Shown here piece by piece: positions 1 to 64,000 of a DNA stretch of 64,000 bases (its first letter is position 1; each line of letters begins with the position of its first letter). Under the pieces are notes generated by a model that was given only the letters and a program-made list of their open reading frames with translations, ran no database searches and had not been told where the DNA came from. Origin of the DNA: Lytechinus variegatus (lineage: Eukaryota; Echinodermata; Echinoidea; Temnopleuroida; Toxopneustidae); the NCBI RefSeq assembly GCF_018143015.1, contig NC_054743.1:34621934-34685933 (forward strand). Direction: 5' to 3'. Position numbers and translations under genes: made by a program.

Positions 1-144
1 AATGTTAGCATCAAATTCTACTAGGTTTTATTCCAAAATCGAGTCGCAGACCAATCGTAAGGTGTGCGGTCGCCTTTATCCAAGTATCGCCTGCAGGGAA
101 TTATTGCATTAGGCTATGCCCCATTGCACATTTTCTGTTCTAAA

Positions 145-350
145 GGCCTGGTCACACCGCCCGAGCGTTGTTGGAGCGTTCGTGGAGCGAAAGGGAAAGA
201 GGGTCGAATGTCGCTCTCAAAATTGGGGGGAAAATCGAAAGCAAAAAAAAACAATCGAAATCGAAAATGGTGAACGGTAGCGAGCGGTGATGATTTTTTT
301 TTCTCTCCGCCCCACGACCGCTCCAACAACGCTCGGGCCATGACCATGCC
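145..350. mobile_element. Palindromic MITE (GGTCACA type, family 1)
   Basis: The two ends are inverted copies of each other. The left arm reads GGCCTGGTCACACCGCCCGA and continues into a GCGTTGTTGGAGCG block. The right arm carries its complement, CGCTCCAACAACGCTCGGGC, followed by CATGACCATGCC. The middle is A-rich with no reading frame of note. This is the layout of a short non-autonomous DNA transposon. It sits directly beside another palindromic element (354-514) that also has a GGTCACA-type end, so the two may be related families. The superfamily cannot be assigned. Confidence 0.7.
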
Positions 351-353
351 TTA

Positions 354-514
354 TACCTTGGTCACATTTGCTCTACGGCGGCCGTACGGCGAGTCGAAAA
401 CAGCCGTTTTATTCATTTTTATTCAAACCACTTATATTTAGCTGGTACAAAAATGTTAAAACGGCTGTTTTCGACTCGCCGTACGACCGTCGTAGAACAA
501 ATGTGACCACGGTA
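354..514. mobile_element. Palindromic MITE, TACCTCGGTCACATTTG family, copy 1
   Basis: This 161-bp palindrome begins TACCTTGGTCACATTTGCTC and ends with the inverted equivalent, GAACAAATGTGACCACGGTA. Both arms carry a GCCGTACGGCGAGTCGAAAA-type block. Two further copies lie at 51766-51933 and 58342-58498. Three copies in 64 kb, with matching ends and near-perfect self-complementarity, support a MITE. The transcript would fold into a long hairpin. No coding capacity is present. Confidence 0.85.
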
Positions 515-807
515 TTACACTTGGCATGAGATCCACCGAGAGTGTAACGTAACTATCAAAAAGCTGGACAGAGCTACAACACGCTCTTATAATATTGAGG
601 TCACTTAAAAGTACCCCAAGCCAAGGTCAAGAGCGCACAAAGATCCTCTCTTTTTTCTTTTTTTACGCTTTAGCATATCCCCATAATTGTTAATTGTGCC
701 ATGTTGTACTTTTCCTGTATCTTCAAGCCTTGGTCGTGTGTGCAAGCATATACAACGAGCCCCATCTAGCTTTTTTATATCGATGGAATTTATTTGTCCT
801 GGGTTGT

Positions 808-985
808 GCACCTAGTCTGCTGTGCAGACCCTTCACTCGAGTTAAGGGTCTGAATGTGCAGCCTACACTCATGCATTGTGTACAGAAGGCCCTCTAACTC
901 AGGAATTGGAACATCAATGCTAGTCTTTGCGTGAAGACACACTTGCTGATCAAAGTTTCAATCAGGGTCTATGCCTGCAGACTAT
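808..985. repeat. Dispersed repeat with CTGCAGA-type ends, copy 1
   Basis: It begins near GTCTGCTGTGCAGACCCTTC and ends at GGGTCTATGCCTGCAGAC, so the ends are inverted copies around the CTGCAGAC/GTCTGC core. A second copy lies at 16757-16913 and shares CTTCACTCGAGT, GATGTGCAGCCTACA and the right end. A partial inverted match lies at 24062-24125. It is probably a small non-autonomous transposon. The exact boundary on the left is uncertain by some bases. Confidence 0.6.
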
Positions 986-1248
986 ACCAGTTCGTAATTC
1001 CTTCATGGACAATTTTGGTCAAATGACCTTTCATTTCTTTCATTATGATAGCCGGGCAGATTTCAAAGCAAGATATTATGTAAGCATGCCTTACATAGCA
1101 GGATGAAGAAATGGACCAGTTCGTAGTTACTTCATAGACAATTTTGGTCAAATGACCTTTCATTCTTTCATTATGATAGGCAGATTTCAAAGCAAGATAT
1201 TACGTAAGCTTGCCTTACATAGCAGGATGAAGAAATTGAATAGACCAG
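986..1248. repeat. Tandem duplication, two units of 129 bp
   Basis: ACCAGTTCGTA recurs at 986 and 1115, and ACCAG again at 1244, giving a period of 129 bp. Each unit carries ACAATTTTGGTCAAATGACC, TTCATTATGATAG and a CTTACATAGCAGGATGAAG block. The units differ by a few substitutions and small indels, so the duplication is recent but not brand-new. It abuts the dispersed repeat on its left. No gene is seen in the region. Confidence 0.8.
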
Positions 1249-1867
1249 GTGACTAGAATAACACACCAATGAACATTTTATGATGGTTCGTTGCATTTCT
1301 ATTTTGAATGCATATTATAGCATGTTGCACAATGTACTTGGCAAAGTGTAGTGTGAAATACCAATCGTTCGTGGACGCATTGTGGTTGTTTTTTGGTGGA
1401 TGTAAATGAAAAACACAATTTAAAAGAATGTATGAATAATCCAGACATCAAAATTGGTGCTTATCTCATTAATTTTTTAACCACCGTGTCATTTTAGTAC
1501 CAATGACCTTTCTCTGATAATGAGCAGAAAGGAACTACGAACTGGCTTATTGTGCACCATTGCACAGTCATCTTACGTTCTAAGATAGGGCGAATGCACT
1601 CACCAGCGCAGCGGGGCACCCTTGACATGCCTGACTATCATGTAAGAGGTACGTTTACCTGTAGAGGAAGTTTCGAATCTGAGATCTAGAAGCATGGAGT
1701 TATGCTAGAAGGATTCTGCAAGGATACTTTTTGTGCATTCCTCCAGAAGTGAATTGGTACTGAAGAAAATGTGGGAATAATGAACTAGTCTTGTACGAAC
1801 CGGTGAGTGCTCTTAGGAAGTGTTTCTAATTCAATGTCGATTTGTATATTATTATTAGTTATAAACA

Positions 1868-1925
<58 letters not shown>
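1868..1925. repeat. (AT)n microsatellite
   Basis: An almost pure TA dinucleotide run of about 55 bases, flanked on both sides by AAACATG/ACATGT-type sequence. The flanks 1250-1860 and 1930-2240 hold no gene or recognisable repeat that I could identify. Confidence 0.95.
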
Positions 1926-1928
<3 letters not shown>

Positions 1929-2565
1929 ATGTTAAATCATCCACCTATTGGCAGCGATAACGATTATGAAATCGATATGCATTTTTGCCAATGACATATA
2001 GTACACCAGATTTTCAGGGGCCCGATGAAGGAAGATCGAGATTTTTGTGGACAAAATTGCGTTGACCCATTGACTTTAATTACTAATAATTTTGCCAAGA
2101 TAAATTCTGCATTGCCATCAGATTGTCCAATGTATACTATTTTTTAGATTTGCTGACTTTACAAAATATGTCGACACAATAATAACGAAGTATACTTATA
2201 GCAACTTCTTCATCTTTACTAGCATCAGTTTCATGATAAATGTAATTGTTCAATATGCATTATTTGGTTTACTTTAATTTTTGCCGCTCTTTCGCGGCAG
2301 TGCAGCTTGTGAGTGCTAACCAGAGTTTATTTGTATATTTGTCATATTTATGTTTAACATACTTTTTCATACGAATTGATTTTATTAATTTTAATTATTG
2401 TTATATTTTACCTGTAGGAAGTTCTAGCCACACGGTATTTCTTTTTGGAGCTCTCTTGTATTGTACCTTCAAATACTGCTGTAATTCTTTGTGTTTTTTA
2501 TGTGGTTGAAGCAATAAATGAAATCGCAGCATTAGAGTATGTAATGTCTTATTTTCTATTAACCC

Positions 2566-2930
2566 AGAGAGCTCCGGCCAGCGAAGCGGGCCGGAGCCCA
2601 GAAGGTAGCCATAGGCTGCCACAGTTACAAACACTAACAGTTAACTAATTTTAATACTTACCTTCGAGGTTGGGGTACCAAAAACACTCAAAATCAACGA
2701 AAGGATAAAAGAAATAGGGATGAAGATCTAACGGACTTTTGCCTTTTCCAGTATTTTATTTCGACATACATCAATGAGATTTCTTTTCTTGTTATTTTCT
2801 CTGCTTGTCTGACCGTTCTATTTAGTGCATTTAGATCTTTCTTACGGCAGCTTGTGTACCAAACCACACAATCAAATATGATGATGCTTTCAATAAGTGA
2901 TCTGTAGAAGAAAACCATAATGTTGTGGTC
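2566..2930 (-). mobile_element. LINE (non-LTR retrotransposon) 3' fragment, reverse-transcriptase C-terminus
   Basis: On the minus strand, 2694-2918 translates to a peptide containing FYRSLIESIIIFDCVVWY and, later, KDLNALNRTVRQAEKITR. This pattern (FYxSxIES, then a DLxxLxRxVRxAxKI block) is characteristic of the end of the reverse-transcriptase ORF in CR1/Rex/L2-like LINEs, as known from that family. The frame is lost downstream and nothing LINE-like is seen upstream of about 2930, so the copy is 5'-truncated and decayed. The GC-rich hairpin at 2571-2597 would lie in the 3' part of the element. The clade is uncertain because only about 60 residues can be read. Confidence 0.6.
2571..2597. other. 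GC-rich hairpin with a GCGAAGC loop core
   Basis: A perfect 9-bp stem, GCTCCGGCC with GGCCGGAGC, closes a 9-nt loop AGCGAAGCG. The loop itself contains GCGAAGC, a heptamer known from physical studies to form an exceptionally stable DNA mini-hairpin. It stands out sharply from the AT-rich surroundings and lies within or next to the LINE fragment. Confidence 0.7.
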
Positions 2931-2976
2931 TTACGACATGGAATGACTTCAATTTTCTCATTCGTTGCATTGAGTA

Positions 2977-3030
2977 TGTGCGTGTGTGTGTGTGATGGGG
3001 TGTGATTGTGTGTGTTTGTGTGTGTGTATA
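2977..3030. repeat. TG-rich microsatellite
   Basis: An impure (TG)n tract interrupted by GATGGGG and GATTG. The surrounding 2940-3430 holds no gene I can support; the open frame across it is a by-product of the repeat. Confidence 0.85.
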
Positions 3031-3437
3031 ATTGTATTCCCTTCCAGTTTGGCGTCCCCTCGAACTCCGCCACTAGGAGACGATCTCCAAATAAAGAAAA
3101 ACCTGCTTACCTTGATAATGCATAAATTGTTGTCGATTTTGAACGTATTGTTTGTTTTTTGTTTAAATGCCATTATTCACGAAAGTTTGGTCTGCATGGT
3201 CTATGGCAGCTTTGTAAGTTGTATAGATTTGAGGATATTGGAACAAATAGCCATGATTTTGAAAGCATTCTTTATATCATCTCTCACCGCAAAGTCTCTT
3301 TTGACAATGTTTGATAGAAGTTAACTACGATGTGAAAGTTTATTAAGCAACTGTGAATGTATGTAGTTTATTTTCATTTGAGTATGATATAGGTTAGCGT
3401 CAAAGTCATTTTAAATTCATGATGGTTTGCTCCTCAT

Positions 3438-3633
3438 AATAATAGGGCTATAAAATAATAATAAAAATAACTCTTTACCCAGGGTAGCCATTTCAGCTGT
3501 AAGATGTTCTTCCAGCGGGCCATGCATAACATAACATGTTATTATTACCCTTCTCCAATCTAAATGCTAAGCGCCTAGCAAAAAGGCAGAACGTCATTTT
3601 TTTTTAAGTATATACCACTGAGCCACCATGTCA
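3438..3633 (-). mobile_element. tRNA-derived SINE, TACCCAGGGTAGCC family, decayed copy
   Basis: The block from TTTACCCAGGGTAGCCATTT to ACCACTGAGCCACCATGTC matches the SINE at 63127-63364 segment by segment (CCAGCGGGCC, GCATAACAT, CTTCTCCAATCTAAATGCT, GCGCCTAGCAA, AAGGCAGAA). Most of the tRNA-related head is missing here; only CCACTGAGCCACCATGTC remains. The orientation is minus, with the head at the right end. Confidence 0.8.
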
Positions 3634-3639
3634 CAACAG

Positions 3640-4430
3640 AATAATCATGATAATCACCATGATTATGATGATTGAATGGATGATCAATGACTAATGACCT
3701 ATCTAATTGGATTTATGTATGCCACTTAATGTTCGAAATAATAAAGTTGAGTTTTACTTTCCTATCCTCACGCTCATTACCCTATTCTTAAGCAGATTTG
3801 AAAGTTAATTTCAAGATGGCTCTTATTCATTAATAACAAAACAACGTACAAGAACCATCAACCTTCAATGGACATCAATCTGCAATCAAGTACCCATATA
3901 ATCATTGTTACAATGATAATGTCAAGAATACGTCTCGAGTTTTGAAAAAGGGAATTGTAATAATATTTAACATCATATTGCATTTACGTTTTTTGAGGAC
4001 TCTACCAAGTCACATATTTTGATTTGATTTGATCAATTGTGCAAATATTTCCAAATATGTATAGAATGAATGCGAATCCAGAAGAAACAAAATCTAAAAT
4101 TGGTTTGGCTTCCAAACAATATAACTATACATGACTGTAATCTAGTTGAAGAATGAACTGCATTCTTTAAAACTACTCGTAAAAAAACCCCTATGTGTTG
4201 GTAAAGAATGTCCAACCAAATAAATATCAATACCAGCCCAATCAATGTTACAATCTACCAAACTTTGAGTTGATTTTGCCGTTAATTTTGCAGGACATAA
4301 TCATATTCACTAAATGGATAGTCAGTTTGACCATGTTGTAGTAGGTCCATGGTTTGACCAATCATTAATGCCGCATATTGTCCATCACGTCACCCCGATA
4401 GCCGCTGATTCTGGTGACATCAAGATCGTG
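3640..4430. other. No gene or recognised repeat; 3' flank of the receptor gene
   Basis: AT-rich single-copy-looking DNA immediately 3' of the minus-strand receptor gene. It could hold the 3' UTR, but I could not choose a poly(A) site. No coding exon is apparent on either strand. Confidence 0.5.
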
Positions 4431-4436
4431 TGGTGG

Positions 4437-4654
4437 TCATTTCGATATCTTCCGTGATAGTATGTTCTTGTACCTAATAAGTTCTTTCCTCGCATGCTGA
4501 TTCATGAAGGCGTATATGACAGGATCTATGACCGTGATACAATATGCCAACCACATTGCAAATACTCCTATGGCGTCATTCACGCTGTGGTCTATGGTTC
4601 GAACTAGCACATATGGTGTCCAGCAGATTCCCGACGCCAGCACAAGAAGTGCTC
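4437..4654 (-). CDS. GPCR last exon, TM6-TM7 and C-terminal tail
   Basis: The acceptor AATTCCAG is followed by GAGCACTTCTTG, which completes the split Gly codon and reads GALLVLASGICWTPY. TM7 contains AMWLAYCITVIDPVIYAF. The tail is short and basic (about 22 residues after DPVIY, ending in SRKISK) with no palmitoylatable Cys. The stop codon is at 4437-4439. Confidence 0.88.
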
Positions 4655-7504
4655 CTGGAATTCATAGAAAAAATGAATGAATAAATGAATAAACAAATAA
4701 CTAAATTAATAAATAAAAGCCAACACGATGCCTCAGATAAATTTAGATTTGTTTAAGCTCAAAATGTAGTGTCATCTAACACTAAACCTTATTTCATTCA
4801 TTTTCACGGTTTATTTTTTATTCTTTTGTCTGAAAAGGCAAATTTTCAAATAATAATTTTCAAAATAAATGAAGATCATTTAGGTTTGTATGGTATGTGT
4901 GGTGCAATCTACCAGATAGAAATTATGTTTGTCTCAATTAAAGCAAATCTTGGTTCACATTTCTATTGAATTTAAGATTTCACCGTCTTCATCCAAAGTT
5001 CAAAGAATGCATCCTTTGTTTATCACTTTTATATGAAGTCTATATTCATGAATCACTTTTTTCTGCGTCACTTATTTCATTTCAAAATCACCATGTTCTT
5101 TTGATGACACTTTACATTGAAAGAGCAATTACACTATTACTATGTTAGTTGTGTGAACTATTTAAAAACCACTTTTGAGCCATCAGAAAAATACACGATA
5201 GTTTTAGACATGATCTTACCCATAATGGAAACTCTTCTCTGGATGAAGTAGTTCTTCTTTCTTACTTTCAACGACCGTTTTCTTTTCTTGGTCCGCTTCC
5301 CAGTGGCATTCCGTTGTTTTTGGTTGTACTGTCCTGAAGCTACCCAAGAACTGCTAGCGACGGACGATGTGAGACTTTCCTTGCGATTATAGAATAAGAC
5401 CTTTCCAGGTTCTACTGCTGTGTCTCCTGGCACGTCTGGAAACGAGACGTGAGGACGTTCTGCGCGATGCCTTTCAAGGACATCGTCGTCAGCATGGTCA
5501 GTGGCCATTCCTAAAGAATCATCATCAATGACCATTCCTGACGATTCATCATGTGATACGCCCTCATCGGTAGGGGTCATTACGTCAGATGGATCCCACC
5601 TCTTGCCGTTGTCTTCCTCTGGTACGCTATTGCTTGAGTTTGGTTTGCTTTCACTGTTCTGACTTGGCTCAACCGCACCAACCCTACAAGCCCGCTTCCC
5701 TCGTGTTCGACCGGACATCTGGCATTCCTTAAGCATTTGGCCCTTTCGCCAAAGGGTGTAAGCAACGAACGAGTAGCAGGCTACAAGAGTAGGAATCACA
5801 AATAAAAATATGAAGATGATGAAAATTATACGAAATTTCACAGCGTTTAACTTGATGGTGCAATGTCTTGTTGAACTGACGTAAATCATGCTGGATAAGA
5901 GTTCTGTTGCTGGTGCCAGTGGGATAATTGTCCCGATGAGCCATGATGTGGCCACCATGATGAAGACTCTGAGATGGCTGTCTGGGAGTGCCTTAAATGA
6001 CGTCACGATTAGAACGCGATCAATTGCTATGACAACAATTGTCATAAGATGAGTAAAAGTGAATAAGTTTGCCAGGAAACCCGTCACCTGTATACGATCG
6101 AAAAGGAGATATAGAATTTAAATATTTGATTAAAAAAAGCTGCCAGTGAGAAATTTATTTTAGGTGGCAAAGGGAAAACACGATATCGATATGACACATT
6201 AAAGCCTGCATTAGAGTATGATCAGATTTGAAAAACAAAGGTAAAGCTAATTCTTTTTAAGAACATATATTAAAAGTTTGCCACTAAAAGTCCTATCACC
6301 CACAGATCATCAACAACTACTAAGAAATGTTCACAATTTTGTTTTTCCAATTTTACAATTTTAGTGACATTTTACGCAATGTCATTCAATGATTACGTAA
6401 TTCTGATTAAAATATAACTATAGCGTGCAGTAAATTATGGGCTACTCCAGTGGTGACACTACAGGCAGGGGGCTTGGGGCGACCCCTCCCCCCTCCTTCC
6501 TATTAAAAAAATCGGGAGCGAGAAAAAAAATTACCAGGAAATGAGAAACAACTTCGAAAGGAATAGAGAGTCAACAAAAAACAGGTGTAAAGGACGGGTC
6601 GTCTAAATCTTTATTACCACTTTTTTCAATTGATAGAGAAAAAAGTAGAATTGCCCCCAATCCTGTCTAAGTACCCTAGCGCTTCCCCTGTGAAAAGGTT
6701 TTACTCTCGAATCACACTCTGCGCACTCACCCACTTGCGCTTTCACTTTTATCAACATTATGATTATTATACCTCTCTCGGTTTGAACCTTTCTTTTCCA
6801 TCCACCTTTCTTCTGTTATATTCCTATTATTCTGTGAAATAAAGGATTATCTCCCTTTATCCCACTGTAGTTTGGTTTTCTCTCCCCTTTCCTTTCGATG
6901 CCTCAATCAATTTTAAACTCCAAGCTTATAAGATGGCGGTCTCACACCTTTCAATTGACGATATTGTGTATAATACATCAATTTATATTTATTAATTATA
7001 CATGTCCACGTGTATTATATATACATGTATATATATACTTAGTATGTTTATCATTATGTTGAAAAATGTTTGCTTATTGTACTATAGAATGCTGAATAAT
7101 TATCATACCTGGATTTACTTTTGTTAGTGGAATGTGGAAAAATCATCATTAGACATGTTAGAAGATGAAATTGAAAATTGGGAAAAAAAATAAATTGTAA
7201 ATTAATGTAGCCCATTCATCATTGCTGCAACGTACCTTACATAGCAACTTATGCTCTTCGAGGTACCGCCCATCGTCAAATACGGACACCAAAGAAAACG
7301 TCATACTGAAAAGTGCCACGCCCAGATCCACCACGCACAGGTTCAGGATTAGCATGTTATGAGGGGTCTGTCTGAGAATACGCACGCGTAGAATGATGGC
7401 GATGGCCGTGGTGTTTTCTATGATAGCACAGGTCATGATTATGATGAGGCTAAATATGAACATAAAGAATAATGCAAAAGCATTAATTGTATATTTCGTG
7501 GTAT
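4437..7504 (-). CDS. Class A (rhodopsin-like) G-protein-coupled receptor, three visible coding exons
   Basis: This is a seven-helix plasma-membrane receptor that would signal through heterotrimeric G proteins; the ligand is unknown. The three exons join in phase as 7504-7236, 6087-5220 and 4654-4437, with GT/AG borders at both introns. If residues are counted from the open frame at 7535, TM1 carries ENTTAIAI, TM2 has NLCVVDLG, and the TM3 cysteine is C99. The DRY position reads Asp-Arg-Val (123-125), the TM4 Trp is W149, TM6 has CWTPY (400-404) and TM7 has DPVIY (433-437). The third cytoplasmic loop is long (about 170 residues), with an Asp-rich and then a Lys/Arg-rich part. The start is not resolved: there is no ATG before TM1, and a pyrimidine tract ending ACACAG before 7504 suggests a further 5' exon. 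A start at the in-frame ATG at 7463 would cut into TM1. The subfamily is not recognised; it could be aminergic-like or one of the echinoderm-expanded orphan receptors. Confidence 0.88.
5220..6087 (-). CDS. GPCR exon encoding TM3-TM5 and the long third cytoplasmic loop
   Basis: The acceptor TATACAG precedes GTG ACG GGT, giving Val-Thr-Gly directly after the Cys-Lys of the previous exon. The exon covers TM3 (ending AIDRVLIV), TM4 (MVATSWLIGTIIPLAP), TM5 (FLFVIPTLVACYSF) and the third cytoplasmic loop. The loop holds an acidic stretch (VIDDDSLGMATDHADDD) and then a basic cluster (GKRTKKRKRSLKVRKK). The exon ends in phase 1 at a GTAAGA donor after ATT-ATG-G. The frame beyond the donor is intron read-through to a stop near 5158. 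Confidence 0.88.
7236..7504 (-). CDS. GPCR exon encoding TM1-TM2 and the start of TM3
   Basis: The exon encodes two hydrophobic helices and ends Leu-Leu-Cys-Lys with the donor GTACGT, in phase 0. The Cys is the conserved extracellular end of TM3 that pairs with the second extracellular loop. The frame stays open leftward in the gene to 7572, where a stop lies inside the MITE 7560-7774. The true exon edge should therefore be between 7463 and about 7558. The acceptor ACACAG ending at 7505 is my choice; I did not find the upstream exon. Confidence 0.8.
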
Positions 7505-7559
7505 CTGTGTGTTTCTCAACATTAAGTAAAAACAAAAAAAAGTTGCCTTCACCTATTAC

Positions 7560-7774
7560 ACAGTAAAAACGCTATTTAAGGTTTTATACAACGTTGTTTA
7601 CTATATAAACCTAACATTAGTTTAACCGTTTAAATAATCATGAAAAAATATTGAAAATTACATATTGAAAATTAAACTTTGTTGCTTAAAATTTAAACAC
7701 TTGTTTAAACTGTTTAAACAATTACTGTAATGTTCATATAGTAAGCAGCGTTGTATAATTTTGTTTTTACTATG
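7560..7774. mobile_element. MITE with ACAGTAAAAAC ends, abutting the receptor exon
   Basis: The left end ACAGTAAAAACGCTATT runs on to TATACAACGTTGTTTACTAT. The right end is the inverted equivalent, TATAGTAAGCAGCGTTGTAT followed by TTTGTTTTTACTATG. Between the arms are several GTTTAAAC-like palindromes. The element lies less than 60 bases from the likely receptor splice acceptor, so it sits in an intron or in 5' sequence of that gene. Confidence 0.7.
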
Positions 7775-7779
7775 TAGTC

Positions 7780-8890
7780 GATCTTAAATGAGTCAAATAT
7801 CCGCCTAGCATGATAAGTCAAAGTATTTTTATATATAGTTTTATTATGCACAAAATGTGTTATAAACCTCTTTTAAGTCAAACGGTTTTATCTGGTCCTA
7901 ATACATAGATTCTACTTCAGCAAAGGTGAATATAATGTGAAAAGAACGGTTCGACACAAAACGAGAGAAAGTCGAAAACGTTTGCAACCAATATCTGAAT
8001 CTGAAGCTAATTCAAATTATATTAACACCCCGACAAAAATCTTGAAGAATGTCCAAGGATTTCCAACAAAATATCAATCAAAATGTTACAAGCAGTTTTC
8101 AATCGTACATACTTGAGATCAGAATACTTCGTCAGTTCGATTTTCACGGAAGGGAACATCTGTAGATTATAGTGTTTTTAAAATTAATTTTATTTGATTT
8201 CATTTCTTTATTTCCATTTTCAACAATTACGGTTTGTTTTGTACATTTTGACATACAAATAACAAAACATAATATTTCAAGTATCCCTGTACAAAAAAAT
8301 ATATTCAAGATTATTGCATATCGGGTTGGAAATGGAGGAGGCTGCTAAAAAGCGGAGCTTGTAGAGTGCAGCCTCCTAATAAAATATTCTTGTAGTAACA
8401 TAGCACATAAAAATCAAAATAATCACAAATAATCATGATCATCATTCTTTTAAGACATCAAACGTTTTTTTTTTTTAATAATGAACAGATCAGAAGCTGT
8501 GAGTTTATCTATTTAATTATATGAAGATAAGTGCACTTGCCTCAATGCCTCTAAAAAAGTAGAAGCATCCGCCATCTTCGGAGAAAATTTGGTACGAAAC
8601 TGTCTTTAATCTGGTGAAATTCGTAGGCATTTTACAGGCCCGATTGGAGACCCAATGATGCAGTCTGAGATGACCGCTGATTGACCGTGCTCAAAGCCGG
8701 GGGTGAATGAGCGTTGGTGCAACAATCAAGTTCAGCATCATAGATCAATATCCAAAAGTGCATTATACACTATACATTCCACTGATTGACACTTTTACGC
8801 TCAGGATGTTTCAATCAACTGATTGATGTTCGATGATGGCTTTTAACCAATCATTTGCTTTAACACAACAGTGGAGCAAGCTATTGAAGT
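7780..8890. other. No gene recognised
   Basis: AT-rich DNA upstream of the receptor's first visible exon. It is where an N-terminal receptor exon or promoter might lie, but I see no frame with a receptor-like N-terminus and no clear TATA or CpG cluster. Nothing else is supported. Confidence 0.4.
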
Positions 8891-8892
8891 TT

Positions 8893-9080
8893 CAAGGGCG
8901 TATAGGTTGGGGTGCACGCGAACCCTCTTGCTAAGGAAGAGAACTTCCGACACTGGCAAGCAAAAAAAAAAAACAATTGTACCATTTCTTCTTTCCAAAC
9001 TTTAGTTCCACCTTCCCGGATGTGCACCCCCATAACACTATAGTTCCGCCTCCCCATGCTCAAACCAGCCTACGCCCTTG
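8893..9080. mobile_element. Short MITE with CAAGGGCGTA ends
   Basis: The left end reads CAAGGGCGTATAGGTTGGGG. The right end is CAAACCAGCCTACGCCCTTG, whose complement starts CAAGGGCGTAGGCTGGTTTG. The interior contains an A-run and CCTTCCCGGATGTGCACCCC. It has no coding capacity. Confidence 0.6.
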
Positions 9081-9084
9081 CCTT

Positions 9085-10520
9085 TGCTTGAATATACATT
9101 CAGTCATGTAGCAAATTATATGAGTTTCATGCTTTCCGCCCCTTTGTCTATTATTTCAAGAAGTTTCGGTTTTCTTTTAAGTAGCAATATTAATCAACTT
9201 TGACATGCATGATTTAGTTTCGATCTCACTGACACACCGACGAGTATGGCAATGTTCATAAAAATTTAACTAAATTTTATTGGAAATTGAGTGATGTTAA
9301 TGTAGGCCCATCTACCGTCGGCCTCTCACGCAATGTGATAATTTAAAGTACGTAGTTTAACTTGACAAACAAAAAATTAAATTTGTGGGGCTGGAAACAA
9401 GGGCGAAACAGCGCCACAAGCGGAGAGCCGGGTAGCACCCCCCCCCCCTTACTGGAATTTGACGCCATAATATCGGAGGAGCCCCCCCCCCGGCCTAGAT
9501 CTCGATGTCTTTCAGGAAGTAGATACAATCCAGTGACAGGCATCAGAAAACAAATGCTCACTTAATTCATTAATGAAAATAAAATAAGTGTTTTAAATTA
9601 TAAGGAAATTTGCGGGGATTCGAAATGAAAAGGGGAAATCAGATATCTAGGTAACGCTATGATTATGCCTATTTCATTCGTGTGAGAAAATAAAATTATA
9701 TCACGGTCGTCCCCCGCCCCCCCCCCCCCTCTCTCTCAAAATATCATGACGGTGCCCCAGTGAGATAAGCGCATAGCACGGTGGTTTCAGGTATGGACGC
9801 CGTCTCCCCCCTCCAAATCGGCTCGATGATGTGTGAATTGAAATTTCAATGTCAATTAAAGAATCTAAATTTTAAAAAAGAACATTCTCAATTGGTCGCT
9901 TTTGCAATTTTCGCGATTTTTTTTTTAATGTTCTGTTATTTATTTTTCCCAGAAAGTTCAATTATTCTCTAATTCTTGCAGATTTGACACAAAAAAGACA
10001 TACCAACCCTCGATCGATATGAATGAATGAATGAATGAAGTACATACATTTCCAACAATAAAATCATTAATTGATTTTATGAACTTGAACAAAACAAAAC
10101 AATGAAGATAGAAACTCAGAAAGCACAGTTTGTGATGAGTGCACCATGACAAGAAATACATAGTACAATCCAAAACAAGGGGGAACTGGGAGGGGCATGA
10201 CAACTAATAATGAAAATTCCACATATTCGCGATTAATCAAATCTTGTTTCACAATTAAACAAGAAAAAAGTACAATATTCCATACTTCATGGAATAAATG
10301 CAAAGAAAATGGTGAAAATGTTTATTGTTTTCTATCTGACGGGATTGGTTTCTACGCCATTTTTGTTCTAACCTCACTGGGGCAGTCTATGCCTCAACAG
10401 TTTTGAACAAGCACAAGTTAATCAGACTTTTCAATCCAAATCTTGGGTATTTTGATCATTAAATCGACAACGCAGGTTATGTAGAGTCAATATTTTGATC
10501 CTCTAACTTCAGTCGCTTTC
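9085..10520. other. No gene recognised; homopolymer tracts
   Basis: Contains C-runs near 9440, 9483 and 9714-9729, a small (GAAT)n run near 10019-10038, and otherwise AT-rich DNA. The open frames here lack family similarity and are probably chance. Confidence 0.5.
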
Positions 10521-10559
10521 ATCGGATTACAGCATAGAGTTGGATAAGGGGCTACGCTT

Positions 10560-10663
10560 TATCCGATCCGATCCCATGCATGCATGCTTGATTACAGCTA
10601 CAGCGAGAATCTTCAGGCGCAGCACACGTGTGAAGTAGAACTCACTCCAGACAAAAATATATC
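10560..10663 (+). promoter_or_regulatory. TIMM13 proximal 5' region with an E-box
   Basis: The bases before the TIMM13 ATG include two copies of ATCCGATC-like sequence, a GCATGCATGC palindrome and ACACGTGT with the E-box CACGTG at 10625-10630. The ATG context is ATATATCATGG, with G at +4. No TATA box at a convincing distance was found, as is common for housekeeping genes. The transcription start is not located. Confidence 0.4.
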
Positions 10664-10786
10664 ATGGATTCTTTTGGATCGTCTGGCATGTCAGGGGGTG
10701 GGAAAATGGATAGTGCTAAAAAGGGTCAGATAATGGAAGAAGTCAGGACACAAATTGCATTAGCAAATGCCCAAGAATTATTACAG
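10664..10786 (+). CDS. TIMM13: TIMM13 exon 1
   Basis: It encodes residues 1-41, from [13 protein letters not shown] to NAQELLQ. The donor is GTGAGC immediately after CAG, in phase 0. The start is the first ATG of the exon and fits the family's length. Confidence 0.95.
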
Positions 10787-13700
10787 GTGAGCAACCTTTC
10801 ATCGGGTTAGACGTCATTACAATAACTTACACATTCGTGAATGGGGTGGGACTGCACTGGATCTCAGTGCAAATTATACAATGCGTTGATGTTGATGGGT
10901 TTTTATGGCGCTCTCTTTACAAAATGAATATAGAATATGCACCAATCGTATCACTATAATGTTTGTTTTTTTAACTTTATTATATTCTGTTGGTGAGGTC
11001 TTCTATATATTTATGAGATTTTGAGAAATTTCTGAATCTGAGTGATGGCACTCATTCAATGAACAAGGTGATATAACCTTGTTCTCAGTTATATCTCCAT
11101 GTGTGGCAAAATAAGGGTGGTAATGTTTGGCTAATTTTCTCTTTTTCTTTGGGGCAAATGCTTGATTTTTTTACACTGACAATTTCCACTACACCTATTA
11201 TTCTTACAACTTAGCTCTTATTTAAATTTGATTCTTTAAATTATTTTTTTCTTAATTAAAAATAGAGATAAAAAAATGAAAATTTTCTTGCCATATTACT
11301 TTTCACCAGTAGAGGGCGTACACAAAAATATGCCCAAAATTCAAGTTTTTGAGCGCTCTGGTGAATACAAAAAATTATTCCCAAGTTACTTATGAAAAAT
11401 AAATTGCAACTGTATGGAAATTAGTAGTTTTGGTCACAAAAGTGATATTTAAATGATTTTTTAAAGTGTGTGCCCTGTACAACATTGGCATGCCATAGTC
11501 CTACCTGTAGATTCCCCACAGGCAGGGTGGTAGCAGTGAACAAGTGAGTGATGGTTGTAAAAACTTGAAATTAGGCCTAGATCCACTTGTTCACTGCTAC
11601 CATCTGGCCTGTGGAGAATCTACAGGTAGGACTATGGTATGCCAATGCTGTATAGTGATAGAGCACACACTTTAAAAAATCATTAAAATATCACTTTTGT
11701 GACCAAAATTACTAATTTCCATACAGTTTGTTTTTATTTATCATTCGTAATGTGGGAATAATTTTTGTATTCACCAGAGCACTAAAAAACTTGAATTTTG
11801 GCCATATTTTTGTGTACGCCCTCTATTGGTGGAAAGTAATATGGCAAGAAAATTTTCATTTTTTGATCTCTATTTTTAATTAAGAAAAAATGATATAAAG
11901 AATCAAATTTAAATAAGAGCCAAGCAGTATGAATTAACAGGTCTAATGGAAACTGTCAGTGTAAAAAAATCAAGCATTTGCCCCAAAGAAAAAGAGAAAA
12001 TAAGCCAAACATTGCCACCCTTATTTTGTCACACATGGAGATATAACTGAGAACAAGGTTATATTATTGTTCATTGTTCATTGAATGAGTGCCTAGATCT
12101 AGATTCTAGGCCTAGGCTAGGTCCTATTAAATAATCGGTAGGCTAATAGTACTAGTAGGCTTAGCCAGGCGGCTTCTAGAGAGTAAAAATCATTTACTGA
12201 CATAAGATTACTCTCAATGAAGCTAGGTGTTCCCACTTGTTCACTGCTACCACCCTGGTCCCTGCCTGTGGGGAATCTAGAGGTAGGACTATGGTATGCT
12301 AATGTTGTACAGAGCACACACTTTAAAAAATCATTAAAATATCACTTTGTGACCAAAATTACTAATTTCCATACAGTTGCAATTTATTTTTCATTAGTAA
12401 CTTGTGAATAATTATATTATAACCTTGTTCATTGAATGAGTGGGTGTTCCTATCCATTCACGAGCTTGTCATGCTAGTAGGCCGCCAAAACCTGAAACTT
12501 TCGCCCCCGAGATTTTCTACTTCTAAAAGATCTAGGCCCTACATGTAGGATAGCCCTGTACATGGGATGCAACTTCATTTCCTACATTTCTGCGCCATCG
12601 ATTTTATTTTTTAACAAGAATTCATTTTAAAAAATGAGAAAAATATGACAAAACAGAAGAGACTTGCCCGATGTTTACGCCGCCATCTTGTCTCCTATTG
12701 TTCTTTGCCAACGTTACAGACATGTCAAATGTTAAATATATCTTTGAAACCTATACAATCAGGCGAAATATCCTGAAAGACGCATAAATTACTATTTGTA
12801 GGATTAAGTACATTTCGCCTTTCCGACGATCAAAATTTATCTTAACAATTTTGACATGGTTTCAGTATTGTCTTTTTCGCTTCTCAGCGCCACAATTATT
12901 GGCCGCAAGTTTGGTAGCAATCAAAAGAGAACATTGCAAGCTACTCAAAAACATGGTTCTTAATATGTCTTGAGGGGGTCATTTTCGAGCTGTAAGCCCT
13001 CAAAGATACCTCAAATTTAGCATACAAGTACTCCCTTTTTTTCATTTTAATATTTCAATGAAAACCATAGGAAAAAAAAAAATTGGGGGGGGATAAAGTT
13101 CATCATCTTAGCTTCGTTCGAAGCCATCTTGCAGCCTGTATCGATGTCTACAGGCCTCGCAATGCATGATTGTTGTTGACCCTGCAAACCCGGAAGTTCA
13201 TACCATGTATTCATTTTACCATGAACACGCTCTGTTCACAGTGTGACGATATGCCCGATCTACATCACAGAAAACCTGGGTTTATTTACTGAAAATGACC
13301 ATGGTTCGGTGAATAAACTTATAAGATATTTACTGTAACTGTCTCTTTGATTTTGACAGAAAATGACTGATAAATGCTTCAAGAAGTGTGTGTATAAGCC
13401 AGGAACAACATTAGATAACTCAGAACAGGTAAGAGAGCTCTGTCATATTTGACAAAGATTTAATTTTCTACAAGCTTTCATTTTTTAAATAAAAAAATCT
13501 AGCTATTCAACTTCCTAGATAAATTAACGAGGAGATATTTGGTGGGATTCTTGTGGGGAAGAGGTCCTTTTGCGACAACTACCCAAAGTGTAAAAAAAAA
13601 TGTTAGGGTAAAGGTTAGGCATCTTAGCATTAGGGTGGCTATCACAAAAGAAACTCTTTCCATTTTATTTTACTTTTATTATTTTTTTTTTCTGCTTCTA

Positions 13701-14888
13701 CCTACAATAGGTGGTTATCGGAGTCATAATCTTTTAGGTTTCTCTGTCCTGTTTTTTGTTTCAACAAAAAGAACATTTTGAATTTTTTAAATTTCAACTT
13801 TAAAACTTAGTTATTAAATGCATATGGAAATGGCGATGGTCTCCTTAGATCTAGAGGGTCACAAAGTCAAAGGTCGTATTAGGAGGTGTTTTCAATCCTT
13901 GATTCCGCAAAGTAAATTTCACACAGGTTTATTTGTTCATCTATTTAAAAAAAAATTAAGGGACAAATTATTTTTTTCCTTGCTCATTGTGTAACCTATT
14001 CGATTTGTTTTTAATTTGGGGCATTGTGTAACCTATTCGATTTGTTTTTAATTTGGGACATTGTGTAACCTATTCGATTCATTTTTAATTTGGGGCAGAG
14101 AACTCCCACGCATTCCACAAAGGTCCATTTTATATGAAAACATTATGTGTACTTCTTGCTTTTAGGAAGAACATTAAATCAAGTAAGAGCTGAGTAAGTC
14201 CCCAAATAAGTTGGAATAGGGTTGTGTGCTTGGTATATTTATGTTTACAGTGAAATGATAATATTTCAAAGTGTTTGGCCAATCTGTCTGGGCCAATCAA
14301 TTGCACTTTTCTTAAGTTGTTATAAAACATAAGGAAAAAGAAAATGTGTGATCTCGTCCAGATTACAATACACCTTGTTTTGAAATTTGGTGGGGGATAA
14401 AGATGTACATTTTCTTTGAGATAATTTGGTAAACGAAAAACACCTCTTTTATGGAGAATTTTTTTTCTTCTCATGATACCCTTCGACCATAAAAAATGAT
14501 AGTATGATGTATTCTGTTTGTATTATTCTGATAACACAACAAAACAAAAACATGGCTTTAATTAGAACATTAAAAATGAATAAAAAACAACTATTTTTCT
14601 TCCATCTGATTCATTGTTTTGTCCCTAATGATACTAATTTGTAAAACAGAACAAATGGAAATTCAACATAGATTTTAAAAGCATTTAGTGATAGTATGCC
14701 ATTTTTGCATAAATTTGTTACAAAATATGTATTCATTTTGTAATAATGTCTACTTTGTTTCTTTTTTCTCTCTCATCTTTTCTCAGAAATGCATAGCAAT
14801 GTGTATGGATAGATACATGGACTCCTGGAACACCGTCTCAAAGGCGTATAACATGAGACTCCAACGGGAGCATAATAAACTCTCATAA
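10664..14888 (+). CDS. TIMM13: Mitochondrial import inner membrane translocase subunit Tim13
   Basis: TIMM13 is a small chaperone of the mitochondrial intermembrane space. In the known family it forms a hexamer with Tim8 and carries hydrophobic precursors to the TIM22 and SAM machineries. Exons 10664-10786, 13360-13428 and 14787-14888 join in phase 0 throughout, with GT/AG borders, to give 97 residues, close to the usual length of about 95. The twin CX3C motif is intact: C47-FKK-C51 and C66-IAM-C70. The helix before it reads [18 protein letters not shown] and the tail reads [14 protein letters not shown]. The N-terminus is Gly/Ser-rich with no cleavable presequence, as expected for this family. 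Intron 1 (2.6 kb) holds a large foldback and intron 2 (1.4 kb) a 37-bp tandem repeat. The gene converges on DYNLT1. Confidence 0.96.
11047..12093. mobile_element. Large foldback (inverted repeat) element in TIMM13 intron 1
   Basis: A 1047-bp palindrome with arms of about 490 bp. It starts GGCACTCATTCAATGAACAA and ends TTGTTCATTGAATGAGTGCC. The arms correspond along their whole length, for example CATGTGTGGCAAAATAAGGG with CCCTTATTTTGTCACACATG, and AGTAGAGGGCGTACACAAAA with its inverted partner at about 11808-11828. The spacer at the centre is only about 40 bp (around 11545-11585). A third, partial copy with the right arm's orientation lies at 12228-12447. There is no coding capacity, so it is a foldback or MITE-type element of unknown superfamily. 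Confidence 0.85.
12100..12700 (+). repeat. Dispersed repeat shared (inverted) with the DYNLT1 intron
   Basis: GAGTAAAAATCATTTACT, GCCGCCAAAACCTGAAACTT, TTCGCCCCCGAGA, CTTCTAAAAGATCTAGG and AACAAGAATTCATTTTAAAA recur in the same order on the opposite strand at 26520-26790. The two copies lie in introns of two neighbouring convergent genes. The element's ends and type are not clear. Confidence 0.65.
12228..12447. repeat. Partial third copy of the foldback arm
   Basis: The run from CCACTTGTTCACTGCTACCA through AGGTAGGACTATGGTATGC, ACACACTTTAAAAAATCATT and CTAATTTCCATACAGTT to CCTTGTTCATTGAATGAGTG repeats the right arm of 11047-12093 in the same orientation. The outer half of the arm (the CACCAGAGC to TTGCCCC stretch) is deleted. 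It is inserted within the dispersed repeat 12100-12700. Confidence 0.8.
13360..13428 (+). CDS. TIMM13: TIMM13 exon 2
   Basis: It encodes residues 42-64 ([20 protein letters not shown], then SEQ) and contains the first CX3C pair. The acceptor is TTTTGACAG and the donor GTAAGA. At 69 nt it is too short for a standard ORF search. Confidence 0.95.
13985..14096. repeat. Tandem repeat, three units of 37 bp
   Basis: CATTGTGTAACCTATTCGAT begins at 13985, 14022 and 14059, each followed by a TTTTTAATTTGGG block. The units are nearly identical. It lies in TIMM13 intron 2. The surrounding intron, 13430-14780, shows no other feature beyond a purine- and pyrimidine-rich tract near 13680. Confidence 0.9.
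14787..14888 (+). CDS. TIMM13: TIMM13 exon 3
   Basis: It encodes residues 65-97 with the second CX3C pair (KCIAMC) and the stop TAA at 14886-14888. The acceptor is TCTTTTCTCAG. The open frame continues upstream of the acceptor into intron sequence. A poly(A) signal downstream could not be fixed with confidence. Confidence 0.95.
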
Positions 14889-15225
14889 CGTCCAGGACTT
14901 TAGATAGTTAGTTTTGTACATGAGTTCGTCCTACAGTGATTATCAGATGCGATGGCCTGCAGTATGAACAAGGTGATCGGTGAATGTGTGATTGATGAGA
15001 TTGACAAGTAGAAATCACAATTTTGAATTTGCAGAGCCAGAAGGATGCTATGACCCTTGACAACAAACGGTTGGCCGACATGCTTCCCACAAGAGAGGCC
15101 TATATGTTGACGATATAGTAGTAAAGTCGTTCTTCCATGTAACCAATTGTTTTAATGCCCTACTGTCTCTCATTAGTCATGTTTGGTTTGTGAAAGATGG
15201 TCATCAGTATCGATATCAGGCGGAT

Positions 15226-15822
15226 GTTTCATAAAGCTGTTTGTAAATTATATGTTAACTTTATGCATGACTGGAACATGTTCCCTATATGTGCTAAGTC
15301 CGCTATGTAGGGATTTGGTCTGTGCCATTTAGCACAAGAATTAGTCACCAGTCATGTGTAAATTAATTTATAAGTGGTCTACTTTCAATTGGTCTAATGC
15401 CAATTCGTCCAATTGCCAACTCATCTACTAGCATTCAGTCAACCATCAGTTCATCCACTATCCACATGGTCTAATTTCCATTTCATTCTCTCACCATTTA
15501 GTGTAATAACCAGTTGGTCCAATAGCCATTTAGTCCATATACCATTTGTTCGAAATAGACTAAGTGTTAATTGGGCAAAATGAATAAAAATAACATAGGT
15601 ATTAGACCAACTGGTTTAAGATGAAATGGTCATAGACGAACTGTTGATGAGATGAAGTGATGATTTGACCAAGTGGTTATTGGACTAAATGGTTCTTAGA
15701 CGAAATGTTGATGGGTGGATTGGCATTAGACTAAATAAAGGTAGATCATATGATGAGTGGACAAGTTGGCAATAAACCCATTGGCAATTAACCTTTATAA
15801 GTTACAAATAACTTCATGAAAC
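15226..15822. mobile_element. MITE with GTTTCATAAAGCTGTTTGTA ends, interrupted by another element
   Basis: It begins GTTTCATAAAGCTGTTTGTA and ends with its approximate complement, TACAAATAACTTCATGAAAC. A related element with similar ends is at 61671-61829. The body is split by an insertion at 15375-15793. Confidence 0.65.
15375..15793. mobile_element. Nested palindromic element with 8-bp target duplication TTTATAAG
   Basis: The insert is bounded on both sides by TTTATAAG (15367-15374 and 15794-15801). It consists of degenerate GGTCTAATGCCAATTGGTCC-like units, running forward on the left and inverted on the right (ATTGGCATTAGACTAAATAA). An 8-bp target duplication fits hAT- or P-type transposition. 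The central region near 15560 is the turning point. There is no coding capacity. Confidence 0.7.
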
Positions 15823-15827
15823 ACATT

Positions 15828-16127
15828 GGCCCGTATTCTGAACTCGGGTTTATTTTAAACCCTGGTTTAAAGTTGTGGTTTAATTATGGAGAGCCAGTTG
15901 GGGCACGAATCCCTAACAGTACACATCCATTAACTCATATGACACCCCTATTGTCTGGGAGTGATAACTGAAGTATTTTAATGTATTTTTCATCATTATG
16001 AAAGCAAAAGGAAACTAAATAGTAAACATAAGAAATATAAACAAAATTTTTGAACTTTTGGCTCCCCATAATTTTAGCACAGAGTTAGACCGTGGTCCAA
16101 ATTAAACCTGACTTCAGAATATGGGCC
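15828..16127. mobile_element. MITE, GGCCCGTATTCTGAA family, copy 1
   Basis: It begins GGCCCGTATTCTGAACTCGG and ends CTGACTTCAGAATATGGGCC, a good inverted match. Internally it has GTTTAAAGTTGTGGTTTAA and TTTGGCTCCCCATAATTTTA. Further copies are at 17758-18068 (same orientation) and 63598-63908 (inverted). Confidence 0.85.
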
Positions 16128-16756
16128 ATAATCTTTACATAACTTCCAACAGTCTGTTGACCGCACTCCAAAGAGAATTCTTTCCAATTAACATATTTGG
16201 TTTCACTAGCAAACATGTTATTATATCATGAGGTGAAAGAATGGGCCAAACTTGAGATCAAATTATGTAAACTGGAAAGGAATAAACTAATAGCAAGATT
16301 GTTCGAGTTACTTTAAGTGAGGTCAACTCTGGCAGATTTGGCTGAGAGGTTTTAAAAATCAAATCAGAATATACTAGTAAGTAATTGAAATGTTTGTTGA
16401 ATACTTTTTTAACTGCAAGGCTTCAATATTTTTAAAGAATATAGCTTAAACTGTTGATTAATCATTGTTTCTTTTATAATATTATGTAGCATTGCTCAAT
16501 TAAAGTTAAATTCTAAGTTGGTTGTATAACTTCCATTGACTTGATGTGTTTAGTGTATGATGTAAAACTTTCCTGTTCTCATACATGTATCTGATCCATA
16601 CCCCCAATCATATGATGGGTATTTGAAATATTGAGGCATTCCAATGTGTAGTCTCTCTGTACCAGCTACCCTACATCTGTATTCATAACTTATACAGGTG
16701 GGATTTAATAATTTACAGATATATGACATTTTTCTCTCCATGTCTGTCATGCCCTT

Positions 16757-16913
16757 ATGTTAATCTGCTGTGCAAATCCTTCACTCGAGTCTAGATGTGC
16801 AGCCTACAATGCCTTGTGTACTTCAGGCCCTCTAATTGAAACAGCAAATTGTTGTATGTGCTAGAGACCCACTTGTTGAAAAAGTCTAAATCAGGGTCTG
16901 GGCCTGCAGACTA
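16757..16913. repeat. Dispersed repeat with CTGCAGA-type ends, copy 2
   Basis: It shares TCTGCTGTGCA, CCTTCACTCGAGT, GATGTGCAGCCTACA, CAGGCCCTCTAA and GGCCTGCAGACTA with the copy at 808-985. The 16130-16756 and 16914-17757 stretches around it show no gene. Confidence 0.65.
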
Positions 16914-17757
16914 GTCATGCCCTACTTTGGCACAATTAATCCTCATTCAGGCTTGCAGCAACATTTTGTGATAGATAAAATCAATGGGATATGAAATGTT
17001 GACATCAATCCTATTCAAACGATTGGCCAAAATCCATCACAAGACCAGTCGTTTATTTCAGCAAATAGCAGAATTTGCTAACTACTGGGACTAATAACTG
17101 CATGTAATTCTTAAGAATGGCCATACAGCATATCTTCTGCCTTTGCCCCATGTTTTGTTACAAGCCGTTGTCAATAATTGCTCAGATTTTTGAGACGAAA
17201 TTACAACATAACATAGCATGCTCATGACATCGTAATGAACTCAAATGTTTTGTTAATAGTTTACATTTGCAAACATTTTAAGATTTGAAATATGTAATGC
17301 ATGTCAATGACATGTAGCATCAGGGAGGTGATTTATCTCGCCACACCCGAACACTGAAAAATGTTGCTAAGCTTTCTTTCGACAGATCTAAATGAATCTT
17401 TAGTTTGATCTATTCATTTTAGATTATTCCCAGAGGTCAATCAGGCCCTTTCTCTCGCATCTTGTCACTTGTGAAGGAACCAAACTATCATTGTGAATTG
17501 AATTCACCAAATTTGTATATTAAAAGAAAATTTAAATTATGGAAGTTTGTTTGTCACTTTTTTGTCTGTATCTGTGTTCGTCATTTTGTTAATAATCGGT
17601 AATTCATGGATCAAAAACCTGTCATGACAGTATAAGGAACCTTTATCACGAGTTTACAGAGCCATGAAATAGTGTGTATTGTGAATTTGTGGTATGAAAT
17701 GTGACGTACATGTGTATGATTTTGTGTATGTGTCGTTAATCCAGGGGTAAACCCATC

Positions 17758-18068
17758 GGCCTGTATTCTGAAGTCAGGTTTAACTTAAACTCAGGTTTAA
17801 AATTGTGGTTTAAGTATGGATAGCCAATTGTTACATAGATCACTAATGGTAGAGATATCATGTTTCAGTTCATTTGGCTTTCAAATCATTCATATTTGTC
17901 TAGGAAGTATAAATAGATGATTGTCTTCACCATCCATGAATCAAGAAAGAGCACAATAAACATAATAAACATACAACTTAATAACAATTTTGACACTTTT
18001 GGCTTCCCATAATTTTAGCACAAAGTTGGACCATGGTCTAACTTAAACCTGACTTCAGAATACGGGCC
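17758..18068. mobile_element. MITE, GGCCCGTATTCTGAA family, copy 2
   Basis: It begins GGCCTGTATTCTGAAGTCAG and ends CTGACTTCAGAATACGGGCC. The interior is collinear with 15828-16127, including TTTTGGCTTCCCATAATTTT. Copies 1 and 2 are 1.6 kb apart in direct orientation. Confidence 0.85.
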
Positions 18069-18182
18069 ATTACATGTACCTTCTGGAACCGGGTGGGAAG
18101 AGGTTTCTGCCAATGGGAATACAGGATTTGTCAATTTTTAATACACTTGGACTGCGTACAAAATGCCATGCATCAACAGCCA

Positions 18183-18246
18183 CCCCCCCCCCCCCCCCCC
18201 CTCTCTGCCTATCCATTTCCTCCACTTTCTCTCTCTCTCTTACTCT
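18183..18246. repeat. Poly(C) and CT-rich microsatellite
   Basis: A run of about 18 C followed by CTCTCT-rich sequence. The open frames over it are low-complexity artefacts. Confidence 0.9.
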
Positions 18247-18278
18247 TCCTCTTCTGAAACCTCTCTGCACTCTGAATA

Positions 18279-18571
18279 ATAATAATTGGCATTTATATAG
18301 TGCTTTATCAATCTACGACTGTTCAAAGCGCTTCACAATTATTATTACCCAGTCACTGGATTCATAGCATTCCAAGCAGCCTGTTAGGCGCAAACTTGCT
18401 AAACCAACCACAATGACGGTTGTTTCCTACTGGTACCCAATTAGCACCTGGGTGAGAGTGGCAAAGTGTGGATTGGCGCCTTGCCAAAGGGGGCGAGGCC
18501 ATGGTGGGATTCAAACACACTACCCTCTGATTACAAGGCGAGAGTCAGAACCGCTACACCGCGGCGCTTGA
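18279..18571 (-). mobile_element. tRNA-derived SINE with TTGGCATTTATATAGTGC tail region
   Basis: On the minus strand the element starts with GCGCCGCGGTGTAGCGGTTC (A-box region). The B-box-like GTTTGAATCCCACC is at about 18502-18515. The body ends at GCACTATATAAATGCC, followed by an ATT-repeat tail (18279-18290). Internal-promoter order and tRNA-like spacing support a SINE. The ATAAATGCCAATTATT tail is familiar from many invertebrate SINEs. Confidence 0.85.
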
Positions 18572-21500
18572 ATGTACATGTCTGCCCTCAAGTTGTTTTT
18601 CCTTTTTCAGAAATTTGGTCATACATACGAATATAAGAATTTGTGACTTTTCACAAACCATCTCAAGAGGGTTTCTTCAGAATTATATATATACATTTTT
18701 TTGGGGGGGATGAAATTTTATGTTGGCTTGAAAACTATGGGATTGAATAATTGTTTTTGAAACTATGATGGTATGATATCTTAGGAATCGAGTCGGACCA
18801 TGAAAAGACTGAAATATTGAGATTATGGACAATTGACAAGTCTGTTTGTTTTTTTCAACAATGGGACACTGAAGACAGTGACAATTTAGTGGATACTTCA
18901 TTTAAGTCAACATAAGATTCCTTGGCATATGTTTTTTTTCCTTTAATACAATAAACACACATCACATCAAAGACATAGTTATTTATGAAACACAAATGCG
19001 CATTTCTGATGAAATTGGGGGCGTGGTGGTTTCAATACAGTTATTAAAAGTCCAAATCAATTTTTTGTAAGAACTTATCATGTAGTACATTTCAGTACTA
19101 GTATATCGTCAATAACGACTAGCATCTAAACACATAAAACATACAGATAATTTCCATGCGTTATTTCACAATATAGGGTCAGAACATAACATGCAAATTA
19201 TTTTCAGAGCTTATCAGGACAATGAAGAAGTGAGTCCAGAGCTATCTAAATGCTTGAGTTTGGTCATTTAGGTTTTAGTTGAATATATTCACCTGACAAT
19301 GGGGGAGACTGATTTATCAAGTAAGCACAAGTCATGACATGATAACTGACCAGAATACCAAATTGGCAACATGTCTGCAGTTCAGGATTCTATAAACCCA
19401 GGGATGAGAGCATGGTCAAGAATGAAAGAATATGACAATTTTGATTGCATCTGTCCATAAATAACTCTGCAATTTCACAGGTGATAATCTTTTTTTTTCA
19501 AAAAGATATATATGTTGCATGTACACATATCATTAGCACAGAACAAAATTTCAAGTTGAAATTCAAAGTACAGTGAACTCCCCAAATAAACTTTATTCAA
19601 TTTTTCATCTGTACTGATACATGTAGCACAATGCTCCAGTATTCTATTGTTTTAAAACCTCATTTGCAATTGCACTGGTTGAATATTTATTATTTTTCAA
19701 ATTCAAAGCTAATTCTCTAATTTATACAAATACAGGCAACTCTGCCGAAGTCGACCTTCCATAAGTCAACTATTTGCCTACAGTAAGTTGCAGTCTTTTT
19801 TTTACCAGAGTATTCGAAACATGTGTTATAACATGTTAAAACAGTTATACATGCTTCTGCTAAGTCAAATTTCTCTGAAGTCAATCAGACTTCTGTGGTC
19901 CACTCCCAATGGATTTGACTTGGGCAGATTTACCAGCAGTTTACTCTAAATTGTATGAAAAAAAGTCGGTGAGAGTAATCCATAAAGGTGATAAAAGCAT
20001 AATAGCTGCACATGAAATGTAAGCCAATCATAAGGTGCATAGCAGGACAGAGGTAGGAATGGACGAAGATCTAATTTCATATGTAACGCTCGACATATTC
20101 GATTCAAGAATGAGTGCTTTAGAATATTTTACTCTGTGCAGAATAATTATAATTCATGCTTACACAATAAAATTACAATATGTTTAAGCAAGCCAAAGTA
20201 ACAAGAGTGCATAGAGAAAAATAGAAAAATAATTTGAAAAAAATCAGAGAATAACATACATGTACATATAAGAAAATCAAAGGAATTACACTAAGTCGCC
20301 TTGTTTGAAAGAGAATAAACTCCATATTGCTTTTCTTCTGTACGTGACAACCCTCTCTTGAAGGTGGAATTCCTGTATGTTGGTCTTACAGTATGGACCT
20401 TATTTTAATATTCATTCATATGCAGAAGAACAAAAGATATTGTGATCGATGCATGTAATAGTCCATCTGGATGGCACCCTCTATCAAGCTTGGTAATTAT
20501 TCATCTTAAGACCTTAGCGCTTATTTCCACAAGAAGGTAACAGCACTTTGTTTTTGGTTGTATTGATGATCGATTATTAGCTTTTTGGTGGTAAAGCAGA
20601 TTTATAACATGCAACTGGCATGAACAAGTTAGCAGGCTTGGTAAAAATGGTAATGGCAAAGTTGATTTTGATATGTATTTGCAAGCTGAAAAGGGCAGTC
20701 CGCTCTTATCGTCAGACCAAATACCAAGCCTGTTACAAGTGACTTACAACCTGCAAACAAACAGGAACAAAAAGTCCAATCATAGATGATACAGAAATAG
20801 ATTATTTTCAGATAATGCCGCAAAATATACTCAAGAAAAAAAATATTTACATAAGTCTGTTGCATTATGGATGCCTTATGTACAATTAATTACAATAAAG
20901 CTACTAAATGCTCTACACTATATGACACAATTTAAAGTTTGCATATACATTATGATTAATTTATATCTAAGTTTAAAAAATTATGACTTCTGAGAGATAG
21001 TGATACCTCATTCTGGGCTTTATTTACTCCTAATATACAATAAATTCATGAGTCGCATGTATCCTACTCTGCATTTTCGGTTTCAATTATACTATATAAC
21101 AAAAAATTAAGTAAAAATCTCTATACATTTGTGCTTAACCAAATTCCTCCAGCCATTCCCCCCATTAATGTGCCATTTGTATCATACCTTAAAAAAAATC
21201 AGAACTATATGCATAAACATGCTACTACAGATGAACGGTTTCCAGCCTTTCACTTCACTTATTGACCAATCAGCAAACCATGGACACGCTCTATTTGCAG
21301 TGTATAGCATGAGCATATGACATGGTGCCTCGAAAACGATCTTTCCATGTTCCTTTCAATCTCATGGGTACTCCATATACAAGTTAAGAAAGTCAATCAA
21401 AACAAACCACTGTTGATGGACATCTCATGAGCATTAAAAACAAATGTTGCTGGTGATTTCATCGACAATTCATTCTCAGTCAGTTAGAGGTAAGAATTTT

Positions 21501-22164
21501 ATAGCTTACAAAAAAACTTTTTAGTGGAAATCACTGACAGCGTACATGTACTTCATGAAAAGCACCCCTGAACCCTGTCACATTAAAAAAAAAATACTGT
21601 TAAGAACCTTGGGTATTCTTTTTTTACCATATTTTATACTGTAAGTTGTGTTAAAAAATTGGTGAACAGACCCTCGATGTCTCGGCACTGTTTCACACAA
21701 GTTGCCATCAATGACAAATTCTATATCAATGATATACTACCTTGGACAATCTGGCTCTACATCTAATTGGCCGGTAATGTCTGTTGCTATGGCAACTGTC
21801 AATAAGTTACAACTTGTTCAAAGCAATCTATGCGAAACAGGGTATGATATACATGTACGTGGAATGCTTTTGATACTTTTCAAGCATACTCTGAAAAAAA
21901 GTCAAATAAACAAACCTTCACATATTAAATACTGCAAAACAATAAATATTTAATATGATTGTGGAGTATTTATATCTCTCTATTTAAGGATACAAGGTGG
22001 AAATGAAGAGATGTTACATAAAAGTAATGGAAATGTAAACACATATTAACTCAAGATAACATTAGGAAGTGGAATCATCGCTGTGTTTAAAGCACTCAAT
22101 TGTCCATTGGTCAAATCCTTTGCACCGGTCATAGAGCATTCTCTGATGACGGGTTTCCGATGGT
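18572..22164. other. Convergent intergenic region and possible long DYNLT1 3' UTR
   Basis: AT-rich DNA between the TIMM13 side and the DYNLT1 stop codon. I found no exon on either strand and no multi-copy repeat shared with the rest of the window. Minus-strand poly(A)-signal candidates are TTTAAT near 21950 and TTTATT near 21019, read as ATTAAA and AATAAA on the DYNLT1 strand; neither is proven. Confidence 0.4.
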
Positions 22165-22313
22165 TTAGATGGCCAATCCAAAGACACTCACAATGCAATA
22201 CATGGTCTTGTTCTCCCATCTTACAGTACAGCTCCCGTCGGTGGAGTTATCCCAGAAACATGAACTGGCTGTGTGTAGGCCTGCACCGTTCTTCTGCATG
22301 ATCACACATGTGA
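22165..22313 (-). CDS. DYNLT1: DYNLT1 exon 3
   Basis: It encodes residues 65-113, the beta-strand half of the fold, from [12 protein letters not shown] to VSVFGLAI, followed by TAA at 22165-22167. The acceptor is TTTTTCAG. Joining exon 2 completes the Val codon (G|TC). Confidence 0.95.
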
Positions 22314-25300
22314 CTGAAAAAGAGAAACAAATATACACGTACATTTACTATCGACTATAATATCTGATAAGGGCAAGTCCAAGAATTCGCGCGCGTTACG
22401 TATGGGACATTTCAGAGGTTTCAATGACCTGAAAAATAGTGTTAATTGACTCTGATTAGATTGAATACCCTCATGATGGTAGACATCTAGGAGAAGAATA
22501 ATCATGGAAAAAATGGTGACATATGACCTTGACCTTGAACTTTTAGAGAGAAAAGATGGGCCGTTACGTATGGGACGCAGAGAAAAGACAATTTTTAGAA
22601 CATTTTTTTCAAGTTGAGAATTCTCTGAAAGTATTTCATTTGACAACTTGTAACTTAGTGTGATAGAATTCACAATACTCTAGTATATCTAAGGCAAGTT
22701 TCATGTCATAAGTCAAATCCCTCTAATTACAGACTCTAATTAAACAAATTAATGACATGTTACGTATGGGACAGTTACGTATGGGACATTTTGTCCCCAT
22801 AGAGAACGTACACAATTTTCCCCATAATTAAAAAAATTGAAATAATTTAAAATATAGAAATAACCAAAGAGTTTCTGTCTTTTCAAATGTTCTATTGAGA
22901 CATATTTGATATGACTGAAAAGGAAATTAGCCATTTTAACTTTTTTTTCCTTGTTTTTCATGGTTTCATGAATTTCTTATGTATTTCTATTGTTTTTTAT
23001 TTTTTTCATATTTTTCCATTTTCAAAATTTTTTCGCTTCAGTTGTTTTCATTAATCAGTATTTATAACAAATCAGTCCTTAAAAACTAAAGAAAAGGTAA
23101 ATAATCACTGTTTAGAGCACTCTTGAAATTTGTTTTTTCTCCATTCACTTTGTACACAAATCTCCCCATTGACATTGTGTGTAAATGTCCCATACGTAAC
23201 ATGTTGTCCCATACGTAACAATTTTTTAATTAACTTTTAATTAAAAAGTAAACTCTATTTTTGAAACTTTTTGTGGTATAACATTTTCATACTTTATAAA
23301 TTAGAACTTCCCAGAGATGCAACAATAAAAGTATTGTATTATGAGAAATAACTTTAAAAAACATCCTCAAAATGTTACGTATGGGACATTCCATCCTTGG
23401 ACAAGACCTAATTTGCATAATTAATTAGATGACACCACTTTTTTTCCCTCATAAGTATTAAGATGTTAGGGGGTCCATGTCCCACCTATGACTAAATCTC
23501 ACAAGTTTTGTTTTTATTTTTTATGAGTTTTTTATAATTGTCCCATACGTAACGCCCATTTTACCAATTATGCAAATTAGGTGCCCCAAATTAGCATAAA
23601 TATGCATATTATCACATTTCTCTTAATGAAATTTTAAAATTCCACATTTAGGCTTTCTTACTCCACCAAAGATAACTTCTTAAATTAAAGATGAAATTTT
23701 GCCTTCTAGGGTGACCTTTTCTTGGACTTGCCCATAACACATGTATGTACATGTAAACCTAGCACTACTGTGTATTTGTGCAGACATGAAGATATCTGTG
23801 ACTATAAAAGAATCTTAATTTAATCTCTCCAGAGTAATAATAGTAACATATGTTTTGATCTCGTACCCGTTTGAAATTTGAACAAAATTCCGGTCAGACA
23901 TGTATGTACTTGTCACTTTTCTGAAGCACTAAATGAATTCAGGTGCTTTTTTCAGCGCTTCATATACATGTACAGACTGGGTAACAATTTGGACCGTAAC
24001 AGCTCACATTGTGTAACTTAGTCAAATCAATGCTAATGGCTTAAATGTTTTTTTTGTAAGGACTCATTCTCAGCCCGTAGGCAGACCTTGATTGAAACTT
24101 TAATCAACAAGTGGGCCTTGACACAATACTAAAATAAACATAAATACACCTTACTGTTTCAATTTCTGAGAGGTAGGATAGGTACATGTAGGGACTATTT
24201 TCACTTTAGCAAATGATTTGCACAGTCTTACCAATAACTCAGTCTTACCAATATATTTGAAAGGCTTTCCTAGTTTGGTGAGTTGATTTAGACACTGCTC
24301 GACTACATTCGACGTCCACTGGTTGACCTTGTTGTGTTGGTAAGCACTGCCTCCGATGGTCCCTTCTACGGCTTCCTTGATAATGTTACTCACTTCATCC
24401 ACAACAAATGTAGTCTAAAAATGAAAAAAAAAGGTTGAAATTGTTAATATGACTGTATGATATGATAAAAGTCTTGTCCATGCCTCTGAAAGTTTCAGTG
24501 CCAGTATTCAATTTAATAGTCTACTCTTACCTTTTTTTTTTGGCTAAGCCAAGTAAAATGGTAATTACAATTAAACTCTTTGTGCACTGGGCCATGACCC
24601 CTCTGTGCTGAATCATTTTTAGGGAGGGAAACAATGGATTGTTTGCTTGAGCGTGAAAGGCGGCGCGTGGCGTGAGTGTGCATTTGTGCGAAGTACACAT
24701 GGAAAAGGTTGATTCACACGGTCTCTGAGTTAAATACCCAACCATGTCTTGAGGTCTTGAGAAATATTTTCAAGCTCGATTTGCGTGCCGTTGCCAAGAA
24801 AAAGACAATGAAATCAAGATGGCGACGTAAACATGGTGTAGGTATGTGACTATCGCGCAATATGATCTCAATACCGGGGCAGCGGTTTCAAAACGAGCTT
24901 GGGTTGCTCTGTAAGGGGTGGCTTTAAATGGGTTTAGATTTGGCAGTTTCTTGCCAATTTGGCTTATTTTCACCAATGACATAGCTGAAAAAAATCCCCT
25001 TTGCCTTGATGTTAAATTTTGAAGATCGGACGCATGGAAGTTGGATTTGGCTCATGTGAAAGTCTAATGTTGTCTTTACCATTGAAACCGGCCCTGGAGG
25101 TAAGTTTTGACAGTTTTTAAACCTATTTTTACAGCTTGTTAATATATTTTTCTTGGTGTGTGGTGAATATAAATCGAGTCTAAAAATCTGATCATTTATT
25201 TTTTACATCCTAAAAATTGATTGTCAGAAATAAACTGCCGTGAGAGTTGCGTGCTACGCGACCATCATGATGACTGATGAGTGCCGTGACGCCGGGAGCC

Positions 25301-28300
25301 CTGGCATGGGTGCACAGAGGGGTTATGCTAGCAGTTTGTGCATTGCATTGATGAATTATTTGCTTTTGAGATCTAGAGTCTACTTGCTTATATTTATATT
25401 ATTAGTTATTACATCCTTTGATGAATGTAAATATACACATTACACAATTTTAGCTTGTTTTCAGTATTTTGTTGTAAGATAATTGGGATGTCATTATCAT
25501 TTCTTTAGGCAAAACTAGCCTGAGGTCACCCAAGAAAAAATAAAATTAAAAAAATAATAATATAATTCTAGGTCCTGCATTGAATCATGTGCTCATACAG
25601 TTTTATGAAAGATTTTATTTTTGTTACTGATATATATAAAAGAGTAGAAACTGACATCAAAATTTTGTTCAATAAAAACATCTGTTAAAGTGACCAGAAA
25701 CTGGCAAACACAGGTTGACGCCATCTACGGCTTTTCCCATTTACTCATACACTGTTCCAGCCCGCACATAGTGCGTCGGACTAGCGCACGGCGTGTGTCG
25801 AAAAATGTTACGTATGAGTGAATGGAGGAAAACGTACATGTAGATGGCATCAACCAGTGTTTGCCAGTTTCTGGTCGCTTTAATTATAGGCCCAGATTTT
25901 TTTTTTCAGCAGTGACATTTGAATACATGTAGATAACTAATTAATTTGCTTATTGATAATTACTAATCAATACATTTATCAAATACTGCAATACTGAGAT
26001 CTCTCTGTAAGACAATATTCAATGTTTTATCATTCTGAAAGTTTTATTTAGAAGATGTGTTGTTGCAGAAGTTCCTGTCAAAAAATTCTAAAAGTTTGTA
26101 TGTGTTCGGTAATGAGTTTATGAACAATTAAACATATCAGTTTTGATAATTACTAATTAAATATTTAATACATTGATCAATTAAGACAAATATTGATATC
26201 CTTTCTCATCACCTCTTTTTTACTCCGTTTTATAGAGTAAAATGAATAATTTGTATAATTTTGTAAAAAAAAATTGGGGGGTCACGGTCGGTCACACATT
26301 TTGAATGGTCGCAATGGTACATGTAAGGCAATGGCAATTTAGAAATCTGATTTTCAATATTAAAAAAATCATAACTATTAATATTTGGCCTAGAGTAATA
26401 GTTAATATACAATTTTAAATGGATTTTTCAGCCCTTTCCAATGGACTACATGTAGGTTACAATGTAATTCCATGATTTTTATTTTTTTGGTCTCATACCT
26501 ACATGGTGGCAAGTTTTCCGTCTTTTCATAACATTTATCTTGTTTTTTAAATGAATTCTTGTTTAAAAATGAAATCGATAGCGTAGAAATGTCGGAAATG
26601 AAGACATTGATTCACAGGATTGAGGGCTAGATCTTTTAGAAGGAAAGTCGAAGTCTCGGGGGCGAAAGTTTCAGGTTTTTTGGCGGTACATGGAGATGAA
26701 TGGAAAGGAATTCCTGGCTCCGTGGAGAATAAGCATACGTTAGTAAATGATTTTTACTCTTAAGGAGCCTCCTGGGCCTGGCTAGTCTCAGCCAATTCAA
26801 TGATTCAGTCTTCAGAAAAGTCAAGATTTCCATCAATAATACTTCTTTTCTCACCATGTTCATGGAAAAAAAATAGAATCGAGCAAGGAGAAAATTTCGT
26901 TTTATTTCGTCTTATTCTACTACTAGATCTAAATCATGTCACACTGCAGTCTGTAAAACAGTACATGTAGACCAAAAGCTTTGGTCTCTGTAGTTGGTTG
27001 TTCTGCTGAACTCCGTTAGCTCCACTCACCAAAATACAGAGACAGAAGTTCTAGCTCGATCTGTACAGGGGACTCAATGGCCATATGTTTATGTATTATT
27101 AAGTTCGGATAAACGGATGTGAAGCAAGGTGCGCGACTAGTCGCTGTTTTTTCCCCTTTCAAGTTTATTTTCCCCGTTTTGGTGCATTTCATTTGCAGGC
27201 CAAAACAGAATAATAATCTTTATTTTGGTAGGCCTACAGTTCTTTAATTTTCTTTTTAGGCAGTGTATACAGCCACACGCGTGTGTCTTTACCATCCAGC
27301 CACACGCGTGTGGTTATATCCAGAACACCTATCTGTGGATACCGCCACACGCCGCCAGTAATAACAGTAAAACGCGTATGTAGGTCTGACCGTCTATATC
27401 ACGATCAAAATAACCTCATTTCTTCATTAAATTCTTACATTCTAAACCACTCTGATTTCTTTAAATCGTTTCAATTTCATTCTCACCGTCTTCTTTCCTT
27501 GCTTTTCTTGTCTGTTAAAGGCCGCCTGTTAAATAGCAAATTTCCACACTTTTTCTACTTGTGTCGATTCTCTACTGACTCTAGGCTATGTGCGCGTACG
27601 TGCGTACGTACGAAACCCAAACTGTGTATGTCTACTACTGCGCTGCGCTAACGCTGTATGGGTCTGCCACCGCGAAGGAAGCCAGAATCGACACAAGTAG
27701 AAAAAGAGAATTTGCTGTTAAACAGACGACCGTTTGTAACAAGACAAGAAAAGCAAGGAGAGAAGATGGTGAGAATGAAATTGAAACGATCTAGGGCCTA
27801 AGGATATTCAAAGGGGTTTAGAATGTAAGAATTTAATGAAGAAATGAGGTTATTTTGATCGTGATATAGACGGTCAGACCTACATACGTGTTTTACTGTT
27901 ATTACTGGCGGCGTGTGGCGGTATCCACAGATAGGTGTTCTGGATATAACCACACGCGTGTGGCTGGATGGTAAAGCCAGACACACGCGTGTGGCTGTAT
28001 ACACAGATTACACTGCCTTCTTTTTATATAGGGCCTAATGTATTTTTATGTTGTTGCTCGTTTTAATAGTAATGAGAATTTTTTTTTTTATTTAAAATGC
28101 TAAAAAAAAAACTTGAAACAGACGGCTGACAGCTGTCTAGTCACAATGATGCGTGATGATAATTTGAACCCGTTTCCCAGCTGCGCTGGTAGGTAGCGCG
28201 TAGCCGTTGCTACTCTCCGCTTGATCGCGATCGAGACTAGAGTTCCGCCGCCGCAACCGGGGGGGAGTTCAGTAAGTTACGATAGGCTTAACAACGTCAA

Positions 28301-28459
28301 CAACAGACACCCGGGTCGGGAACTCAAGTTGGAATTTTCACAAAAAAGTGGTGGTACATTACCGCTATTTGGACACATTCATCGCTTTCTCCCTTATTAA
28401 ATAGATCTACATGTTCATTAATGGATACTTACCTCTTCGGCAGTTTGAAAATCATCCAT
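22165..28459 (-). CDS. DYNLT1: Dynein light chain Tctex-type 1
   Basis: Tctex-type light chain of the cytoplasmic dynein motor. In the known family it forms a homodimer that binds dynein intermediate chain and adapts cargo. Exons 28459-28433, 24414-24249 and 22313-22165 splice with GT/AG borders. They encode 113 residues, the usual length for the family. The N-terminus is MDDFQTAEE. The second exon reads [20 protein letters not shown], then [11 protein letters not shown] and [11 protein letters not shown]. The last exon gives [20 protein letters not shown] and ends [10 protein letters not shown]. Every segment agrees with the family pattern, and no truncation is visible. Intron 1 (4 kb) carries a foldback and a TTAA-flanked MITE. 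Intron 2 (1.9 kb) is mostly one 1.36-kb repeat-bearing element. Confidence 0.97.
22371..23733. mobile_element. Non-coding DNA transposon with an interspersed 15-bp motif (GTTACGTATGGGACA)
   Basis: The ends are a perfect 14-bp inverted pair, GGGCAAGTCCAAGA and TCTTGGACTTGCCC, flanked by the 4-bp duplication ATAA (22367-22370 and 23734-23737). Inside are eight copies of GTTACGTATGGGACA or a near match. Forward copies start at 22395, 22563, 22759, 22774 and 23374; inverted copies are at 23186-23200, 23205-23219 and 23539-23553. The copies at 22759 and 22774 abut exactly. The sequence between motifs is AT-rich with no transposase-like frame. The 11-base GGGCAAGTCCA terminus is shared with the TTAA-flanked MITE family of this window (for example 59607). 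It lies in DYNLT1 intron 2. Confidence 0.85.
24062..24125. repeat. Inverted fragment of the CTGCAGA-type dispersed repeat
   Basis: Read in reverse, TTGATTAAAGTTTCAATCAA followed by GGTCTGCCTACGGGC matches the right part of the copy at 808-985. Only this end is present. Confidence 0.5.
24249..24414 (-). CDS. DYNLT1: DYNLT1 exon 2
   Basis: It encodes residues 10-64 plus the first base of codon 65. The acceptor is TTTTAG and the donor GTAAGA, in phase 1. It contains the first helices ([31 protein letters not shown]). Confidence 0.95.
25689..25879. mobile_element. Palindromic MITE flanked by TTAA
   Basis: It starts AGTGACCAGAAACTGGCAAA and ends TTTGCCAGTTTCTGGTCGCT. Both arms continue with a (GT)TTGACGCCATCTACG / CATGTAGATGGCATCAA pair. 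TTAA lies at 25685-25688 and 25880-25883. TTAA targets are the habit of piggyBac and Kolobok transposases; the sequence alone does not decide between them. It lies in DYNLT1 intron 1. Confidence 0.8.
26520..26790 (-). repeat. Dispersed repeat, inverted relative to 12100-12700
   Basis: On the minus strand this contains AGTAAAAATCATTTACTAAC, CCGCCAAAAAACCTGAAACT, TCGCCCCCGAGACTTC, CTTCTAAAAGATCTAG and ACAAGAATTCATTTAAAAAA, in the same order as in TIMM13 intron 1. It lies in DYNLT1 intron 1. Confidence 0.65.
27259..28017. mobile_element. Foldback element with CACACGCGTGTG arms in DYNLT1 intron 1
   Basis: A 759-bp inverted repeat with arms of about 340 bp. The left arm begins GGCAGTGTATACAGCCACAC and the right arm ends ACACAGATTACACTGCC. 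CACACGCGTGTG occurs twice in each arm, and GCCACACGCCGCCAGTAATA pairs with its complement near 27895-27920. The centre, at about 27580-27660, has CGTACG-rich sequence. Open frames across it are a consequence of the palindrome. The arms remain highly similar, so the element is fairly young. Confidence 0.85.
28433..28459 (-). CDS. DYNLT1: DYNLT1 exon 1 (27-nt coding part)
   Basis: It encodes MDDFQTAEE, with the donor GTAAGT after GAG. The exon is too short for an ORF search but matches the conserved N-terminus of the family. Upstream (28460-28760) no TATA box is evident. A CpG-rich stretch lies just inside the intron at about 28150-28330. Confidence 0.93.
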
Positions 28460-28870
28460 ATTGATGAAATTTATTCTTCAAACACGTAAATTTCAAGAGT
28501 TGGGATAGGTTCTCGCACAGTTTTCTATTTACAAGTTGACCCCGGTGACCTTTCGTTGGCAAGAGGTTGTTGGGTGAATTGACTATGTTTTATCCCGTTA
28601 CGAGCTATGGTAATCTATTTCTAAAATGTAATTTATGATTCATCATCATTGAAGAAGGTAATGGCAAGTATTAACATAAGTGAGATATTCTAATTCTGTA
28701 CTGTTAAGGGATGAAAGAAAAATTATTTGGTCGTAATTATATATATATATTACCTAGTTATCCCCTACGTAATAATGGACGATTCCAATCATAATTGAAA
28801 ATAGCTACATGTATATCAAACCAAATTCGACGTCGCCAATTTGGTAATTCGAAAATTATAATGATCACAG

Positions 28871-29036
28871 AAAATGAGGACGGGGAGAAGAAGAAGAAGA
28901 AAAAAAAGAAGAAAAGAAGATGAAAAGATTGATAAAAGTATTTAGAATGAGGAGAAATCATGAAAAAAATAGGAGGAGGAGAAGAACAAGAAAAAAAATG
29001 AGAAAAGGATTTAGAATGAGGAGAAATCAAAAAGGT
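28871..29036. repeat. Polypurine tract with an internal duplication
   Basis: Over 160 bases almost all A or G on the plus strand (GAAGAAGAAGAAG runs). TTAGAATGAGGAGAAATCA is present twice, near 28940 and 29010. The minus-strand open frame over it is low complexity. It lies upstream of the DYNLT1 start. Confidence 0.85.
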
Positions 29037-29514
29037 ATTGACATCATAACCAGGGCATTATTTTCTTTAGATAGGACTATAATAATCCACTAGACATGAT
29101 ATTGCTTAATTATTATGAATAAATGCGTCACTTTTTGCCCCCCCTCCCTCCTTCTACCCGGTGCCGCCCCTAGCAGAAGAAAAATAATCATTCATTAAAG
29201 TATTCCGGTTGGGATTTTTTTTTGATTGGGCCTATACAGTGCGTCGCACGAAAAAACTAAACCCGGATTTAGCAATGATTTATCATCATAACTTTATTAT
29301 AAATAAAGTAGACGAATTACTTACCAATGTAAAGCTTAGAATCTCCTCTTTTGTCTGAAATCACTTAGATTATTCCTCATTCACGCATTTAAGTGAGCAA
29401 AAATAATTTGAAGAAAGGATATGAAAAAATCATTTGGCGGGGGGTATCTGAATTTCAAAAAGAAAATCACATGCCTAAAAACTTCAATATCTGCTCTTTC
29501 ATTTCATACCTTAA

Positions 29515-30283
29515 AGGTCAATTCCACTCCAGCAAAATATTGATTTGAATAAGTAGAGAAAAATTAAACCAGCATAACATTGAAAATTTCATCAAAATCG
29601 GATGTAAAATAAGAAAGTTATGGCCTTTTTAAAGTTCCGCGTATTTTTCACAAAACAGTGATATGCACAACTCGGTGACATGCAAATGAGTCAGTCGATG
29701 ATGTCCATCACTCATCGTTTTTTTATTGTTTGAATTATACAATATTTCACTTTTTACAGATTTGACCATAGAGACCGACTTGACTGCACCATATAGTATT
29801 AAACAATGCTAATTCCACATGTTCAGGGAGGAATTAATCACTGTTTCAATTAACAATGAGGAGAAAATTAGAATATTTCATATCTCATATAATAAAATAC
29901 AAAAGAAATAGTGAGTTGATGACGTCATCAGTCTCCTCATTCGCATACCGACCAGGATGTGCATATAACTGTTTTGTAAAATTAAGCGAAACTTTAAAAT
30001 GTCATAAATCTCTTTTTTACATCCGATTTTGATGAAATTTTCAGTGTGTGTGTATGTGTGTATTTGAGTTTTGTCAGACGTGTATCAATCAGATATGATT
30101 ATTTACGTCTGGGACCGATATTTAACGTCACCATCCGAAAGACGTGACCAGGGCTCGAACCTCTGCATCAATTTGTAACTTCCCCACAGCTTGGATTACA
30201 GGCGCACGCCACAACGCCCAGTGTTATGCTTGTTTGATTTTTTCTATTTATTAAAATCAATTTTGTCAGGGTGGACTTGTCCT
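29515..30283. mobile_element. TTAA-flanked MITE (Kolobok-like), nested, itself interrupted by a SINE
   Basis: TTAA lies at 29511-29514 and 30284-30287. The ends are AGGTCAATTCCACTCCAGC and GTCAGGGTGGACTTGTCCT, inverted partners. It shares internal blocks (GATTTGAATAA, TCGATGATGTC, GACGTCATCAGTC, GCATACCGACCAGGAT, CCGATTTTGATGAAATTTTC) with 41910-44268 and in part with 49255-49960. It has no coding capacity. Confidence 0.85.
30048..30224 (-). mobile_element. tRNA-derived SINE nested in the TTAA MITE
   Basis: CAGTGT is present at 30042-30047 and again at 30219-30224, consistent with a target duplication. The uninterrupted order (TTTTCAGTGTTATGCTTG) is seen in the copy at about 44190. On the minus strand the insert begins GGGCGTTGTGGCGTGCGCCT (A-box-like) and carries GGTTCGAGCCC (B-box). 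The left end is TG-rich. Confidence 0.75.
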
Positions 30284-30782
30284 TTAAGCTATGATAAATC
30301 ATCGATAAATCTCTGTTTCGTTTTTTTTTTTTGGACGCACTGCATAGTGTGAAGCAAAATGAAGCGCAAATCCTCCACCACTATTGCATGTCTTTTCTGT
30401 TTTCGATCTTACGCAAATTGAATACTTGATTCTTCTTTTTTTCAGTTTTACACCAATTAAGTTTGTGAGGCAACTGCTATTTTTTTGTCGAGAGAGGGTG
30501 CTAGACATCTATATCACTGAAAGTTTTTTTAAAGTTTCTTCTTCCAGTCTGGTACAGTCCGCCACTGGCGTATTATCGTGCCTTGAAGTTTGGACAAACC
30601 CAAGGAAGTTTTTTGGACATAATTTTTTGCATGTCTCGAAAGCTATTGAGATCTGTTTGCAATGCGACATATAGATGTCTCCATAGATATATGCATATTA
30701 TGCATATCACATAAGTCACCCATATTTTCCCCAATCGGCCGCTCAAAGTTGATTTTTGTTTGTTTCTTTGAAGGGGTTGTCC

Positions 30783-32780
30783 CAGTGGTGTAATGAGCCA
30801 AAAAAATTGAGGGGGCTCGATATGGCGTATCGCGTAAAATTAAGAAGTTACGAGCGAGCGAGCAAAAATTCTGACATTTTTATTACAAAAATCCAAGTTC
30901 GTGATGTATTTGACATAGAATTTGGAAAATAATATTATATTTCACCCTTATCCCTTCCCTTTCCTTTTCTTTTTTTTTTTCTTGATCGTACCTTTATTTT
31001 GGGGGGGGCAAAATGCCCATGTCCTAACAGTAATTTCTTAGCTTTATTATATAAGCAACATAAATGTGTTATAATTTCATAAGTCCAATGTAGATAGTGT
31101 GAGCGCGAAGTGCGAGCTAAACAATTTTGAAATTTCATGTATTTTGTCCTGAAAATTGAACATTCTGGGTAATGTTTTTGAACCTGAACAAGATGCGTAT
31201 GTAACTAGACAATTACTGCATGCGCGAAGCGCGAGCAGAAATTTTTATTATATGTTCTGGCCTTGTCGAAAAGGGACCTGCTAAGGACGTTTTGCATTTA
31301 GCCATTAAGACGACACATATTTCAATGATTAAATAATGCGAGCGCGAAGCTCGAGCTGAAAATATTTTGACGTTCCGACCTAAAAAATAACATTCTACGC
31401 ACTTTTTGTAATCATAAACGGTATAAGTATATAACCAAACAATTCATGCGAGCGCGAAGTGCGAGCAGAAAAAAAATGAGATTTGAAACCTAAAAACGGG
31501 GTATAATTTGGTGTCTGATCCTACATTAATCATGCGAGCGCAAAGCGTGAGCAGAAAATTTTTGATATTCTGATCTGAGACTGGATATATAGGCTTATAA
31601 TGATTTAAATAGAGAACAAGCAGGGTATCTCAATAAACATGCCTGCGCGTTTTTCCGATTTTGACCTAGAATCTGGGCATTCTACATGTTCTAAATACCC
31701 TTTTTTCATCATGAAAATCTATAAAGCGAGCGGGAAGCGCGAGCTTAAAATATTTGACATTCCTATCTGAAAAAGGTAAATTTAAGCTCTGCATTTCAAG
31801 CACTTTGTAGGAAAATTGTGAGGTGGATATGAATCACAGTTAAAAAAAGATCTGATATGTTTCATTATTATTACTTTGAGTTTTAACATAGGACAGGGAC
31901 ATTCTGAGAACACTATGTCATCATTTGAAAATGATGACTATCTTCCCATTTCTCATCCTAAGCAGAAGATGAAACTTGTCGATATTCCATTCTTAAAAAG
32001 GGTCAATTCGATCGTTTAATTAATATCTTACATGTATTTATTAATCTAATAAGCCTAATGAGAGCGAGAAATCTGTTAATATATTATGGTCTGAATAAGA
32101 TGCACGAGTTAATATATTTTCAACAATTAATGCGAGCGCAAATCGAGAGCCGAAATTTTTGATAAACTGTCATGAAATGGGGATTTTAAGTAGTTTTTAT
32201 AGAATTAAAATTGAGATATACATATCAAATCGCCAATCAAAATGCGAGCGTGAAGCGCTAGCTGTTATGTTTCGACAATTTGACCTGGATAGGGATATTT
32301 GAGAACTTTATGGAATACAGGAAAATAATAGGTATCTGACAAATCAAATTTTGCGAGCGCCGCAGAGAGAGCAGAAAATGCTAATATTCAGAAGATAAAA
32401 CATAATTTTTTTACAGAGCACTTAAAAAATCAACAAAATAATTAAAGTCCGAGTTCCTAGCTGAAATATGTTTTATATATTGACTTCAAAATTCGATATT
32501 TAAGCTCCGCATTGAGCAAGATATATAAATCATCTCAAAGTCAATGCGAGCGCGAGCGAAAATTTTATACTGTACAGTGACATGAAATATTTAAAATATT
32601 ATTTTCCAAGTCTTCCCCTTATCTTATTCTATTCACTCGTCTTCCTCTTCTTATGTTTCCCTTTCTTTTTTCTCCTCTCTTTTCCCTTCTTTTTTTCTTT
32701 TGTCCCCTTTTTCCTTTTTTTTTGCTCCGCCGATAGGGGGAGGGGGGCCCGGGCCCCCTGGATCTGCCTATTACTTATCA
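30783..32780. repeat. Degenerate array with a GCGAGCGCGAAGCGCGAGC motif
   Basis: At least ten units share an ATGCGAGCGCGAAGCGCGAG-type core followed by CAGAAAATTTTTGA-like AT-rich sequence. Cores lie near 31099, 31221, 31337, 31446, 31532, 31724, 32130, 32242, 32353 and 32543. The usual spacing is about 110-120 bp, with gaps where units have decayed. The left flank has GAGGGGGCTCGATATGGCG and the right flank ends in a pyrimidine tract and GGGGGAGGGGGGCCCGGGCC. The core contains GCGC-GAA-GCGC, which can fold on itself. The array boundaries are approximate and the element type unknown. Confidence 0.75.
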
Positions 32781-32833
32781 CGTGCAGATGAGTGCGTTAA
32801 CTGTTTTCAAAACAGACTTGTCAAATTCAGAAA

Positions 32834-33062
32834 AAAACTTAGGAATAATTAATTTGGAGAACGATTTATTTTTTTGTATTTCTGTGTTGTTAATTACAAT
32901 GTGTCGCCCATTTTGTCTAAGTGTTTTTTTTTCACAACATATGTATTATTAATATTTTTTTGCAACGGATACAAATATTTATGTTTATATATGGCATACA
33001 ATTCGTTTTTATTTGATGGAAGTGAAATAAATAAATTTGAATTTGTATTTGAATTTGAATGA
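32834..33062 (+). mobile_element. Probable LINE 3' tail
   Basis: The stretch ends in AAATAAATAAATTTGAATTT, followed by GTATTTGAATTTGAAT. This is a TTTGAAT-repeat tail of the type found at 3' ends of invertebrate non-LTR retrotransposons. No coding part is visible. The assignment rests on the tail only. Confidence 0.4.
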
Positions 33063-33281
33063 TTATTGATTTTATGGATTTTTATAAAGCTATCGATTTT
33101 TTCTGGAGATATACGGTATTTTCATGCCCTCGAAATATTGGGGGATGATTGTATAGGCCATCATCCACCTGATTTTTTTTTCGATATAATAATCCCCCGT
33201 CCCCCGGGATCGACACCCATGATTATGTTCAAATATATTGATAATTTACTTCCATCGCCTTGTGCATGTTTAAGCACAATA

Positions 33282-33673
33282 TACACTCTTAAAACAAATC
33301 AGTCAAATTGACTAGACCAGTATAGTCAGCTGGATGCAACTGATATGACAATCACTGATAGTCACATTTCTGACATATATTATTATTATTATTATTTGTT
33401 TTGGCGTCACCTGTGCCTGGCAGGCGAAAAGCGAACTGAATCACTATGACCCGCAGGTCCCTCCTCCCGATATAACTGATTGGGGGAATGCAGGTGGACC
33501 ACTACACCGGGGTTACCCCCTACTCTTATACGAATAGTGCAGTAGGTTCTAGTCAGAAATAACTCTATCGAGTAAAATACGACTAGAAAATAGTCAAATG
33601 TGACTAGAATAACGTTGCACCCAGCTGACCCTCTTATAACTAGTCATTTTTTACTAATTTTTTTTAGAGTGTA
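33282..33673. mobile_element. MITE with TACACTCT ends, containing a SINE relic
   Basis: The left end TACACTCTTAAAACAAATCA and the right end TTAGAGTGTA are inverted partners. Further in, GTCAGCTGGATGCAACTG pairs with CGTTGCACCCAGCTGAC, giving arms of about 60 bp. The middle holds tRNA-like sequence (33385-33520). Confidence 0.75.
33385..33525 (-). mobile_element. tRNA-related SINE relic inside the MITE
   Basis: After an ATT-repeat stretch comes GGCGTCACCTGTGCCTGGC. The right end, GGTGGACCACTACACCGGGG, reads on the minus strand as CCGGTGTAGTGGTCCACC, an A-box-like sequence. The B-box is not clear. This is a decayed copy with moderate support. Confidence 0.45.
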
Positions 33674-34003
33674 GCTCTGTCCAACTATACGAACCCAATT
33701 GGCATAATCTGAAAGACACTTCCATTTAGCTAACACACCCAGATCATACATTATCTTTAAATCAATTCGACATCATGGTCCAGACTTTTGGAATAATTTT
33801 TGGACAACATCAAAATAATCTTGTTCGACCATACTCCCTGAAAGCCACTCTTAAAAGATCTATTATACGCATCTCAGAGGCCTACTCCAGATGAACACAT
33901 TGTCCACAACATTATGCATAATCGCTACTTAATATTCTCATATACTCAACTGCTATCTACTGCACCCGCACACCTGCATTGCACCCACTTGATCAGTAAT
34001 TAA

Positions 34004-34062
34004 TGGACAAGTCCATCCCAACAAAAAGTCGATTTGAACTCAGCAAATTTATGTAAACATTT
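34004..34062. mobile_element. Truncated end of the TTAA/GGGCAAGTCCA MITE family
   Basis: TTAA at 34000-34003 is followed by TGGACAAGTCCATCCCAACA and GTCGATTTGAA, matching the left end of 59607-60218. The rest of the element is absent or unrecognisable. Confidence 0.55.
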
Positions 34063-34529
34063 TTTTTATTGTATTGTATCCTTATAATTATGAACAAACA
34101 ATATTTCAGAAAATCACAAGGTATCATGATTTACTCTTCATGCTCATAATCATCATCATCATTATGATATTATTCAAATCAATGTTGAATATAATTGGCA
34201 TCATCATAAAAAGAATATCTATTTGGTCAATCTTCTTCATTCATCTTCGTCTTATCAATATCAGTGGCCGTGAAACCGGGACTAGAGGCTTCATTTCACC
34301 TTGACTGTTTTTTTTTAAATATTATATTAAACGTGTGCTGCACATAATTAACTGAAAAAAGTGCATATGAGGGCTGAAGAATACCCCCCCCCCATCAAAC
34401 GCGAAAACAAAAAACTGTGTTTTTAATATACATCAATTAAGAAAATTATACGGAACCACCTTTGAGAAGAACCTATCTTTTAAAAAGTAAAAGCAAAGAT
34501 TTAACTTCTTCTTTACCTTCATGTACTTC

Positions 34530-34800
34530 TGAACTATGTGGCGCCGGGAGTGGCGCCACTTGTATGTATACGGTGTATCGTTTGGGCATAGAGCTCGGGC
34601 GCCCTACGTACAGTACAGTGTAAAGCGCAGTCTGCACATTCTCGATCCGCCCAGCTCATTGACGTGACGTGATGCAGCTAGCCTGACATATTGGTATCAT
34701 AACTTCCACCAGCGACTGGATCTGTGACGTCTTAACAGTCGGGCCTGGCCTTTCGTCGTTGTTTGTTGACAAACTGCAGTTGGGAGTAGTAAGTATTATT
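34530..34800 (+). promoter_or_regulatory. CpG-rich putative promoter and first non-coding exon
   Basis: CpG density rises abruptly from about 34540 (GGCGCCGGGAGTGGCGCC is a near-palindrome). TGACGTGACGTGA at 34660-34672 holds two overlapping CRE half-sites, and TGACGTC occurs at 34725-34731. A consensus donor, GTAAGT, lies at 34789-34794, so an exon could end at 34788. No ATG-initiated frame of interest is present, so a 5' UTR exon is inferred, perhaps of the Rab-effector gene that starts coding at 50958. This is not proven. Confidence 0.4.
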
Positions 34801-35206
34801 TAATCTGAATACTGATGATTTATGGAAATGTTGGATACGCGAATTTATTAGTTTTAATCAATAACCTGTCTTGCACATTAATATGTTTTGTCTGAGGAAC
34901 GGTACCGGTGCCGGTGGTAGTTGGTTGGTACTGGTAGTATACTAGGCGCAGGTGCAGGTGTGCGGCAAGGGCTGGAGTACCGACTGGAGCTTGACTATAT
35001 CTATACAGAGTTTATAGCCGAATTTGGGATTCTTTTATCCTGAACTATTGGTGGTAATGGCATGTGTGTGTGTGTATGTAAGTATGTGTGACAGTAATAT
35101 GATCACATACTGGTAATTATCTTAATTATTTCCATCTGGGACGAACCTTTAATTGTGTGATTGTAATGTAATACCATCATACTAAAGACAAAAAGTAAAG
35201 ACGAAT

Positions 35207-35885
35207 CCCCACGGGGGGCCACTTTCATTGACGAGTGGATGCCATGCGCAACCAAAAAACCATGTGAAAAGGATATCTTTTTCAAGATAGGGCAGGTTAC
35301 GTACGTAATGTAATAAGGGTGTCAAAAACACTAAAATAATGGAAAAAGAGTATCTATTTTCTCAAGGAAGGCTATGTGTTTAGGGTCGATTTTGCAAGGG
35401 TATAAAAAATAAAGACTAAATGTTTTATAAAGGTTGTACTTCTTGCCCCAAGAGTCAACACTATGTGTAAAGAGTACGATTTGCGCGAGGTGTGGGAGGT
35501 GGGGCTGTACTGAGCCCAATGATGTAGGTAACGGTAAAACCGACGTCCGTGACATGACAGTGAAATATCGCTGCACTTTTTTAGGGGTTCAGTTCATGGA
35601 ATACTTGCCAATAGTATCGTTTTGTTTCCAATACTGGTTAAGGGTAAGGTTTCACACGCCAATACTTGTTAAGGGGTGCATTTGCAGAATATGGAAAATA
35701 GGTGTTTAGGGTGCTTTTCGAGACCCCATTGTTTCCAATACTGGTTGAGGGTAGGGTTTCACACGCCAATACTTGTTAAGGGGTGCATTTGCAAAATATG
35801 GAAAATACGTGCCTAGGGTGCTTTTTGAGACCCCATGGTCACGCATGGTATCCACTCGTCAATGGAAGTGGCCCCTCCGGGCGAA
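35207..35885. mobile_element. Element with GGCCACTTTCATTGACGAG ends and an internal tandem repeat
   Basis: The left end CACGGGGGGCCACTTTCATT, with GACGAGTGGATGCCATGCG, is the inverted partner of the right end (CGCATGGTATCCACTCGTCA, then ATGGAAGTGGCCCCTCC). Between them a unit of about 115 bp is repeated in tandem (35621-35840), with GTTTCACACGCCAATACTTG in both copies. It has no recognisable protein. Confidence 0.7.
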
Positions 35886-36685
35886 TCCCCTGAAGACGTG
35901 AAGCCAAGGGCTCAAACCCACACATGCCAGCATATTTAAGCCTGTGTAAAAATACAACCGCATTCTGCAGAGTCGATGGCGAAAATGCTTGCCAATAGAG
36001 GGGGCTCAATTTCTATCCGTACATTTGATTTTTGAATGGAGCTTGTATTACTGGTTTTGTGGAAGGCATGTACATGTAGGCCATGGCGTAGGAGGTTGTT
36101 TTCAGTATTTTTCGAAGGAGTGCCATCTCGTGTACGGGCTGCTCGTAGCTTTGCTTTAGTACAACCAATAAATGAAAGCACTAGGTTTATAAAAAATATA
36201 AAAGAAATTTCTAAATAACATACTCTCATGAAGTAAAGTGCAACAGGAGCAAGAAACTGATAATGAAATGATGCCCAAAGAGCCATAAATTCCAAGCCAC
36301 AATACTACTAGTACACTTTTAATAAATTCCTGTCATACAGTTTGCAATATAGGGTAGGGCCTATACAGAGCAAGCAGACATCCTTTTGACAAGGCTCGTC
36401 ATATACATGTACATGTAAATTGATTTTTATCACCTTCGCCAAATAACAACTGAAAGAAAATAAACTATATGATTATGAGAAAAATAATACTTTAAGTACT
36501 TAAAAAAAAAATACTTTTAATTATCTTTGATTTTCTTACAGATTGGACCACACTAAAAAGTTTTTTTGTGAAATTTATTGTTCTTAATATGTATCAACTT
36601 TAACTCCTACAGTCCTACTTCTGTGCAATATTACTTTATAGACATAAACAAAAATATTTTTATACTCCATATGTCACTCTCAATG

Positions 36686-36922
36686 AACTTTAGGCATGTG
36701 ATTTTCTTTTTAAAATTCAGATACCCCCCGCCAAATTAATTTTTGGTATCCTTTCTTCAAATTGTTTTTTGCTCACTCATGTGTGAATGAGAAATAATCT
36801 AAGTAATTTCAGATGAAAGGAGAGATTCTAAGCTTTACAATGGTATAAAGTCATTTGTCTATTGTATTTGTGATTAATTTATCATCGATAAATCTCGGTT
36901 TCTTTTTTTGTGGGATGCACTG
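36686..36922. mobile_element. Inverted partial copy of the mariner-like MITE
   Basis: GGCATGTGATTTTCTTTTTA, GATACCCCCCGCCAAATTA, GAATGAGAAATAATCTAAGT and the end GGGATGCACTG match 29237-29511 on the opposite strand. It lacks the nested insertion and so shows the pre-insertion state of that half. Confidence 0.75.
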
Positions 36923-37504
36923 TATATTTTCTTCTGTGTTTACATGTGTGTACTTGTAGTTTCACCCAAGTATGTCAAGTTCATGAATAATGCATAAACA
37001 TTAGACACCTAATCTCTATTTGGCATAATTCACCAAATGATTTCTAGTAAATTAATCAGATGTAGAAATTATTTACAGTTCAAAACAGTCTTTTTAAAGG
37101 CCTATTAAAATATGAAAATACAGTATTTCTGTTGCACAGTTTTTGTATGGATTTTTTTTAGATGCACTGGTTAAGAGTAGAAATACATGTAGGTAAAATA
37201 TGTAAAGCAAATGTACAGTACAGTACAGTGTATGTCTTTAATTTAGATCTTGAAACACATACATGTACTGTAAGCCTTATACGGTAGATGATAATACTTG
37301 AACATATATTATAGGCCAACAAAGTGCATGCATTTTCTTGTGAACCTACAGAAATAACTTTTGAGTGCCTTGGTTACATTTCAGTCCCATACAATTACAG
37401 CTCCTTATCAGGAAAAGGGTCAAATATTGAATTGTGTATAACTGTTATTACTGTACACACACACATGTACATGGTACAATTTATTTACTTTATTCTATTT
37501 TATT

Positions 37505-37580
37505 TGTCTTCTTTACCCAGGTAGCCTGTTCAGTGGTTTAGACACTGTTGTCCACCAGGGCCATGCACAATATACAACAA
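37505..37580 (-). mobile_element. Fragment of the TACCCAGGGTAGCC SINE
   Basis: TTTACCCAGGTAGCCTGTTC and CACCAGGGCCATGCACAA match the tail part of the SINEs at 3438 and 63127. The head is absent. Confidence 0.55.
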
Positions 37581-37589
37581 TAAAAAAAA

Positions 37590-40500
37590 AAAAATTATCA
37601 TATATACAACACATTATGAAGTCGACATTGTTACAATGCAACAACAATAAACTCACTCCCCCCTCCAAAAATGATATAAATTTAGCCATGCTTTAACTTA
37701 TTTGTAATGTTTTCTTAAATGTACAAGTAGGAATTAACATGCACATTACAGATGGAACAGGCTGTCATAAAGTATCGATTTATCATGCAATTTTGAAAAT
37801 CATTTATGTTGAAACTTGAGAGTTACATACATGTACATAGTTACACGTACAGTGTTATTTGTATATTTTGAAGGATGTTTTGGCATAATAGAACGTGAGA
37901 ACAGCATGCGGGCAATTTAATAATCCGTGCATGGGTGGTTTGTGATAATATTTGATGCAGTAGACTGCAGCTTCTTCATTTCAAATCCCTCTTACCACGT
38001 TCCAAGGCTTGTCATAGAGTCACGATATTGGTTTTCATATCTCTTACGTACATCTCCTGGTACTTGGCAGTATGCAGGGTTATTTCGATTCTACATGCTG
38101 TAATCTGACTGCAAAGAAATTAAATCGGTTTGCATACTGCTTCAAAATATCAAATGTGTCGTGTTTGGGTTTTCCCTTTCAAATTGCTATATATATGGCA
38201 AATTTTTGCTTTTTAGATATCTTTTAATTTTACAAATTGAATAACGGAATAATTTTCCCGGTCTCGCATTGCAATTTCCTCCACATTTTCGAAAGACTGC
38301 TATGCATAAAGTCTTTGGTATATATTTTTACATAGGATTGTACATTACTAGATGAGAGCTTTTCTCTTATGACCAAAAATGCTTAATTCAAATTTGTAAA
38401 GCAAAATTATTTCCTGAATAAGATTATTTATAATGCATCCTATACACACAATTGCACAAGAAGTAAGATATTGGTTTGGATTTATCACATTCAAAAGCAC
38501 AATGAAAGTTTGTAAGTAGTTATCAGATCTAAGGATTTTTCTGTGAAAACATTCACTATCCAATAACTCTAGTACATGTAAGTAAGTTCATGTACCTGTT
38601 ATATAGTTCTTGATGCATCTTTAATAGAAAAGAATAAAGCATTACAGAGGCAAAGAGTGAGAAATTCTACAATGTCACGTGTTTAGAGAAAGTCAGGTTC
38701 CCAGCTTTTAAAAATATTTGTTCATGTTTGATATGTAAAACCAAATCAAAAGAATAATGGAATGAAACTTGAATCTGTAACTGACATACTGTTTGTACAG
38801 TATGTTTATTTGCTTGAGAGAATATGGTGAATCTAATCAAGAGTCTAAAATCTATTTTTTAAGTCAAGCAATGGATGAATAACTACATGAATTACGATAC
38901 ATGTAGTTTGATTTGCAATCGATCCTTGACCATAGCTATGGGAAAGGCTTCAATTCATTACATGTATGTAAGAAACTAAGAATCATACTCAAGTATAAAA
39001 TCATCAAAACATCTTAATTGTTACAAAATTAACATAGAGTAAAAACCTAAAAAGATATAACAAAGACAAAATAAACATGAATTTTGCATGTACACGTTGT
39101 CCTACAGAACATTCTGGGAACCTTTGAATATTGTCTTTGACATTATGTTGACAGTGTTTAGTACTGTAATGTACATGCATGTAAACTAAATGGACAGGTG
39201 GTTCACAGTTGGATAGGATGTCACGCTTGAACTGTATATCATGTGTAGTCATATCTTGAACCACAGTCGGACCAACCGCCACGCAAATTTCAAGCTTGCA
39301 GCTAGCTAGTGAACTAGTCACAGACCCCTGTTTTTTGCATTGGTATAGTGCATGATGCAGTCTGAAGTAGTGAGACTAGATTCACTGTATACTATTGGTC
39401 ACTCTACACATACAGAGCCTTTGGAACATGTATCTAGTCTTCACTCTAAGCATGGTAAAAAGTGTCTGATATAAGTCTGTGCTTGTACATGTAGACTACT
39501 ATTGAACGGGGGGGGGGGGGGGGGGGGGGGGGGAGGGCAAGAAGTTTGTGGATTGCTTTATGCAGGTGGATGTCATCCTCCCTTCACACATATTGAAATT
39601 ATTGAATTATTATGCTGGTAGTGGGTACTTTATTCTTTCGTTGTTGGATATGAGAAGCAGTATTACAGTTTGAATTTTACTTTTTTAAATATTTAGACTA
39701 TTTTGTTTTATTATTGAGTGTTAATTTTGATATGTTTTCATAACATAATGACTCTGTACATGCAGTTTCTTTTAATACTCACTGGTTGGGATTCTCTCAA
39801 ACACAGTATGAGGGGGGGGGGGGATTTCTGCATATATCTCATACTTCAGATTACACATTTATGGATTTATGTTTGTTCCGCAACAATTTTCAGCTGATAA
39901 TTTGTTCCTTATGCATGTATTATGAGTAATATGCTTTTCACACTGCATTTCCTTAACCCCATACTATCTTTTTTTTTCACACTGATTTTCTTATTAATCC
40001 CATACTATTTGCTCAGCCGGGCTATAACGCCTTAACCACACAGAGCATGATTAACGTGCAATTGCGACTTCTGTAATTGGCTAATGCTTAGCCCCACTTT
40101 TCCTTAGCCCAGTTTCATTTCACACTGCATCTCTTCTTAGAGATTGTGCTAATGACAGTATGGGCACACCAGTGTCCTAGCTAGACCCATTTTGGTGGTG
40201 GTCGTTATATTTCACTGCATTACAAAGTTTTTTTCAGGCCAAGTTAGTGGTCTTAAAGTCAAAAGTGAAGGAACATCAATGTAGTAACAATCTGACATTA
40301 GCAAATATTTGAAATTAAATTCTAATATTTATCATTAAATATAAAGAAAACAAGATTAGATGGAAAAGAATGCAAGTGCAATTCCTTTTTGCAAGGAGTT
40401 CGTTTCAAAACACTTTTCATTTGAAATAAGTGGTGAACCGAAGCAGTGTTTTTCACAATGAGTGATGGTCAGAAATCTTTTGTGATGGTGGGGCCTGACC

Positions 40501-41905
40501 ATTGCTGTACACTGTAGCTACAAAGGGGCACACAACTTCAGCCTCGACAATCCCCATTTGCATGCGAACAGGTATGATTCGTAAGTAGGCCTATCTGTAG
40601 GGTCTTCTGAGCTTGACTGAGAAGCTTTTGAGTGGCTTCTAAATAATCTTCGCTAAATAGATTATCAAGAGAACTGAAATCAAGATCTGAAAAAGGGGGT
40701 AATCAGAGTGGAATGTCCCAATGCAGCCCATACCACATACATGATTACCCCCCCCCAAAAAAAAAGGAAAAAAGAAAATCAAACAATTATTTCAGGATGA
40801 ACATGATTGCAATAATTTTGCAACACATCTTTATTGAGTACATATAGTATGAGAGGTTGATTAGATTTATGATCTGACTCATTGATAGTGATATTGACAT
40901 TTGTTATTATAATTCACTCAATATTTGATTTAATGGGTGGTATTATACTGTACTCGTATGTGTATGGAGGACAAGTCATCATTTCCTGCCAATTTTTTTT
41001 TGTAAAGATCCAATGTGATTTGCACCTCATATCTGTCTAAGCATAGGAGGTGCTATCTAATTTTTCATAGATTTAAACTTTTTTAAAGTTTGAATATGGC
41101 TGACCATATAGCAGGACCTTAATTCTCTTTGTAAATGTCCCTATTTGTCTTGATAAATATGTCACTTTAAGAACAAAAAAATATTGGCTTTATTTTTATA
41201 AAAAGCTATGTGAACTTTGCTGCATTCCAATTTTTGTCCAGTTGAACAAAATTCAGGACCAATTTTTAAGATATAAATTGTTTTATAAATCATTACCTGT
41301 AGTTCTATATTGTTAGTGCTACATTGTAACTATTGTAGATTCATACCCACTTGATTGATTGATTGATGGATGATGCACATATCGAAGTATTTTGCTACTT
41401 TTTATCTATTTTAGAAGTACATGTATGCAACATTCCCAACATCAGACATTTCGTACTTTATATCAATCATTAAAATTCTTTAAGCTCCCAAAATTTGACA
41501 CATGATTTTATTCATACGTAAATGTACTGAACTCAATGTGTTTTTTTTTAAATCACAGTATTAAATGTTTGCTACATTACATGTACATGTATGTAATAAA
41601 TTGTACATCAATATCAAAATTAACATGTACATGTATCATAATTCATTTTGACTCTTGTCTTTGAAATTCCATTTGACGAGCCACCATACATGCATCTGCA
41701 GCACTTGAAAGTACTTGATCATTGCACTTGTTATCATATTAATCATCCTCCAAGTCTATGATCATTACAGGCTATGATTAATTGTAATTTTGTCTACTTT
41801 ACGAGGGCGGGGAGAGGAGCCTTGTCACTATACAATGTAGGTTTTCTTTGATATAAATGTGTACAATAATTTTGGAAATCACCCAGTATTGGGTATGAAA
41901 CCCAG
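37590..41905. other. No gene recognised; homopolymer and low-complexity tracts
   Basis: Long AT-rich stretch with a G-run of about 26 at 39507-39533, a shorter G-run near 39811, and repeated TTTCACACTGCATTTCCTT-like sequence at 39935-40130 (possibly a small decayed repeat). I found no exon with a family match on either strand. If the promoter at 34.5 kb serves the gene at 50.9 kb, this is intron. Confidence 0.45.
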
Positions 41906-41962
41906 CCCTAAAAAATGTCTAAGTCCATCACAGAAAAATGTTGATTTGAATAAATAATACCT

Positions 41963-42115
41963 GGGGCCCGTTGCATAAAACTTTTACCTGAGAAAACGCA
42001 GGTTGTTTTTACCGGTTTTTCCCTGTGTTAAAGTCAATGGCAGAAATCAAAGTAACCTTAGTTTTCAGTTTTTACCAGAGTTTTCTCAGGTAAAAAGTTA
42101 TATGCAACAGGCCCC
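41963..42115. mobile_element. Short MITE with GGGGCCCGTTGCATAAAAC ends
   Basis: The left end GGGGCCCGTTGCATAAAACT and the right end GTTATATGCAACAGGCCCC are inverted partners, each followed inward by TTACCTGAGAAAAC or its complement. It interrupts the older TTAA-type MITE. A MITE with similar end chemistry (GGGGCCTGTTGCAGAAAGAG) is at 61479-61624. Confidence 0.8.
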
Positions 42116-42385
42116 TGGAAAAATGAAACAAGCACACCATTGAAAATTGGATATGTATAATTCATAAAGTTGTGACAATATAAATTTTGTTTATTCACAT
42201 TTATACTGCATGGCCAGTGGTATGCAAATGAGAGTCGATGATGTCTGTCACTCTTTATTTATTGTTTGAATTAGACATCATTTCAATTTTTACCGATGTC
42301 ACAAGAAGGACAAACTTGACTGAACCATTAAAATAATCAGGTAATTCCACATGTTCACAGAGGAATAAAACTTTGTTTGACAGGA

Positions 42386-44019
42386 GGGCAATTCCACAGG
42401 TTGGTGGACATGAGCTTAAAAATTCAAATTCAATATTTTCTTGAATTTTTTAATACTTTAAGTCCTTCATACATGATAGTTTCAGGAACAAGAAATAAAA
42501 AGTTTATTTTCATATGTATACTTTGGTAAAAATGGTCAAAAGTTGTGTCTTCCATTTTGTACCAAAATACAAGAAAAATAGTGAAAAATTAAATATGCCT
42601 TACTACCATTTTGTTATTGCAACAACATACCACTTTATATATTTCTGAAGTTTAGAAGGGTCAAATTACTTAAAATACACAACAGCTTTTCAAGTAAATT
42701 TGTAGTACTCATTCAAAACTGAATATTGCAACCTGTTGAGGTGATGTAACGTGAGTAACCGAAAAAACTGACTTTGTTTTCTGAGAGAAAAATTCTTCAC
42801 AGTTAATTGGTGGGATTTTAAATTCTCTTCCTTCAAACAATCTTTGACACAGTGATGACTATCAAAATCATTAAAAAGTACAATTTTTTATAAAAATGAT
42901 GAAGAAAAACTGTAACGTGAGTAACTTTGTAACGTGAGTAACCATCATGTAATGTGAGTAACCAGTAAAAATTATTCAGTTAGGTAACATTTTCTGTGGG
43001 ATGTCAAGTTTTAAGTCTCATGGTGAGTTGTGAAGTTATTTTTGATTAATTAAAAGCAAAATGAGGGTACACCTCTTTGATGTGACTCTTTGTTCATCAA
43101 AATATCAGTAGTCATACAATCACACAAAAAAATGAATATTAGTAGAAGTATTCACAATGCGAGAGTGCATTAGTAAGGCTTGGTTTTGATTAACCAAACT
43201 TCCGAGTGTTCGAACAACACATTGAATGCCCTTTATACCTGTAACCCTATCTAGACCGGGTATTTTGGGAGTTGATATGGCCCGGGGGGGGGGGGGGGGG
43301 GCCTCCCAGGCCCTTCTTGAGATCTCGGCCATTGGCCGCACGATCACGCCGAAAATTTGCGTGCAGGTTGTCTTGGACATAATCTACAATACTATACAGT
43401 AATTTATTTCATGCAAATTGGTACTAAGCGATTATGCTAATTTATGCATAATTAGTAAGCGAAATCATACTTTCCCTCCTACACCCTAATAAAGCTCCAA
43501 TTGTTCCAATTTTTGGTATAAAATCTCATTTTGATGTTCCTAGCAATGAATTTTACACACATTATTGAATTTTTAATGACATGTGTGTTGTTAACCATAC
43601 ATGGACAAAATGTAACGTGAGTAACCGTAACGTGAGTAACCACATTATCTGCACCCCAAGTAAAAACCATGTGTTCTTTATTTTTTTAATTATATACAAA
43701 GTTTGTCTCCCTAATATACTTCTTTGAAATGGATATAATCAACTTTCATAAAAGCCTTGCATGAGGAGACTTTTCACTTATGTCGACTTTTCATTTAATG
43801 CATGTCCAAATCATGTAACGTGAGTAACCGACACATTCCAAAGATTTGCCAGGAGCATAATAAAATTTCCCAAGTTTTGTTTTTATACAACGGATAGTCA
43901 GACTGTGTACTTTGTTGTGATAAGAAGATGTTTAGTTCCTATCAATAATAATGGAGTTACAGGTCCAAGTATGAGTCAAGGTGTCTCCAAATGTAACGTG
44001 AGTAACCGTGGAATAGCCC
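42386..44019. mobile_element. Non-coding DNA transposon with an interspersed 15-bp motif (GTAACGTGAGTAACC)
   Basis: The ends GGGCAATTCCAC and GTGGAATAGCCC are inverted partners; ACAG flanks both sides a few bases out, a possible duplication. Eight forward copies of GTAACGTGAGTAACC or a near match start at 42746, 42912, 42929, 42949, 43612, 43627, 43815 and 43993. The pair at 43612 and 43627 abuts exactly. No inverted copies were seen. It interrupts the older MITE 41910-44268. The general plan equals that of 22371-23733, but the motif differs at 6 of 15 positions. A GC-rich block with an 18-G run lies at about 43250-43350. No transposase frame is visible. Confidence 0.82.
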
Positions 44020-44583
44020 AGGACAGTAAGGAGAAAATTATTTCATTTTTCATGCAATAAAACAAAAAATAGTGAGTGGATGACATCATTAGTCACCTCA
44101 TTCACATACCGACCAGGATTTGTATGTACTTTAATTGTTTTGTGAAATTAAGCGAAACTAATTATTTTGCATCGAATTTTGATGAAATTGTCAGTGTTAT
44201 GCTTGTAGGATTTTTCTTTTTTATTTATTGAGATTTATTTTTTATTATTGAGATGGACTCGTCCATTGACGAAGTACCTACATGTAGCCTACATAGCCCC
44301 ACCCTTAACAAGTATGTATTTGGCATGAAACACAACCCGTAACAAGTTTTCCCATAAAATTTTACCATTTTAGTTGTTCTGTGCATTTCAATTGCAAGGA
44401 GAACTGGGGATATATTTAAATCACTAGTTAATCAGCTCGGGGTAAATTGGACCCCAATTATATTATAGTAAACATGTACATGTAATGTTGGTAAAAAACT
44501 ACAGCCTTTTTAAATATACTGTACTCTAGATTTTTATACCCTCAAAATGCAGACCCTGATCATGCATTATTATTTCCACTTGT

Positions 44584-45012
44584 CAATAGGTGGTTTCAAA
44601 CCGCCTCAATCACAAGAATCCCCGTTAAATTACGAGAACTTTTTAAGGCTAAAAAATACCCGTTAATTATTCCTGCATTCACACCGCCCCGAAACACATC
44701 CTTCGGGATAAGTTCCCGAAGTTACGAGCATGCGCAGTGTGATCTGATAAGCAGGCAAGGCGGGAGATTCAAAATCACTAGCCCAGCAGCCACCCACGCT
44801 GCCGCGCCCAACGACACGCTGGGATAAAAGTTCCCGTAATTTGCTTTCACATCGCCAAAATACCTGCCACCTTGGAAAAATCCCCACGAAAGTTCTCGTA
44901 ATTTCGCCAAGTACCTACTATTTAGCGGGTATTTTCTTTCGGGGATATTACGCGTAGTTTGCTTATGTACCTGGAACTGGCGAACTTCGAGGCGTCTGAA
45001 ACCACCTATTGG
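44584..45012. mobile_element. MITE with CAATAGGTGGTTTCA ends, copy 1
   Basis: It begins CAATAGGTGGTTTCAAACCG and ends TCTGAAACCACCTATTGG, inverted partners. Internal blocks CCCGTTAAATTACGAGAACT, CTGATAAGCAGGCAAGGCG and AAATACCTGCCACCTTGG recur, inverted, in 46701-47177. The open frames here are shadows. Confidence 0.85.
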
Positions 45013-46053
45013 TTGTGCCCGGCCCCCTGGGACCAATTACAAATCTTGGATTATGATTTTATTGGTATTTTTGTTTGTGCCTTTAACTGGGTATACATGT
45101 ACTCTTGATTTATCATCATTATTTTTGTTTGTGCTTGCAGCAATACATGTATTTGTGACATTACCTGTGGATACATTATTACTCCAGTCACACTGCAGCT
45201 GCAGAACCAGTCTATTGGTATTGTAGGCAGCATACCACTACATTTTTATATGAAATCAATTTGCAAGCTCAGATCTTCACTACCTGAAAGTATTTTTCCA
45301 GTTCAAATCCTAAATCATCAACAATGAGGGAACAGCACTTTAAAATGAAACTAAAAAAGTAAAATTGCGAGCAATATGTCACAAAAATAAAAGCTGATCT
45401 GTTACAAGAGCAGACCATTAAAGGTAATGATATGTTTTGGCCTAGAGTTATTCCCTTTTCAAAAAATTTACCCGTAGATTTTACAGAGAATCATTTTTTC
45501 TTCAGTATTATAGTCTATCGTTAGGCCTCGTACATGTATGTACTTTTATTCAGATCTAAACAAATGTAGCTGTAGGCCGAGTAGTACTGAAAAAAAATCT
45601 GATTTCAGATTTGACGACCAAATACATTGATCACTAGAAGATATGAATTCTAATTACCTTTAAAAAAAATAGGCTGTGTAAATTTACATACATTGAAGGT
45701 CATAAGTTGTTATGCATGTAAAAAGTGCAAATGTGTTTTGGCTGATCGATGATATAACGTGGGTGTGTTACTGCTCTCTTCAAACAGCTACAGTACACCT
45801 TTACATGTTTTCTACGCATGCATGCTGTTCAGTCATGCATGGGTGCTTCATAGTTGGAAAGCATACCTGCAAACAAGACAGTCTAGTAGCTTCACAACAA
45901 TGTATCTTTCAGATTTGTAGAAAGAAAGCTGGCCCCATTTAACTGTGGGGCATAGATCAGAAGAAGGCCAACCATTGAATTGAATTCGTCAGTAGAATAT
46001 TGAAATTAGTGGAAATCTTCAGCTTTGCAATAACTTTATGATTTCTAGTGCAG

Positions 46054-46136
46054 TTGGATCCGAAGTATGAGAAACTGATACAATCTGTTGATTTTCATTT
46101 GAATGATCTTGTGGATTCTATTCAATATAGCAATTG
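46054..46136 (+). other. Candidate 83-nt exon, function unknown
   Basis: The segment is preceded by TTTCTAGTGCAG and followed by the consensus donor GTAAGT (46137-46142). One frame is open throughout and would read LDPKYEKLIQSVDFHLND and then LVDSIQYSN. It resembles no family I know. Joining it to the coding exon at 50958-51058 does not keep that exon's frame, so if real it is more likely a 5' UTR exon or part of another transcript. It sits between two inverted MITE copies. Confidence 0.3.
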
Positions 46137-46220
46137 GTAAGTAATCTGCACAATGAAATTTCTGTGATTTATTTTTCATAGATTAATTTGTGTGGAATAC
46201 TAAGACTGAAGCATTTTAGC

Positions 46221-46430
46221 AGAGCTGCCAAGTACATGTAGTACTGATTTTCAGTATTTCGTACTGAAAAGTGAGAAAAATACTGACAGTTTAACGTAAA
46301 ATACTGATTTCTAAAGTTTCAGCTTTATGTGTTGTCCTATGGTATTTTTTGAAAATACTGATTTCCTCACCGAAATACTGATTTCCAACTTTAAAAATAC
46401 TGAAATGTTCTTTTTCAGGTTGGCAGCTCT
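46221..46430. mobile_element. hAT-like MITE with CAGAGCTGCCAA ends and internal AATACTGATTTC repeats
   Basis: AGAGCTGCCAAG at the left and TTGGCAGCTCT at the right are inverted partners, and TTTTAG lies just outside both ends. Inside, AATACTGATTTC or a near match recurs at least four times. The CAGAGCTGCCAA terminus is the kind seen in hAT elements; the duplication is shorter than the 8 bp expected, perhaps through decay. Confidence 0.7.
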
Positions 46431-46700
46431 GTTTTAGGGTCTTTTTTCTGTAAAAGCATGCATTAGCAACATTTCCAGATATACATGTACATGTAACAAG
46501 GAAACCGTCAAACCAGCAAGGATCTTACATAAGTCCACAGTATGTAGAATATCTTTGTAAAAAATAAATATCCTCAGAAGCAGACGAGACATATAGATTT
46601 AGAATTTCTGGAGAGTGGAGTTATGAAGTCTTTCTTTTTAGCACTTGGATTTTGCCGTCAAGTCCTTTTTTGTGGTAAAAGCAACAAGTGAAAGCTCTAC

Positions 46701-47177
46701 AGATGGTTTCAGACCGCCTCGAAGTTCGTCAGTTCCAGGTATTCTCTGATCTGGAAATTTACCCCGATCAGAAAATACCAGGTATTTTGGTAATGTGAAA
46801 GCAAACTACGCGTAATTTCCCCGAAAGAAAATACCCGCTAAATAGTAGGTACTTGGCGAAATTACGAGAACTTTCGCTGGGTATTTTTCCAAGGTCGCAG
46901 GTATTTTGGCGATGTGAAAGCAAATTATGGGAACTTTTAGCCCAGCGTGTTGTTCGGTGCGGTGCCGTGGGTGGCTGCTGGGCTAGTGATTTTGAATCTC
47001 GCGCCTTGCCTGCTTATCAGACCATACTGCGCATGCTCGTAACTTCAGGAACTTATCCCGAAGGGTATGTTTCAGGGCGGTGTGAATGCAGGAATAATTA
47101 ATGGGTATTTTTCAGCCTAAAAAAGTTCTCGTAATTTAACGGGGATTCTTGTGATCGAGGCGGTTTGAAACCACCTT
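46701..47177. mobile_element. MITE with GGTGGTTTCA ends, copy 2 (inverted to copy 1)
   Basis: It begins AGATGGTTTCAGACCGCCTC and ends GAGGCGGTTTGAAACCACCT. The interior matches 44584-45012 on the opposite strand (TGCTTATCAGACC, GCAGGAATAATTAATGGG). Both open frames inside are artefacts. Confidence 0.85.
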
Positions 47178-47393
47178 ACATGTATGCTGCACTGAAGTGA
47201 TGCCAAGGGTTCAAAACTTGAAATTCCCTTTTTGGTGGCTATAAATATTGATTATAATTTTTTCAGTCTTTAAATAAATTGATAATAACGTTTATTCCTT
47301 TGAAATTAGACCTGGTAGTAATGAGTTTTGACAATATAGACAAGAAACTTGACAAGGTATACATTTGTTCTGGCAGATTAAGCTAAGACTCAT

Positions 47394-47773
47394 TCTCATT
47401 ACACTTTCTTAAACTAGTTTGATCACCTGAAAAAGGGTGTCAAAATCACTTCACGTGAAGTGATGTTTTTGCTGTGGGAACGCTCTCATAGGGTGAAGTG
47501 TTTCGTGGGAAATTCGAAACCGCAGCAGAGGCATTCTAGATGTACACACAGTGCGTGGAGTAGCAACTTCAAAATGTGCGAAGATCGCTTCCCGGAGAAC
47601 GGAAGTGTCCTCACTTATAAAAATAACGAGGCAAAGTGATCTTGAAAACTACATCGCGATGTGGTTTTATAAACCGGTTTGAAAGATCGCTTCCAGGATC
47701 GCTTTGACCGTCCTCATAACACGCTAAACTAGTTTCCACTAAACTAGTTTTAGGAAGGTAGTGAGAACAGTGT
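47394..47773. mobile_element. MITE with AAACTAGTTT-containing ends, copy 1
   Basis: The left end TCTCATTACACTTTCTTAAA with CTAGTTT and the right end AAACTAGTTTTAGGAAGGTA with GTGAGA are inverted partners. The interior contains AAATGTGCGAAGATCGCTTC and GGCAAAGTGATCTTGAAAAC. A second copy in the same orientation is at 55153-55589. Confidence 0.8.
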
Positions 47774-48524
47774 CTAATTTGACCCAAACATTTACAGGCC
47801 TAATAATCTACATGTCGGCATGGATAGTGATCCAGAGAGAAGTGTGTGTGACAGGAATATCCAACAAAGCTTGACGTCTTTCATCCATGCACTCCATTTC
47901 CTTGGCATGTTTATTGAAGATACTGGTACCTTATTTTATCCTCGCGTTTTAATTGCTTGTGTTTTATGGTACTGGGGTAACTTCACGCAGACAGCTTGGT
48001 GATAATGAGATTCCGGTTCTTGTTTTAGTATAACATTGCGCATTTACCGTTCCCCGGTACTGTACATGTAGGCTACATGCATGTCCTCAGGAATGGCTTC
48101 TTACAATTCATACACCATAAAATCCAACCTCAAAAAAAGTGAATCAGAATAGTGACCAGCTGATAACCTTGTTCATAACCTCTGAAATAATCCAAATTAT
48201 ATTGTCATGGTAACAACAAGTATTTTCAGAAATATCTCTTAAAAGATATGTGGCTTATCTGATCATTGTCTTGGATGTGGCCTTGATATCTACGTACATA
48301 CATTTATACAGTATGTGCATTAAGTTGAAATTTTTTATCTTGAATGGCGAGGAAATTGTTAGTGTCACTGACGTTCCTTGTATGACTTTTCACCAAATTT
48401 TTAATAACCATTATGGTTATTAATGTATTATGAGGTTAGTTGTTTTACATGTCATTAAAAAAAACTGTAGGTACATGTAGTAATGAGAGGGGATGATTTT
48501 AGAATCTATTTTTTTTTTACTTTT

Positions 48525-48625
48525 CAGTCTACCTCAAAGTTCGCTAGTTCCAGGTCATGTATTCTCTGAAGTCTGAACTGGAAATTTGCCCTGATCTACC
48601 CCGAACAGAAATTATCGGGTATCGT
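48525..48625. repeat. Fragment of the GGTGGTTTCA MITE
   Basis: TACCTCAAAGTTCGCTAGTT, CATGTATTCTCTGAAG, GAACTGGAAATTTGCCCTGA and GGTATCGTT match the left part of 46701-47177. Surrounding sequence (47774-49250) shows no gene. Confidence 0.55.
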
Positions 48626-49254
48626 TAGTGTCACTATCAAATTATTCCATGACATGACTGTTTCATCAAATTTTTAATGACCAGTATGTGTAGTGAGGGT
48701 ACCATAATTAGGTTAATTGTATCCCATGTCAATAAAAGTAAATGCAGGTATAATGAGAGGGGACGATTTGAGAATCTATGACCATAATTTTGCTGCATGT
48801 CTTGCGCATTTGTTTCAGAAAATGTGCATTGCTTTCTAGACCAAACCTATAAATCTAACCACAAAGCCCAATGAATTTTTATTGTCTGTGTATGTACAAT
48901 GCAACCGGTTTATCGTGTCCATCAAAGGGAAACACAACACTGGCCTTTATTGACAGGTGGCTGCTATAGACAGGTTCTTATAGATACAATCGATCTGCTT
49001 CCATGGGAATTGGTTATAGTGGTCATTTTAGACGGGTGGACTGGCCACTACCACAAGTTTTTATCTAGTTCCTTCGTTCTGCATCAAATTGCAGATTTGA
49101 TTCTTACGTTATTAAAAGAAATCATAATTGTTTCATTTTTTTCATAATGTACATGTGTAAATGATGTGTCTCCATTTGAAATAAGTTGCAGCAATAAATA
49201 AAAAATGCACTTGTCATTCCAATTGTTGTAGCTCTTGGTAGAAAAATATTGAAT

Positions 49255-49960
49255 TAACCTAATTTCATATAATAAAATAAAAAAGAACAAGGGGGGATAT
49301 GACATCATCAGCCAACCTATTGAAAATTCATGAAGACATGCCTAGAACTGTTTCACCAGAATATTATGCAAATCTTTAAAATTCAATAACTTTAAAGGGG
49401 AAGTTCACCCTGAAGAAAACTTTGTTGTAAAAATAGCAGAAAAAATAGTAAAAATTATTGGTGAAGGTTTGAGGAAAATCCGTCAAAGAATAAGAAAGTT
49501 ATTGGAGTTCAAAGTTTTGGATTTGTGACGTCATAAACGAGCAGCTGCTTCATGTGTTATGTAATATAAAATGCATGAATTTCAAATTTTTTATGGTTCC
49601 TGATGACTTCATTATGTTTTCTATTCATGATCGGGTGTGAAATGATTTGTCTATTGATATACAATAGGTACAGTGAAAACCATTTTTAATTTTCTGAGAA
49701 AATGACATTTCATTGATTTTTTACCATTCGCTGTGTAGGAATGCTGCTCGCATATGACGTCACAAATCAAATAATTGAAATTCTAATAACTTTTTAAATA
49801 TTTGATGAATTTTTCTCAAACCTTCGTCAATATTTTTTATTATTTTTTCTGCTATTTTTACAATAAACTTTTTGTCAGGGTGAACTTCCCCTTTAATTTG
49901 TTATGCGATTTTGATCAAATTTTCAGCAGTTTGCTTTTCAAATTTTACTCTATTTATCTC
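49255..49960. mobile_element. Relic of the TTAA-type MITE, split by a younger MITE
   Basis: The left part (TTTCATATAATAAAATAAAA, ATGACATCATCAG) and the right part (GCGATTTTGATCAAATTTTC) correspond to the right half of 29515-30283, separated by the insertion 49396-49892. It is old and eroded. Confidence 0.65.
49396..49892. mobile_element. TTAA-flanked MITE, AGGGGAAGTTCACCC family
   Basis: TTAA lies at 49392-49395 and 49893-49896. The ends AGGGGAAGTTCACCCTGA and TCAGGGTGAACTTCCCCT are a perfect 18-base inverted pair. The arms continue with AACTTTGTTGTAAAAATAGC and its partner, and with a GTGACGTCATAA / TATGACGTCAC pair. It is well preserved and was inserted into the older relic around it. This is Kolobok- or piggyBac-like by its target. 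Confidence 0.9.
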
Positions 49961-49979
49961 CAGCCTGGACCATGCCTTT

Positions 49980-50957
49980 AAAAGCTTTGAGGAAGGTTAG
50001 GGTTATAGAGTTTAATGTACTCTGTCCAATGTACTGGCCATCTACACATTATGGATGTCTTCAATACTCCCTCCATTGTCATACAAACACAGAGAATCTG
50101 ACACAACTTCACAAGTTTAGCTAGTTGTGAGGAGACCTGCTCGTGTTTGTTGACAAAATGGATTGAGCTGTGACTTAGCTGCAGAGAAAGAGAGATGAGC
50201 TGAAGTATAACACTTTTGTAAATGGATCCGAATGATGTAAGGGATAGTGGCATTCAGACCATCTCTCAAGGGCATGATTTATGTGAGTAATCTGAGCATG
50301 GAGTAAAGAAGTTCCTCTGAGGTCTGAACATCGCCTTCCACGTTGGTGTTAACTCTAAAATGTTTTACTTTGAGTATCATCCAAATCCATTCTGCAGGAG
50401 GTTGAAACTATTGTGATCAGACATAACAAGTCGCACGTTATGTGAGAGACCCCTGCATGAAGGTCTCTTGCTCATCGTCTGAAATCTCTTTCACATGTAT
50501 GTTTCACAGTATCCCCATACCATATTTTATACACAATCCCTGCAGCCTCAGGCCAAGACACAGAAAATCTCACACATCGCCAGTCTTTGAACTTTGAACC
50601 GAGTAATTAGTATTGGATTTCTTTTCTCATTTCTTTTTTTTTTGTCCAGATTCTGAAGGCCGAAGTAGAAATCATCTAGCAGATGTATGTGTGACCTAGT
50701 GATACCTGACATAACATGAGTGCCTTGCGGTGCTAACCAGATGTGAAGACGATCGTAAAAGAACCACTCCAACTCTTGAATGCGGTTTTATCAAGAACTG
50801 ATGACACCATGACATCATAGGAAGCATCCATAGTCTAGGACACAATTAGGCCTGGATACCAGGTCACAACTGCCTTGAAGGAAGAGGAGCACCTGACTGA
50901 AGGGGAGACACCCCAGCTGAAGATTCTCAGGGTTGTGGAAGACAGGATCGAAGGAAG
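49980..50957 (+). other. Probable 5' UTR or upstream exon sequence of the Rab-effector gene
   Basis: Unlike the repeats on its left, this stretch is mixed in composition and apparently single-copy. An AG at 50929-50930 (GATTCTCAG) could be a splice acceptor for the coding exon, but the pyrimidine tract is weak. No coding frame with family similarity was recognised. Confidence 0.35.
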
Positions 50958-51058
50958 ATGATTAACCTGGAGCACCTGACGGAGGAGGAGCGGAAGATCA
51001 TCATGGATGTCTTACAGAGGGACGAGCAGCTCAGGCAGACGGAGCAGGAGAGAGTCAA
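50958..51058 (+). CDS. Synaptotagmin-like (Slp-type) Rab effector, first coding exon
   Basis: The exon encodes MINLEHLTEEERKIIMDVLQ followed by RDEQLRQTEQERV and a split Lys/Asn codon. This is the first helix of the Slp homology domain 1, which in the known family binds Rab27-type GTPases and links secretory vesicles to the plasma membrane through two C-terminal C2 domains. The pattern (L-T-E-E-E, then VLQRD and E-x-E-R) is closest to SYTL2/SYTL1-type starts; melanophilin/MYRIP and granuphilin-type proteins differ more. The ATG is the first in frame after an in-frame TGA at 50898. The donor is GTAAGT, in phase 2. The second helix, any zinc finger and the C2 domains were not found, so they must lie beyond the window or in exons too short to see. 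Confidence 0.75.
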
Positions 51059-51399
51059 GTAAGTATTTCTCAAGAGGAAAGAGCGAGAGAAAGAAGGGGG
51101 AGTTATCAGTGGTGGCAGGGAGATGGGGGTGTGGCTTATAGGAACGATGGGAGAGGTAATCATAAAGAGGAAGGAAAGTGTTTTGGGAACAGGAAGAAAT
51201 GGAAGATGGAAGCTAGGGAGTTGGGGGTGGGGTAATCCTTATAGTAAGGAGGAAGAAAGTTGGGAAGGGAAAGAGCAGGAAAAACTATTACTTCTGTAAG
51301 CAATCGGAGCAGGAGCCATTCATTCTTGAGGAGCAAGATAAGAGGTGGAGGAGGGATGGGGAAGGCTTGGGATAGGGTCAACAACCCATAGACAATTAT

Positions 51400-51419
51400 G
51401 GGTCTCCCCCCCCCCCCCT
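51400..51419. repeat. Short poly(C) run in the first intron after the coding exon
   Basis: About ten C after GGGTCT, within a purine-rich stretch (51060-51380, with GAGGAAGAAAG-type sequence). The minus-strand open frames here reflect that purine bias. Confidence 0.8.
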
Positions 51420-51765
51420 GACCCCTGACATAGCACAGAGCAGTGTATTTTGGTATTTTGCTTTAGTGTTTAGATGTTTTTTTCCTTTAATAATTAATTC
51501 ACTGATCATGGTGTCATGAATATTAAAAAGTTTTTAAACCAATATTAAATGCTATTTAAAATTTAATACTGCAACATTCTTCAATTTGCCCTTTTTTAGG
51601 ACACCTGGTACAGTCTCAAAATTTTTTAAGGTTACTTAACATATATTAACCTACCAACTGTTTAAAAAGAAAGTTGCATGTGACCCTCAGTTATTAGGTT
51701 CATATCTTAACCAACTACATTGGTCCAAGCATTGTTAGAAACTATCATATGATACCGCTTTTTTA

Positions 51766-51933
51766 TACCTCAGTGACTCAGTCACATTTGCTGTAGGCAG
51801 CCGTACGACGAGTAGAAAACAGCCCTTTTAAAACTTTTTGTATATATCTACACAGATGGTTTGAATAAAAATGAATAAAACGGCTGTTCTCAACTCGCCG
51901 TACGGCCACCATAGAGCAAATGTGACCAAGGTA
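51766..51933. mobile_element. Palindromic MITE, TACCTCGGTCACATTTG family, copy 2
   Basis: It begins TACCTCAGTGACTCAGTCAC and ends GAGCAAATGTGACCAAGGTA. A small internal duplication (GTGACTCAGTC) lies near the left end. Otherwise it is collinear with 354-514. Confidence 0.85.
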
Positions 51934-51960
51934 TTGCTGATGATAGTTAAAAACTGATTA

Positions 51961-52204
51961 TACACAGCAAAAACTGGTGTTAACCGGTGTACATAGAGGA
52001 CCACACCAGTAATTTTACACCAGTGTTAAATTGGTGCATGGTGTTAGTTTTACACCTATAGGTGTTATTGCAACACCTATGGTTGTTACATTTACACTCT
52101 TTGGTGTTATGTTCAATCTCTAGGGTGTTATTTTAACACCTCAGGGTGTGGTCCTCTATTAACACTGATTGGTGTCAGTTTTACACCACAGTTTTTACAG
52201 TGTA
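51961..52204. mobile_element. MITE built of GGTGTTA/AACACC units
   Basis: The ends TACACAGCAAAAACTGGTGT and the inverted right end (ACCACAGTTTTTACAGTGTA) pair, and GAGGACCACACC pairs with GGTGTGGTCCTC. The interior is a series of short GGTGTTA and TAACACC units, which can fold in many registers. It is non-coding. Confidence 0.8.
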
Positions 52205-53970
52205 GTCACTCTAAAGGGTAACAGGAAAGAAGGATATGCACTGGCAATCAAGCGCTGTTTTTAACCAATTGTCGTCCCAGGATAGTATAGACATGATATT
52301 CCTTGACTCCTAAAAAGGACAAGGCCCTATCTTCTCTTTTGTGCTTTTCAAGCAAGGCATAGACGGAAATTGATTTTTTATCCTTCTTGCTGAACTATTA
52401 TTCTATATTGATTACTGGCTGTCTTAATATTGAATACTTAGTGATCACATTCCTATTATTGTGTATTCCCTGGTTCTTCATCCCAAGTGCTTTCAAATAT
52501 TTATAGATTAATTGGACCTTTTCTTTCAAAGTACTCCTTAATTTAGAGTGTAGGGTCTGTGGGTATTTATAGCATGAATTTTAATACATGTAGACCTCTA
52601 AAGACAATCTTGGTAGTTATTCTGTCCCTATTAACATCCATGCTTTAAAACGTAGCAAAGAATTTCTTAAAAGAGTTGGAACACAGATAGATCAAGTTGA
52701 TTTTGCACTGCAGTGGATACTCTAACCAATTTTGAGCTCTGTAGTCTGAAATTAGTCTGAATGAAGGAAATGTTGCTTCTTTTTAACACAATGTCCTGTG
52801 ATTCAAACATTTATGAGCACTCCCTCATGATGATTATTATGGTATAAAATGTATTTGTGGAAGAGATATGAATCGGAAAGGATGGTATTTTGTACATTTT
52901 TATCACATACTTTACATGTAGTACATGTATGTACATTTACATGATACACAATTTTTTTATGTAAAATTTTCATAACGCATTTTTAGTCAATACCCTGTAT
53001 ACATGTACATGCTTCATTGCATTTCAATTATCATTCTGAGTACTATTGATCACATTCCAAACATTTGTTGTATTCAAGGAATGGAACCAATGATTGTTCA
53101 TCCATGTTTTGCTTTATTTACTTAATAACTTTTCATGTTCTTTTCTCCCATTTTGTCCTCTTCATTTTTCACAACAGCGAGTAAGATGGGTTTTGTTCTT
53201 AACATTTCACTGCATAGAAATAGGAAGCTTAACATTGCAAAGGTTCCTTTGTAAGGGTTAGAGTGGGTGGTAACACTTTATGCTTGCATTATTAAACAAA
53301 GAGAACAAAAGAACTTTCATGTATTTTAAAAGTCTACCCATCCATGTTTCCTCGCATACTGTGTAGTCTCATCATTGATTCTACGTGTAAATTGAAAAAT
53401 TCTTAATAAATTGAAAATTTTATGTACATGTAGTTGCTCTAGGCTTGTTTTTCATAGACTCAGATCTTGGGAGAGTTTCATGAAAAGGTTTGTCAGTGAT
53501 TTTCAAGGACTAATTTGCTTTCAGCCAATCAGATGCAAGGATTTGTATTACTAACAGTCAGTGAAAATCACCATTCATGTGACTTGAGTTTGTAGGAGAA
53601 AAAGCACGAGTCCTAAAATATATATACTGTTATACTGAGCAGAAATTCATCCCGCCCTCCCCTTATAAATAATTATTTTTAAGTTTGAATTTTAAAAAGT
53701 GATTTTCTACCAATTTCTCATCAAAAGATTCTGTGAAGAATCAAGAATGCAACAATGAAGAAAGATTGTTATTTTGATACGTTGATGATCAATGTACATG
53801 AAATACAAGATTGATTTGGTATGTGGCCACAAGATGGAAATGAAGAACCAAAATCTTTGTCTCCAATCGTTTGATCACTTGATGAGCTTTAAGACATGTA
53901 GCCTATTAAAGCTTTTAGCATGCCTTGTGCCTGGCACCTCTCCTTTCACCCCTTCTTTTTGTTTGTGTTT
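52205..53970. other. Intron-like DNA, no gene recognised
   Basis: AT-rich sequence with several ACATGTAC stretches. The only feature of note is a strong acceptor-like tract ending CACAACAG at 53170-53177, followed after three bases by GTAAGA. Confidence 0.4.
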
Positions 53971-53975
53971 TGACT

Positions 53976-54665
53976 CAAGGTCAAAGGTCATTTTCAGGTG
54001 AACGTTAAAGTTTACATGCAAGACTCTCTTATGACACCTAACTCTGGAACCATAAGTCATTTTTCAACCAATCTTGGATGGTAGATGGCCGTGGGGAACC
54101 TGCATGTTATGCTGCACTTGGGGGTCACATTGTAAGGTCAAAGGTCATTTTCGGGTCAACATTAAAGTTTACATGCAAAACTCTCTTATGACACCTAACT
54201 CTGCAACTGTAAGTAATTTTTCCACCAAACTTGGATGTTTGATGGACTTGCAGGACATGCATGTGATGCTGCAGTCAGAGGTCACACGGTAAGGTCAAAG
54301 GTCATTTTCAGGTCAACGTTTAAGTTTACATGCAAAACTCTCTTATGACACCTAACTCCGCAACGGTGAGTCGCTTTTCAACCAAACTTGGATTGTAGAT
54401 GGACTTGGGGGACCTGCATGTGATGCTGGAGTCAGAGGTCACATAGTACATGTAAGGTCAAAGGTCATTTTCAGGTCAATGTTAAAGTTCCTCTTATGAC
54501 ACCGACATGTTACACCGCAACCGTAAGTCACTTTGTAACAAAACTTGGATGCTAGATGTACTTAAGTGACCTGCATGTTATGCTGCAGTCGGGGGTCACA
54601 CGGTAAGGTCAAAGGTCATGTTCAGGTCAACGTTAAAGTTTACATGCAAGGCTCTTATGACAAGT
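53976..54665. repeat. Satellite of five units of about 157 bp carrying AGGTCAAAGGTCA
   Basis: AGGTCAAAGGTCA starts at 53978, 54135, 54292, 54455 and 54606, each followed by TTTTC or TGTTC and a further AGGTCA-like hexamer. The unit continues with GTTTACATGCAA, CTCTTATGACACC, a GCAACNGTAAGT-like segment, CAAACTTGGATG and GACCTGCATG. Unit spacing is 157, 157, 163 and 151 bp. Open frames across it are artefacts. Confidence 0.92.
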
Positions 54666-55152
54666 GTTATTCCATCCCAGTTATTTCACAATGAAGTTTT
54701 CTATACAGTTATTTTGTGATATAAAATGTGAACTGAAATGTTCAAAATGCAAAATCAAATTGGACTACTGTACATGTAGGCCAACATGTATGGTGGAAGC
54801 CAAATTTTTAATAAGAGACAGATTTTTTATTAAAGTATAGGGAATTTTAAAAGAGTAAGTGATACAATCAGTCAAATTTAAGGAGTTGCCTTGCCCTTTA
54901 AGGCACAATCTACATGTAGGTTATGACAATAGTTGCCATTTCCAGAGAGACTAGAGGGAGCAAATATCAAAGTCCATATTCTCTTTTATTAAAACCCAAT
55001 GAAGTCAATTTGAAGTATTTAATGTAATCGTTTTGCACAGGTGGAATGTTAGCGAACAAACACTCAGACTTGAAAACAAATATCATTCTATTTGGTAAAA
55101 GGATAGACAGCATTCTTTAGAGATTATTGAAGTGTAACCTTTAAAAGAGGCC

Positions 55153-55589
55153 GTTCTCATTTCGCTTTCTAAAACTAGTGTACAGGAAACCGATCCAGGA
55201 AACCGGTTTGGAAGATCGCTTTGCTAGCATTCCCACTTGATCATGCACACGAAAGTTGTTTTCAAATCACTTCACATAAAGCGATCTTGTTGCTATGGAA
55301 ACACTCAGGGGGATAACAGTCACACATTTCGCCCGAAATTTGAAACAGCAGCGTATACATTCTGCACCTGTCGTGTAGAGTATCGTGCACCCTTAAAATG
55401 TGCGAAGATCACTTCCCGAAGAACGGTTGTGTCCTCACTTATGCTAAAACCAGTTTAATGAGGCAAAGTGATCTTGAAAACTACATCGCCAGGTTGTTTT
55501 CTGAAGCAGTTTGGAAGATCGCTTTGGCCCTTCTCACTACACGTTAAACTAGTTTCCACTAAACTAGTTTTAGGAAGGTAGTGAGAGGT
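55153..55589. mobile_element. MITE with AAACTAGTTT-containing ends, copy 2
   Basis: It begins GTTCTCATTTCGCTTTCTAA and ends AACTAGTTTTAGGAAGGTAG. Internal AAATGTGCGAAGATCACTTC and GGCAAAGTGATCTTGAAAAC match 47394-47773 in the same orientation. It is slightly longer at the left, where GAAACCGATCCAGG and GGTTTGGAAGATCGCTTTG are extra. Confidence 0.8.
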
Positions 55590-58340
55590 GTCCAAATTTC
55601 TTTTTTAGATACCGTAAATACTTTCGTACTGCCACGATTGTAAAATATGTCTGACCAAAGTGCTCACACAATCACGTCAAGATTTTTGATCAGCCAAAAT
55701 GATACAGGTATCATTCAAGCATTAATTGTGAAGTTACATAATGTACTTATGTACATCATCCCTTAGTGTTATTTTTCAATTTTTTTTCTTATAATCATGT
55801 CCTTTATTGATATTTCAATATTATTCCTTATTTTGGAAGTATTTGGGCCTTGGATTTGTTAAGTAAACTATGATCCATTCAGAAAAAAAACTGATAATAT
55901 TTTCATGCATTTTTCTCCCATTTCTTCACTCCGGCCCACACCTTGTTTTTCCTAATAACCCTTTAGCATAATAGATTCCTTTCTTCACTACTATTATATT
56001 ATTTTGTTTGTTGTCTGCCTTCATTTCATTTTAGCTTTACACCATTATTTTTCCCCTTATTCCTCATGAAAACTTACTCTTGCAACCATGTCATTTCAAT
56101 AAAAAAATGGGAATGACCCTCAGCCATTCTCTGAAATTAATTATGGACTTTCACAATTTACCTTTATTAAAGCATTGACCTATGTCCATGATTAAAAGTA
56201 ATCGCTAATTCCAAAATGTCAATTTCTTTTTTAAAGTTGAAACACACTTGGTTTTCAATTTTATGTTATGTAATTTGAAAATATTTTGCATGTACATGTA
56301 CATAGAGGCCCAGGCAATTTTTAGTTATCTTGTTTTGTATGAAGCCTCTTCCACGAAAATCTTGATAGATTGCCCTGAAAATGTCATTTTTTCATCATCG
56401 TTTTCAAAACACAAACTCTGTTCAAGACATTTTTTTCACACACTGTACAGTGCCAATTAGCAGATTTTAAATGTATGCGGACACAAGTATGCACCTAGTG
56501 TATGATGATATCGTAAATCATTTAAACTCTTTTCAATTTCTGTAAGATTTGTAACACATTTTCATGTTGCCTCCGTGAGTATGTGCAATAATGTACATAC
56601 TCTAAAAATTGATTTTTGATGAAATTTATCAAAGTTATAGTCACTTGAGGGGGCTTGAGGAATAGCTAACTAGTATAGCTCCAGTATAAAAAAGTACATC
56701 CTTCCTCCTCTTAACCTACACCAGTCCCCCCCCCCCCCCCCCCCTCTTTCCCAAACCGTTCAATTGTCTCCCCCGCTATTTGCTTTCTGAAATTCTAGCA
56801 AGCACATTTCTTAGTTTTTCAATGAATTTCAAATTGCTTCGGAATAAGAGGAAATAAAAATGTGGAGGTATGTCGTGGATGTTGGTGTTATGGTTGTAGT
56901 TTTTAGCCGTGGTTACATATTTTGTGCAGTTATTAAAAAAGATGATGTTGAATTTGAGCAGATCTGACAGCCTTAAATAGTTAGAGCGCTATCAATTAGT
57001 TTTGAGTTTGCATGCATAAAAATGTCAGTATATTTATTTTTTAAATTTACTTAGAAATAAAAACTTTCTAAAAGTGTAGCAATGTTGTTGTTTCCATGAA
57101 CCGTAACAAGAGGCTTTTACTTTTAGATTTTTTTTGTTGAAAATGAGTTTAAAGTGTTAAAACTTTTTGCCTCTTTGGACTCTTTGTGAAAACACAATAC
57201 AACATTTATGCTGTGCATGTGATTATAGTGTAATAGTTTTGGATCGTCTAAATTGAATTTGCATGTTTTACTTTCAATTATGATGAAGATTATTTGTTTT
57301 CCAGGTACACGGTATTAAGAACTGACTTCATGCTCAGTTCTTGTTTTATATTTCCTTGTCTAACCTTGACACATGTACTGTGTTTACTCTCTAGATTCAA
57401 GCATTTAAAAATTATAATTGTAATAAGAAAGTTATTTTTTCTTCTCTTCTCAGAAGTGTTGATTCCCCTGATAATCAAACATTGATGTTGACATTTAGTG
57501 CATGCCCTATTGGTTCAATCACAAAGCTCATTGTTAGTTTTCTGGTCTGCGAGATGTTGTTTTCATTCCAAGGTTATCATGTCAAATCGTGAAAGAAACT
57601 GTCAGTGCTAAATTCATTTTACGTTTGGCCATAATCCAGCTTCATAAGTCCTTTACTATCCCATTTAAATTTGAAAGCAAAGCTGTATACATATTTGAAT
57701 TAAATAAAATACATGTTTTTATATTTCAAACATTCTTTCTTACCCCTTTGTTTTGTATTCCAATCAGGGCTTTCATATGATTGTCTCTTTTAGACAAATT
57801 TTAGGCAAATTTACTAAATTTGTTACATTTTCTGATTATCTGTGCATGCAAATACATTATTTAAGGGAAAGTAATGATCAATCATTGCACCCCCCAAAAA
57901 AAAGTTGGAAAAAAGACCAGAACATTTATATGAAAAAATTCTCTAACCTATACCATGCCCTTTTTTGTTGTCTCTTCTCATGATTAAATCCTATTAAGTT
58001 TTCCAAATGTCTCTGTAAATTTGACATTTTATTCATTTGATATGTTTGTGTGCTATTAGTATTGTTAAGTGTAAGTGCTAATCCTTGTTGAAATTTTTGA
58101 AAAAGTCATTTTGTTGTACATCATTATTTTTTCACTAGAATGAACACATTTGTGTACTTGTCTTATTCGTTCTGTATATTGCCGTATGAGTGTTATTTTT
58201 TAGATAAAAATGCAGTAAAAGTGATTAAAAGTTCCCAACTTACATGTTGAACTTCTTTCTGATTAGTTATATTCTCTGGTCAGTGCCTGGCCCAGCCCAT
58301 CCCTGGGGTTAGTTTCACAAAGATAATAAGTCATAGCTTT
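55590..58340. other. Intron-like DNA, no gene recognised
   Basis: AT-rich DNA with a C-run at 56727-56744. I looked for exons of the Rab-effector gene (second Rab-binding helix, zinc finger) and found none. The open frames are short and without similarity. Confidence 0.45.
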
Positions 58341-58341
58341 A

Positions 58342-58498
58342 TACCTCGGTCACATTTGCTCTACAACGGCCGTAAGGCAAGTCAAAAACATTCGTTTTAT
58401 TCAAACCACCTGTGTTTATAGTAGCTGTTACGAAAATGTTAAAACGGCCGTTTTCGACTCGCCGTACGGCCGCCGTAGAGCAAATTGTGACCGAGGTA
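58342..58498. mobile_element. Palindromic MITE, TACCTCGGTCACATTTG family, copy 3
   Basis: It begins TACCTCGGTCACATTTGCTC and ends GAGCAAATTGTGACCGAGGT. It retains the longest match between arms at the ends and the GACTCGCCGTACGGCCGCCG block on the right. Confidence 0.87.
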
Positions 58499-58828
58499 TT
58501 AAGCTCTAATGTGCTCATAATATTTGATTGAGAAGATTTTTCATTGACCAAGAGAGCATACACGTAGCTTGTTTTCTGACTGATGCTATACTGCATGCAA
58601 CTTGGAATTTTAGACAACTTTGTGAAAAGAACCCCATGGTGCTTCTTTAAGCTGCGCTAACATTAGGACGGACTATTTTGGTTCAAACCTTTCAGTAGTT
58701 CATCTCTTTTTCTTTGTACAACTTAAAGCTGGCCGGGCATGGACCAGCAATTTACTTTTAAATACAGGTAGTTAGAAAAGAAAGCTTTTCTCTGCGGCTT
58801 CATTTTACATGTATACATGTATCACTCA

Positions 58829-59292
58829 TACCGTGTTTACACATTGACTCAGCTCGGGTGTTGAATCCGCGAGCCGGGTTGAACACTGCGAAGAAGGGAT
58901 CAGAGATCGCGTTTATACGTACATATAAAAAGGCGAGTTCAACACGGCTCGCGGATCTCGAACGGAAGAAGAATTATGACGTCGCAAATTAAACGCGGGA
59001 AATTCACCGCCGGAATCGAATCTTGTCCGTGCGAACAACAACAATGCCAAAAGTGAAAGCGCGTGCAGTGACCTGGTCAAGAGAGTTCGACACGGCTTTC
59101 TGTTTACACACAAAAAAATTGCCGAGTCTGACTCGGCTCGCGGGTTGAAACCTACGATTTTGGAGGATCAAAAAAGCCGTGTTCGACACGGCTCGCGGAT
59201 CACACTGATCGCGTTTACACAGCATAAAATTGCCGTGTTGAGCACGGCTCGCGTGTCGAACCCCCGAGCCGTGTCACTGTGTAAACACGGTA
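58829..59292. mobile_element. CpG-rich palindromic MITE with TACCGTGTTTACACA ends
   Basis: It begins TACCGTGTTTACACATTGAC and ends CACTGTGTAAACACGGTA. Internally ACGGCTCGCGG or its complement recurs about six times. The CpG content contrasts strongly with the surroundings. It has no recognisable protein; the open frames are overlapping artefacts of the inverted repeats. Confidence 0.85.
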
Positions 59293-59606
59293 TATGTTTG
59301 TACATATTTCATTTTTATATATCGTGGCTAGGCTGCTAAAACCTGGTATCTCAAAATTTGAATATTATGATGACGGCTCAGAATAAGCTTGATTTTACCG
59401 TTATGACATGGGTAGCAACATTCTTTTGCCTTGAAACAGTTCTTCACAGGTATCAGGAGACTGCTTTTCAGACAATCAGACTGCCACCATTGCTAAATTA
59501 CAGCCTTTTCTAAGCTGCTCTGAAAAGTTTTAAATTTTGAGATCTGCGGCCAAGCCATGATATATATTTCTTTTTTGCTGTTTTTCGTCAGATATATATT
59601 CTTTAA

Positions 59607-60218
59607 TGGGCAAGTCCACCCAACAAAAAAAAACATAATTTGAAAAGTAACTTGAGAGAATTAATAAAATTTTTAATAATGCTGATTATTTCATTATCAG
59701 ATGTGAAAGTTGTGATAATTCAAATTATCACTTCATTTCAGAAAACATTTACAAGTATATGCACAGCCTCATGGCCAATAACATTTTATTATGTGAAATA
59801 TGAAGTATTTCAGTTTTTTGTAATAATATTTAAAACAAAGATTGACTAGTGTGATTTGATAATAAAAAGTCTCCTTGTCAAATCTGAAAAAAACATGAAA
59901 TATTGTATAATTCAAACAGATTAATTTTCATCAGAATTAGAATAATTTATTTCAAATCTCTTTAAAAATTTACACAAAAATACAAATAAAAAATAAAAAT
60001 AGTGAGTATAAAGTGACATCATCGACGACTATCAACTACACTGTACATGTACTAAGTTGCGTATATATATGTAGCTGTTTTGTGATGAAAGGCAAAGTTT
60101 TAAGTCTTTCTTAAATAATAAATATACATTCAACCTTGATTAAAAAGAATTGGCATTATTCTTGTTTGATTTGTCTCTTTTTATTCAAATCAGTGTTTTC
60201 TTGGGGTGGACTTGCCAC
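59607..60218. mobile_element. TTAA-type MITE, GGGCAAGTCCACCC family
   Basis: TTAA at 59603-59606 and TTGA at 60219-60222 flank the element. The ends TGGGCAAGTCCACCCAACA and TTGGGGTGGACTTGCCA are inverted partners. Internally it has TCATCGACGACTATC and AGCTGTTTTGTGATGAAAGG, distant matches to 29515-30283. Confidence 0.8.
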
Positions 60219-60506
60219 TTGATATACGTACATGTACCATGTTCTGTCGTGCATCTTCATGTATATCTTTTGCAGTACATTTTCTTTTCACAATTCCAAA
60301 ATGTATTCATTATCTGATTTTTTCCCCATTTCACGCTATTCATATTAAACAGGACCAATACAAGGTAACATGGTTTGCAATCTTCTTTCCCCATGTTTTC
60401 ATAAGTATTTTATTCCTCTTTTTTTATACTCCTTTATTTTACCCATTCCTTTAATCTTTTCTAATTCATTTTCGTCATGACTCTTGCTGTCCCTCGTTAA
60501 TTTATG

Positions 60507-60626
60507 TTAAATAATTATGTTATGTAATATATGTTATATAATATATTATATGTTATATGATATATCATAAGTTATATGATATATCATAAGTTATATTATA
60601 TATTATATGTTATATAATGTGTTATA
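60507..60626. repeat. TATATGTTATAT-type low-complexity repeat
   Basis: About 120 bases of irregular TTATATGATATATCATAAG and related units. The 60630-61478 stretch beyond shows no gene; 60950-61160 resembles, weakly, the right half of the TTAA-type MITE. Confidence 0.85.
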
Positions 60627-61478
60627 GTACATGTATGATAATGATTTGTTATTCAGTTTGTTGTGGTTTTCGCACTCTGTTTGGAGTTGGGAGAAAGTCA
60701 TACATAAAGAATGTATGACAAACTCCCCTGCTTCCAAACCAACATTTATGATGCACCTTGGGGATAATGCACTATGCTTTCATATTTTGGGATTAAGTTG
60801 ACTAATTGATATTGTTTATTAACCTGATGAATTAAGGAATGTAATGAGTGAGTGATAATGTCACATCCTCGCATTTCCTTTTTACAAATTTTTAAAAATA
60901 ATTTGATCTGAGATCTATTCCTTTTTTTATACAAGTGTATTCATATCTCCTTTGTATTACAAAATTGCAGTCAGCAATCATGAGGATTTCGAATTTTTTT
61001 ATGATTTTATTTGTAAGAATGGGGAGATGACATCTCTTATCACATATTCATGAGAACATGCAGATAGCATGCATAGGTAAAACTGGTTCACAAAAATGTG
61101 CCACAGTTTCATTTTATCAAACTTTTCAAAATTTACATTAAAGTGAAATTTTCATCATTTTGCATACTCAACTTTACTTTAAATACTTCTTTGAATTAAA
61201 AAAAAAGTATTGGATGACTTCAGTCATGGACCTACATGTATTACTGTAGGTCCATGCTTCAATCAATGGACAGTTCAAATTTGTTTTTATTTTGATACAC
61301 TCTGCAAATGCAAGCATATTTGTTCTTATTCCCGGTTTGGTTTGATAAAGGGTGTTTTGGGAATTTTTTGTATAATGGGCAATTCCAGAACTTATGTACA
61401 TGTATATGCTCGACCCCCATTGTTCCCTATCCTTTATTAACTTTATTAAACTTGCCAAATTTTGACAATTTTAGATCT

Positions 61479-61624
61479 GGGGCCTGTTGCAGAAAGAGTT
61501 GCAATCAATCGCAACTTTAAAGATCATGGGCAACTTGATTTTTGACCAATCAAAAGCGCACATTTGGGACTTGCGATTGATTTCTTAAGTTGGGTGTAAT
61601 GCAACTCTTTCTGCAATGGGCCCC
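61479..61624. mobile_element. Short MITE with GGGGCCTGTTGCAGAAAGAG ends
   Basis: The left GGGGCCTGTTGCAGAAAGAG with TTGCA pairs with the right TGCAACTCTTTCTGCAATGG with GCCCC. The interior also folds (CAATCGCAACTT with ACTTGCGATTG). Confidence 0.85.
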
Positions 61625-61670
61625 GGTACAGACTGTCCAACAGAGACAGAGGGACCAGGGGGTGGGCCAT

Positions 61671-61829
61671 TTCATAGAGCTGCTCTTAAGTTAAGAGTGA
61701 CTTTTGGAATGACCAGTGATCCTTTCTTGTGGTATATTGTATACACCATGTTAATTGGAAATGGTTTAACACGCAAGAAGGTTCACCAGTTTGTAAAGTT
61801 GTTCTTAACTTACAAACAGCTTTATGAAA
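61671..61829. mobile_element. Short MITE with TTCATAGAGCTGCTCTTAAG ends
   Basis: Left TTCATAGAGCTGCTCTTAAG and right TTCTTAACTTACAAACAGCT, ending TTTATGAA, are inverted partners. It resembles the ends of 15226-15822. Confidence 0.7.
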
Positions 61830-61990
61830 ACTCCCCAAGAAGGACTATATAGGTGATAGGGGGTTTATATTTTGCCCATATGTGTTATTGTGAGTATATG
61901 TGGAATTATTGTGTTACTTGTCTTGTTTTGTTCTTTTTGTTTTGTAAAATTTGGAGTGTGTTTGGCTTATTAAGGTATTTGTTTTTGTAG

Positions 61991-62005
61991 GCGAGATGAG
62001 GTGGA
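61991..62005 (+). other. Candidate 15-nt microexon
   Basis: A strong acceptor (TTTGTTTTTGTAG) is followed by GCGAGATGAGGTGGA and then the donor GTGAGT. Its phase fits exon 50958-51058 (AA|G): it would add RDEVE after ERVK and keep phase 2. It may be chance, because such signals occur randomly over 13 kb. Confidence 0.2.
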
Positions 62006-62009
62006 GTGA

Positions 62010-63120
62010 GTTTGTATTTTCATTCAAGACTGAATTTGATTTGGGTATGGTGTAAAGATGGAAAGTATATTGTATAAAGAAGGCTAACAATTTTTTTAGA
62101 CTGGCTGTATAGAACTTTGTCCACTTATGTTCTTACTGGTGGCGGGGGAGGTGCTGCCTCAAAGAAACTTAAGACGCAAGTCTAAGGAACTGACTATAAA
62201 GATACAGGTTTAACTGGGGGGGGGGGCAAAAGGTCATGGTAAACCCTGCAAAATTTGAAGAAAAAAAAAGTACATGTAAAACATGTAGAATGCGTTGATT
62301 GAGCACCATTTAAAATGCACAATTCACCGGGGGAGGGGGCTTGTCAAAGTTTCTGGGGTCGAAATGCTCCTCAGTTTAACTGATGACCTTTTTCTTTTTT
62401 TTTTTTTGCTTATCAAGTTTTCTAGGCGCATTCTCTGTTTATGTTTTGTTGTTGATCATTGGTCAGCCAAAGTAAACAAAACTTTTCCAGGGAAGTGTAC
62501 AGGCTGGGTCCTAACATTGGGTATTGAGAGCTGCAGTATATATATCTGCATGCTTTAGTTCTGAACTGACATTACATTTGATTGGGTCTTGTCAAACGCT
62601 ACATGCTTCACTGACATACAAGAAGTCAGTACAAAAGGGGCATTGAGAAAGGCATTTTGGAAGTACTGAAAAGGGAGACAGAGAGGACGAAAAGGGATGT
62701 TCCAGTATGGGTTTTGTTTGGGGGGGCGGGTCTCTCTCTGCATGTTCATGAGAACTGCTTTCAACCATGTTGACAAAATAATGAAAACATTCCGCAACTT
62801 TAATATCATATTCTGATTTGAAACTTTCATTATTCGAACTACTTTCGAATTTCAATCTAGTTATTCAAGTCCTAATGCTTTCATGCTGGTCCTTGTAAAT
62901 CTCTTTAGAACATATCCCTTTAAGGCTGAAAGTAGCCCAAAATGAAACCAGATACAATTCTGTATATACTACAATTAATATAGTCAGGTGTTGTGGTCAC
63001 ATGTTGTACTTGTAGGCAAAGGTCATGTGATATTGGGGTAAAGTTATCCTGGCAACCAGCAAATTCATTACAAAAGTTATAGTTAGCAGTCAGGTAGGCA
63101 TCCTTTGTCAGTACTGTTTC
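62010..63120. other. Intron-like DNA, no gene recognised
   Basis: Contains a G-run at 62216-62225, GGGGGAGGGGG near 62330, and a T-run at 62395-62407. No exon or repeat with a partner elsewhere in the window was recognised. Confidence 0.45.
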
Positions 63121-63126
63121 CTATAA

Positions 63127-63364
63127 TAATGATATTTTATTTACCCAGGGTAGCCACTTCAGGTAGGAAACTGCTCTACCAGCGGGCCCTGCATAACATT
63201 ATATGTTATTATTATCCTTCTCCAATCTAAATGCTGCATGAGCGCCTAGCAAGAAGGCAGAAGGTCCCATTTTTATAAGTCTTTGTAATGACTTGGCTGA
63301 GGGTCGAACCCACGACCTCCCGTTCATTAGGCGGATGCTCTACCACTGAGCCACCATGTCCGGT
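63127..63364 (-). mobile_element. tRNA-derived SINE, TACCCAGGGTAGCC family, well-preserved copy
   Basis: On the minus strand it begins GGTGGCTCAGTGGTAGAGCA (A-box), then GGAGGTCGTGGGTTCGACCC (B-box GGTTCGACCC), as in an RNA polymerase III promoter. The body ends at GGCTACCCTGGGTAAATAAA. The decayed copy at 3438-3633 and the fragment at 37505-37580 belong to the same family. Confidence 0.9.
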
Positions 63365-63597
63365 TAAAATAAGTCATCCTAGACTTTGTACCCCCGAAAA
63401 AAAGCCCAGGTCCCATGGATTGGTTCGTGTGTGAAAGAGTATGCATCACAAATCAATGGGGATAATACACCAATGATAAAAAAAAAGGTTACATATTTCA
63501 GAATAGCGAAAATGTATGTTTTTGGTGATTACTCGCTCTCAATTCCATGTTGGTCTTGATTTTCCTTTGATCTAAAATTCCTCAAAGTGCTTCATAG

Positions 63598-63908
63598 GCC
63601 TGTATACTATGTGCAGTCTAACTCTGTTCTAAAATTATGGGGAGCCAATAATTATAGAATTCTATTTATGCTGTATATTTCTTGTTGACTATTTTGTTTC
63701 CTCTTGCTTTCATAATGAATAAAAATACTTTGAAATGCCTCAGTTATCATGCCCAGACAATTGTAAACAATTGGAGTGTTGAAGGATTTAAGAAATTGGA
63801 TGTGCACTGTTCATAGGAATTTGAGCCTCGATTGGCTATCCATACTGAAAACACAACTTTAAACCTTAAACCAATGTTCAATTTGAATGTGAGTTTGGAA
63901 TATGGGCC
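63598..63908. mobile_element. MITE, GGCCCGTATTCTGAA family, copy 3 (inverted)
   Basis: It begins GGCCTGTATACTATGTGCAG and ends GTTTGGAATATGGGCC. TAAAATTATGGGGAGCCAA near the left and CACAACTTTAAACCTTAAAC near the right show orientation opposite to the copies at 15828 and 17758. Confidence 0.8.
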
Positions 63909-64000
63909 ACAGGGTTTACACTTGCTTTCGAGAGCAAAGAAATCAACTATGAATATACATGTAGGTGCACGATAACAGTAGTCCTATTTCTTTAAAGAAT

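What the first reader, a model, noticed from the sequence alone, without database searches (positions are those of the whole stretch)
22371..23733. Non-coding transposon with eight copies of GTTACGTATGGGACA in both orientations
Seen directly: perfect 14-bp terminal inverted repeats, an ATAA target duplication, and eight copies of one 15-mer that stay almost identical while the intervening sequence shows no comparable repetition. Five are forward and three inverted, and two abut head-to-tail. Conservation of a short motif at scattered positions suggests a protein-binding site under selection, for example for a transposase or a host zinc-finger protein. The element occupies most of DYNLT1 intron 2, so it is transcribed with that gene. 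I do not know a described family with this motif.
Basis: partly seen in the sequence, partly recalled or inferred. Interest (0 to 1): 0.78.

Follow-up and report, generated by a model that had tools for sequence, protein, structure and literature searches.

The report
Non-coding transposon family with conserved motif
A short piece of mobile DNA that seems to make no protein of its own has spread to hundreds of places in this animal's genome, and eight copies of one 15-letter word inside it changed far less than the rest, as expected if some protein must grip that word for the DNA to move.

Summary
At 22371-23733 lies a 1363-bp element with 15-bp (not 14-bp) terminal inverted repeats, an ATAA duplication and eight copies of GTTACGTATGGGACA: seven exact, one ending in G; five forward, three inverted. 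The genome holds 1,696 exact motifs against 4 for the reversed control, and 671 exact terminal repeats against 0: perhaps 335-430 insertions. Of 62 valid end pairs examined, 48 have a 4-bp duplication; a copy inside another copy shows the empty site.

The motif looks constrained while the element is mobile. In 68 copies its 92 non-CpG sites carry no variant shared by three or more copies; 13.8 are expected (p=9e-7). Subfamily consensuses differ at 40-64 sites, none in the motif. In five old copies the motif decays nearly like its surroundings. With CpG sites kept, the shared/singleton contrast is not significant.

Best reading: a non-autonomous cut-and-paste transposon whose motif is the docking site of the protein that moves it, as with TNPA in En/Spm. 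No transposase-bearing member was found behind 93 of 94 terminal repeats on one contig. Superfamily unresolved.

The parts
22371..23733 (+). Non-autonomous TIR DNA transposon, window copy (1363 bp, 2.2% from the 1361-bp family consensus)
22371..22385 (+). Left terminal inverted repeat GGGCAAGTCCAAGAA
   Evidence: 671 exact genome copies against 0 in the reversed control
23719..23733 (-). Right terminal inverted repeat (reverse complement of the left)
22367..22370 (.). Target-site duplication ATAA, left copy
   Evidence: 4-bp duplication in 48 of 62 valid family pairs
23734..23737 (.). Target-site duplication ATAA, right copy
22395..22409 (+). Motif copy 1, GTTACGTATGGGACA
22563..22577 (+). Motif copy 2, GTTACGTATGGGACG (the final G is also in the family consensus)
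22759..22773 (+). Motif copy 3, abuts copy 4
   Evidence: 15-bp spacing in 61 of 61 pairs detected
22774..22788 (+). Motif copy 4
23186..23200 (-). Motif copy 5, inverted
   Evidence: 19-bp spacing to copy 6 in 58 of 61 pairs detected
23205..23219 (-). Motif copy 6, inverted
23374..23388 (+). Motif copy 7
23539..23553 (-). Motif copy 8, inverted
22789..23185 (.). Motif-free central stretch of about 400 bp; possible scar of a lost coding region (inferred). Shared-variant density outside motifs: left part 0.171, centre 0.168, right part 0.122 per site, so the centre does not stand out

Best explanation
It is one copy of a young, non-autonomous cut-and-paste (TIR) DNA transposon family of perhaps 335-430 members. 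SHOWN: common ends, a 4-bp AT-rich target duplication, fixed motif order and close spacing in the copies examined, no long coding frame in the window copy, and a deficit of shared variants in the eight 15-bp motifs that old copies do not keep up. INFERRED: a trans-acting protein from an autonomous partner (the transposase, or an accessory DNA-binding protein like TNPA of En/Spm) binds the motifs, perhaps cooperatively at the two close pairs (15 and 19 bp apart). Binding would fold and synapse the ends so that the transposase cuts at the TIRs and inserts with a 4-bp stagger. Copies that lose motifs move less, so mostly variants outside the motifs are passed on. The layout, four motifs on each side of a motif-free centre, suggests an internal-deletion derivative of a larger element that kept both motif-bearing end regions (inferred).
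For: Family: 671 exact TIRs and 1,696 exact motifs against 0 and 4 in reversed controls; first-look candidates 403 for the left end and 432 for the right, 40 scored in each. Transposition: 48 of 62 valid pairs have a 4-bp TSD, 85% A+T against 66% in the flanks; in L029 a copy sits inside another copy, and with one ATAT removed the joined flanks match the consensus at 119 of 120 bases. Constraint: among 68 copies, 0 shared (>=3 copies) variants at 92 non-CpG motif sites against 152 at 1,010 other sites (expected 13.8, p=8.7e-7), singletons 21 against 34.6 expected, contrast p=0.0018; in the 25 copies chosen by TIR alone, 0 against 5.6 expected, p=0.0074. The base-matched expectation is 14.6, and 0 of 100,000 draws of eight other 14-bp windows were equally clean. 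Subfamily consensuses of 57, 9 and 3 copies differ at 44, 40 and 64 sites, 0 in the motif. Five old copies (>=6% diverged): motif 33/417 (7.9%), elsewhere 474/4805 (9.9%). Exclusivity: the 100 motif hits that were listed (of 1,696) lie in 18 loci that all hold element copies. Analogy: TNPA binds repeated subterminal motifs that are cis-determinants, and defective elements move in trans if they keep the cis sequences (PMC2613891, passages).
Against: No transposase-bearing partner was found: 93 of the 94 exact TIRs on contig C1 were looked at, unpaired ones mostly through only about 1.2 kb of inward sequence. Motifs are not confined to subterminal blocks as in En/Spm, and the centre evolves no faster than the left part. 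With CpG sites kept (65 copies), the motif has 6 shared variants, all at CpG, and the shared/singleton contrast is not significant (p=0.24), though the per-site deficit is (p=0.011). Singletons are also fewer in the motif than expected (21 against 34.6). In the 25-copy TIR-only set the contrast is not significant (p=0.36); counting variants in two or more copies it has 3 in the motif against 12.8 expected. With older copies included (72), 2 of 208 informative non-CpG sites lie in the motif. Part of the deficit could thus be low mutability. Old copies still differ slightly less in the motif (7.9% against 9.9%). No binding was measured.
Confidence: 0.7

Rival explanations
1. The motif is the site of a host DNA-binding protein (zinc-finger or bZIP type; TTACGTA resembles a bZIP half-site, recalled) which the element exploits for expression, chromatin opening or targeting. 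The transposase needs only the TIRs.
For: Eight sites spread along the element rather than clustered at the ends. A host protein would also explain constraint during the mobile phase.
Against: Where placed, the motif is confined to the element: 100 of 100 listed hits (of 1,696) lie in loci holding a copy, and the reversed control has only 4 hits genome-wide. A host regulator with a 15-bp site would be expected to have other sites.
Confidence: 0.15
2. The motif has no role. Its copies are alike because they were duplicated or gene-converted recently within the founder element, and low mutability or alignment noise elsewhere explains the pattern among copies.
For: The family is young (mean pairwise divergence 2.65% in 26 copies chosen for like left ends), so between-copy conservation is weakly informative. 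Singletons too are reduced in the motif, and with CpG sites kept the shared/singleton contrast is not significant (p=0.24).
Against: Duplication would carry flanks along, but flanking sequence is largely unrelated between motif copies. Shared non-CpG variants: 0 against 13.8 expected, also with base matching and homopolymer masking; subfamily consensuses differ at 40-64 sites and never in the motif; five old copies lose the motif at nearly the background rate.
Confidence: 0.12
3. The inverted motif pairs act as RNA or single-strand DNA stems (small-RNA source or cruciform) rather than as double-stranded binding sites.
For: Inverted copies can pair in the predicted single-strand DNA fold, for which no shuffled control was given; arms of up to 24 nt at 96% complementarity.
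Against: Complementarity falls to 73-85% over arms longer than the motif; no Rfam match at 22000-24100. Direct tandem copies cannot pair with each other.
Confidence: 0.03

Closest known systems
En/Spm (CACTA) non-autonomous derivatives with TNPA-binding subterminal repeats
   Same: Short TIRs plus many copies of one short motif (12 bp in En-1; about 17-20 bp in soybean relatives) in direct and inverted orientation, cis-determinants that defective elements need to keep (PMC2613891, passages)
   Different: 4-bp not 3-bp TSD; ends GGG...CCC not CACTA; 15-bp motif spread over most of the element rather than in subterminal blocks; no partner protein known
Sola elements (Sola1/Sola2)
   Same: 4-bp TSD and short TIRs: PMC10741241 (passage) gives 4-bp TSDs and TIRs of 11-1124 bp; PMC3627910 (passages) gives AT-rich 4-bp TSDs and 12-13 bp TIRs for three Sola2-type families
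   Different: No Sola transposase found; the Repbase terminal-match rule (same TSD length, positions 1-11, PMC4455052 passage) could not be applied; no repeated motif array was mentioned in the passages seen
MITEs in general
   Same: Non-coding, TIRs, TSD, hundreds of similar copies
   Different: 1.36 kb, longer than the usual <500 bp (PMC10741241 passage); eight constrained internal motifs

Membership tests
Non-autonomous TIR DNA transposon (MITE-like) | Inverted terminal repeats shared by many dispersed copies | tested here: met
   671 exact TIRs; in fetched loci they pair mostly about 1.36 kb apart
Non-autonomous TIR DNA transposon (MITE-like) | Target-site duplication and empty site | tested here: met
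   48 of 62 valid pairs; nested copy L029, 119/120 match to the empty site
Non-autonomous TIR DNA transposon (MITE-like) | No coding capacity | tested here: met
   Window copy only: longest stop-to-stop frame 125 codons, running past the left end; frames not compared with Pfam
Sola | 4-bp TSD | tested here: met
   criterion from PMC10741241 passage
Sola | DDD transposase of Sola type in the family or its partner | tested here: inconclusive
   No coding member seen behind 93 of 94 exact TIRs on C1; other contigs only sampled
Sola | Terminal 11 bases match a classified Sola element | not testable with these tools
   Repbase and Dfam not available
CACTA/EnSpm | CACTA ends and 3-bp TSD (PMC2613891 passages) | tested here: not met
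   Ends GGGCAAG, 4-bp TSD
CACTA/EnSpm | Repeated motif in direct and inverted orientation needed in cis | tested here: inconclusive
   Repeats present and constrained; need for movement not assayed
Ginger | TG...CA ends with TIRs of 40-270 bp (PMC10741241 passage) | tested here: not met
   15-bp TIRs starting GGG
hAT | 8-bp TSD (recalled) | tested here: not met
   4-bp TSD; the hAT-like insert in L019 is a separate nested element with its own 8-bp duplication
piggyBac (TTAA) and Tc1/mariner (TA) | Fixed TTAA or TA target (PMC5199201 passage) | tested here: not met
   TSDs vary; TTAA in 2 of 48

The most novel reading that the evidence does not exclude
An animal 4-bp-TSD transposon lineage moved by a two-part system: a transposase for the short TIRs and a separate protein that coats a 15-bp motif array running through the element. 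This would be an independent counterpart of the plant En/Spm TNPA system.
Probability: 0.25. Interest if true: 0.6.

Novelty: new member of a known kind. Interest (0 to 1): 0.4.

Why it matters
Constraint on a motif is hard to show within one transposon copy. Here many young copies with subfamilies and a few decayed relatives let one separate selection during the mobile phase from decay afterwards, and this points to the cis-sites of an unknown mobilisation protein. It gives a concrete handle (TIR plus 15-mer array) for finding the partner in this and related animals. The window copy in a DYNLT1 intron shows that such sites can be placed inside a transcribed gene.

Tried and rejected
Autonomous partner. 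Three long end pairs on C1 looked promising. L019 carries a 397-codon frame that matches PF18658 above its cut-off and DUF4371 below it, but it is a separate nested insert with CAGGGG-type ends and an 8-bp duplication, TACTAGAG, of the host element. L028 is a nested insert with an 8-bp overlap. L027 is a different element with a 4-bp duplication and other TIRs; four of its frames gave no Pfam match above cut-off. L045, L077-L080 and L092 share 83 bp of the right end and, where compared, their outer flanks too, so they look like one larger repeat carrying a fragment of this element. L087 is another repeat family inserted in an element end. L091 and L093 (L099, L100) share both sides of an old end; frames in L099 reach at most 127 codons and were not compared with Pfam. 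L081, L085, L089 and L094 run into non-element sequence with frames of at most 82 codons in the stretch read. L096 is an old copy with another repeat inserted. C1:90380276 was not fetched.

Other ideas. Extra decayed motif copies in the consensus: none above chance. Motif-free centre as a faster-evolving scar: not supported. Phage records: no match to the element. Viral and prokaryote contigs: no match to two exact motifs within 30 bases. Rfam at 22000-24100: none. Text search for 14-base motif and 13-base TIR strings on both strands: 2 papers, TIR string only, by title and abstract not about transposons (listing). L053 and L054 first looked recombinant; longer flanks suggest one insertion site within an amplified repeat. 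Host: a 104-residue DYNLT1 fragment is closest to Tubulanus polymorphus (95%), then to annelid and mollusc proteins (phyla recalled); it is a conserved protein, so only 'probably a spiralian animal' is claimed. A library search with nemertean, transposon and MITE terms listed 8 of 818 papers, none holding the word nemertean.

Rows left out before the constraint counts: loci that repeat the same place (L001-L008, L068-L070, L072), L025 (same flanks as L024) and the L045-type repeat were skipped; 76 copies were extracted; 68 of them, under 6% diverged and with at least 800 sites, were used (65, with more than 1,000 sites), and 72.

Full report
What is there. The window copy spans 22371-23733 and begins and ends with a perfect 15-bp inverted repeat, GGGCAAGTCCAAGAA, flanked by ATAA. 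Seven exact copies and one single-mismatch copy of GTTACGTATGGGACA lie inside, five forward and three inverted. With up to three mismatches the whole 64-kb window has 11 hits against a shuffled mean of 1.21. The flanks of the eight copies are largely unrelated. In the family consensus every motif copy has 0-1 mismatch and no other site has 2-4, so copies are either kept or absent.

It is a real transposon family. In the 870-Mb genome the motif occurs 1,696 times against 4 for the reversed control, and the terminal 15-mer 671 times against 0. The first 100 motif hits, the only ones listed, fall in 18 loci, and all 18 contain an element copy. An alignment of 35 end pairs gave a 1361-bp consensus. 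Later, 64 end pairs with distinct flanks were examined; two were false pairings across nested copies, and 48 of the remaining 62 have a perfect 4-bp target duplication, 85% A+T. The 14 without one may reflect recombination or decay; this was not resolved. L029 is a copy inserted into another copy: with one ATAT removed, the 120 joined bases match the consensus at 119. That is an empty site of the paralogous kind; the orthologous DYNLT1 site could not be tested.

Is the motif selected? Because the family is young, simple conservation would mean little, so variants were split by how many copies share them. Variants in three or more copies mostly arose in elements that still moved; singletons mostly arose after insertion. 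In 68 copies (of 76 extracted), 92 non-CpG motif sites have 0 shared variants; 1,010 comparable sites elsewhere have 152, so 13.8 are expected (p=8.7e-7). Singletons: 21 against 34.6 expected; contrast of the two classes p=0.0018. The base-matched expectation is 14.6, and none of 100,000 draws of eight other windows was as clean.

Results that weaken this. The first run (65 copies, CpG sites kept) gave 6 shared motif variants, all at CpG, a per-site deficit of p=0.011 and a non-significant contrast (p=0.24). CpG sites were set aside in the later runs because recurrent C-to-T changes mimic sharing; that choice was made after seeing the split. The 68 copies were found in three ways: 17 through exact motifs, 26 through the left end, 25 through the TIR alone. 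The last, free of motif bias, gives 0 against 5.6 expected (p=0.0074), or 3 against 12.8 if two copies count as shared (p=0.0018); but singletons are reduced there too (8 against 22.5) and the contrast is not significant (p=0.36 and 0.75). With older copies included, 2 of 208 informative non-CpG sites lie in the motif (72 copies).

Subfamilies and old copies agree with constraint. Clusters of 57, 9 and 3 copies (three further copies stood alone) have consensuses that differ in pairs at 44, 40 and 64 sites, none in the motif, which covers 8% of the element. The five copies at least 6% diverged have 33 changes in 417 motif positions (7.9%) and 474 in 4,805 others (9.9%), so in old copies the motif is nearly unprotected. 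This fits a role in mobility better than a role that the host maintains copy by copy. Spacing of the close pairs is fixed: 15 bp in 61 of 61 and 19 bp in 58 of 61 detected pairs.

Mechanism. Shown: cut-and-paste signature, shared ends, motif constraint, no long coding frame in the window copy. Inferred: a trans-acting protein binds the motif array, brings the ends together and lets a transposase cut at the TIRs. In En/Spm, TNPA binds repeated subterminal motifs that act as cis-determinants, defective elements move in trans if they keep them, and bound TNPA can block transcription through an element (PMC2613891, passages seen). The window copy fills about 70% of a DYNLT1 intron, so a similar effect on that gene is possible but untested.

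What it belongs to. The 4-bp AT-rich duplication and short repeats fit Sola as described in passages of PMC10741241 and PMC3627910. They do not fit CACTA, hAT, piggyBac, Tc1/mariner or, by its ends, Ginger. No transposase was found: on C1, 93 of 94 exact TIRs were looked at, unpaired ones mostly through about 1.2 kb of inward sequence, and the three long pairs other than the nested copy carry unrelated inserts. Of 30 loci chosen by left-end identity (26 of them new), 29 show both ends at the usual distance and one lacks the right TIR. Membership in Sola is therefore open. No paper in the held library contains the motif string; two contain the TIR string, by listing not about transposons. Repbase and Dfam were not available, so 'undescribed' is not claimed.

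Verdict. The thing is a new member of a known kind with an unusually clear constraint signal. It becomes more interesting if the partner proves to be a two-protein system in an animal.

Noticed in passing
L019 2758-5879 (C1:39.60 Mb): Nested transposon with CAGGGG-type ends and an 8-bp duplication TACTAGAG, holding a 397-codon frame with a zinc finger (PF18658) and a below-cut-off DUF4371 match, inside a copy of the family.
   Followed up: partly
L027 370-3302 (C1:49.68 Mb): A different 2.9-kb element with TIRs GAGCATGATCGGTT and a 4-bp duplication TAAT inserted in a copy; no long frame seen; possibly a second family of the same TSD class.
   Followed up: partly
L045, L077-L080, L092, L097, L098: A larger repeat, about 98-99% identical (5.25 kb between L097 and L098), carries an 83-bp right-end fragment of this element together with shared outer flanks.
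   Followed up: partly
L087 from 60: Abundant repeat family starting TAGGAGTGGGCTATAAATGG (817 first-look candidates, 40 scored) inserted in an end of the element.
   Followed up: partly
L053 and L054: Copies on different contigs share flanking sequence on both sides, resembling a repeat also seen in L096; apparently one insertion site amplified with that repeat.
   Followed up: partly
L034 and L036: Two copies on C1 with the same 10-bp flanks and duplication ATAG, one about 400 bp shorter. An ungapped comparison of longer flanks gave only 65% and 52%, so a shared origin is not settled.
   Followed up: partly
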